A stretch of DNA of 40,378 nucleotides from Deltaproteobacteria bacterium. Lineage in GTDB: Bacteria; Desulfobacterota; WTBG01; CAIYCZ01; CAIRTM01. The notes beneath the pieces are model-generated. The model searched no databases. It was given only the letters and a program-made list of their open reading frames with translations, and was not told the origin of the DNA. This document shows, piece after piece, positions 1 through 40,378 of this stretch. Position numbers and translations under genes: made by a program. How positions within the stretch are numbered: position 1 is the first letter of the stretch; the number at the start of each line of letters is the position of its first letter. The DNA lies in contig JAJRXD010000075.1 of NCBI GenBank assembly GCA_024276465.1, positions 1-40,378 on the forward strand, in the 5' to 3' direction.

Positions 1-131
1 CGAGAGAGCCCGAGCACCAACGTTGAGGCAATGACCTCTGGCGGGACAATACTGAGGGCCTCTCATTGAATTTTGCAACTTGGATAAGGGATGATTGGTG
101 GCCTTAATTGGCATGCCGGATAATGATAACG

Positions 132-300
132 ATTAGGTGCACGGTTCGTTACAGGATGAGAAACTCGCCGTCTTTATACAATGTCGTTCAAGACATCATG
201 GAGTACTGCGCCTAAAAATAATGGGGTTTCTATCTTGCTGATATTGCATCAAAATTTATTTTTTATTTTTTTCTTGACAGGAGAACTATAGGATGTCCCA
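132..300 (+). repeat. Left copy of a ~170 bp inverted repeat
   Basis: This stretch reads almost the same as the reverse complement of 4086-4254. By eye about four in five positions match, including long shared blocks such as the AT-rich run around 245-275 and the block around 166-178. No reading frame of note runs through it. The two copies point towards each other and enclose the secreted SdrD-like gene and the toxin-antitoxin pair, so they look like ends or solo copies of a mobile repeat. The element family is not recognised. Confidence 0.75.
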
Positions 301-448
301 TAAGTCCATGAGAATTTACGGCTCATTCGGAAAAAAGTTGAGCTGTTAAAATACAAATGAGGGTATTTGATCAAAAAATAACAACATGTTGAAAAGTTAT
401 CAAGAAAAAAACAGATAAAAATTAGTGGTTTTTTTTATTCTTTTAGAA

Positions 449-483
449 CAAATAACAAATAGGGGACGTCCCCTACTATACTA
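449..483. repeat. Palindromic repeat with GGGGACGTCCCC core, copy 1
   Basis: A perfect 16 bp palindrome, TAGGGGACGTCCCCTA, lies at 460-475. The flanks (AAATA-CAAA on the left, an AT-rich ACTATA string on the right) match the second copy at 3271-3306. Such palindromes are often found near REP-associated tyrosine transposases (RAYT). A RAYT fragment lies at about 4848-4935, which fits that link but does not prove it. Confidence 0.65.
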
Positions 484-500
484 TAAGAATTTGTGTCTGT

Positions 501-550
501 AAAAAAAGCCCAGTTGCGGAAATTGCTCTGCTGCAGGGCTTTCTTTTATA
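501..550. terminator. Possible bidirectional rho-independent terminator
   Basis: AGCCC (507-511) pairs with GGGCT (536-540). The hairpin is preceded by seven A and followed by a T-rich run, so it could work on either strand. The stem is short and the loop long, so the call is tentative. No gene in the window clearly ends at it; it may belong to the repeat debris of 1-842. Confidence 0.3.
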
Positions 551-751
551 TGGTTTTTGCACAGGTGGTTTATGGATCGCCTACGAATAAAAAGTAAATA
601 AGATCAAACCTTGAATAGAGCCTTAACTTTATTATATTTGTTTTTTAGCTGTTTGCCTTCCAACTGTCTCGGTTGAAGCAGTCTAAAGGGTGAGCAGGGA
701 AGAAAAGGTTGACCCCAAAAAAGGACTTAATGTTGGCTGTTGTCTTAAGTT

Positions 752-793
752 TTTAAAACAAGGGAGACCATTTTCTAAAATGATCTCCCTTGT
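752..793 (-). terminator. Rho-independent terminator of the SdrD-like gene
   Basis: Read on the minus strand, ACAAGGGAGA pairs with TCTCCCTTGT, extended by ATTTT/AAAAT pairing with one mismatch, and the hairpin is followed directly by a T/A-rich tail (TTTTAAAAA). It starts 49 bases downstream of the stop codon of the secreted protein gene ending at 843, in the right orientation to end that transcript. Confidence 0.8.
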
Positions 794-842
794 TGGTTTC
801 TTTTCCCTGCCTCTGCATTGACAATGAGAACGCCCGCTGAAA

Positions 843-3101
843 TCATTGCACAGTGTAGTTTCCACCCAAGCTATAGCATTCGTATCCATTATAGGGAATC
901 CTGCCATCCAGTGGATACAGCATGATAGAATCTCCCGTACCGATTGGGTCAGGTGCACCCGCAAGAGGAAATGACTGGGTGGCTCCCACAGGAACCGTCC
1001 CATAGTTAACCGGAGAAGAAAAACCATCATCAGCACTAATACCCCACTTCAAGATACCGGAAGTGCTATCCATAATGAGTAATAAATTGACTTTTACATC
1101 AGGTTCCCACGTAATCATCCCGTTTTGATAGCTGATCTCGGGAAGACTGCTTGCGAAACAATATTCCAGCAGCAAGTCCATCTCAACCGTTTCAGCCGGA
1201 CACGTGGTAAAGCTTTTTTCAGCAAGGTAATAGAAAATAGCATCACCTTCTTCATAGATTCTAAAGGCGGAAAGCTTCAGAATTGTGGCATAGGGAGCTG
1301 AAACACTGAATTCACCGTTTTCATCACTGGTGACAGAAAAACTGCAAGAGGTCTGGGAACCGTCACATATTTCCATAAAAACCTCGGGGGCAAGTGTTTC
1401 GTCATAAGCCCATACCATAGTATTAGCGGCAGGGGATCCATCCTGAAGCACTTTGCCATCTATCTCACAGATAGAAACCTCAACTTCACTGTCCTGAGAA
1501 AGAGAAAGGTCTCCGGTATCCAGGCAGTTTGAAGGGCATGAACCAGATGTTTCAGGAACAACAGTTTCTTCATACCGGTAGAGTTTGCCCTGGTAGGAGG
1601 CAGTTATGATAACCTTTTGTGTCTCACCGGTAACACCGTCATTGTCAACATCCTCACCCGGACCTTCCGAGCGCATCACATCAACGCAGAACCGTCCGTT
1701 GCTGTCGGTTAACTGCGGTGTGGATGTCCCGGAATAGGTAACCCCCTTCAACGTAACGGTTGCGCCTGAAACAGGATTCCCTTCATCATCAATGACTCTT
1801 CCCTGAATACAGGCATGTGATTCAACAGGCCAGTCAACATTCCAGTATGAAAAGTGGGTCACGTCCGAAGCTGCGTAGATATCCCCTGAATAGGTTTTGT
1901 CCCGTATGTTTGTCAGATCGGCTTCGGAAATAATTTCACCGCTCGCGTCTTCAAGCCATCCGTTCAAAGGATCTGAGCCATCCCTTCCCTGTACCCACTC
2001 ACCAGTTTCCTCATCAAAATAATACATGGGAACATCAATCTGTCCATTCCCTGAAGTTACGTCTTCAATCACATTCCAGGTATCCCTGGGCATTTTCATT
2101 CGCACCCGTGCCGTATCGCTTTGACTGCCGGCCATGCTTGAGACTTTCCGTATTTTGTTCCCGGTACTGTCCTTGAGATCAAAAGCCGTAAAGACCCCTG
2201 AAATGAGCATGTTGCCCTGACTGTCCGAGAATGATCCGGGAAACTTATCAGCATCAGTTGCCGGATTGAAAATTTTCACCCGCCCCGAGGAAATCTCGAT
2301 TCCGCTTATTTCAACAGAGCCTGATTCGTTTTTCCAGAGTCCCGAGTCATCCTCACTGAGTGAGTCCATTTCAGAAAGTGTTCCGTCAAATCCTGTGACC
2401 TCGACCATAGTGTTTACCATAATAGTTCTCAGAAGTTTCGCGTAGCCGTCTTTTTCAAACGCTACCAGGGTGGTCAATCCTTTTTGAGCAGGAGCCATGA
2501 CACTGTAGCTGCCGTCATCTCCGGCTGTTGCTACTGCCTTTTCATTTTCTTCTATGGTGCCATTTCCGTTCAGGTCAGTAGTAACGAAAACACCGGCATC
2601 TCTGGCCGCGACAACCGATCCCTGGCCCTGTCCCGGCTTCAAATAAATGTTGCCTGATATGGAAAGCTGCTCCTCTCCGTCTGGAGGTTCTGTAACTTCA
2701 GCAGTAAAACCTAAATTGACTTCAACGCTTTGTCCCAGAAGGCCTATTCGTTTGCGCACCAGGGTTTCGGTTGTGGATTCGTAGCTATCACCAGCAGAGG
2801 CTTCGATCAGGTATTTACCCTTTTTTAAATCAGAAAACAGATACATCCCGTTTGCATCCGAGGCCGCTGTGCCGGCATCTTTTTTGAAAAACAGAAAAAC
2901 CTTCTTTAATGATATTTGTACGCCCTCAATGCCGAATTCACCTTCATCCATGGTGCCGTTTTTGTTTGCATCATTAAAACAATATCCGCTGATAGCCCCC
3001 GATATTAAAGCCACCTGTTCAGCAGCTGCAGGTACGGCGCACACAAAGAATATACACAGGAACATCAGAAAGTTAAAAATTGATGATATTTTTTCTCTCA
3101 T
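843..3101 (-). CDS. Secreted multidomain SdrD B-like / carboxypeptidase-regulatory-like protein
   Basis: A 752-residue exported protein with no enzyme motif I can see. Residues 1-27 form a Sec signal peptide ending in a VPAAA-type cleavage site. Residues ~35-135 resemble an SdrD B-like domain, with the calcium-loop style string NDANKNGTMDEGE followed by GIEGVQISL. A second acidic loop (DLNGNGTIEENE) sits near residue 180. A region around 250-425 contains YYFDEETGEWVQG, and a carboxypeptidase-regulatory-like domain starts near 428 (DDEGNPVSGATVTLKG). Paired cysteines in the C-terminal half suggest periplasmic or extracellular disulfides. The start has a strong GGAGGGAG ribosome site. It is the only large gene between the two inverted repeats and carries its own terminator. 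A role as a surface or structural protein is an inference. Confidence 0.8.
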   Translation of the reverse strand: MREKISSIFNFLMFLCIFFVCAVPAAAEQVALISGAISGYCFNDANKNGTMDEGEFGIEGVQISLKKVFLFFKKDAGTAASDANGMYLFSDLKKGKYLIEASAGDSYESTTETLVRKRIGLLGQSVEVNLGFTAEVTEPPDGEEQLSISGNIYLKPGQGQGSVVAARDAGVFVTTDLNGNGTIEENEKAVATAGDDGSYSVMAPAQKGLTTLVAFEKDGYAKLLRTIMVNTMVEVTGFDGTLSEMDSLSEDDSGLWKNESGSVEISGIEISSGRVKIFNPATDADKFPGSFSDSQGNMLISGVFTAFDLKDSTGNKIRKVSSMAGSQSDTARVRMKMPRDTWNVIEDVTSGNGQIDVPMYYFDEETGEWVQGRDGSDPLNGWLEDASGEIISEADLTNIRDKTYSGDIYAASDVTHFSYWNVDWPVESHACIQGRVIDDEGNPVSGATVTLKGVTYSGTSTPQLTDSNGRFCVDVMRSEGPGEDVDNDGVTGETQKVIITASYQGKLYRYEETVVPETSGSCPSNCLDTGDLSLSQDSEVEVSICEIDGKVLQDGSPAANTMVWAYDETLAPEVFMEICDGSQTSCSFSVTSDENGEFSVSAPYATILKLSAFRIYEEGDAIFYYLAEKSFTTCPAETVEMDLLLEYCFASSLPEISYQNGMITWEPDVKVNLLLIMDSTSGILKWGISADDGFSSPVNYGTVPVGATQSFPLAGAPDPIGTGDSIMLYPLDGRIPYNGYECYSLGGNYTVQ

Positions 3102-3270
3102 TTTTTTCTCCCTCCGTATGGAATGACGATTATAAAAAACAACTATCTGTCTGGTCTAAATAGTGGCTGAAGGAAAAATAATTCTAAGCTTATTTTACAA
3201 TGGTTTCAAGAGATAGATAAAGTTAAAGATTTATAAAAAACAAATATTTATCACTCGCAAACCCCACATA

Positions 3271-3306
3271 CAAATAGCAAATAGGGGACGTCCCCTATTA
3301 CTATAT
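3271..3306. repeat. Palindromic repeat with GGGGACGTCCCC core, copy 2
   Basis: The same TAGGGGACGTCCCCTA palindrome as at 460-475 recurs at 3282-3297 with matching flanks. It lies ten bases past the stop of the PIN toxin gene. The two copies bracket the SdrD-like gene. Confidence 0.65.
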
Positions 3307-3315
3307 TACTATTAT

Positions 3316-3717
3316 TTAGGATACCCAGTTATCTACTTTCAAACCTTTTACTTTTTCAAACTCTTTTTTATTGTTTGTAACAATGATTCCATCATTAGAG
3401 GATACTATGGCAGCAATAATAAGGTCATTAGGGCCTATAATCTCACCCTTTTTTTCTAAATCTGCTCTTATTTTTGAGTATTCAATGCTTTCAGCATCAT
3501 TAAACCCCACAACCTCCAAGGGAAACAAAAACTGACTGATTTTTTCAATGTTTATATCTCTTTTTTGACTTTTTTCTGCTCCATATAATAGTTCTGCTTT
3601 AACAATTGAAGGAATCTTTATGTTTTCCGGTTTTTCAGATAAAATTTTTTGTTTCAATTCTAAGTGTTCAGCTTTTAAAAAATATATGCATATATTTGTG
3701 TCTAAATAATATTTCAT
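3316..3717 (-). CDS. vapC: PIN-domain toxin ribonuclease (VapC-like)
   Basis: A 133-residue PIN-domain protein, the usual VapC length. The first acidic residue is in YYLDTNICIYFLK at the N-terminus, a conserved Glu follows in SIVKAELLYGAEKS near residue 42, and the third acidic site is in GPNDLIIAAIV near residue 97, ahead of a typical ending (VTNNKKEFEKVKGL). VapC toxins cleave RNA, often initiator tRNA, and are held inactive by the partner antitoxin. The start overlaps the stop of the upstream antitoxin gene by four bases, so the two are co-translated. The pair is markedly AT-rich compared with the core genes, which fits horizontal acquisition. Confidence 0.9.
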   Translation of the reverse strand: MKYYLDTNICIYFLKAEHLELKQKILSEKPENIKIPSIVKAELLYGAEKSQKRDINIEKISQFLFPLEVVGFNDAESIEYSKIRADLEKKGEIIGPNDLIIAAIVSSNDGIIVTNNKKEFEKVKGLKVDNWVS

Positions 3718-3944
3718 AATTTTTCTCTTGTAGAATCATTTGTAAAATCAGTAATTTTTTCAACATTAAAAGTATCATCATCAATAGAACCATACAAGTT
3801 TTCATAATAATCCGGCAATTTTCCCTGCATGGATTCATTTAATTTCTTAACTGCATATTTAGAAATTGATAAGTGTTCGATTTTTGCTGCAATTTCAAGT
3901 TGTCGCAATGTTTTTTTGTCTATATAGAGGGATAATTGGGGCAT
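3714..3944 (-). CDS. Antitoxin partner of the PIN toxin (ribbon-helix-helix-like)
   Basis: A 76-residue protein directly upstream of the PIN toxin, overlapping it by four bases. Its N-terminus (MPQLSLYIDKKTLRQLEIAA) has the short-strand-then-helix pattern of ribbon-helix-helix DNA-binding antitoxins. The C-terminal half is acidic and probably binds the toxin. The start follows an AAAAGGAG ribosome site. A palindrome in the promoter suits autoregulation by the antitoxin or the complex. It is not a classic AbrB-type VapB, so I leave the symbol blank. Confidence 0.8.
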   Translation of the reverse strand: MPQLSLYIDKKTLRQLEIAAKIEHLSISKYAVKKLNESMQGKLPDYYENLYGSIDDDTFNVEKITDFTNDSTREKL

Positions 3945-3961
3945 ATTCTTCTCCTTTTCAG

Positions 3962-4000
3962 GTATATTATAAAGTATACTTGTTTTTAATGGGATGTCAA
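3962..4000 (-). promoter_or_regulatory. Promoter and palindromic operator of the toxin-antitoxin pair
   Basis: On the minus strand a consensus -35 box TTGACA (3995-4000) is followed after 16 bases by TATACT (3973-3978). Overlapping the -10 box is an inverted repeat GTATA-N8-TATAC (3962-3979), a natural operator for autorepression. The antitoxin start codon lies about 20 bases further on. Confidence 0.65.
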
Positions 4001-4085
4001 GTTGAGTTTTTATTAATACCTTAAACTGACAAATTTGTTCTTAAAGGTGATCGTCATGCTCACTGGGTAGTAAATAGAGTAAACA

Positions 4086-4254
4086 GGGGATATCCTATAG
4101 TCCTTCTGTCAAGATAAAAATAAAAAATAAATTTTGATGCAATATCAGTGAGATAGAAGCCCCTTTATTTTTAAGCGCCGTGGTCATCTATGCCTTGAAC
4201 AACATTTTATTAAGTCGGCGAGTTTCTCACTCTTTTACGAACCCTGCACCTAAT
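4086..4254 (-). repeat. Right copy of the ~170 bp inverted repeat
   Basis: This is the inverted partner of 132-300. It carries the same AT-rich block and the same end sequences (AGGTGCA at one end, CTATAGGAT at the other), with scattered substitutions. No gene is seen within it. It closes the segment holding the SdrD-like gene and the toxin-antitoxin pair. Confidence 0.75.
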
Positions 4255-4511
4255 TGTTCACTATTATACTCTATTACTATTTATCTTGATATTATATATG
4301 TCAATTCCATACACTGGATAATTGTAGTTGACATGTAATTTTCTGTCACCGTTAATTTTAATAAAGGGATAAGGGAAAATACAAAGCCCATACAGAACTA
4401 TTCGGTACTGTCAAAAATTTTATGAGTGCGCCAAGCGAAGCTTGCACACTTACGAGTTCATCATAATGGAAAACCAGGGACACTGGGGGTGTTGAAAAAG
4501 TCATTTCAATA
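4255..4511. other. Non-coding stretch, no gene seen
   Basis: AT-rich sequence without a convincing reading frame. The only structure noted is a small hairpin near 4427-4452, where CCAAGC and GCTTG pair around GAA with GTGC/GCAC outside. It is not followed by a T-run. Confidence 0.5.
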
Positions 4512-4647
4512 GGGCTGTTAAAAAACGTCCAGCTGCAAGGCTCATGAAATCATGAGGAATGAGGCATACTTGTTCGTACGTCGCAATGACGAACGATGAG
4601 TGCAATACCGATAAAATCGGGACAGGTGGGGGTTTTTCAACAGTCCC
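4512..4647. repeat. MITE-like palindromic element with GGGCTGTT/AACAGTCCC ends
   Basis: The left end GGGCTGTTAAAAAAC pairs with the right end GTTTTTCAACAGTCCC, giving terminal inverted repeats of about 15 bp around a ~105 bp core. The core has further hairpins, such as GTTCGT/ACGAAC around 4570-4597. A partial second end (GGTGTTGAAAAAG) sits just outside at about 4487. Small elements with this GGGCTGTTGAAAAA end are common scattered repeats in deltaproteobacterial genomes. There is no coding capacity. Confidence 0.6.
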
Positions 4648-4847
4648 ACACTTCCCATGTTTATGCTGACATGCAAGAGCGGTTAAAGTAATCACTTGTG
4701 ATATGCCAGGAAAATAGCCCGAGTTGTTGCAGCAAAATATCCTCACAATATCACCCGGCGGGGCAATAACCGGGCTGATGTTTTTTTGATGATGAAGTCA
4801 GGGGTGTTTATGTAAATTTTCCGAAAAACTCTTGCAAAACATGTAAG

Positions 4848-4935
4848 GCTTCCATCCAGGCATACTGCCTGATGGCAAACCATATACATCTACTTGCAGC
4901 GCCGGAAAAAGCAGAATCGCTGGAACACTGTATTG
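4848..4935 (+). pseudogene. Fragment of a REP-associated tyrosine transposase (RAYT, Y1 type)
   Basis: The reading frame gives AYCLMANHIHLLAAPEKAES, the signature of Y1/RAYT transposases, where the HxH pair (here HIH) binds the catalytic metal. The match runs for only about 29 codons, with no upstream N-terminal domain and no downstream catalytic Tyr helix, so this is debris of a lost element. It agrees with the GGGGACGTCCCC palindromes and the REP pair at 37296-37368. Confidence 0.7.
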
Positions 4936-4965
4936 TAGCAACTGCTGCAAGAGCATCTGTGATAA

Positions 4966-5697
4966 TCACAAACCAAGCTCAACAACACTCACATTACCTG
5001 TATCTTCTTCTATCAGCTGGAGGCGCAGCTGCCTGGCAGAGACAGCCTCCCCAGGGAAAAACAGAAACCCGTAAGCAATGGTTTTTGGCCCTATTTCTCT
5101 GTTTTTCAATGATTTTTCCCGAAAATCATCCATGACTTTCTCTTTAGAATCATCTGTTGCATATGCTTTTGTGCTGCCTATTACAGCCCCTCCTGCTGCG
5201 CCAACTGCTGCACCCTTTCCAACAGCACTGCCAACATTTTCACCTGTTACAATTCCTATGGCAGCACCAACAACAGAGCCTATGGCAGCACCCCAGAAAG
5301 CATGTTTGGCACCATCTTTAATCATCTTGTTTTCTACAGCATATTTTGTGGCTCTTTCATTTGCAATTTTAGAGCTTAAAATAGGCCACAAGTTGCCTTT
5401 TGTATCTTCAATAAATGTCTGGCTGGCATTGACCTTCAATATATGGTTGCCTTCATTATTAAAAACCACCTGAACAGGCAGCATTCCAGCACCTCTAATA
5501 TCAAATCCGAAAGTCTTTTTTGCTTCACCCGCATCATTAAAAGCCCTGGCTGCCACTTTTGCTCCCGAGACATTTGTAACATTATTAAATGAGTCCGGCA
5601 TTTTAAATGAAGTTGGCGTGGCCTTATAGGCTGTTGAACAGGCAACAAAAGCAAGAACCCCTGTTATGAAAAACAGTTTCACAATGGATTTAAACAT
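4966..5697 (-). CDS. Glycine-zipper lipoprotein of unknown function
   Basis: A 243-residue exported lipoprotein. The signal peptide ends in a lipobox FVAC with Cys20 as the lipidation site. A long Ala/Gly-rich segment at about 134-175 with repeated GxxxG spacing (GAAIGSVVGAAIGIVTG) is a glycine zipper that could insert in or pack on a membrane. The region before it (roughly 75-110) looks like a beta-sandwich, and the C-terminus (FLFFPGEA) resembles lipoproteins whose ends mediate partner binding. The AGGAGAGG site upstream supports the chosen start. It stands alone between repeat debris and the FmdB-type gene. No function is assigned. Confidence 0.8.
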   Translation of the reverse strand: MFKSIVKLFFITGVLAFVACSTAYKATPTSFKMPDSFNNVTNVSGAKVAARAFNDAGEAKKTFGFDIRGAGMLPVQVVFNNEGNHILKVNASQTFIEDTKGNLWPILSSKIANERATKYAVENKMIKDGAKHAFWGAAIGSVVGAAIGIVTGENVGSAVGKGAAVGAAGGAVIGSTKAYATDDSKEKVMDDFREKSLKNREIGPKTIAYGFLFFPGEAVSARQLRLQLIEEDTGNVSVVELGL

Positions 5698-5700
5698 GGT

Positions 5701-5918
5701 TAACCTCTCCTGTTGACAGGCTCCTCGTTATGACATCTTTTTGTCGTTTCAGTCAAAATACTTAATTGTAATACAGTCTGTTCGCAGGAATGACAATAGA
5801 GTTGTTTTCGGGGATAACATTCTTTGTTAAAAAAGGCAATAACACTGTTAGTTCTTTTTTCCTGATTTGATCAGCCGAACAAAATGCCCTTTTCAGGCAA
5901 CAGCGTGAAATGACAGAG
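5701..5918. other. Intergenic gap, no gene seen
   Basis: 218 bases between the lipoprotein gene and the zinc-ribbon gene. It should hold the promoter of the lipoprotein, but I see no strong sigma-70 consensus or terminator hairpin. Confidence 0.4.
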
Positions 5919-6236
5919 TTAAGCAGCTTTTCCTGAATCTGATTTCTTAGAGGTATCTTTGCTTTCAGTTGTTTTTGCAGAATCTTTTGATCCTGATGCT
6001 TTTCCGCTTTCTGATTTTGGCTTCTGGTCTTTCTTCTGGTCTTTCTGAGCATCTTTTCTTGCATAATCAGTAACATACCATCCAGTGCCTTTAAGCTGAA
6101 AAGAACAGTTTGAAACAAGTTTTCTGATATTGCTGCTTTTACAGTGCAAACATTCCTTTACAGGCGGGTCCTTAAATCCAAGAAACACCTCAAAATTATC
6201 ACCGCAGTCTTCACATTCATACTCATAAATTGGCAC
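5919..6236 (-). CDS. FmdB-family zinc-ribbon protein
   Basis: A 105-residue protein whose first 50 residues are a typical FmdB/CxxC_CxxC zinc ribbon: MPIYEYECEDCG followed by CLHCKSSNIRK, four cysteines in two CxxC pairs. The family is widespread and thought to be regulatory, though no general function is proven. Residues ~65-105 are a low-complexity Lys/Ser/Asp tail, as in many Desulfobacterota members. The start codon is GTG, placed by a GGGAGG ribosome site and by the conserved MPIYEY beginning. A strong promoter lies upstream at 6280-6308. Confidence 0.9.
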   Translation of the reverse strand: MPIYEYECEDCGDNFEVFLGFKDPPVKECLHCKSSNIRKLVSNCSFQLKGTGWYVTDYARKDAQKDQKKDQKPKSESGKASGSKDSAKTTESKDTSKKSDSGKAA

Positions 6237-6279
6237 TTTTATCCTCCCTTACTCCTGATTGCCTAACAAATTATAATTT

Positions 6280-6308
6280 AATATAATCATTTCCTGTTAA
6301 TTTGTCAA
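6280..6308 (-). promoter_or_regulatory. Sigma-70 promoter of the FmdB-type gene
   Basis: On the minus strand, TTGACA (6303-6308) is followed after exactly 17 bases by TATATT (6280-6285), near-consensus boxes with ideal spacing. The GTG start is about 44 bases downstream. Confidence 0.7.
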
Positions 6309-6335
6309 TATCTGCAAATAACAAATCTGTAAATT

Positions 6336-7730
6336 TCAGAGATTATCAAAATTTTGACCAGTATAGACAGGATGCAAATTATGATGTGGCAGGGTGAATC
6401 GTACTGTCGTACCACCCCCTGGATCAGACTCAATCTCAATTGACCCATTGTGAGCCTTTATGATGTGGAGTGAGAGGGTAAGTCCAAGACCAACACCACC
6501 TGTTGATCGCGAACGGCTGCGATCAGTTCGATAGAAAGGCTTGAAAACGTTCTCTTTTTCTCCATCGGCTATGCCCATTCCCTGGTCACTAACCTCCATA
6601 TACAGCTTTGGCCCATCATCTCGGGCATGTACAGTAATGGTGCTTCCATCCGGTGAATACTTTCTGGCATTGTCGATGAGATTATCCAGCACACGTCGCA
6701 GAAGAACCTGATCTGCCATGACAGCATGCAATTCACCATCAATCAAAACCTTAAGATGATGAGTGGGATATGACGCACGAAACCGATCAGCAGCTTTATT
6801 TAACAATTTTTTCACATCTGTTTGTTCCATCCGAAGCAGCAACCCAATGTATTTATTCTGGCCGGCAGAAAGATCAAGTCGTGAGGCCATTATAACATCT
6901 TCTACAAGTCGCTCTAACTCTTTAATATCCTCCAGGATGCCTGCAAACTCCTGTTTAAGCATTTCAGGGTCTCTTTCCATTGCGATATCAAGCGCAACCT
7001 GCATGCGTGAAAGTGGTGTTCGAAACTCGTGTGAAACATTTGCCAGCAACTCTTTTTGTGAGCGGATGAGATAAGTCAGACGACCGGCCATTTCATCAAA
7101 TGCTTTTGCAAAATGTCCCAGCTCATCTTGACGATGAATGCCTGTTCTGATATCAAAATTTCCCTGTCCAAATGCCTGTGCTGTTGCAGAAAGCCTGGCG
7201 ATTGGCTTTGCAAGCGATCGGGCAAACAGAATCGAAAACACAGCTATACATATTAAGATCACCCCGGATACTACTAACAGGTGAAACCCAAATGGAGAGG
7301 GCGGAAATGGGAACAAACCATAGGCTATGATATTGTTATTATCAATAATACCCATAACAACTGTCGGAGGAAAATCACCACGAATAAAAATCTTATCATG
7401 AAACAGATCCCTTTTTTCATCCATATTCAATGGAGGCGGGGGATGAGTCATGCTGGCAGCAATCAGATTATTATCAAGATCATAGAGCGCAAGTTCCTGT
7501 TTAAGAATATCCTTTAGCCTCTGTACTTCTATATGCAGTGCTTCCCTGTCGTTCATTATTTCTGCAAACCGGCATGTGATATAGCGTGCCACATAGCGTT
7601 GAGGCAGTGGAGTCGTAAAAGGGAGAACAATTACAAAGACTAAAAAGCTGAAAACAATAAGTGCAATACTGAAAATATAGAGCCGCACAACAAGTCGTCT
7701 CGGCCACAATGAAAAACGCAAGCCCCTCAT
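6336..7730 (-). CDS. Membrane sensor histidine kinase (CpxA/EnvZ class)
   Basis: A 464-residue two-component kinase. Two membrane helices (about 15-37 and 148-169) flank a ~110-residue periplasmic sensor domain. A HAMP linker follows (~170-222), then the dimerisation helix with the phospho-accepting His in NVSHEFRTPLSR (~235). The ATPase domain shows an N box (NLIDNARKY), a G1 box (DQGMGIAD) and a G2 box (GGVGLGLTLS). The gene follows its response regulator by two bases, so they form one operon. The stimulus is unknown. The CpxA-like layout suggests envelope sensing, and the polyphosphate/CotH operon just upstream is a possible but unproven target. Confidence 0.93.
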   Translation of the reverse strand: MRGLRFSLWPRRLVVRLYIFSIALIVFSFLVFVIVLPFTTPLPQRYVARYITCRFAEIMNDREALHIEVQRLKDILKQELALYDLDNNLIAASMTHPPPPLNMDEKRDLFHDKIFIRGDFPPTVVMGIIDNNNIIAYGLFPFPPSPFGFHLLVVSGVILICIAVFSILFARSLAKPIARLSATAQAFGQGNFDIRTGIHRQDELGHFAKAFDEMAGRLTYLIRSQKELLANVSHEFRTPLSRMQVALDIAMERDPEMLKQEFAGILEDIKELERLVEDVIMASRLDLSAGQNKYIGLLLRMEQTDVKKLLNKAADRFRASYPTHHLKVLIDGELHAVMADQVLLRRVLDNLIDNARKYSPDGSTITVHARDDGPKLYMEVSDQGMGIADGEKENVFKPFYRTDRSRSRSTGGVGLGLTLSLHIIKAHNGSIEIESDPGGGTTVRFTLPHHNLHPVYTGQNFDNL

Positions 7731-7732
7731 TT

Positions 7733-8458
7733 TTACTTATTATCCTCACAGGTAAACATGTAGCCCCATCCTCGGACTGTTTTGATAAGGCCGGGCTGTT
7801 TTGGGTTATCACTTAGTTTTTGCCTCAGCCTGGAAATATGCACATCAATCGAACGATCAAATGACTCGTCTGCATTCCCCTTTGCAAGCTCAAGCAGTTG
7901 ATCACGGCTGAGTACGCGGCCAGCCCTTTCGGCAAGCACCCTGAGCAGTTCAAACTCGTATGCTGTAAGATTAAGCTCCCGCCCGTCTAAGGTTGCACGG
8001 AGGCTGTCCGGTTCTATTTTGAGTCCGGCAATATGTACAGTTTGTTTTGCAGGCCCGCTTTTTCCACGTGCCCGCCTGACAGATGTATTGATACGTGCTA
8101 AGAGTTCACGGGAAGAGAATGGTTTTGTTACATAATCATCGGCACCAAGCTCAAGGCCCATAACCACATCTGCTTCCTCATCACGTGCAGTTAACATAAT
8201 AACCGGGACATCTGAATGCTTTCGTATTTGACGGCAGACTTCTAATCCGTCAAGTCCTGGAAGCATAAGATCAAGAAGCACAACATCATAGCGAAAACAC
8301 TGGGCATCTGAAAGTCCCTGCAACCCGTCGGAAGCTATGGTGACAATCAAACCATGCTTTTTGAGATACCGGGTTGTGAGATCGGCAAGTTTTTGATCAT
8401 CTTCGATCAGCAAAACAGTAATTACGGAACTGTCGCTGGTTACATTTGAATCTGACAT
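7733..8458 (-). CDS. OmpR/PhoB-family response regulator
   Basis: A 241-residue regulator. The receiver domain has the acidic pair at Asp20-21, the phospho-acceptor Asp63 in LLDLMLPGLDG, and Lys112 in TKPFSS. The C-terminal winged-helix DNA-binding domain is typical of OmpR/PhoB, with SFDRSIDVHISRLRQKL as recognition region and a C-terminal RGWGYMF hairpin. It comes first in an operon with the sensor kinase. The residues needed for phosphorylation are intact. Confidence 0.95.
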   Translation of the reverse strand: MSDSNVTSDSSVITVLLIEDDQKLADLTTRYLKKHGLIVTIASDGLQGLSDAQCFRYDVVLLDLMLPGLDGLEVCRQIRKHSDVPVIMLTARDEEADVVMGLELGADDYVTKPFSSRELLARINTSVRRARGKSGPAKQTVHIAGLKIEPDSLRATLDGRELNLTAYEFELLRVLAERAGRVLSRDQLLELAKGNADESFDRSIDVHISRLRQKLSDNPKQPGLIKTVRGWGYMFTCEDNK

Positions 8459-8592
8459 AATAAGTTCAACTCTGCATGTCTGTGTTATTTGTCGGGGAGA
8501 ACATATTTTAATTATTATCTGTATCCTTTACAAGCAATATTGATAACTTTTTACAAGTTCATCAAGATCTTATAGCTCATCATTTGAAAAGG

Positions 8593-9417
8593 TTATATCT
8601 GAATTAAATGTCCTGCCAAAGCAAGTTGCCTGCATGATGAATCACAGGAATAAAGATTCAATACATTCATAATGCCTGTTACATATTTGGAAAAGCTTCT
8701 CCTGCGAAGCTCAAAATACCTGATAAGATCAATCATCCATAAAGGCACAACTGTAGTATAACACTTAAGTTCCAGTACCACATTACACCCCGGATCAAAC
8801 AGGGTTTCATTATCAAGGGGAACCATTCTGTTTTCATCAGGAATAAGGGTATACCCCTCTGTCGCCTGGTATCTCAACCCAACATCAAAGGTGATCCTGG
8901 CGTAATCATCAATGTCCGAAACATATGCCTTGCGCATGTATTGTGTAAGCACCCTCGGCATTGCATTATAAGAATATGCCATCCTGAGAAACAGGTATTT
9001 ATTTGAAGCCCCCTTATTGTTTTGTCCTTTGTTGCAGAGGTAGCCTGGAATTTCAAACACTCTGTGCCAGTTTTCATCATAAACACAGGCCCTGAATTTT
9101 TTGACTATGTTGACATTTTTCTGCTTGATCTCAAAAAAACAGGGCTGTACAGAGCTGTCACTGTACGTGCGTATCCGCATGTTAAACCTGTTCACACTCC
9201 CGTCTATCCTTCTCATAAGGAACAGATAGTTCGGTGTATCAAAATAGAGGTTGTTTACCCGGTAAAAGCTGTCCCCGGTTCCCGCAGAATATTCATCAAG
9301 ACTACAGTACACTGACGCAAAATCAGATATGGGTCCAATCATGGATTCAGGTATAACAAACTTTGACTCATATCGTTCAAGTACTGGGGGTAATTCTTTC
9401 TGACTCCTGCGTATCAT
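8593..9417 (-). CDS. VTC-domain polyphosphate polymerase
   Basis: A 274-residue protein of the VTC family, whose yeast member Vtc4 makes polyphosphate from ATP inside a TTM-like tunnel. The tunnel residues can be followed in order: YESKF near the N-terminus, NLYFDTPNY, the Arg pair in FNMRIRTY (~80), FFEIKQKN (~97), MRKAYVS, RITFDVGLRY, and late VVLELKCYTT with RRRSFSKYVTG. Acidic and basic positions expected for metal and phosphate binding are all present. There is no signal peptide or membrane segment, so it is probably cytoplasmic. The start overlaps the upstream TolC-like gene by four bases. It is the last gene of the five-gene CotH/DUF4956/adaptor/TolC/VTC operon. Confidence 0.92.
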   Translation of the reverse strand: MIRRSQKELPPVLERYESKFVIPESMIGPISDFASVYCSLDEYSAGTGDSFYRVNNLYFDTPNYLFLMRRIDGSVNRFNMRIRTYSDSSVQPCFFEIKQKNVNIVKKFRACVYDENWHRVFEIPGYLCNKGQNNKGASNKYLFLRMAYSYNAMPRVLTQYMRKAYVSDIDDYARITFDVGLRYQATEGYTLIPDENRMVPLDNETLFDPGCNVVLELKCYTTVVPLWMIDLIRYFELRRRSFSKYVTGIMNVLNLYSCDSSCRQLALAGHLIQI

Positions 9418-10715
9418 GTTTTAACCTCCTCCATGCCAACAGAAATGTAATTTTTCAGCGGTCTTTCAGATAATTTTCCCGTAACATCAAGCAGTTCAAT
9501 ATATTTTGTATATATTTCATATCGTATCTTTCCAAGCAGAATATCTCTTTTCAACAGCTTTTCCTTTATCTTCAGCAGGACCATCGGATCAATTCCTTCG
9601 ACCCTCATATATGTTTTCAGAGCTGATTCAGCAATACCTTCCCTGTTTTTTCCCATCAACACCCCATACTGCCTTACCAGATTTTCCAGGTTACTGGAAA
9701 TCATCTTGAAATTTTCTGCCAGCATCCTTTTTAAGACCTCATACCTGCTTTTTGCAGTTAAAAACTGCAGCTTCATCCGGTTAATTTCAATCCTGCCCGA
9801 ATTGATAAAAGGCAGGGAGATGGCCAGTCCAACACTATATGCCTCCGTTGCATCATGCCTTTTGTTATTATTATAAGATACTTCCAGATATCTGACATAT
9901 TTTCTGTTTTCTGATTTTTCCAGCTCATACCTGTTTTTTGCAAGCTCCAGCCTGCTGCTGCTCTGTTTTAAATAAATATTGTTTTCAACCGTGGAAAAAC
10001 CTGTCTGCCAAATGGTTTCCCGGATAAAATCAATATCAGTCAGATTGTCTGTATCAAACTCAACTGCACCTTCTACAGGCACATACTGCCGGATTTTGTC
10101 TTCAATCCTGCGAATACTGTTTTCCATATCCATCACCTTAATCTGCGCTTCCATATGGCTGTCCTCAGCCATAAGGAGGTTATTGACATCAAAATCAAGC
10201 TTGTTTTTTCTGCTCTTTAGCACAGTTACCCTGTCCCCGTAGACCTTTTTTAATTTCCTTTGCAATGCCAGCATGTTTCTTGTGTGCAAAAAATCAATGA
10301 GCAACACATACCGCCTCTTTAATGCCTGATGGAAAAGCAGGTCACGCTTTGTACGGGTAGATTGCAGGGTTGCATTGTACAGCTTTTTGGCGTTTCCTGT
10401 TACGTTCCATCCGTTTGTGTAAAACCGTAGAGAATATTTCTGGCGGCTAAATTCAAACTGATCTGTCTGGGTCCTCAGTTCAATCCTGTCAAAAAACGGA
10501 GTATTTGAAGACGAAGAATACAGGAAATCCATCTTTTCATTCTGAGGGTCTAAAACATAATCATTTTCTGAAGTCGCCAGAAAGTCACTTACACGAATTT
10601 CAGAAGCTTCCGGGCAGACAATGCAGATACACAAAAAGGCTGCTGCACATGTCAGAATGTTTACTATACGACAGGTTGAACATCTCTGCAGGCTTTGCGT
10701 CTTTACGAATAACAT
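9414..10715 (-). CDS. TolC-like outer-membrane protein
   Basis: A 433-residue exported protein with a signal segment at about 20-38. It is helical and coiled-coil-rich, with the repeat pattern of outer-membrane efflux proteins: a long helix pair in the middle (AKNRYELEKSENRKYVRYLE), then a beta-type segment YSVGLAISLPFINSGRIE at ~295-312, the most TolC-like motif (SLPxxxxGR). The following helix (RMKLQFLTAKSRYEVLKR) matches the second TolC repeat. It starts right after the stop of the adaptor gene and overlaps the VTC gene by four bases. I infer that it forms the outer-membrane channel for the HlyD-like adaptor encoded next door. Sequence similarity to typical TolC is weak. Confidence 0.75.
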   Translation of the reverse strand: MLFVKTQSLQRCSTCRIVNILTCAAAFLCICIVCPEASEIRVSDFLATSENDYVLDPQNEKMDFLYSSSSNTPFFDRIELRTQTDQFEFSRQKYSLRFYTNGWNVTGNAKKLYNATLQSTRTKRDLLFHQALKRRYVLLIDFLHTRNMLALQRKLKKVYGDRVTVLKSRKNKLDFDVNNLLMAEDSHMEAQIKVMDMENSIRRIEDKIRQYVPVEGAVEFDTDNLTDIDFIRETIWQTGFSTVENNIYLKQSSSRLELAKNRYELEKSENRKYVRYLEVSYNNNKRHDATEAYSVGLAISLPFINSGRIEINRMKLQFLTAKSRYEVLKRMLAENFKMISSNLENLVRQYGVLMGKNREGIAESALKTYMRVEGIDPMVLLKIKEKLLKRDILLGKIRYEIYTKYIELLDVTGKLSERPLKNYISVGMEEVKT

Positions 10716-12722
10716 TTACAAGTCTCTTAATTTCATGATTTTTGAGGGTTCTTTTGTCCCGTGATCAAAGGTCAGTAAGAACTCCTTTGTGTCGGGATTA
10801 AACGTAATACCTTCCGGCTTTAAGTCCTTGAGATGCAAGACAAGTGAAAGTCTGCTGTCTCCAGTATCATACACCCATAGATTGCCAAATTTTTTCTTTA
10901 CACCGTTCTTTTTTATCCTGGCATATGAGAGGATAAAAATTCTGTTTTCGTTCTTGTGAAAATACAAATCTGATATCCCTGTCGGAGCTCCGGTAGTTTT
11001 ATCCTTTAAATTAAGCACCTTCCACAGTTCCACATTACTTCCGTCCAGGACGTTTTCTTCAAATACCTTATCAATATCGGTAATCCTTAAAACAACTGTC
11101 TTGCCGTCCTTGAATGGTCTTTTAAATCCGAGATACAAGCCGGCTTTATGATAAAATATACCTTCGATGTTTATGACAATGCTGCCCTCTTCTGATGTGA
11201 CAAACCTGGCCCAGTCTGCATCCATATCTTTTTTTGCAGCTTTTTCAAGCAAATTATATAAATATACTTTCTTATCAAGCCTTAAAACAGTCCTGTCCCG
11301 TTTAAGACGGACTAACAGCCTTCTCTCCGTTGGAAGTACTCCATTCCTGTTATAACTTTGGGAGCAGACAATATAAATATTGCCTTCACAGTCCTGTGTT
11401 ATACCTTCCATATCATCAATCTTTTTCAATCCCCGGATAACAATTTCGTCCTCAATGTTTCCCTGCCCGTCCATTACATAAAGAACAGGCCTTCTGTTTT
11501 TTGTAGTATCACTGATGACAAGATATTTCCTTAAATCCCTGAGATAGATAACACCGGACGCTTCAATGCTTGTAATATCCTTCAGGACCCTGTTGACCTT
11601 GACATCAATTGTATCAGGGATACTATTTTTATCACCCCCGGTTCTTCCCATCTTTGTTATTGGTGGGAAATTTTCACCTGCCATGGCCACATCTGATTGT
11701 CCGGTTTCATCACACACTCTTACCAGGACCTTTTCTCCAAGCAGTAAGTTATTTTCTTCAGGGATTTTAATCTGCACCTCTCTGCCGTATACCTTAACCT
11801 CAAGCAGTCTTCGCATTCTTCTGGGATACTCAATGATCTTTGTCCCAACACCACAGACTTCTCCGATAACACTGTTGGCAGGATCTGCCAGTGAAATGAT
11901 CTTTACCTTCATGCCAGGGGATACTCTGGTGTACACAAACTCATGAATATATCCTCTGATATAGCTTGGTGATTTAGTATGAATAGTCAGGATCGTGTCA
12001 AAGGGTGATATTTGCTCACCTTCCCTGCATCTCACAGAGCCGATTATTCCAGACACCCGGGCAAAAATATAGAGCCTGTTTTTTTCATCAAGCAACAGAT
12101 TTAATTCCCGTTCCAGCTGCTCTATCTGAATACCTGCCGGATTTTCCAGGGTATTCAGTTCTCTTTCAAGCATATCGATTCTCATCTGAACCTGGTTTGC
12201 TGTCAGATCACGCTCCTTCTCAAGCCCTTCAATTTCTATCCTGATGGGATTGCTGATTTGTTCCTTTTTACCTTTTTCTGTGTCCTTCTCCAGACTTTCC
12301 AATGCAGCCGTGAATTCGCTGTTGATGATATACTGTGCCCGAAGCTGTTTTATACGGTAATTGATCCTGCTGGCTTGTGAAGCTTGCCTGGCTTTGAGCT
12401 CTTTTATCTGAGACCGTAACGCATCGGTCTGTACTATATCCTGTGCCTTGCGTTTTTCAAGCTCATGAGAGATCTCGTTAATGCATTTTGTCAATTCAGG
12501 ACTGTGAAGTTCAACAATAAGTTCCCCTTTTGTAACTGCCTGCCCGGGAACAACATGAATTTTTTTGATCTCAACTGCCTTTTCAGAACTTACAGTAATT
12601 TCTCTGGTCTCGGCAATACCGTAAAACTCCGCGAACTCCCCTCTGTATCTAAAGGTAATCAGTACCACTGTGACAGCAGTAACAACCCATGCAAGATAAA
12701 GCAGTTTTACATTTCTTTTCAT
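10716..12722 (-). CDS. HlyD-like membrane fusion protein with C-terminal propeller-like domain
   Basis: A 668-residue protein with an unusual fusion. One membrane helix (7-25) is followed by a biotinyl-lipoyl half-motif (VSSEKAVEIKKIHVVPGQAV), a long coiled-coil hairpin (~78-215), the second lipoyl half (IIGSVRCREGEQISPFDTI) and a beta-barrel region to ~345, as in HlyD/RND adaptors. From about residue 380 to the end, sequence of a different type appears, with recurring EGI/SDL blade-like starts: DDMEGITQDCEGNIYIV, INIEGIFYHKAG, GISDLYFHKNENRIFIL, PEGITFNPDTKEFLLTF. This looks like an SdiA-regulated or phytase-like beta-propeller. No ABC or RND pump is encoded nearby, so its inner-membrane partner may be the DUF4956 protein. 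That pairing is an inference. Confidence 0.8.
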   Translation of the reverse strand: MKRNVKLLYLAWVVTAVTVVLITFRYRGEFAEFYGIAETREITVSSEKAVEIKKIHVVPGQAVTKGELIVELHSPELTKCINEISHELEKRKAQDIVQTDALRSQIKELKARQASQASRINYRIKQLRAQYIINSEFTAALESLEKDTEKGKKEQISNPIRIEIEGLEKERDLTANQVQMRIDMLERELNTLENPAGIQIEQLERELNLLLDEKNRLYIFARVSGIIGSVRCREGEQISPFDTILTIHTKSPSYIRGYIHEFVYTRVSPGMKVKIISLADPANSVIGEVCGVGTKIIEYPRRMRRLLEVKVYGREVQIKIPEENNLLLGEKVLVRVCDETGQSDVAMAGENFPPITKMGRTGGDKNSIPDTIDVKVNRVLKDITSIEASGVIYLRDLRKYLVISDTTKNRRPVLYVMDGQGNIEDEIVIRGLKKIDDMEGITQDCEGNIYIVCSQSYNRNGVLPTERRLLVRLKRDRTVLRLDKKVYLYNLLEKAAKKDMDADWARFVTSEEGSIVINIEGIFYHKAGLYLGFKRPFKDGKTVVLRITDIDKVFEENVLDGSNVELWKVLNLKDKTTGAPTGISDLYFHKNENRIFILSYARIKKNGVKKKFGNLWVYDTGDSRLSLVLHLKDLKPEGITFNPDTKEFLLTFDHGTKEPSKIMKLRDL

Positions 12723-12786
12723 GATTATCCCTTAAATCATGTTTTATAGATTGATTAACAATAACCGGAAAAAGAGTTGCAAACAA

Positions 12787-13470
12787 TCACAGATCTATTG
12801 TTGTTTCCTGCAACAGAAGATTTACGCCTTTTACTGTCCTAACGTTTCTCAATTCTTCAATAAAATCATCGTTAGTCTTGTTTTTCCTGAGTTTTACATG
12901 ATATGCATAATCAAGGCGTTTTCCCTGGGCCATATCGCGAAGGGTAACAAGGGCAAATACATTGCAGTAATTATTAAGTACTTTTTCCAGCACACCCTTA
13001 CTCTCAGGATCATTCTCAATGTTAAACCGCAGCATACCGTCAAAACAGCTTGCCTGACCGAATGGAGAAAAATAAAGAAGAACAGCCACAGTGCAGAAAC
13101 CAAGAGTACCAACCACTGCAATAGTATAACCGTTAACACCACTGGCAATACCTGCAGCAAGGCCGGCAAACATAAAGATAATGTCTTTCGGGTCCCTTAG
13201 ATTTGTTCTGAACCGTATGATTGCCAATGCGCCCAACATGCCAAGGCCCCTTGCCAGGCTGTCTCCGATTGCCTGCATAACCGTTGCTGCAACAATGGAA
13301 CTCAAGACCAGCGCCTGAACATAGTTCCTCGAATATGACAGTCCTCTGAAAGTCTTTTCATATGTAATAGCAACCAAGGTTGAAAGTGCAAAAGAGAGAA
13401 TTACTGTATAAAATATTGTTATGAATGCAGGGTGCACAGAAGTTGTCTGTAATGTTAATGTATCCAGCAT
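12787..13470 (-). CDS. DUF4956 multi-spanning membrane protein
   Basis: A 227-residue inner-membrane protein with about four helices in the first 140 residues and a cytoplasmic ~85-residue C-terminal domain. The conserved core GMLGALAIIRFRTNLRDPKD (80-99) is characteristic of DUF4956, where a basic/acidic patch sits at the membrane surface after a Gly/Ala-rich helix. The C-terminal part (KLRKNKTNDDFIEELRNV) has an ACT-like or ferredoxin-like feel. DUF4956 genes are repeatedly found beside VTC polyphosphate polymerase and CotH genes in bacteria, as here. The function is unknown; transport or anchoring of polyphosphate is a guess from context. Confidence 0.88.
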   Translation of the reverse strand: MLDTLTLQTTSVHPAFITIFYTVILSFALSTLVAITYEKTFRGLSYSRNYVQALVLSSIVAATVMQAIGDSLARGLGMLGALAIIRFRTNLRDPKDIIFMFAGLAAGIASGVNGYTIAVVGTLGFCTVAVLLYFSPFGQASCFDGMLRFNIENDPESKGVLEKVLNNYCNVFALVTLRDMAQGKRLDYAYHVKLRKNKTNDDFIEELRNVRTVKGVNLLLQETTIDL

Positions 13471-13494
13471 TTCTATCCTCTTTTGATTATTATT

Positions 13495-15609
13495 TTAATA
13501 TTTAATTAATACAGTATGCGTGAACAGATCATAAACACTGTTTACATCCCCGGGTGTGCCCCCTGACACCTTGCTGGCCTTCCAGTTTTCATAAAATGAG
13601 TTAACATGCCCGGGGTGCTGTAATTCAAGTGATGCTCCGTTTCCATCAGCTTCAGATGGCCAGTAGCGTTTATCATCATATTTTACATAATCAACAATAA
13701 ACCCCTTAGAATCATTCAGCTGTAGGACTTCCCCTTTATTTGACAATTTTCCACTATCCCACTCAAAAAACTGAAACTGTTGGCTGTTAAAAGCATCAGC
13801 ATTTTTTGAAATGATTATATATTCGTTTGCGGCAATAACTGTATTTTGAGGAAAGGCAAATTCTACTGCTTTGCTAAAAGCATAACCTGACAGGTCTACG
13901 GCTTCACCTCCTGTATTCACAAGTTCAATAAACTCGTAATCCTCCCCCTGGGAAGAAGCGGGGTTGTAATGAATTTCATTTATAACAACAGGATATGGAA
14001 CAAACTGTTCATCCGTTAAAAATTGGCGGGCTACAGCATTACGCTGTGCAATATGTTCAAGGAGATATTCCAGTTCGCTGTAAAAATTATCCGGGGCACG
14101 CAGTGTGGTGTATCCAGGCTGCTCGCCTTCAGGTCCGACCACGTAACTTGCAATTAAGTCATGGGCGGACTGAAAGCGTTTCCATATCCTGTCGACATCC
14201 AAAACTCCTTCAATAACTTCGTTAACAAAAAAAAGGTAGCTATGCCGATATACAGGATCATCCATAAGGTATCGAATTAAAGGCCAGCTCTCATCCACCC
14301 CACTCAGGTCCATGGAGTGCGGTGCCATAAGTATAAAGAAGTCCTGTGACATGAATGCCATGTTGTTATCCCACGGAATCCAGTGCAGCAAACCATCATC
14401 CAGGTCTGAATACAGATAGTAGTTATGTGGCATGTTGCCATAAGTATCCCAGTTTTGGATTACGGTATTTACTGCCAGCCATAAGAGAAATCCATTAACG
14501 CTAAAGGCTTTTTCAAGACCTGAGCGCCATAGGATTGGATCGCTGCGGTCAGCATGCAAGGCATAAAATGCAGCAGTTATATCGCTCCAGTCCTCCTCTG
14601 ATTTATTTGTTCTTTTTTCAAAGGAGTCTTCATCAAATTCAACCCATTTTGCCCCCGGGCCTTCAGGTTTGTAAAGATTGCCACCTTTGGATCTGAATTG
14701 AGTGGCAAGCATTGGCTCATCAGGCACTTCGGTCATGGTGTAGAGGCCAAAGTAAATTGGGCCCTTTCCATAGTCAATAAACAATCGATAGAAAGCGGTC
14801 TGAGATGCGGGCACTCCAGCCTCACGAAAGACATCAGCACCTATTTTTTCCCGCAGCATAGAACTGTCAAACGCATTGTTGCTCAAAGCAAGTTCCTTAA
14901 ATCCAAAAAATCTTTGATTTTTAATTTCAGGATAATCATCTTCAAATTTATCAAAATCAAAACGTAAAGGCAGTTTCATGCTTCCGTCTTCCCATGTTTT
15001 CTTCAACGTAGAATTGCCTTTGAAACGCACACCCACATGCCACCATGTTTTATCTTCAAAAACAAAGGAGCAGGGACGATAAACAGGGTCGCGCTCTATC
15101 ATCTTTCCAAATGGAATTTCTTCTTCCTCAGTTCCATTCTGGATATCACCCGGAATTTCTCCATCAACAGGCACGTCCTGCATGTTATCCGGGTTGCAGA
15201 ATAATTGGCCCCCATTAATCGGGATTAAAAAACAGCTACCCTCGATATCCTGGCCGTAAATATTTGCCTGGCAGAGGGCACCTTCCTGTAAACCATCACA
15301 CGCCTCTATCAGTTCCTCTGGCGGCCCCTCGGAGGGCATTGTATCGTCTTGTCCGAACTTGCCACACAGCTCTGTCATGTCATCAAGCATATATTTCCAG
15401 TCCCGTGGCTTAATTATAAGATCAATTCTCTCAACTATATTCTGTGCAAAAACAACATCGTAATTTGACTCAGCCTTATCACCGTGTGTCTCATCTGTCC
15501 AGCCTGCAGGCCGATCAGAATCATCTGAAAAGTCTATATTGCAGCCAACAGTCATTATGACAGCAATAAAACAGAGTATAAAAAAACAGTTTTTATCCTG
15601 ACAAAGCAT
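13495..15609 (-). CDS. CotH-family kinase-like lipoprotein with C-terminal lamin-tail domain
   Basis: A 704-residue lipoprotein when started at the ATG 15609, which has a GAGGAGG ribosome site; a longer start at 15669 lacks one. The signal peptide ends in lipobox TVGC (Cys23). A Cys-rich insert at about 75-155 comes next. The CotH-like core includes GVRFKGNSTLKKTW, the SNNAFDSSMLREKIG helix, YGLYTMTEVP-type strands and the catalytic-site region LLHWIPWDNNMAF, where CotH kinases carry an Asp for metal. The last ~150 residues are a lamin-tail domain (VINEIHYNPASSQGEDYEFI, then ELVNTGGEAVDLSGY). CotH phosphorylates spore-coat proteins in Bacillus; in Gram-negatives substrates are unknown. It is the first gene of the operon with DUF4956, adaptor, TolC-like and VTC genes. 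Confidence 0.88.
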   Translation of the reverse strand: MLCQDKNCFFILCFIAVIMTVGCNIDFSDDSDRPAGWTDETHGDKAESNYDVVFAQNIVERIDLIIKPRDWKYMLDDMTELCGKFGQDDTMPSEGPPEELIEACDGLQEGALCQANIYGQDIEGSCFLIPINGGQLFCNPDNMQDVPVDGEIPGDIQNGTEEEEIPFGKMIERDPVYRPCSFVFEDKTWWHVGVRFKGNSTLKKTWEDGSMKLPLRFDFDKFEDDYPEIKNQRFFGFKELALSNNAFDSSMLREKIGADVFREAGVPASQTAFYRLFIDYGKGPIYFGLYTMTEVPDEPMLATQFRSKGGNLYKPEGPGAKWVEFDEDSFEKRTNKSEEDWSDITAAFYALHADRSDPILWRSGLEKAFSVNGFLLWLAVNTVIQNWDTYGNMPHNYYLYSDLDDGLLHWIPWDNNMAFMSQDFFILMAPHSMDLSGVDESWPLIRYLMDDPVYRHSYLFFVNEVIEGVLDVDRIWKRFQSAHDLIASYVVGPEGEQPGYTTLRAPDNFYSELEYLLEHIAQRNAVARQFLTDEQFVPYPVVINEIHYNPASSQGEDYEFIELVNTGGEAVDLSGYAFSKAVEFAFPQNTVIAANEYIIISKNADAFNSQQFQFFEWDSGKLSNKGEVLQLNDSKGFIVDYVKYDDKRYWPSEADGNGASLELQHPGHVNSFYENWKASKVSGGTPGDVNSVYDLFTHTVLIKY

Positions 15610-15897
15610 TGGTTCATCCTCCTCTATGGTATAGATATAGACGAGTAGTATTTCAGTTTTATTAAGCAATTATGAAGAAATGTTAAGTGGAGGGGCTATC
15701 GTCAGCGCTCCGGGGTCGGACACTGATATCACGGTAAAAAAGATTACTGGTTTTTTGCCTGTCGAAGATCCTCATTATTAAACGTGACCGGACATTGATG
15801 TGTAAACATACGGACAGGTCATCCGTATGTTTGCGGTTAATCATGCTTTTTCATATTTTCAGGGTGATGTACTCTGCATAATGGCAACAAGACCAGG
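15610..15897. other. Intergenic region upstream of the CotH operon
   Basis: 288 bases without a gene, expected to hold the promoter of the cotH-like operon. No clear sigma-70 pair is seen. It contains the inverted repeat at 15804-15832. Confidence 0.4.
15804..15832. terminator. Perfect 11-bp hairpin after the lipoprotein gene
   Basis: AAACATACGGA and TCCGTATGTTT pair perfectly around a 7-base loop, 66 bases past the stop of the lipoprotein gene ending at 15898. There is no T-run on the minus strand, so it is either a weak or rho-assisted terminator or a binding site for a regulator of the downstream CotH operon. Confidence 0.4.
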
Positions 15898-17058
15898 CTA
15901 TTCAAAGTACCCGCAACCGCTTGAAACCAGCTCATTAGTGCTGTCTGCATCAGGATCCTGTGGCCCTAATTTCAGCACTCGGAGCCTGTCAAGAGGAATG
16001 TTGTTCAGCTCAGGATAGTCCACATCCGGCAGCAACCCCTCGTACGGATTACCCTCAACACTGGCAGGATTTACTGCCTCGATGGATACTCCAAAAGAAC
16101 CATCGTCAACAAGGTACATACCATACTCCTGAAGAGCTTTTGCAACAGTCTTCTCCTCTGGTGTGAGTGTGATAGTTTCAAGGTCCAGTGTTGGGTCAAG
16201 CTGAAGCAATGCTCCTTCGGGAAGGGCGTACTGACGTTTTGACAGCCCGTCACTCTCTGTCGCAGGGGCAACAGGTCCACCTGCCCTTGCATGGGGATAG
16301 CTGAAAATCAGTGCGTGATCAATATATCCGTTTTCAAGCTCATCCGGCCAGATTACTCCAGCCAGTGTGGTGAATCCAGAGCCTCGGGCTGACAGTCCTT
16401 TTTCATATATCCCGATACTGTCCATGCTGATACTGTTTGCCCAGCCTGCAACCCACTGTCCCTCCTCCATGCGGGCCTGAAAAAGATCATACTCACAGCG
16501 CGTGTCAAGATCGAGTATAACCATCTGGTTGTCCTGATCTGCGGTTGCACCGCATCTGCCTGGCAGGATTGGGTTGAGCGATCCATCAAAATCCACAGTA
16601 GGCTCAGCAAAAAAAGGAATGGGAATATCTCTGAAATATTCCACCCCACCCCCCCATGCTCGTCCACACGCAAGCCACACATCTGTCTTCGGGGTATCAG
16701 CATCAGCAAAAAAAACAGTGGCATTGTACTGTTTCAGCTCAATCAAAAACCCGCCTTCCTGAGCAGACACCACCAGGAGGTTGACATATTCTCCGGAATC
16801 AGGATCAATTTCAGGGTCATCCGGAATTTTCATGTTAAGCGGACTTTCAGAAGAATAGAGGTGAAGGTCTTTGAAAGCAGGCAGGGAATCTGGTTTGCTG
16901 CTGCCTGTAGCATTGTCACCCCCTGCAGAAACCGAAGTAGTAGTTGTTGTTTCGTTATCACTGTTGTCTGGATCATCACATGATATCAGACAAAAACACA
17001 ACATGAGAAAACAAAACAGTACTGTACTGTTAACAATTGACATATGGATCCTTTGCAT
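15898..17058 (-). CDS. Uncharacterised secreted lipoprotein upstream of the CotH operon
   Basis: A 386-residue lipoprotein with signal peptide and lipobox LISC (Cys27) followed by Asp-Asp, then a Thr/Ser-rich linker (~37-55). The rest is a single globular region. Its C-terminal half resembles secreted actinobacterial and environmental proteins with a string of the type HAL-F, a Pro/Gly-rich loop, PEGALLQLDP and ALQEYGMYLVDDGSFGVSIE, where the YGM-DDG segment is the best marker. No catalytic role is established for that group as far as I know. The start follows a GGAGG site. It reads in the same direction as the CotH operon with a 288-base gap and may share its function. Confidence 0.75.
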   Translation of the reverse strand: MQRIHMSIVNSTVLFCFLMLCFCLISCDDPDNSDNETTTTTSVSAGGDNATGSSKPDSLPAFKDLHLYSSESPLNMKIPDDPEIDPDSGEYVNLLVVSAQEGGFLIELKQYNATVFFADADTPKTDVWLACGRAWGGGVEYFRDIPIPFFAEPTVDFDGSLNPILPGRCGATADQDNQMVILDLDTRCEYDLFQARMEEGQWVAGWANSISMDSIGIYEKGLSARGSGFTTLAGVIWPDELENGYIDHALIFSYPHARAGGPVAPATESDGLSKRQYALPEGALLQLDPTLDLETITLTPEEKTVAKALQEYGMYLVDDGSFGVSIEAVNPASVEGNPYEGLLPDVDYPELNNIPLDRLRVLKLGPQDPDADSTNELVSSGCGYFE

Positions 17059-17128
17059 TTTAATATATCCTCCTTTTGTAAGGTTTTAGCTGACACAGAC
17101 CAGGAGTTTTTGCCTCGCAGTCCCGATT

Positions 17129-18304
17129 TCAGCGGGGCTGCAATGTCCGGGCTAAAAGCTCATCATAGAGCTTTTCCTGATCTGAAACCATTTTATGTAT
17201 ATCAAACTCCTTAACCAGTCCAGTACCTTTTTCTCCCATCTCACGAGCTTTTTCAGGATTAGTCAGAAGAAAAGCTGTTTTTTTTGCAATCCCTGATATA
17301 TCTCCGGGGGAAACAAGAAACCCGTTAAGACCATCTCTGACTGCTTCAGACGAGCCATCCACATCAGTAGCTACTATGGGAACACCTGCTGCCATTGCCT
17401 GAGGAAGCACCCTGGGCAACCCCTCCCAGAAAGAGGTAAGCACAAGAACATTAATTGTGCTGAGAATTTCCGGTATATCCCTTCGCCACCCTAAAACATG
17501 AAAGCTGTCCTGCAGATCAGCTCTGCTGACCTGCCTTTCAATATCCGGCCTTAAGGTTCCATCGCCCACAAGAAGAAAGTGACAACTCGGCACATCCTTT
17601 TTGACAAGACAGCAGGCCCTTACATAGTCAAGGGGCGCTTTCTGGGGTTTCAGGCATGAAATCATTGCAGCAACAGGAACATCTTCAGGGATCTTCAGAC
17701 CCTGTCTCACGTCATGCCTTGTTTTTTCATGGTTCCGGAATTTTGCAATCTCTATCCCGCTTCGAATAAGCTTAATTTTTTTGCGTGGAAAAATACAAAG
17801 CTTTACCCCTTTTTCCATGTTTGCCCATGAGACAGCTATAAACATTGTGGTAATAAAAGATGTGATCAGCTCTGAGATAATAAGGCTGCTTCTGAGCCAA
17901 AAGGGCTGACAATTATTAAATCCAAAGCCGTGGATAGAATGTACAATAATAGAAACGCCTGATGCCTTTGCAGCCCACCTGCCAAGTATACCGGCTTTTG
18001 AACTGTGGGTATGAACAATTACCGGCGTATTTTGAGGCTTGATATTTTTTATCTGTTTCAGAATTTTAATAATCTGAAACAAAGCCTTCAAATCTTTAAT
18101 TGGTCTTATTTCACGTATTAAATCCTGTATTATAAAAGTATTGTTCAGTGCCTTTGCATCCTCATAAAGCTCTCCCCCCTTACCCGTAACAAGAAAGGTC
18201 TGGAATTTTTCAGTGTTTAGATTGGAAACAGTAAAAAGTGTGTTCTGCTGTGCTCCTCCAAGCTCCATCCTGGTTATGAGATGAACCACTTTTACCTTTT
18301 TCAT
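17129..18304 (-). CDS. Family 4 (GT-B) glycosyltransferase
   Basis: A 391-residue glycosyltransferase. The N-terminal acceptor domain begins VVHLITRMELGGAQQNT, with the GGA loop typical of GT4 enzymes. The donor-binding domain includes KPQKAPLDYVRA, FLLVGDGTLRPDIE and the E-x7-E motif in FWEGLPRVLPQAMAAGVPIV, followed by a GSSEAVRDGLNGFLV loop. It would add a sugar from a nucleotide-sugar donor to a lipid-linked or polysaccharide acceptor on the cytoplasmic side. The gene overlaps the flavoprotein gene upstream by four bases, forming a three-gene operon with the WecA/MraY-type enzyme. The sugar is not predictable. Confidence 0.92.
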   Translation of the reverse strand: MKKVKVVHLITRMELGGAQQNTLFTVSNLNTEKFQTFLVTGKGGELYEDAKALNNTFIIQDLIREIRPIKDLKALFQIIKILKQIKNIKPQNTPVIVHTHSSKAGILGRWAAKASGVSIIVHSIHGFGFNNCQPFWLRSSLIISELITSFITTMFIAVSWANMEKGVKLCIFPRKKIKLIRSGIEIAKFRNHEKTRHDVRQGLKIPEDVPVAAMISCLKPQKAPLDYVRACCLVKKDVPSCHFLLVGDGTLRPDIERQVSRADLQDSFHVLGWRRDIPEILSTINVLVLTSFWEGLPRVLPQAMAAGVPIVATDVDGSSEAVRDGLNGFLVSPGDISGIAKKTAFLLTNPEKAREMGEKGTGLVKEFDIHKMVSDQEKLYDELLARTLQPR

Positions 18305-19581
18305 TTAAGAGCCCTTGCGATCTGCCTGCCCTGAATAATGGAATCTTCCATGGAGGAGTATGTCCAGCCGCCATACCTGCCAGCTGAAATAATATGTTTT
18401 TTTTGAAGAAATTTAATAATTTCCAAAAGCATTTTTTTGTGGAATTTGTCAAAAATTACATACGCATACTCTATGGTATTATAATCTTTTACAAGAATAC
18501 GGTCCCGCTTTTTTAATATCCCGCATTTTTTCAATGCTTCTATGGATGTTTTTGTAACAGTTTCAGGATCTTTCATGCTTCCGGGCGAAGAAGAAACTTC
18601 TATATACATGGAGCTTGTCTTTTCAGGGGCAAGAAACTTTGAAAAATTAGAATAGATACCAACCCTGTAAAAAGGAAATTCAGGTTCAGGGAAATATATC
18701 CAGTGGAAGTCGCTTACATTTTCCCTGTTAATTCCAATGTTCAGGTTGTGAACCGATACATACCGAAGTCTGGAAACAGCCCTTTTATATGAAGATGGCA
18801 GATCCTCGATCAGTTTAAGAAGCCGTGGAAGTGGTATTGTTGAGACCAGTGTGTCATACTGTGCCTCATGGCCATCCTTAAATTTAATACATTTTTTTGA
18901 CAGGCTGACAGAAGCAAGTATTTTGCCGTATTGAATATTGCCAACCTTCCGGCTCATGGCATGGGGAAGTATTTCAATACCGCTCTTCTCAGGATAATAA
19001 AAAGAGGCATTGTAGCCCATCCCTCTGTTTTGAATGCCTATGGAGCCCTGGATTACCTCCTGCAATGTGGGGCGCGGGATTGACCAGCTTGCCCAGTCGT
19101 TTGTAAGCTCCCTTAAGTCTGTCTGCCAGAGTTTTTCATTGTAGGGAATGAAAAAATGTCTGGCAATTCCTTCACCAAATGTGCTGACAGCCCAGTCTTT
19201 GAAGTTTAAGCCTGTCTTTCTGCTGCTTTTTTTCATATACGCATCAACAAAACCCATCACGCAATCAAAGACAACTTCTTTTGGAAGCCCGAAAGTATTT
19301 GCCTGAAAAGGATATGCAACATATCTGCCCTTATAGTAAATTGCAGCTTTTCTGATGATTTTTACAAATTTTCCAGGAGCAATACTGCTTAAAAGCCGGT
19401 GCGTATAAGGGTTTTTAACATGAAGGAGGTGGCCGGTATAGTCAAAGGTAAAACCATCAGTTTTTATTGAACGGCACAGGCCTCCCGGTTTTTCTTCTTT
19501 TTCAAAAATCAGATAAGGTCTTTTCCTGAGATGAAAGCCAACACTCAGGCCTGTCAGTCCTGAACCTATTATGCAAATCAT
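18301..19581 (-). CDS. FAD-dependent amine oxidase / UDP-galactopyranose mutase-like protein
   Basis: A 426-residue flavoprotein. The N-terminal Rossmann motif IIGSGLTGLSVGFHL and the FEKEEKPGGLCRS segment bind FAD. TFDYTGHLLHV, PYNEKLWQTDL and a C-terminal SAGRYGGWTYSSMEDSI (FAD ribityl contact) match the group of NAD(P)-binding amine oxidase-like proteins and UDP-galactopyranose mutases found in surface polysaccharide clusters. It overlaps both neighbours by four bases, between the phosphoglycosyl transferase and the GT4. A role in sugar-nucleotide or lipid-linked sugar redox/isomerisation is inferred from context; protoporphyrinogen oxidase-like activity is less likely here. Confidence 0.85.
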   Translation of the reverse strand: MICIIGSGLTGLSVGFHLRKRPYLIFEKEEKPGGLCRSIKTDGFTFDYTGHLLHVKNPYTHRLLSSIAPGKFVKIIRKAAIYYKGRYVAYPFQANTFGLPKEVVFDCVMGFVDAYMKKSSRKTGLNFKDWAVSTFGEGIARHFFIPYNEKLWQTDLRELTNDWASWSIPRPTLQEVIQGSIGIQNRGMGYNASFYYPEKSGIEILPHAMSRKVGNIQYGKILASVSLSKKCIKFKDGHEAQYDTLVSTIPLPRLLKLIEDLPSSYKRAVSRLRYVSVHNLNIGINRENVSDFHWIYFPEPEFPFYRVGIYSNFSKFLAPEKTSSMYIEVSSSPGSMKDPETVTKTSIEALKKCGILKKRDRILVKDYNTIEYAYVIFDKFHKKMLLEIIKFLQKKHIISAGRYGGWTYSSMEDSIIQGRQIARALK

Positions 19582-20576
19582 AATGTCATATCAACCTTTT
19601 TCAGATAAAACCCCATCACAAGAGCAAAAACAATAATACAGAAAACTGTCCCTGCTGCAATGATGACTGAGGGGGTCAGCATCATCGCAATCCCGCACAG
19701 CCCTAACAGAATGCTTGCCGCATAGCTGACAAGCACTGTCTGTTTTGTTGAAAACCGCCATTTCCTGAGCCTTAAAGCAAAATGATCCGGGCTGCCGTAA
19801 ATAACAGGTATTCCCCTTCTCCACCTGATATACATGACAAACAGAGTGTCAAACATCGGAATTCCCAAAATGACCGGCGGGGCCAGGCACCCAAAATTGT
19901 TATTATCAGTATAGCTTCCCACCATTGCCAGCGCTCCAAGCATCATCCCTATAAACATGCTGCCAGCATCACCAAGATAAATACTTGCGGGCTCAAAGTT
20001 ATACTTCAGAAATCCAAGCAGGGAGCCTGCAATAGAGATTGTAAGTATTGCAATCACAGGGCGGCCATTCAGAACAGCTACCACAAAAAGCACAGAAGCA
20101 ATAATAAGCCCTGTACCGGTCGTAAGACCATCCATGACGTCAATAATATTAAATGCATTGATTGTGGCCATCATCCAGAAGAATGTTAAAAACAGACAGA
20201 CAGAATAAGGCAAAAAAACAATCTTGATATAAATGCCGGATTTCATAAGCACGAATACAGCAATGGCCTGACCAGCAAACTTGAACCGGGGTCCCAGGGC
20301 CTTAAGATCATCTATTATTCCAAGCAGAATAATAATGGTTCCGGAAAGCAGCAGTCCTAACACCTCGCTGCTGAAATCAAAAGTAAGGGCAAGTGAAAAA
20401 AGAAAGGCAATGTAAACAGAAAGACCGCCCAGGTATGCAACAGGCTTTTCATGTTTTTTCAGTTTCCCGTCAGGATGGTCAACAATATCATATTCAATTG
20501 CAGCTTTCCTGACTACAGGTGTTATGTACAGGCACAGGCTAAGTGCTAACACGAATGTAAAAAGATAGATCCACAT
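19578..20576 (-). CDS. WecA/MraY-family polyprenyl-phosphate sugar-1-phosphate transferase
   Basis: A 332-residue membrane protein with about ten helices. Family motifs appear in order: GGLSVYIAF, the Asp pair in GIIDDLKALG, NAFNIIDVMDGLTTG with the catalytic Asp, YLGDAGSMFIG, and the cytoplasmic basic loop RWRRGIPVIYGSPDHFALRL corresponding to the WecA His-rich region. It should transfer a sugar-1-phosphate from a UDP-sugar to undecaprenyl phosphate and so start the glycan made by the following genes. It is the first gene of the three-gene operon ending at 17129. Confidence 0.93.
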   Translation of the reverse strand: MWIYLFTFVLALSLCLYITPVVRKAAIEYDIVDHPDGKLKKHEKPVAYLGGLSVYIAFLFSLALTFDFSSEVLGLLLSGTIIILLGIIDDLKALGPRFKFAGQAIAVFVLMKSGIYIKIVFLPYSVCLFLTFFWMMATINAFNIIDVMDGLTTGTGLIIASVLFVVAVLNGRPVIAILTISIAGSLLGFLKYNFEPASIYLGDAGSMFIGMMLGALAMVGSYTDNNNFGCLAPPVILGIPMFDTLFVMYIRWRRGIPVIYGSPDHFALRLRKWRFSTKQTVLVSYAASILLGLCGIAMMLTPSVIIAAGTVFCIIVFALVMGFYLKKVDMTL

Positions 20577-20639
20577 TTATGTTAATTCCACTAAAGTTTC
20601 ATGAGTTTATTGAGTTGCGGGTTTCGGGTTGCATGTTAA

Positions 20640-20852
20640 GAATTTCAAAATCCAAAGGAAATAATGTCAAAGTTCAAAATCCAAATGTCAAATGAAGTTC
20701 AAAAACAATAATGTCAAAAACTTCGCGTTATTTTGTGGCTATAAGAATACTTTTGTCTTTTGACATTGATTTGAACTTTTGGCTTTTTAATTTGTCATTG
20801 CTTTTGCTTTTTGACATTCCTTTGAGCTTTGGCATTTGTCATTTCCTTTGAA
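20640..20852. repeat. Degenerate AAAGTTCAAAATCC-type repeat, inverted
   Basis: The left half (about 20646-20722) repeats short units such as CAAAATCCAAA, GTCAAAGTTCAAA and ATGTCAAA. The right half (about 20752-20850) repeats their complements: TTTGACATT, TTTGAACTTT, TTTGTCATT. The region is therefore an imperfect large palindrome built of short tandem-like units. Such TCAAAATTC-type tracts are scattered in intergenic space of several environmental Gram-negatives. It lies between two minus-strand glycan genes and has no coding capacity. Confidence 0.6.
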
Positions 20853-20875
20853 AACCTTTGTGCATAGTACTGATT

Positions 20876-21994
20876 TTAGTCACTTTTTTCCATCATAATG
20901 AGGCTTCGATAAACAGCCTCTGTTTCTTTAACTGTTTTTTCCAGGGGAAACTGTTCAAGCACGCGCTTTTTCCCGGCCATTCCCATCTCCTCTGCCAACT
21001 GCCGGTCTTCTATCAATCTAAGAAGAGCTTGTGCCAGTGCGCGTGCGTCTCCAGGTTTAAAAAGAATTCCTGTTTTCCCGTCAAGAACAACTTCATCAAT
21101 ACCTTCAATTCTTGATGCGACTACAGGACGCGCTTCAGCCATTGCTTCAAGAAGCACATTCGGGAGGCCCTCCCAGAGTGAAGGCAGAACTATTATATCC
21201 ATCTGTGCAATGCACCGGGATATCTCCTCTGTCACTCCCACAAAAATTATATATTCAGAGAGTCTTTCCTGCTTAACAATAGTTTTAATGCGGATTTCAT
21301 CCGGCCCTTCTCCAAAAAAATATACCCTGATATCAGGATGCCTGGCTGAAATGGTTTTGACAGCTTTAATTAAAGTAACATGCCCCTTTTGCCTGTCAAA
21401 CCTTCCGATAAGCGCAATATTTATTAATGCTTTATTAATTGTAAAACCATTTGAATTTCCCTGCAGCACTGCACTGCAGTCAATGCCGTTATATACAGTA
21501 ACAATTTTATCAGGACAGACCCGCACATGCTTTATGGTAAATTTTCTTGCAGCTTCTGAAACAGCCATGTACCTGTTTACCATTGAAGATGTCAGTCGGT
21601 CAATAATATGTTTGTAGTGTTTATCAGACTCTATAACACGTATTGATGAGATTACAATTGGAACCCCGGCTACCCGAGCGGCAAATCTGCCAAGGATATT
21701 TGCTCTGAAAAGAAATGAGTGAATTATCATGGGCCTCACCCGGCGTGATAGCCGGATTAAACGAACAAGGGCCGGAAGAAATGTTAAAACAGCTTTTATT
21801 CCGCCTGCTTCAGCCAAGCCCAGAGAATAGAAACCATCCGCTGCTTCTTCAATCCTTTTTGCAAAAACCCCCGGTCTTTTCAAGGAACAGACATAAACTT
21901 CATATTCATCCCTGTCAATCCTTCGTATAAGCTCAAGAAGCGCCTTTTCTGTTCCACCCGCATTGGTGCTTGTAATAATATAGAGGATTTTCAT
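20876..21994 (-). CDS. Family 4 glycosyltransferase
   Basis: A 372-residue GT-B enzyme. It starts ILYIITSTNAGGTEKALLEL with the GGTE acceptor loop. The donor domain shows IALIGRFDRQKGHVTLI, VYFFGEGPDEIRI and the E-x7-E motif in LWEGLPNVLLEAMAEARPVV, then GIDEVVLDGKTGILF. It is similar in type to the enzyme at 17129-18304 but clearly a different gene. It is separated from the WecA-type gene by a 300-base repeat tract, so it may be transcribed separately. The acceptor and sugar are unknown. Confidence 0.92.
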   Translation of the reverse strand: MKILYIITSTNAGGTEKALLELIRRIDRDEYEVYVCSLKRPGVFAKRIEEAADGFYSLGLAEAGGIKAVLTFLPALVRLIRLSRRVRPMIIHSFLFRANILGRFAARVAGVPIVISSIRVIESDKHYKHIIDRLTSSMVNRYMAVSEAARKFTIKHVRVCPDKIVTVYNGIDCSAVLQGNSNGFTINKALINIALIGRFDRQKGHVTLIKAVKTISARHPDIRVYFFGEGPDEIRIKTIVKQERLSEYIIFVGVTEEISRCIAQMDIIVLPSLWEGLPNVLLEAMAEARPVVASRIEGIDEVVLDGKTGILFKPGDARALAQALLRLIEDRQLAEEMGMAGKKRVLEQFPLEKTVKETEAVYRSLIMMEKSD

Positions 21995-22044
21995 ATTTAA
22001 AGTATTTGCTGTTAAAATCAGCCCTCTTTATAAGACACATTTTT

Positions 22045-22173
22045 CTAATATAAATCCCTCAACAACTCTTTGCCTCTCATCCCGTAGACATTACAAATTT
22101 CATCAGCGTCTGTTTTTTGATTGTTTGCGTAAAGTTTTTCAACAATTGAGCGTATATCTTCCTCTTTATACAT
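22045..22173 (-). CDS. Possible small protein of 42 residues
   Basis: A short frame starting MYKEEDIRSIVEKLYANNQK and ending in RGKELLRDLY. The composition is protein-like and mostly helical, but there is no good ribosome site and I recognise no family. It may be a remnant of a mobile or toxin-antitoxin gene, given the decayed genes that follow. Confidence 0.25.
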   Translation of the reverse strand: MYKEEDIRSIVEKLYANNQKTDADEICNVYGMRGKELLRDLY

Positions 22174-22283
22174 GGTCCGAAGTTCTCAGTGTAGGCGTTG
22201 TCTGTCATAAACTTATCTCATCCTGAAACCTGTATTATCGGACAATATGGCCCCTTTGCATTTAATATGACAAAACGTAGACG

Positions 22284-22559
22284 TCATGGCCCCCTTGGCC
22301 CCTTCGTGGCCCCTTTAGCGATGACGTAACGAGTTCCCTTTCCAGTCGTGCCGATCTTTTCAAAAACGCCCTTGTCAACCAAGTCCGTCAGATCGCGGTG
22401 AGCCGTCCGCCTCGCTATGCCGACCACTTCCTGATACTTTGAATTCGTAATAGATCCGTGCTTCCTGGCGAACTCTACGGCTCTTTTTTGCCTCTCTGAT
22501 ACACCAAGAGCAAACAATACCGATTCCGTCAGCCAATGAACAGTGAATAATGGTGACAT
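22284..22559 (-). pseudogene. Winged-helix C-terminal fragment of an AlbA_2/RecG-like regulator
   Basis: A 91-residue frame containing GVSERQKRAVEFARKHGSIT followed by VGIARRTAHRDLTDLVDKGV, then a wing (GTTGKGTRYVIAKG). This is the C-terminal winged helix found at the end of ATP-binding (AlbA_2-type) transcriptional regulators and some Fic proteins. The large N-terminal domain is absent upstream, and the tail contains a GGCCCC-rich repeat, so it is most likely a truncated remnant. An intact small DNA-binding protein is possible. Confidence 0.5.
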
Positions 22560-22697
22560 CTATGGCAAAAGCAGAATGCTGTGAATGTCTGAATTGGGAT
22601 TTATTAGTTCATTTCAACGTAGTTTTTTTGTTGCAGATTGCTGTTTTTTACGTTAAAATTTATTTATAATTTTTTATTTAATTAGGAGTTATATCAT

Positions 22698-22886
22698 ATG
22701 TCAACAACATTTGCAAAAGACCAGGCACACCAACTTGTAGACAAGATGCCCGAAAACTCTACCTGGGATGATTTAATTTATGAAATTTATGTTCACCAAG
22801 TAATTGAAGAAGGTCTATCAGATAGCGATAATTGCAGAACAAAAGATGTCAGAGATATCCGTACAAAATACGGATTATCGGAATGA
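22698..22886 (+). CDS. Antitoxin of a ParE/RelE-type pair
   Basis: A 62-residue protein with the sequence MPENSTWDDLIYEIYVHQVI followed by EEGLSDSDNCR and DVRDIRTKYGL, a common small antitoxin type encoded before ParE-family toxins. The ribosome site is AGGAG. Its TGA stop overlaps the ATG of the toxin gene (ATGA), so the two are translationally coupled. The antitoxin is intact while the toxin carries a stop codon. Confidence 0.8.
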   Translation: MSTTFAKDQAHQLVDKMPENSTWDDLIYEIYVHQVIEEGLSDSDNCRTKDVRDIRTKYGLSE

Positions 22887-23179
22887 AAGTTCATTAGACA
22901 GACACTTCACAAAAACACCTTGACGCCATTTATAATTATATTGCCCAAAATTCCCGGGAATATGCCAAACGCATGGTCGATCGATTGACCCGTCGCTCAC
23001 AACAAATCGGTTCACACCCATTATCCGGTCGCTCTGTCCCAGAGTATGATATGCTACAAATACGGGAAGTTATTGAAGGCCCGTACAGAATTATCTATCA
23101 TATCAAACCGGATCAAATAGATGTTCTTGCTATTATTCACGGAGCGATAAACATCATGAGAGATAAAGACATAAAATAG
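22883..23179 (+). pseudogene. ParE/RelE-family toxin with amber codon at position 5
   Basis: From the ATG at 22883 the frame reads MKVH, then TAG (22895-22897), then TDTSQKHLDAIYNYIAQNSR and on without interruption to a normal end (98 codons). ParE toxins have a conserved Trp at exactly this place, so TAG most simply derives from TGG by one G-to-A change. The rest of the fold is intact, including VIEGPYRIIYHIKPDQIDVL and the terminal HGA segment. A late internal start at 22973 would remove the first helices. The toxin is probably inactive unless the codon is read through. DNA gyrase is the known target of some ParE toxins. Confidence 0.8.
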
Positions 23180-23210
23180 TCTTTTCATGTGGTTCTTTTT
23201 ACCCTCCACC

Positions 23211-23640
23211 TTAAATCCTGTGAAATTCCAGCACATAGGGGTCGCGAATGGTTTCTTCTACACTTAGATTATCTTGATTGTTTCGGACAGCTTCAAGCAG
23301 CGTTGATTTATCCCTGGAAAAGCCGGTCCGCTCCATGAGCACAAGACTCTATCTGGCGTTTCAATTCTCTTGGGCTCCAGTTGCCTTTAATAGCCTGCTG
23401 CTCATAAAAGGACCGTTTGAGAGAATCTTTTATTTTGATCAACTCAGTGAAGTGGGTAAAGGTGAAATTATGAAATAAAAGCAGCGGAGCAGTTTGTATA
23501 TCCTTGTCTTTTCCGGATAGGTTGATGTGGTTTAATTGACCGAATAGATTCTTCAGGCACTGCCTGAAGAATGTGTGGGTATGTAAGATATAAATAAATA
23601 TAGGGTCCATGTTGAAGTTAAAGGTTCTTGGCAAAGAGAC
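23211..23640 (-). pseudogene. DUF1016 (YhcG-type) PD-(D/E)XK nuclease remnant
   Basis: In the minus frame, FTHFTELIKIKDSLKRSFYE and QQAIKGNWSPRELKRQIES match the DUF1016 N-terminal domain. A frameshift near 23350 moves the match to another frame, reading ERTGFSRDKSTLLEAVRNNQ then VEETIRDPYVLEFHRI, and a TAA at 23211-23213 ends it where the nuclease domain should begin. Upstream, YPHILQAVP-like sequence appears in a third frame. The gene is thus frameshifted and lacks its catalytic domain. Confidence 0.7.
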
Positions 23641-23703
23641 GATACCCGGATACAGGGGCGATCTGTTTCTGAAAGTTGCTGTAGAGCCATAAGAATGGAT
23701 CAC

Positions 23704-24951
23704 TTATTGTTTTGTCTTGCCAAGAATGGTTTTTCTTAAAAGGTTTAAAGCAACCTGAGAACTCATTAATTTTATCCTTTCTCTGCTCCCATGAAAAAGA
23801 TGCTGACTGACCCTGGTATCAGAAGCAGAGGAGATTCCGATAAAAACTGTTCCAACCGGCTTTTCCGCACTGCCTCCGGTCGGACCTGCAATACCTGTAA
23901 CAGCCAGGCCGTATGTTGTTCCTGAAAGCTCCCCTGCTGCTTTTGCCATAAAGCGTGCAACAGGTTCACTTACAGCGCCAGAGTCCCTCAGCATGTCCTG
24001 AGGAATATTTAAAAGCTCCTCTTTGGCCCTGTTGCTGTAAACTACAAATGAGCGTTCAAGAAATTGTGAGCTTCCTGAAATATTTGTAAGCCGGTGAGTA
24101 ATAAGCCCCCCTGTGCAGGACTCTGCTACAGCAAGGGTTGCCCTGTTTTTTTTAAGCAGGAACCCGACAACCTCTTCCAGCAGCTCATCTTTGTCAGAAT
24201 AAATGTATTCACCGATTTTTTCATATATTATCTCCTGGAACCTGCTGATGTCTTTCTGTACCTGCGCCGTATCAGTTCCCCTGCCATTTATCTTCAACCT
24301 TATTTCAGGATATTTGGGATAATAAGCAAGCGAGGCTGTTGACCTGTCAGGCAGAGCACCCTGGAGCCTTTCCTGAATTGCAGATTCCCAGAGCCCGAAC
24401 ACCTTAAGGGTTCTGCTCAGAATGACCTGTTTTGAACCCATGAAGGTTTTCAGATGTCCGGCAAGAAAGCTTTCAGTTATTGCACGGACCTCTTCCGGGA
24501 CACCTGGAAGAAAAACAAACTGCCTTTTGCCATCCTCAATTAAAAAGCCACAGGCAGTTCCAACCGGATTAGGCACAATCCTGGACCTTTCCGGAAGCAT
24601 TGCCTGTTTTCTTCCTGCCATGGAAACTGTACGGCCGAATTTTTCGAGTTTCTCCTCCAAAGCATTAAAAGCCTCCTGGTTTAAAAGAAGTTTCCTGCCA
24701 AATGCTTTTGCAGCAGCCCGGGCTGTCCTGTCATCTTCAGTAGGTCCGAGACCACCGGTAATAAGAACAAAACGGGTTTCTCCCCGGATGCTTTCAAGGG
24801 CATTTTCAATATCCTCTACCGCATCTCCCACGGTTGTAATTTTAGAGACCGTGAGCCCCAGACTGGTTAAAGCCTCACCAATAAACCGGGCATTTTCATC
24901 AGCAGTACTGCCTGATATAAGCTCATCGCCAATGGTTATTATTTCAATCAT
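23704..24951 (-). CDS. cinA: CinA-family protein (MoCF domain plus NMN amidase domain)
   Basis: A 415-residue protein of full CinA length. The N-terminal MoCF-like domain shows IITIGDELISGSTADENARF and VLITGGLGPTEDDRTARA. The C-terminal amidohydrolase domain (~255-410) shows TLAVAESCTGGLITHRLT with the catalytic Ser/Cys region and YGLAVTGIAGPTGG. CinA proteins hydrolyse ADP-ribose and deamidate nicotinamide mononucleotide in pyridine nucleotide salvage. It lies 12 bases after pgpA and ends the gmhA-cyclophilin-pgpA-cinA operon. Confidence 0.95.
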   Translation of the reverse strand: MIEIITIGDELISGSTADENARFIGEALTSLGLTVSKITTVGDAVEDIENALESIRGETRFVLITGGLGPTEDDRTARAAAKAFGRKLLLNQEAFNALEEKLEKFGRTVSMAGRKQAMLPERSRIVPNPVGTACGFLIEDGKRQFVFLPGVPEEVRAITESFLAGHLKTFMGSKQVILSRTLKVFGLWESAIQERLQGALPDRSTASLAYYPKYPEIRLKINGRGTDTAQVQKDISRFQEIIYEKIGEYIYSDKDELLEEVVGFLLKKNRATLAVAESCTGGLITHRLTNISGSSQFLERSFVVYSNRAKEELLNIPQDMLRDSGAVSEPVARFMAKAAGELSGTTYGLAVTGIAGPTGGSAEKPVGTVFIGISSASDTRVSQHLFHGSRERIKLMSSQVALNLLRKTILGKTKQ

Positions 24952-24963
24952 AAACTGCCATTT

Positions 24964-25425
24964 TCAAAAGAAAACTCTTGCAGCCTGCAGACACAGGTTG
25001 GCATACACTCCTGCAACAACATCATCAAGCACTATCCCGCAGCCACCCTTTACCTTTTCATTAATCCGGTTTGCAGGAAATGGTTTGAAAACATCCATAA
25101 TACGAAAAAGAACAAATCCGCCGATTACATATTTCCATTCAGAAGAAAAAGTTGCCATGGTGATTAGATATCCGGCAATTTCATCGATAACAACTTCAGG
25201 AGGGTCCTTTTTGCTGAAAACATGTTCAGCTTTGTCTGATATCAGAATAGAAAAAAAAATAAACAGAACGGTTAATAAAAGATAAACAGGAAGATGGAAG
25301 TGCGAAAGGAGCAGATAAAAAAAAACGCCGGCAACAGTACCAGCTGTGCCGGGCATTACAGGGGCATAACCGCTGAAGGCTCCTGTAGATAAAAAAACAA
25401 TAAAGCCCCTGCGGAAACCATTCAT
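24964..25425 (-). CDS. pgpA: Phosphatidylglycerophosphatase A
   Basis: A 153-residue membrane enzyme that removes phosphate from phosphatidylglycerophosphate to give phosphatidylglycerol. Family motifs are GYAPVMPGTAGTVAGV near the N-terminus, VVIDEIAGYLITM with the metal-binding Asp-Glu, FRIMDVFKPFPANRI and GGCGIVLDDVVAGVYANL. The length and order of motifs match PgpA. The start codon overlaps the stop of the cyclophilin-like gene by one base, and cinA follows 12 bases later. Confidence 0.95.
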   Translation of the reverse strand: MNGFRRGFIVFLSTGAFSGYAPVMPGTAGTVAGVFFYLLLSHFHLPVYLLLTVLFIFFSILISDKAEHVFSKKDPPEVVIDEIAGYLITMATFSSEWKYVIGGFVLFRIMDVFKPFPANRINEKVKGGCGIVLDDVVAGVYANLCLQAARVFF

Positions 25426-25802
25426 TAATCTTCCTTTTTAACAATTATTTTACTTCCCTGTGCGATTTCCTTTAATACAGAGGTATCTCCTTCAATCTTC
25501 CCGAATACATTCACCTTGCCTGCTGCTCTTATTTCCCCCTGCCTGCTTACCGGAGTTGGCCCGAAAAAAATACAGAAAGCAGATCCTGAAGGCCAGTATC
25601 CAATGTCTCCTTTTTCAACAACCTCCCTGGCGCTGTCCTCAAGGGCTGTCCTGACAGGTACCGTAAAATAAATCTCATCACCCCATGTGTTCACTTCTGA
25701 TGTGAATGGCAGTTTGTTCCATATGGCATCTGCTGTTGCTGAATCAGAAAGCATGCCCTTAACTTCAACCCTGTCTGAAGAAATTATTACCTTCCGCTGC
25801 AT
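25425..25802 (-). CDS. Cyclophilin-like fold protein (TM1367/MTH235 type)
   Basis: A 125-residue protein of the cyclophilin-like family seen in thermophiles and deltaproteobacteria. Typical strings are NTWGDEIYFTVPV, DIGYWPSGSAFCIFFGPTPV and VNVFGKIEGD. The fold is that of cyclophilin, but the proline isomerase active site is not conserved in these proteins and no function is known. The gene overlaps pgpA by one base and follows gmhA by 29 bases. Confidence 0.88.
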   Translation of the reverse strand: MQRKVIISSDRVEVKGMLSDSATADAIWNKLPFTSEVNTWGDEIYFTVPVRTALEDSAREVVEKGDIGYWPSGSAFCIFFGPTPVSRQGEIRAAGKVNVFGKIEGDTSVLKEIAQGSKIIVKKED

Positions 25803-25831
25803 TTTTACCTCCTGCCGGGAAAATTTAGTTT

Positions 25832-26413
25832 TTATGAATTTTTTGAAAGAAAATGTGCCTCCACAAGTTCACAAAGTGCGTGGCCGGAACACAGATGCAC
25901 CTCCTGTATTCTGGCGGTATTTTCTGAAGGAACATTAAGGGAAATATCAGCAATATTTGAAAGTTTATTCCCCACCTGACCTGTAAAACATATTGTGAGA
26001 AGTCCGGTCTTTTTTGCAGTGTTGACAGCCTTGATAACATTTTCAGAATTTCCACTCGTGCTTATGCCCCACGCCACATCACCTTTTTGTCCCAGAGCCT
26101 CGACCTGGCGGGAAAAAATATCGCTGAAATCACTGTCATTACCTATGCTTGTAAGGATTGAAGAGTCAGTAGTAAGGGCAATTGCAGGAAGGGGTTTTCT
26201 GTAAACAGCAAGCTTGTTTACAAGCTCTGAAGCAAAATGCTGTGCCTGGGATGCACTGCCGCCATTTCCAAAAACAAGAAGTTTGCCCCCCTTTTCAAAA
26301 CAGGATATTGTCTCTTCTGCAATCCGGCACAGCAGTGATGGCAGTTCTTCGCTGCACTGCGAAAGAAGGGCTGAGGATTCTTCAAAAAACTCGCTTACAA
26401 TTTTATCTTCCAC
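25832..26413 (-). CDS. gmhA: Phosphoheptose isomerase
   Basis: A 193-residue SIS-domain protein when started at GTG 26413, which has an AGGAG site nine bases before it and gives the usual GmhA length; ATG codons at 26443 and 26470 would add 10 or 19 residues without a good site. Signatures are FGNGGSASQAQHFASELVNK, LTTDSSILTSIGNDSDF, ISTSGNSENVI and ARIQEVHLCSGHALCELVE, including the His and Glu of the active site. GmhA converts sedoheptulose-7-phosphate to heptose-7-phosphate for LPS inner core. DiaA, a related DNA-binding SIS protein, is the main alternative but lacks the RIQE-H active-site set. Confidence 0.9.
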   Translation of the reverse strand: MEDKIVSEFFEESSALLSQCSEELPSLLCRIAEETISCFEKGGKLLVFGNGGSASQAQHFASELVNKLAVYRKPLPAIALTTDSSILTSIGNDSDFSDIFSRQVEALGQKGDVAWGISTSGNSENVIKAVNTAKKTGLLTICFTGQVGNKLSNIADISLNVPSENTARIQEVHLCSGHALCELVEAHFLSKNS

Positions 26414-26587
26414 GTAAAATTTCTCCTGCTTGATTTTTTTCATCTTATTAAGAGCTTTAATTTGTGTCAAGAAAATTCACTGTTCATTAATTTATTGACG
26501 CTGTTTTTTTTCATGGCATTATATGTAGTCAGAGCAAAGGATCAGGGTTTCAGATCAAATAAAAACATCATGCATGGGAATAGTTCA

Positions 26588-27562
26588 ATGGTTACTGGTA
26601 TAGGTCTTTTTTCAGGGGGGCTTGACAGCATTCTGGCTGTCAGAATACTGCAGGAACAGAATCTGCACATTGAGGTCATCTCCTTTGTAACTCCTTTTTT
26701 CGGACCTGAAACAGCAGAAAAATCTGTAAAACAGCTCAAAGTTCCTCTCCACCTGATTGATATTACCGGGACTCACCTTGAAATGCTCAAAAACCCCAGG
26801 CATGGGTACGGGAACAATATGAATCCGTGCATTGACTGCCATGCACTAATGTTCAGGCATGCAGGCCTTTTCATGGAAAAAACAGGGGCAGATTTTCTTT
26901 TCTCAGGAGAAGTGTTAGGGGAAAGACCCATGTCGCAGAACATGAACTCCCTTAAAATTGTTGCCAGGGAGTCCGGCTTTGAAGATTTTATTATCCGCCC
27001 TCTGAGTGCCCGCCTGCTTCCTGTCACTGAACCTGAAAAGCAGGGGATTGTGGCCAGGGAAAAACTGCTTGACATCCGGGGGCGGTCCAGAAAGCCCCAG
27101 ATAGAACTTGCCCGCAGGTTCGGAATAACATGTTACCCCAATCCGGCCGGCGGATGCCTGCTGACAGACTCATCCTTCAGTAACCGCCTCAGGGATCTTC
27201 TGAACAGCAAAGACAAAAAATCAAAACGGGATTTTGAACTTCTGAGCGTTGGAAGGCATCTGCGGATAAGTGATGCTGTAAAAATCATTGTTGGAAGAAA
27301 TGAAAAAGAAAATGAAAAAATACTGTCTTTAAGTGAGGAAGAAGACATAATCATTACCATTGAGGAGATCCCCGGACCAGTAGTTCTCATCCCATGCAGT
27401 GCAGAAGATGAAGTCGTCAAATTTGCAGCGTCAATCTGTGTTCAATACAGCGATGCTCAGGCAGATGAGCTGGTTCCTGTTTCTGTCTTCCATGACAACA
27501 GGATGGTAAAAATTCATGCTTCTGAGTACCCGAGACAGCTGTTAAATCAATATGCAGTATAG
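26588..27562 (+). CDS. PP-loop thiouridylase-like protein with NFACT-R-like C-terminal domain
   Basis: A 324-residue protein if started at ATG 26588 (MVTGIGLFSGGLDSILAVRI); the frame is open further upstream to 26462, but that part is not conserved-looking. The SGGLDS PP-loop binds and adenylates a nucleotide in ThiI/MnmA-type tRNA sulfurtransferases. Cysteines in NPCIDCHALM and NPAGGCLLTD are positioned like the catalytic Cys pair of such enzymes. After the AANH domain comes a ~90-residue segment (LLSVGRHLRISDAVKIIVGR, then NEKENEKI) resembling the NFACT-R (DUF814) domain. It probably thiolates tRNA. It converges on the selD operon, so a sulfur/selenium link is possible but unproven. Confidence 0.83.
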   Translation: MVTGIGLFSGGLDSILAVRILQEQNLHIEVISFVTPFFGPETAEKSVKQLKVPLHLIDITGTHLEMLKNPRHGYGNNMNPCIDCHALMFRHAGLFMEKTGADFLFSGEVLGERPMSQNMNSLKIVARESGFEDFIIRPLSARLLPVTEPEKQGIVAREKLLDIRGRSRKPQIELARRFGITCYPNPAGGCLLTDSSFSNRLRDLLNSKDKKSKRDFELLSVGRHLRISDAVKIIVGRNEKENEKILSLSEEEDIIITIEEIPGPVVLIPCSAEDEVVKFAASICVQYSDAQADELVPVSVFHDNRMVKIHASEYPRQLLNQYAV

Positions 27563-27580
27563 TGTCTGAAGAGCCCCACA

Positions 27581-28309
27581 CTATTTGTTTGCCTTTTGAG
27601 CAATATAATCAAGGAATGCCTTGCCCTCCTGATAGTCCGGATTAATGGAAATAGCTTTATAAATACACTCCCTGGCCTCTTCCAAGTCACCTTTTTCAAA
27701 AAAGGCTCTGGCAAGATTAAAGCAAAGGTTTTCGTCTTTTGGGGCAACCTTCAGTGCTTTTTTGTAGTATTCAATTGCCTCATCATAAAGCTCATGTTTC
27801 CTCAGCTGGATTCCACACTCATTGAAAAAATGTTTATTTTTTTCTTCAAAAATTGCACCAATTTTTGAAACCTTTATAAATATATCCCTGGCCTTGTCCT
27901 TCTCTCCCATCTTAAGGTAAACATTGCCGATTCCGAAATTTGCCCTTAAGTTCTTTTCATCAAACTTCAATGCATTTTTATATTCATACTCTGCACTGTA
28001 AAGCTCGTTTCGCTTGACATGCTCCTCAGCAGTGGCAATTGCTTTATTTGTCTTTTTCTGCTTTTCAGCTTTCTTCTGCTCAAAGTAATAGGGCTGGAAG
28101 ATGAAGTCATGTATAAACTTTTCCTTTGGAATTTTTTCCACAACATTTGAGGGCGCATCATCTGCACCAAGAAAGCGAACCTCTATTTCATTGTCATTGA
28201 TCTGCTTTGCCAGGCAATACATGTTCTGTTTAACCTTTCTTTCAGTATGCCCGGTTCCTATTTTTGCCTCTTTTTCCAGAAGAAAAACACCTTCAATCCT
28301 GTCAACCAT
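27581..28309 (-). CDS. TPR-repeat protein downstream of selD
   Basis: A 242-residue soluble protein. The ATG at 28309 is chosen over one at 28327 because GGAG lies five bases before it. Residues 1-85 form an N-terminal region of unknown type (RIEGVFLLEKEAKIG, KIPKEKFIHDFIFQPYYFE). Then come a Lys-rich helix and four TPR units, the clearest being LYSAEYEYKNALKFDEKNLR, NFGIGNVYLKMGEKDKARDI, ELYDEAIEYYKKALKVAPKD and ARAFFEKGDLEEARECIYKA. It starts 22 bases after the selD stop and is surely co-transcribed with it. A role as a scaffold is likely; the partner is unknown. Confidence 0.85.
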   Translation of the reverse strand: MVDRIEGVFLLEKEAKIGTGHTERKVKQNMYCLAKQINDNEIEVRFLGADDAPSNVVEKIPKEKFIHDFIFQPYYFEQKKAEKQKKTNKAIATAEEHVKRNELYSAEYEYKNALKFDEKNLRANFGIGNVYLKMGEKDKARDIFIKVSKIGAIFEEKNKHFFNECGIQLRKHELYDEAIEYYKKALKVAPKDENLCFNLARAFFEKGDLEEARECIYKAISINPDYQEGKAFLDYIAQKANK

Positions 28310-28331
28310 TTTTTCTCCAAAAATCAATTAT

Positions 28332-29381
28332 TTATCTGTCAATAATTATCTTCCCCGGCGGGGCATCCAGGACCTCTCCAACATGGAAAACACTGACCCC
28401 CTTTGCTTTACATTCTTCAATAAGATCATCCATAACTGCGGGATCAACTGTAAAAAAAAGTCCCCCTGATGTCTGCGGGTCATAAATTATATCTCTCATT
28501 TCAGGAGAAATATTTTCCCTGAACACAACAGAAGATTCATAGAATTTGCTGTTGCTGCGCGCGCCCTCGGGAACAAGTCCCATCGAAGCATATTCAACGG
28601 CCTCCCTGAAAACAGGAATAGACGAAGAATGAAATAAAACTGCCCTTTTGCTTGCCCGTGCAACCTCCATTGCATGCCCGGCTAATCCAAAACCGGTAAT
28701 GTCAGTGCAGGCATGAACCCCGGCCATTTTAACAACCTCTGCAGCTGTTTTGTTTAACGTAGTCATTGCGCGCGTAATGTCCCGGACAGATGAAGCAGAG
28801 GCCATATCAGCTTTAAGTGCTGTGGAAATAATTCCCATTCCAAGCGGTTTTGTAATTAATACTGCATCGCCGGTTCTGGCACCCTGCTTTGTCAAAATTT
28901 TTTCCGGATGAATAAGCCCTGTTACTGCAAGACCATATTTTATCTCCTGATCGTCAATGCTGTGGCCGCCAACAAGGCAGACACCGGCTTCTGCCATTTT
29001 GTCCATCCCCCCCCGGAGTATCTCTTTTAAGACACCTTTGTCTATCTTTTCAACAGGAAAACCCACTAAATTAAGGGCAGTAACAGGGTCTGCTCCCATT
29101 GCGTATATATCGCTGAGGGAGTTGGCTGCTGCAATCTGGCCAAAAACAAAGGGGTCATCCACAACAGGAGTGAAAAAATCAACAGTCTGAACAATTGCAG
29201 TACTTTCATTAATTTTATAGACTGCACAATCGTCAGGCATCTCCAGCCCGATAATAAGGTTGGGGCTTTTAAGCGGGTGGAGTCCGCAGAGAATATCGTC
29301 CAGGAACCCTGGACTCAGTTTAGCTGCTCAGCCTGCTTTATGTGAATATGCGGTTAAACGCACGCTTTTTTCCTTACTCAT
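28332..29381 (-). CDS. selD: Selenide, water dikinase with selenocysteine at the active site
   Basis: A 349-residue SelD that makes selenophosphate from selenide and ATP. A plain reading starts only at ATG 29240 and gives 302 residues, but an ATG at 29381 with AGGAGG site opens the same frame, reading MSKEKSVRLTAYSHKAG, then TGA (29328-29330), then AAKLSPGFLDDI into the rest. This aligns with E. coli SelD LTQYSHGAGCGCKISP, so TGA stands at catalytic Cys17 and Lys21 at the essential Lys20. A hairpin fit to be a SECIS follows. ATP-site motifs (DDCAVY, TVDFFTPVVDDPF, CLVGGHSIDD, CTDITGFGLAGHAME, PQTSGG) are all present. It sits between an M20 peptidase gene and the TPR gene. Confidence 0.96.
29298..29314 (-). 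promoter_or_regulatory. Bacterial SECIS hairpin in selD
   Basis: GTCCAG and CTGGAC pair perfectly around a GGTTC loop; the stem begins 14 bases and the loop 20 bases after the TGA codon. Bacterial SECIS elements lie inside the coding region at this distance and have a G at the start of the apical loop followed by U, as here. SelB would bind it to insert selenocysteine. Confidence 0.8.
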
Positions 29382-29414
29382 TTTAAAATCTGTTCCTCCT
29401 TTTACTATCCCGGA

Positions 29415-30758
29415 TTATGTGCAGAATTCTTTTATTGTATCATGCAGGATTTTTATCCCCGTTATAATATGTTCACTACTGATATGTTCATTGTGCCCGT
29501 GTATCCCTTCAGCAGACTCAACAGAAGATATCATTTGAACCCCGTATGCAGGGATACCTTTTTCCCTGAAAAACCTGGAGTCCGTAGCACCGGTTGACAT
29601 GTAGGGAATCACCTTTGCCCTGGGATCGTTTTTCCTGAAGCCCTTTTCAAGGGCATTGTACAGGGGTGTATCAACAGGAGACTCAGAGGCAAGTGATTGC
29701 CCGTTAATTTCAATAGAGAAATTTCGACAGCCTCTGTCTGTTAACACCTCATTTATAATTTCCAAAAGCTCCTCTGAAGTTGAGCCTGGAAGTATTATGC
29801 AGTCCACTTCGCAATAACATTCACCTGGTATCACGTTAGTTTTGCTCCCTGAGCATGTCACCGTAGGAACAGCAGTATTTTTCAACATGGCGGAAAGTAT
29901 CTGACTGAGTTTTTTTTCCGGAATTTTTTCAAGCACATTGCTGCTGAGATTCTGGTCTGTCAATCCCAGAAATTCCTCTTCAGGCATAAAGTTCTGCTCA
30001 GAAGCAAGCATGCAGATAAAATGTTTCACAGGTCCGGTTATGCAGACTTTAAACCTGTGGCTTGCCAGCGCATCAATTGCCCTTGCCATGTCAACAACAC
30101 AGTTATTATCATGCGGCTGGGACCCATGGCCTGGTTTTCCCTCAAAATGTATCCTTATCCAGCATACTCCTTTTTCAGCCACCTGGCAAAAGCAGAAGTT
30201 GCCTGTCTCAGTGTTAAGTCCCAGCCCCACCCCCTCATTAATAACAAACCTTGTTTTCAGTTTGTCAGGGTAATTCTCCATCAGCCACGGGACTCCCCAC
30301 TTCCCGCCTGCCTCCTCATCAGCAGTAGCTGCAAAAACAATATGCTTTTCAGGAAACAACCCGCTGCGCTTTAAAAGAATAAATGCCATCAATTCCATAA
30401 TGCCCAGGGATTTACAGTCAACCGCACCCCTGCCCCATATCTCCCCGTCGATCACCTGGCCTGAAAAAGGGGGACGGCTCCATTTTTTTTCTTCTGCAGG
30501 AACAACATCTATATGGTGGAGCAGAATAATTTCAGGGATGGTGTTCCTGCCGGTAAATTTTGAAATAAGGTTTCCCCTGCCAGGGGAGGATTCATAAATG
30601 TCGCAATATATTTTCTCTTTCTCCAGAATTTCTTTTAAAAACTTTGCGCCCTCAGTCTCGTTTCCGGGTGGATTGGTAGTATTTATCTGCAGATACCTGC
30701 TCAATAATTCTGTGGCTTCTCTTTCCACAGAATTCCATTCAATGCTTTTGTGTGTCAT
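29415..30758 (-). CDS. M20-family metallopeptidase (dipeptidase/deacylase type)
   Basis: A 447-residue zinc hydrolase. The metal ligands and catalytic residues can be followed: ILLHHIDVVPAEEKKW, GRGAVDCKSLGIMEL, AATADEEAGGKWGVPWLM (general base Glu), the NEG loop, and late STGATDSRFFREKGIPAYG with the last ligand in EGIHGHNEHIS. The dimerisation (lid) domain runs from about 190 to 310, including GKPGHGSQPHDNN. M20 enzymes cut dipeptides or N-acyl amino acids; the substrate cannot be told. It precedes selD by 33 bases and is probably in the same transcript. Confidence 0.92.
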   Translation of the reverse strand: MTHKSIEWNSVEREATELLSRYLQINTTNPPGNETEGAKFLKEILEKEKIYCDIYESSPGRGNLISKFTGRNTIPEIILLHHIDVVPAEEKKWSRPPFSGQVIDGEIWGRGAVDCKSLGIMELMAFILLKRSGLFPEKHIVFAATADEEAGGKWGVPWLMENYPDKLKTRFVINEGVGLGLNTETGNFCFCQVAEKGVCWIRIHFEGKPGHGSQPHDNNCVVDMARAIDALASHRFKVCITGPVKHFICMLASEQNFMPEEEFLGLTDQNLSSNVLEKIPEKKLSQILSAMLKNTAVPTVTCSGSKTNVIPGECYCEVDCIILPGSTSEELLEIINEVLTDRGCRNFSIEINGQSLASESPVDTPLYNALEKGFRKNDPRAKVIPYMSTGATDSRFFREKGIPAYGVQMISSVESAEGIHGHNEHISSEHIITGIKILHDTIKEFCT

Positions 30759-30856
30759 ATTATGTATGGTCTTCCCTGAAATCTTATAAACCTAAATTGA
30801 CGACTTCATCAAATTGAGCGATTCTAAAAAAACATAATTTAACAAAAACATTTAGT

Positions 30857-30971
30857 GTAACAGCATTGAACGGATTTAAGCATTACATAAGCTTCACATG
30901 GATGATGAAGCGTAATGCTTACCTCGGAAGCAGACATGGATGTCTGCTGAGAATGAGTGAAATGCTGTTAC
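30857..30971. ncRNA. Three-stem structured element of unknown role
   Basis: An outer stem, GTAACAGCATT (30857-30867) with AATGCTGTTAC (30961-30971), is perfect over 11 bp. Inside are two further hairpins. The first is TAAGCATTAC/GTAATGCTTA (30877-30886, 30912-30921) continued by GCTTCA/TGAAGC after an ATAA bulge. The second is GCAGACAT/ATGTCTGC (30930-30947). Together they form a three-way junction. It may be a small RNA, a cis element, or a mobile palindromic repeat. There is no coding frame. Confidence 0.5.
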
Positions 30972-31003
30972 TCTTACTGTCTTTATCTGGAATATCGCTC
31001 AGC

Positions 31004-31519
31004 TCAGGATAAATTTACTCCCTCCAGCCTTAACAGCTTTGCCTTCAAATCAGTTCCCATGGGTGCTGAAAATCCCCCCGGTTCTCCGCTTTCTTTTATT
31101 ACCCGATGGCAGGGAATAATTATTGGAAGGGGATTTCTTCCCAGAGCATTACCAACAGCGCGAACAGCTTTCGGATTTTTAATCCTTCCTGCAACCCAGC
31201 CGTAAGATCTTACCTCACCCCATGGTATGTTTCCTGTCTCAGACCATACCATTTTTTGAAATAATGTTGCACGTTAAAAATTCAGGTTAAAAGAAAAATT
31301 TGTCATGACACCTGAAAAATATTTTTTTAATTCTTTTATTTCCTCAAAAAAGGGGGTTTTTAAAGGAACAGAACAGGGATAGAACAGCCTTATTTTTGCA
31401 TTGATGGCTGATTTTTTGGACTCAGGAAGAAAAATTCTTATTAAATCTGTCCCTGCTTTCACAATTCCGCACCATCCAAGGGGTGTAGGGAAAATAGTGT
31501 GTATAATAAAATTTTCCAT
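31004..31519 (-). pseudogene. ogt: Methylated-DNA-protein cysteine methyltransferase interrupted by TAA
   Basis: One frame of 171 codons encodes the whole protein but contains TAA at 31274-31276. The N-terminal part (to codon 81) reads TIFPTPLGWCGIVKAG and EEIKELKKYFSGV. After the stop the frame goes on RATLFQKMVWSETGNIPWGE and contains the helix-turn-helix segment VRAVGNALGRNPLPII and the active-site PCHRV with the methyl-accepting Cys. Ogt/AGT repairs O6-alkylguanine. The second part could start at ATG 31252 but would lack the first strand and helix-packing region, so the gene is probably broken, or the TAA is a sequence error. Confidence 0.85.
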
Positions 31520-31532
31520 ATTAAGAAATTCC

Positions 31533-31560
31533 TTGACAAAAAAAATAAACAGGTTATCAT
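31533..31560 (+). promoter_or_regulatory. Sigma-70 promoter of rpsT
   Basis: TTGACA (31533-31538) is followed after 16 bases by TATCAT (31555-31560). The rpsT start codon is 42 bases downstream, leaving a short leader typical of S20 mRNAs, which are autoregulated in E. coli. Confidence 0.75.
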
Positions 31561-31601
31561 AGTTAGTTCTGTAAATTAATTAATTTCAAAGGAGATATAT
31601 A

Positions 31602-31877
31602 TTGGCCACGCATAAATCCGCTGTAAAAAGACATCGACAGAGTAAGGAAAGGCAAAAAAGGAATAAATCGTCAAAATCCAGAATGAAAACAGCAGTTAAG
31701 TCGCTACTGGGAAAGATAGAAACCAGGGAAAAAGAACAAATTCAAAAGACTCTGTCTCAGACAACAGCCATAATATCAAAAACCGCCTCAAAGGGCATTA
31801 TCAAAAAAAATACTGCAGCCAGAAAGATCTCAAGACTTGCGAAAAAAGTCAATGCCGTTGTTCAGGCAGACGCCTGA
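31602..31877 (+). CDS. rpsT: 30S ribosomal protein S20
   Basis: A 91-residue, very basic helical protein beginning MATHKSAVKRHRQSKERQKR NK, the hallmark of S20, which binds 16S rRNA near the bottom of the body of the 30S subunit. The start codon is TTG, fixed by the AAAGGAG site and family alignment. A non-ATG start is also used by E. coli rpsT, where it supports translational autocontrol. The last 16 bases overlap the end of the convergent holA gene. Confidence 0.97.
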   Translation: MATHKSAVKRHRQSKERQKRNKSSKSRMKTAVKSLLGKIETREKEQIQKTLSQTTAIISKTASKGIIKKNTAARKISRLAKKVNAVVQADA

Positions 31878-32878
31878 TCCCTGAAACCAATAAGCCTGAA
31901 AACAAGGGTTTCCAATATAACCCTGCTGTTTATCCGGCTTGATTTAATCAAAAAATTTGACTGGAAAACTTCCTCAAAAGCCCTGCCAAGGGTTACAGCT
32001 GTCCATCCGCGAGATTGCAGAATAATTCCCCTGATTAAATTATCATATCTTAAATTCAACTTTTTACCAATGGCCAAAGCCGAGTCCCCCCTGCTCACCC
32101 CTTCACCAGCTCTGCTGATGAGCCTGAGTTGACGGGTAATCATTTTAATGATGACAAGGGGATGCACCCCGTCTGCAAGAAGATTGTTTAAAAACAGCAG
32201 GGACCTTTCAATATTGCCGCGTCCAACTTCATCAACCAGGTTGAAAACAGTTGTTGTATGTCCTCCGGACAGGATTGCCTCAAGGTCCTCAACATCAATT
32301 AACTTCTTTTCTCTGCAGAAAAGGGCGGTTTTTTCCAGCTCACTTGTAATTGTCAGGGCATCCCCTCCAATATTATCAGCAAAATAGTTCAATGCATCAG
32401 CACTGATCTTTTTCCCAAATCTGTCAAAACCTGACATAATAAACTCTTTTATCTGATTTTTGCTTTTGGGGTTTGCAAAGGATACCATTACACCGTTTTT
32501 CTGGAAAATTTTCAGAAGTTTGCCTTTTAAACCCTGGTTTTCAGAAATCAACACCAGGCAGCAACAGGCCGAGGGTTTGGAAAAAAAGCTCTGGAAAATT
32601 TTCCACTGGGCATCTTTAAAAGCCTGTGTCCGTTTAACCACCACCAGTCTTTTTCTGGAGACAAATGGCACAGTGTTCGCTGACTGTATGATTTCAGAAG
32701 GTGCGTGTGTCTGCGCATCAAAATAATTCAGATCGAGTTCAGGGCTTCGAGAGGGAAAAAGAGAGGATATTATATTCAGGATGGCCTTATCTATAAGATG
32801 GGTATTTTCACCGTAAAAAAAATAGAGAGGGGATATATTCCCTTTGGAAATATTTTTTTTAAGCTCCTCAGGATACAT
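31862..32878 (-). CDS. holA: DNA polymerase III subunit delta
   Basis: A 338-residue clamp-loader subunit. N-terminal SPLYFFYGENTHLIDKAI is the degenerate nucleotide-binding start of HolA, and NTVPFVSRKRLVVVKR matches the clamp-opening region. Further family strings are YFADNIGGDALTITSELEKT and GHTTTVFNLVDEVGRG. The C-terminal collar domain holds VIIKMITRQLRLISRAGEG. Delta opens the beta clamp during loading. The start codon follows the lptE stop directly (TAG-ATG), so the leuS-lptE-holA genes are one operon, as in many Gram-negatives. Confidence 0.94.
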   Translation of the reverse strand: MYPEELKKNISKGNISPLYFFYGENTHLIDKAILNIISSLFPSRSPELDLNYFDAQTHAPSEIIQSANTVPFVSRKRLVVVKRTQAFKDAQWKIFQSFFSKPSACCCLVLISENQGLKGKLLKIFQKNGVMVSFANPKSKNQIKEFIMSGFDRFGKKISADALNYFADNIGGDALTITSELEKTALFCREKKLIDVEDLEAILSGGHTTTVFNLVDEVGRGNIERSLLFLNNLLADGVHPLVIIKMITRQLRLISRAGEGVSRGDSALAIGKKLNLRYDNLIRGIILQSRGWTAVTLGRAFEEVFQSNFLIKSSRINSRVILETLVFRLIGFRDQASA

Positions 32879-33409
32879 CTAAAATCCCTGCATAATGCTG
32901 TCATGAACTCTTTCTGCCAGGTCCTCGGCAATCGTTTTCAGTGAAGCCCTTTTTGCTGCTTCTGACATTTCTATACGGTCACCCACAGGAAATTCCTCGC
33001 TGTGCATCATCTTTTTTCTTTTCCACAGGACATTTCCACTTGAGCGTTCCTCAAGGACAACATCAAGTGTAACAAATGTGCGATATTCCATTGTTTTGCC
33101 GTCACGGTTGTATGCGATTGTGTCATCATACAATTTTCTTACTGTTCCGTAAAGTACTGCATCAGCATTTTCAATACTGACAACCTGAAGCCTCCTGCTT
33201 TCAATAAACTCATTTACAAAGGCATAAGTAAAAATTGTCTCCACTTCAGGCTCAAATGTTTTATTCTTAAAGTAAGGGATGGCAATAGTTTTAATATCCT
33301 CGAGAAGGGGGTTTGAAGGCCTTGCAAGGCGATAGCCACAGCTGAAAAATATCATGGAAACAAAAACAAGGGCTGATATTATAAAAATATTTTTTTTAAA
33401 TAATTTCAT
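32879..33409 (-). CDS. lptE: LPS-assembly lipoprotein LptE
   Basis: A 176-residue outer-membrane lipoprotein. The signal peptide ends in lipobox FFSC (Cys24) followed by GYRLA, the typical LptE start. The domain has [18 protein letters not shown], a long helix ([12 protein letters not shown]) and strands such as [20 protein letters not shown]. LptE plugs the LptD barrel and helps insert lipopolysaccharide in the outer leaflet. It overlaps leuS by four bases and abuts holA, the classic leuS-lptE-holA order. Confidence 0.92.
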
Positions 33410-35988
33410 TTTTGCACTACAACACTGACAAGCTTTCCAGGAACAACTATAACTTTGTTAATTTTTTTGCCATCAATCCATTGCTGAATTTGCTCACATT
33501 CAAGGGCCTTTGTTTGAACCTCGTCCCTGGACATATCAGCTTCTGCCATGATTTTACCCCTGACTTTTCCGTTTACCTGAATAACGATCTCTACTGTTTC
33601 TGCTTTTGCAACCTGAGGATCAAATACAGGCCAAGGGGCATCTGTTATTGTTCCACTGTTTTTCATCTGTTTCCACATCTCTTCACAAATGTGTGGAACC
33701 ATGGGAGACAGGAGCAACACTGCTGCCTCAACAGCTTCCCTGAACGCTGAAATGCGAAAAAGCCTGTTGCCCTTCTTTACATCAAACTGGTACAGCAGGT
33801 TCACAAGCTCCATGACAGCACTGATTGCAGTGTTATAATGGAATCTTTTCTCAATATCCCCGGTAACCTTTTTTATGGTCTCATGGGTTTTTCTTCTCAG
33901 ATCTTTCACGTCGCTGTCATCTGCCCCGTACCGATCAACAGACACAACATCTTTAAACAGTTCCTGGTTTTCGGCAACAAGACGCCACAGCCTTTGCAAA
34001 AACCTGTAGCAGCCCTCTACACCCTTGTCGCTCCATTCAAGACCCTTTTCAGGAGGTGCTGCAAAAAGACAGAAAAGCCTGGCAGTATCAGCGCCATATT
34101 TTTTAATAAGATTTTCAGGGTCAACCACATTTTTTGTTGATTTTGACATTTTTTCCACTCTTCCGGCCAGGGCATTTTTTCCACATTTCCGGCACAGGCT
34201 GTTTTCCACCTCTTCCGGGTACAGCCAGCCGCAAGACTCGCATCGATAGGTTTCCATGCAGACCATCCCCTGGGTGAGAAGGTTGGTAAAAGGCTCATCA
34301 ACAGATGACAGTCCAAGATCACGCAGGACCTTTGAAAAAAAACGGGCATAAAGAAGGTGAAGAACTGCATGTTCTATACCGCCTATGTACTGGTCAACAG
34401 GCATCCAGTAGTCTACCCTGGATGCATCAAGAGGCCCGTCGTCAAAGTCAGGACATGCATACCGTTCAAAATACCATGACGACTCAACAAAGGTGTCCAT
34501 GGTGTCGGTTTCGCGCAGAGCAGGTTTCCCGCACTCGGGACAGGTCGTATCTGCAAATTCCCTGCACTCAGCCAGAGGTGAACGGCCCGGAACTTCCAGT
34601 AAAATATCCTCGGGAAGCACAACAGGCAGATCTTTTTCCGGCACAGCAACAGTTCCACAGGAATCACAGTAAATAATGGGAATGGGATTACCCCAGTAGC
34701 GCTGCCTGGAAATTCCCCAGTCCTTTAAACGGTAATTAACCGCCCTGCCCCCCTGTTTTCGGTTTTCAAGATAACCGGAAATTGCATTAACAGCATCGGT
34801 GTTTTTCTGACCATTAAACTGTCCTGAATTAACAAGTATGCCTTCATCAACAAATGCTTCTGTCATGGCTTCAGGCTTAAGCTCGCTGTTTTCAGGCTGG
34901 ATAACAACTTTTATCTCAAGCCCGTATTTTTTTGCAAACTCAAAATCCCTTTGATCATGGGCAGGCACTGCCATTACTGCTCCTGTCCCGTACTCCATAA
35001 GAACAAAATTTGCTGCATATACGGGCATCCTGTATCCTGTAACAGGATTTATACAGTAGGCACCTGTAAACACGCCCTCCTTTTCAAGATCTTCAGATGA
35101 CCGTACAGTCCTGTCCTGCTTTAAAACCTTATCAATAAAGGCTTTAACCCTTCCGGCATATTCGGTTCCACCGGAAAGTTTAACAGCAAGGGGATTTTCA
35201 GGAGCAATGCTCATAAAAGTTGCGCCGTAGAGTGTATCAGGGCGTGTTGTGAAAACAGTGATTTGATCCTCAGAACCTTCAATCTGAAAATTTATTTCAG
35301 TTCCGTAACTTCTGCCAATCCAGTTTTTCTGCATGGCGACAACACGCTCAGGCCAGCCTGCCAGACCCCCAAGTGAATCAAGCAGCTCACCTGCATATTT
35401 TGTAATACGTAAAAACCACTGTGAAAGTTCCTTCTGTGAAACCTCATCTTTACACCTCCAGCACAGGCCGTTTTCAACCTGTTCATTTGCCAGCACTGTT
35501 TGACAGGTCGCACACCAGTTCACATATGACTTTTTTCGATAAGCCAGCCCCTTTTCATACATCCTGATAAAAAGCCACTGTTCCCATTTGTAGTACTGAA
35601 GATCAGAGGTCGCAAATTCCCTGTCCCAGTCATAGCTGAATCCCAGCCTTTTAAGCTGTTGCCTCATAATATCAATATTGCTGTAGGTCCATTTTGCAGG
35701 ATGGGTTTTGCTCTGGATTGCCGCATTTTCAGCGGGCATCCCGAATGCATCCCATCCCATGGGGTGCAGTACATTATAGCCTTTCATGCGCTTATACCGG
35801 GCCGCGACATCGCCAATTGTATAGTTTCTTACATGCCCCATGTGGATACGGCCTGAGGGATAGGGAAACATTTCAAGCAGGTAATATTTTTCTTTGCCAG
35901 TATCTTCAGTTGCTTTAAATGTTTTATTTTCTTCCCAGCACTTCTGCCACTTTTCTTCAATTTCCCGGGGGTTGTAAGTCATGCACAT
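33406..35988 (-). CDS. leuS: Leucyl-tRNA synthetase
   Basis: An 860-residue class I synthetase of normal bacterial length. The HIGH motif is in [15 protein letters not shown] (~45), the KMSKS motif in [15 protein letters not shown]. The CP1 editing domain lies between ([37 protein letters not shown]). Zinc-type cysteine pairs occur at CATCQ/CWRC, CDSC/CPEC and CESC/CRKC. The C-terminal domain ends [17 protein letters not shown] and [15 protein letters not shown]. The ATG at 35988 follows AAGGA at 11 bases; an ATG two codons later is also possible. It leads the leuS-lptE-holA operon. Confidence 0.97.
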
Positions 35989-36138
35989 TTGGTTTATAGT
36001 CCTTTTTTACGTGATTAGAAGTATTTTCAGACACAACTTTTTATCATATGTACTATGTCATTAGCAAGGTAAATTGATTTTTCTGTGGAAACCTGCTGCA
36101 AAATCAGGGTTAAAAAATGTTGTTTTTAAAAATTTCAT

Positions 36139-37107
36139 ATGGATAACACCAAAAGCACAATCCTATCCTCTACATGCATTCTTGCTCCTCTGGCAGGAGT
36201 AAGTGATTTACCCTTTCGTATGATAAACCGCGGTCTGGGATGCAGTTTTGCGTTTTTACCAATGATCAGCGCAAGAGCCCTTGTTTATCAGAATAAAAAT
36301 ACAGAAAAAATGCTCTCAACAATCCCCTCTGACAGACCGTTAGGGATTCAACTGCTTGGAAATGATCCGGATATTCTGAAGCGTGCCCTTGAAATTACAG
36401 GGCAATACCAGTTTGATGTTTTAGACTTTAATGCTGCCTGCCCTGTGAGAAAAGTGACAAGCAGGGGGGAGGGAGCAAGCCTGCTGAAGGAACCCGACAG
36501 GTTAGGCAAGCTGCTCAGGGTTATGGTTGACAATTCTGACGTGCCGGTTTCACTGAAAATACGCGCCGGGTGGGATGCGTCATCTGTTAATGCACTGAAC
36601 GTAGCGCTTAATGCTCAGGATGCGGGAGTAAAACTTTTGTGGATCCATGGAAGAACACGGGAGCAGGGATATGGTGGAGAAGTTAATTATCAGGTTATCA
36701 GAAAAATAAAGGATGTGCTTGACATACCTGTAATAGGCAGCGGCAATGCTCTCACGCCAAAACTGATAAAAAAAATGCTTGATGAAACTGGTTGTGACAG
36801 TGTGGGAATAGCAAGGGGGGCACTTGGAAATCCCTGGATATTCAGACAAACAGATAGTTTTCTTGAAAAGGGCATGCTGTTGCCTGACCCGGACTTAAAG
36901 GAGATAAAAACTGTCATGACAAGGCATCTGAATTTATGCTGTGATTATTATGGAGAAAAAAACGGAGCTGTAACTTTTCGAAAATATTTTATCTGGTACA
37001 CCAGAGGATTCAAAAACATAAAACCATTAAGAAAAAGAGCCTTCCTTGCAGCAACGCAGGACCAAATGACAGGCATTATAGAAAATTTATCCAAAGTGGA
37101 TAATTGA
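36139..37107 (+). CDS. tRNA-dihydrouridine synthase (DusB-type)
   Basis: A 322-residue FMN-dependent reductase that makes dihydrouridine in tRNA. Family strings: CILAPLAGVSDLPFR, PLGIQLLGNDPDIL, FNAACPVRKVTSRGEGASLL with the catalytic Cys, VSLKIRAGWD, WIHGRTREQGYGGEVNY, VIGSGNALTPKLI and SVGIARGALGNPWIF for FMN phosphate. The usual NxGCP motif reads NAACP here, a mild variation. The gene is divergent from leuS; the 150-base gap between them must hold both promoters, but no clean consensus is seen. Confidence 0.93.
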   Translation: MDNTKSTILSSTCILAPLAGVSDLPFRMINRGLGCSFAFLPMISARALVYQNKNTEKMLSTIPSDRPLGIQLLGNDPDILKRALEITGQYQFDVLDFNAACPVRKVTSRGEGASLLKEPDRLGKLLRVMVDNSDVPVSLKIRAGWDASSVNALNVALNAQDAGVKLLWIHGRTREQGYGGEVNYQVIRKIKDVLDIPVIGSGNALTPKLIKKMLDETGCDSVGIARGALGNPWIFRQTDSFLEKGMLLPDPDLKEIKTVMTRHLNLCCDYYGEKNGAVTFRKYFIWYTRGFKNIKPLRKRAFLAATQDQMTGIIENLSKVDN

Positions 37108-37419
37108 TTATGGAGGGATAAAACATCTCTTTTTTCAGACTTTGCCATTGCCCGCGTTGATTCCGGCTCTTTCCATTGACACATATAAGCACTTATTCTA
37201 TACTTATTGGACTAAAAAAAATAAACTCTTATTACTACAGCTACACTTGCTCTGATTTTTGAAGGTTTATTTTGTTTTTTGAATAGATTTATGCTTGTAG
37301 GAGCGGCTTTAGCCGCGATTGTGATTGATTCATATTAACGGTCAATCGCGCATAAATGCGCTCCTACAGTAATAAAAAAATAAAAATGTCGCCTTAGTAT
37401 TGTGAATCAGATTACTTAG
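37108..37419. other. Intergenic region with a REP pair
   Basis: 312 bases between dus and metG with no gene. The only clear structure is the REP/BIME element at 37296-37368. The metG promoter is not obvious and there is no good ribosome site before the metG ATG. Confidence 0.5.
37296..37368. repeat. REP pair (BIME-like palindrome)
   Basis: TGTAGGAGCGGCTTTAGCCG at the left and ATGCGCTCCTACA at the right form the inverted ends. Each half has its own hairpin: GCGGCT/AGCCGC, and GCGCAT/ATGCGC, with ATCGCG-type spacers between. GTAGGAGCGGCTT-type repeats are typical substrates of RAYT transposases, a fragment of which exists at 4848-4935. Confidence 0.8.
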
Positions 37420-39543
37420 ATGAAAAAACTGATAACCTCAGCATTACCCTATGTTAACAATGTCCCGCATTTAGGAAATATTATCGGATGTGTTTTGTCA
37501 GCCGATGCTTATGCAAGATTCTGCCGTTCCCGGGGATATGAGACCCTTTATGTCTGCGGAACAGATGAATACGGAACCGCCACAGAAAACAGGGCAAGGG
37601 AAGAGGGCATTTCACCAAGGCAGGTCTGCGATAAATACCATGAAATTCACAAGTCAATTTATAAGGATTTCAATATCTCTTTTGATATCTTCGGCAGGAC
37701 ATCAACAGAGACGCAAACACAGATTGCACAGAGCATTTTCAGGGATCTGGAACAAAACGGGCTGATTTCAGAGCATACCTCCCAGCGAACCTTTTGTGAA
37801 AAAGACAACATTTTTCTGGCAGACCGCTTCGTGGAAGGCACCTGTCCTTATTGCAGTTTTGAAAATGCCCGGGGCGATCAGTGCGATCAGTGCGGCAAGC
37901 TGCTTGAGCCCGAAAACCTGCTCTCTGCAAAGTGCAAAATCTGCGGAAACGAACCTGTGCTGAAGGAAACTTCCCACCTCTATCTTGAACTCGGCCTGAT
38001 CCAGGAGAAGCTGGCAGACTGGGCCAGGGAGTCCTGGGAAAATGGCAACTGGACCCGCAATGCAGTTAAGACTACAATCAGCTGGCTTGAAAAAGGGCTT
38101 CAGGCCAGGCCTATTACAAGGGATCTGACCTGGGGAATTCCGGTTCCGAAGCCTGGCTATGAAAAAAAAGTTTTTTATGTATGGTTTGATGCTCCAATCG
38201 GTTATATATCCATAACTGCCAGGGATCGCAAAAACTGGAAGGATTGGTGGCAGAATCCTGAGGAGACCAGGCTTTACCAGTTCATGGCAAAAGACAACAT
38301 CCCGTTTCATACTGTGATTTTTCCTGCTTCTCTTCTTGGAACAGGCAAAAACTGGACCATGCTGCACCATATTAACAGTACAGAATACCTGAATTACGAA
38401 GACACCAAATTTTCCAAGTCCATAAACATCGGGGTGTTCGGGGACGATGTGAAAAAAACAGGAATACCTGTTGACTTGTGGCGCTTTTATCTTCTTGCAA
38501 ACAGACCTGAAAAAAACGACTCGACCTTCAACTGGCAGGACTTCTTCGAGAAAGTTAACTCTGAATTTATAGACAACATCGGCAACCTTGTGAACAGAAC
38601 ACTGGTTTATCTCAAAAAAAACTTTAACGGAGAGATCAGGGATTTCTCTCTTTCAGCCATACACATTGATTTTGTGGAACAGTGCGAAAAGGAATTCAGC
38701 GATCTGACCGGGGCACTGGAAGCTGTGAGGCTTCGCGAAAGTCTCCGAATGATTTTATCAATCGGCAACATGGGAAACAAATTTTTTCAGGACATGGCGC
38801 CCTGGGACAAAGTAAAAACAGACCCTGTGCACGCCCATTCAACGGTTTCTCTGCTGGTATATCTGGTGCGCAGCATTGCAGTAGCGCTTGAACCTTTTAT
38901 GCCCGAAACCTCCTCTAAAATCATTGCCATGTTGAACTTAAGCGATTTGCAATGGTCGCTCACAGGTGCCTTCAAGGGGCTGGATGGCCACACCATAGGC
39001 AACCCGGAAATTTTATTTCCCAAACTTGATGCCAGATTAGCGGAAAATTTCAGAAAAAAATTCAGCGGTGAACAACCCGACTTTGGAAAACTTCAATTAA
39101 AGGCAGGACAAATCATCGAAGTTAAAAAGCATTCTGCTTCCGACAGGCTTTATCATCTTACCGTAAACATTGGGGAGGACAGCCCCCGCTGCATTGTTGC
39201 CGGCCTTGTAAATCACTACTCTCCGGAGCAGCTGATGAATCGCATGGTCATTGTACTGGCAAACCTGAAACCAGCTGAAATACGGGGTGTCAGGTCTCTT
39301 GGAATGGTGCTTGTCTGTGAAAAGCGCAATAAAATGGAGTTGCCTGACTGCAGCCCTTTTAAACCCGGACAGGTGGTTGCAGTGGGTGATCAGGAGGTCA
39401 ATCCTTCAGAGATCACCATTGAGGAGTTTAAAGCCGCGCCCCTGCGAATTGAAAATGGTCTGCTGATGTTTGACAATCAACCATGCACAATAAACGGTTT
39501 GCCTGTCAAAACCCATGTTCTTAAAAATGGAAAAGTCCGCTAA
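37420..39543 (+). CDS. metG: Methionyl-tRNA synthetase with C-terminal tRNA-binding domain
   Basis: A 707-residue class I synthetase. The HIGH motif appears as PHLGN in ALPYVNNVPHLGNIIG, the KMSKS motif as KFSKS in YEDTKFSKSINIG. Two zinc knuckles are present (CPYC/CDQC and CKICG after SAKC). The catalytic domain includes FYVWFDAPIGYISI and DNIPFHTVIFPASLLGTGKN. The anticodon-binding helical bundle follows (DFFEKVNSEFIDNIGNLVNR). From about residue 550 a Trbp111-like OB-fold appears (FGKLQLKAGQIIEVKKHSAS, then LANLKPAEIRGVRSLGMVLV). The trmH-family gene starts inside its last codons, so the two are co-translated. Confidence 0.96.
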   Translation: MKKLITSALPYVNNVPHLGNIIGCVLSADAYARFCRSRGYETLYVCGTDEYGTATENRAREEGISPRQVCDKYHEIHKSIYKDFNISFDIFGRTSTETQTQIAQSIFRDLEQNGLISEHTSQRTFCEKDNIFLADRFVEGTCPYCSFENARGDQCDQCGKLLEPENLLSAKCKICGNEPVLKETSHLYLELGLIQEKLADWARESWENGNWTRNAVKTTISWLEKGLQARPITRDLTWGIPVPKPGYEKKVFYVWFDAPIGYISITARDRKNWKDWWQNPEETRLYQFMAKDNIPFHTVIFPASLLGTGKNWTMLHHINSTEYLNYEDTKFSKSINIGVFGDDVKKTGIPVDLWRFYLLANRPEKNDSTFNWQDFFEKVNSEFIDNIGNLVNRTLVYLKKNFNGEIRDFSLSAIHIDFVEQCEKEFSDLTGALEAVRLRESLRMILSIGNMGNKFFQDMAPWDKVKTDPVHAHSTVSLLVYLVRSIAVALEPFMPETSSKIIAMLNLSDLQWSLTGAFKGLDGHTIGNPEILFPKLDARLAENFRKKFSGEQPDFGKLQLKAGQIIEVKKHSASDRLYHLTVNIGEDSPRCIVAGLVNHYSPEQLMNRMVIVLANLKPAEIRGVRSLGMVLVCEKRNKMELPDCSPFKPGQVVAVGDQEVNPSEITIEEFKAAPLRIENGLLMFDNQPCTINGLPVKTHVLKNGKVR

Positions 39544-40261
39544 CACCATTGGAAAACATAAATTCTTAAAGCTTTCTTCCCGCAGACAGCACGAACTTCT
39601 CTCCTCTCTGGCCAGAAAAGCCCTCTCCACAGGAGATGTCAAAAGTTTTTACAACCGCTACAAAAAGCTTCAGTCCTGGGCTGATCTGGACTGCTACACC
39701 CCCCCCGAATGGCTTTCCGAAAAGGAGGCCCTTGCTGAATACATGACGTTCCACTCCAGATTCAGCTCTGCATCGGAGCAGCCTGCCAGCATTGACATCT
39801 CTGTCTCCTGGCAGCCTGAATTTGAGGTGGAGGTGGCTGTTGATCAGATTCGGAGCCCCTATAATGTCGGGTCAATACTGCGAATTCTTGACAATTTTTC
39901 TTTTAAAGGGATGATTCACTGTTCCGAGTGACTGAGGCTGGACCATCCGCAACTCAGAAAAGCTGCAAGGGGCTGTGAGCAGTGGATTCCTGTTCAATAT
40001 GAGCCGGACCTGCTTTCATACCTTAAGCATTCTGAAGTCCCTGTAATAGCCGTTGAAAATGATAGAGGAGCTGTGCCTGTCAATAAGTGGGAAGCGCCAA
40101 AGGAATGCATACTGGTTCTGGGAAACGAAGCCTATGGTATAGCTTCAGCCATTCGTCGATGCTGTGACCATGCGGTTTTTATTCCAATGTCAGGGTTCAA
40201 AAAATCTATGAACGTTCATCATGCCCTGGCCATAATCGCACAGAAAATAGCTGAGAAATAA
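39527..40261 (+). pseudogene. TrmH/SpoU-family RNA 2'-O-methyltransferase with in-frame TGA
   Basis: A 244-codon frame overlapping the metG end by 17 bases. Codon 135 is TGA (39929-39931); on both sides the frame is fully protein-like. Before it lies VDQIRSPYNVGSILRILDNF (motif 1). After it, LRLDHPQLRKAARGCEQWIP, LVLGNEAYGIASAI (motif 2) and FIPMSGFKKSMNVHHALAII (motif 3, with the conserved Ser and Asn) complete the knotted SPOUT fold. Two explanations remain: selenocysteine, since the cell has a Sec system and a hairpin follows the TGA directly; or a nonsense change of a sense codon such as TGG. Without recoding the product lacks motifs 2 and 3 and is dead. Confidence 0.8.
39932..39957 (+). 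other. Hairpin directly after the TGA of the TrmH-family gene
   Basis: CTGAG pairs with CTCAG, with an inner GC-T-GGA / TCC-GC stem around CCA. It begins at the first base after the TGA. A classical bacterial SECIS has its loop 16-37 bases after the codon and a G in the loop; here the loop comes after 11 bases and starts with C, so it is not a standard SECIS. A weaker hairpin with a GCAAG loop lies about 34 bases after the TGA. Confidence 0.35.
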
Positions 40262-40378
40262 TCCCCCACAGCCTCTAAATTGCAAATTATGTAGATTAGA
40301 CATTGCAAAAAGTTTATTAATAATGTATATTAAAAGCAAGAAAAGGCTAATATAATTACAGAAATTATAATGTTTCCA
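40262..40378. other. AT-rich end of window, no gene seen
   Basis: 117 AT-rich bases after the methyltransferase gene. No terminator hairpin, RNA gene or reading frame is apparent. Confidence 0.5.

Follow-up and report, generated by a model that had tools for sequence, protein, structure and literature searches.

We suggest that five adjacent genes in the window, the whole stretch of about 40 kb analyzed here, encode a tripartite envelope assembly that lacks a pump and is dedicated to a VTC-type polymerase; we put the probability of this reading at about 0.42. The coupling of the VTC/DUF4956/CotH module to a HlyD-type adaptor and a TolC-like protein is itself real, conserved, and not peculiar to the window genome, and adaptor-coupled VTC-DUF4956 operons were found in eight genomes of the phylum.

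Organization of the operon and its flanks

All five genes lie on the minus strand, from 15609 to 8593, in the order CotH, DUF4956, HlyD-type adaptor, TolC-like protein, and VTC, with intergenic gaps of 24, 64, 0, and −4 (Table 1; coordinates and strands refer to the window). A re-check of the ORFs returned exactly the genes, positions, and gaps given in an earlier note on this DNA. That note had also seen no ABC, RND, or MFS pump, and none was recognized among the proteins annotated across the 40 kb. Four of the operon proteins score above their curated Pfam cut-offs, and the TolC-like protein falls slightly below.

Table 1. Features of the operon and its surroundings in the window
Feature	Position	Strand	Evidence or remark
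Histidine kinase	6336-7730	-	same strand and position
OmpR-type response regulator	7733-8458	-	same strand and position
VTC (TTM-fold) polyphosphate polymerase domain protein, without membrane domain	8593-9417	-	Pfam 1.6e-36
TolC-like outer membrane factor (OEP family, divergent)	9414-10715	-	OEP 20.6 bits vs cut-off 22
HlyD-type periplasmic adaptor fused to propeller-like domain	10716-12722	-	HlyD_D23 1.8e-11, HlyD_3 2.4e-7
DUF4956 membrane protein, helical membrane region then ACT-like domain	12787-13470	-	Pfam 2.9e-11
CotH-type secreted kinase-fold protein with Lamin Tail Domain	13495-15609 (ATG)	-	Pfam CotH 1.7e-60, LTD 3.7e-18
Lipoprotein-like ORF, 386 aa	15898-17058		upstream of operon, between it and glycan cluster
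Glycan-synthesis cluster including glycosyltransferase genes	17129-21994		upstream of operon

The two-component system that the earlier note placed upstream of the operon is in fact downstream of it; the response regulator/histidine kinase pair begins 134 bp beyond VTC and is a possible regulator of the operon. Comparable OmpR-type pairs adjoin VTC-DUF4956 in records from Paenibacillus, Acetoanaerobium, and Enterococcus (L070, L086, and L087), and a two-component pair lies a few genes from the Hymenobacter locus described below; in the related genome G091, the pair is not adjacent to the operon. The lipoprotein-like ORF matches nothing in Pfam or NCBIfam and has no counterpart at related loci. 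Near the operon, positions 843-3101 encode a large secreted protein, possibly a surface protein, in which SdrD_B and carboxypeptidase-regulatory-like domains were recognized. No Rfam family was matched in the window, and scans of it for promoters and terminators gave nothing above chance.

The VTC and CotH proteins

The VTC domain (PF09359) scores 126.5 bits against a cut-off of 23 and covers positions 2-232 of the 235 in the profile, and the VTC family profile matches the yeast Vtc4 structures with an E value of 1.3e-27. The protein keeps the catalytic residues R81, R83, E216, S243, and K244, including the terminal SK, and R81, R83, E216, and K244 are invariant across 14 VTC homologues. R81, R83, and E216 are the equivalents of R264, R266, and E426 of yeast Vtc4, which have been mutated to inactivate the enzyme (PMC9911596). 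Homology and these conserved residues suggest that the protein makes polyphosphate from ATP. In yeast, the VTC complex couples the synthesis of polyphosphate in the cytosol to its translocation, which takes place through a channel with a basic lining (PMC9911596). The operon resembles the yeast complex (Vtc1/Vtc3/Vtc4) in having a VTC/TTM polymerase domain with the same catalytic residues and a separate membrane part that is proposed to carry the chain. Unlike the yeast complex, the bacterial VTC has neither an SPX nor a membrane domain, and an outer-membrane extension is added in the operon. The idea that VTC substitutes for PPK1 was rejected, because PPK1 is absent from 10 of the 12 VTC genomes but also from 353 of the 395 genomes overall (Fisher P = 0.37).

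The CotH domain scores 205.6 bits against a cut-off of 23.8. Its protein begins with a putative lipoprotein signal (..VIMTVGC) and is probably lipidated. It matches the structure of CotH from B. cereus (5jd9) with an E value of 5.3e-11, and its motifs QNWD (D388) and IPWD (D414) align with QNFD and IPWD of that protein; we take the two aligned aspartates to be catalytic in B. subtilis CotH. The protein is predicted to be kinase-like and keeps these catalytic-site residues. It shares with the spore-coat kinases of B. subtilis and B. cereus the kinase fold and both aligned catalytic-site aspartates, but it differs from them in being secreted, in carrying a Lamin Tail Domain, and in having no spore context known here. 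At four related loci (L049, L107, L108, and L110, from G328, G471, G474, and G467), a large secreted Lamin Tail Domain protein of about 850 aa is divergently encoded beside VTC-DUF4956-adaptor; no CotH domain was detectable in these proteins.

The DUF4956 protein

The structure of the DUF4956 protein, predicted from an alignment of the window sequence and sequences from genomes of the same phylum only, has a mean pLDDT of 66 and consists of helices followed by an alpha/beta domain. The best PDB matches of this domain are ACT domains, at marginal E values, and the model, at its moderate confidence, shows no channel. The similarity to MgtC/SapB is weak (14.1 bits against a cut-off of 31.4 in Pfam, and 16 against 214 in NCBIfam); the layout of a membrane part and an ACT-like domain is shared, but all the scores are below the cut-offs, and DUF4956 is a distinct family. 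No sequence relation to Vtc1 was found in the searches run. Two arginines, R86 and R88, are invariant in 23 of 23 homologues.

DUF4956 might instead be a regulator that forms no path itself, its ACT-like domain and MgtC-like membrane part making VTC and the export pair responsive to a metabolite. The ACT-like C-terminal domain of the model and the sub-threshold resemblance to MgtC are in keeping with such a role, and the authors of a study on Streptococcus intermedius describe an MgtC-like, ACT-containing protein (PMC12345266). However, the strongest conservation of DUF4956, that of R86 and R88, lies in the membrane part and not in the ACT-like domain, and the operon encodes no other inner-membrane transporter that would complete a tripartite assembly. 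We regard a purely regulatory role as improbable and lean toward DUF4956 being the functional inner-membrane partner of the adaptor/TolC-like pair.

The adaptor and the TolC-like protein

The adaptor is composed of two parts. Residues 1-335 are HlyD-type with an N-terminal hydrophobic anchor, HlyD_D23 and HlyD_3 both being over their Pfam cut-offs, and the profile matches EmrA/MdtN/CusB with an E value of 9.6e-8. The part from about 335 to 668, which the earlier note did not mention, resembles a beta-propeller (SdiA-regulated, 3.5e-4, slightly below its cut-off). The same adaptor/propeller fusion is present in G465, with 24% identity over 652 aa. In a pattern-limited scan (n = 84,980), the adaptor subfamily of the window was found elsewhere only in G091 and G056.

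The TolC-like protein is more divergent. By profile comparison, it resembles TolC/CusC/MdtP weakly and locally (E 0.0018, probability 15%), and its AlphaFold model, built from three sequences, had a pLDDT of 41.8 and was set aside. Its homologues in the operons of G091 and G056 match OEP better (best E 3.4e-8), and the counterparts in G465 and G467 match OEP clearly (1.3e-14 and 4e-36). A profile of the subfamily scored 769-888 bits in the operons of the window, G091, and G056 only, that is, in 3 of the 395 genomes, and the next best match had 23 bits. Plasmid searches with the adaptor and TolC-like proteins of the window gave no matches.

Recurrence within the phylum

Among 395 genomes of the phylum, VTC is present in 12 and DUF4956 is over its cut-off in 8, all of which belong to the 12 (P = 3.6e-14), although these counts are not phylogenetically independent and the adaptor-linked cases form one clade. 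In every DUF4956 genome, at most a few kilobases separate the VTC gene from the DUF4956 gene. Further loci came from a search of 148 genomes of the class of G328. The earlier note had proposed counting how often adaptor and TolC-like genes accompany such loci, and had held that a pair unlinked in relatives would speak against the coupling. The adaptor is present in 8 of the 17 VTC-DUF4956 loci examined, and a TolC-like gene in 5 of these 8 (5 of the 17); the relatives thus bear the linkage out.

The adaptor-coupled operons of the window, G091, G056, G465, G467, G328, G471, and G474 differ in gene order. In G091, the order is HlyD-OEP-VTC-CotH-DUF4956, all in one direction, with identities to the window proteins of 44, 39, 52, 29, and 71%, respectively; G056 has this order as far as the end of its contig, which comes before DUF4956. 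G465 has CotH-VTC-DUF4956-adaptor/propeller fusion-OEP in one direction, and G467 has VTC-DUF4956-adaptor-OEP with an adjacent CotH gene on the other strand. G328, G471, and G474 have VTC-DUF4956-adaptor. The remaining 9 of the 17 loci, including the near-copies G482 and G483, have no adaptor, and most of them have CotH. The adaptor is thus not required for the function of the VTC-DUF4956 core pair. In the DUF4956 tree, the phylum's seven adaptor-linked sequences group together as one clade (96/96), and a sub-clade within it (100/99) unites the window with G091 and G465; each of these three has a TolC-like gene.

In G261 (L052, 5903-10406), the genes after VTC-DUF4956 encode a predicted beta-barrel of the outer membrane and a Cthe_2159 carbohydrate-binding protein; the barrel is perhaps an alternative outer-membrane exit. 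Low-scoring DUF4956 matches in G476, G485, G488, G489, and G461, from the class of G328, were left uncounted, the fetched regions having no VTC match.

Loci outside the phylum

One phylum was searched in depth, and other phyla were sampled through plasmids. A plasmid of Hymenobacter volaticus, from the Bacteroidota, carries three consecutive genes, which encode a hypothetical protein of 359 aa, DUF4956, and a protein annotated as TolC family (L066, NZ_CP095062.1, 6754-9994), with no VTC, CotH, or pump gene adjacent. We read the 359-aa protein as an adaptor from its sequence; its NCBIfam HlyD match (E 6.3e-6) is far below the curated cut-off, and its alignment with the other adaptors by hhalign was not significant. 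Should this reading hold, the link of DUF4956 would be to the adaptor/TolC pair itself and not to VTC alone. In pSymA of Sinorhizobium meliloti (L085, 7290-9660), DUF4956 directly follows the gene of a secreted, by our reading caspase-like, protein, with neither VTC nor adaptor. DUF4956 therefore need not be a polyphosphate channel, since it stands without VTC nearby in Hymenobacter and without VTC or adaptor in Sinorhizobium. A scan of viral contigs gave one VTC-DUF4956 locus, without adaptor (IMGVR_UViG_3300010163_000107; L084, 7197-8552); the pair is flanked there by phage-like genes and a MutS-like ORF, and its contig is classified as viral.

The adaptor and the TolC-like protein could also serve an ordinary pump encoded elsewhere and share the operon for co-expression only; there is precedent in outer-membrane factors, E. 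coli TolC among them, whose partner pumps are encoded at other loci. BLAST with single E. coli pump sequences found no pump gene beside the nine adaptor-DUF4956 loci, and hence no sign of the dedicated pump partner elsewhere that the earlier note had named as evidence against its proposal; this check is poor at excluding MFS pumps, because the known MFS protein of a control locus escaped it, and to that extent it leaves room for an unlinked pump. Against such a pump, strong matches to the TolC-like subfamily are confined to these operons among the 395 genomes, the gene linked to the adaptor, in the eight genomes as well as in Hymenobacter, is DUF4956 and not a pump, and the adaptor-linked DUF4956 proteins have a clade of their own. 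We give this explanation little chance.

Relation to known systems

HlyD-family adaptors and OEP-family factors are encoded together in tripartite systems such as AcrAB-TolC, MacAB-TolC, EmrAB-TolC, and CusCBA, as they are here. Unlike these systems, the operon has DUF4956 and VTC in the place of an RND, ABC, or MFS pump, and its adaptor is fused to a propeller-like domain. We do not class it as a member of the tripartite efflux or secretion systems, because no energized pump was recognized in or near it, a check that is weak for MFS.

The other known setting of the module is the Gram-positive Pel locus. In streptococci, clostridia, and bifidobacteria, Pel operons are adjoined by genes for CotH, a poly-phosphate polymerase (that is, VTC), and DUF4956 (PMC7112168). 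The earlier note's statement that the three cluster without an assigned function needs updating, since mutants of S. intermedius in the cotH-like and DUF4956-like genes have altered Pel levels and aggregation (PMC12345266). The operon has the same three families in one cluster, but here the adaptor and TolC-like genes separate them, PelG is lacking, and the host is Gram-negative. According to the S. intermedius authors, the three genes are arranged in this way at Pel loci only (PMC12345266). This is contradicted by the VTC genomes of the phylum, which lack PelG, and by plasmid loci: VTC-DUF4956, in several cases with CotH, occurs on plasmids of Planococcus, Pseudobutyrivibrio, Enterococcus, and others, and no Pel gene is annotated nearby where annotation exists.

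This setting raises the possibility of an exopolysaccharide role, in which the module would modify a glycan or help to secrete it: VTC, DUF4956, and CotH would handle phosphate as accessory proteins, and the glycan produced by the adjacent glycosyltransferase genes would be exported or anchored by the adaptor and the TolC-like protein. Besides the association with Pel operons and the effect of two module genes on Pel levels, this role accords with the glycosyltransferase genes that adjoin the module in the window, Pseudobutyrivibrio, and Planococcus, with a PMT_2-type gene near the G467 locus, and with glycan-type genes at G219, by ORF reading. However, there is no contiguity with pelDEADAFG, and none of the 12 VTC genomes of the phylum, neither that of the window nor the 11 others, has PelG. 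Nor was a glycosyltransferase recognized beside the operons of G091, G056, and G465 in the stretches read, the ORFs of which are partly annotated. Gram-negative polysaccharide exporters, moreover, mostly use other outer-membrane proteins. We consider an exopolysaccharide role rather unlikely.

Proposed mechanism and significance

For the pump-less assembly dedicated to VTC, we propose the following route. VTC would make polyphosphate from ATP at the cytoplasmic face. DUF4956 would dock VTC and pass the growing chain across the inner membrane, a passage driven by polymerization as it is in yeast VTC, and the two invariant arginines of DUF4956 would accommodate the anionic polymer. The adaptor and the TolC-like protein would then extend the path across the periplasm and the outer membrane; their domains and linkage are observed, and the complex is inferred. 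In a last, speculative step, CotH would act where the product exits; it would either phosphorylate surface proteins or glycans, with polyphosphate as the donor, or anchor the product.

The recurrence in distant relatives suggests a dedicated route to the surface for polyphosphate or a product made with it. The parts of this proposal differ in strength. We name polyphosphate as the cargo only tentatively, and doubt that CotH uses the exported polyphosphate. Polyphosphate export via DUF4956 is plausible; what is carried, in which direction, and what CotH does are inferred. The conserved residues and the yeast VTC precedent fit the earlier note's suggestion of DUF4956 as an envelope channel and of polyphosphate export or phosphorylation at the surface. 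That the operon represents a new class of pump-less trans-envelope export machine, in which the polymerase pushes its own polymer through DUF4956 and the adaptor/TolC pair and a CotH-type kinase uses polyphosphate instead of ATP, is improbable as a whole.

We found no report in open-licence papers of an adaptor/TolC link to VTC, DUF4956, or CotH, and as far as searched, the coupling of the three-gene module to a pump-less path of the tripartite type is unreported. It gives the DUF4956 family a concrete candidate role, that of the inner-membrane partner of an adaptor/TolC pair, and makes the operon a complete candidate path for placing polyphosphate outside the cell, with a candidate donor for extracytoplasmic CotH-type kinases. 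If this is true, the tripartite architecture would be usable by a polymerase rather than a pump.
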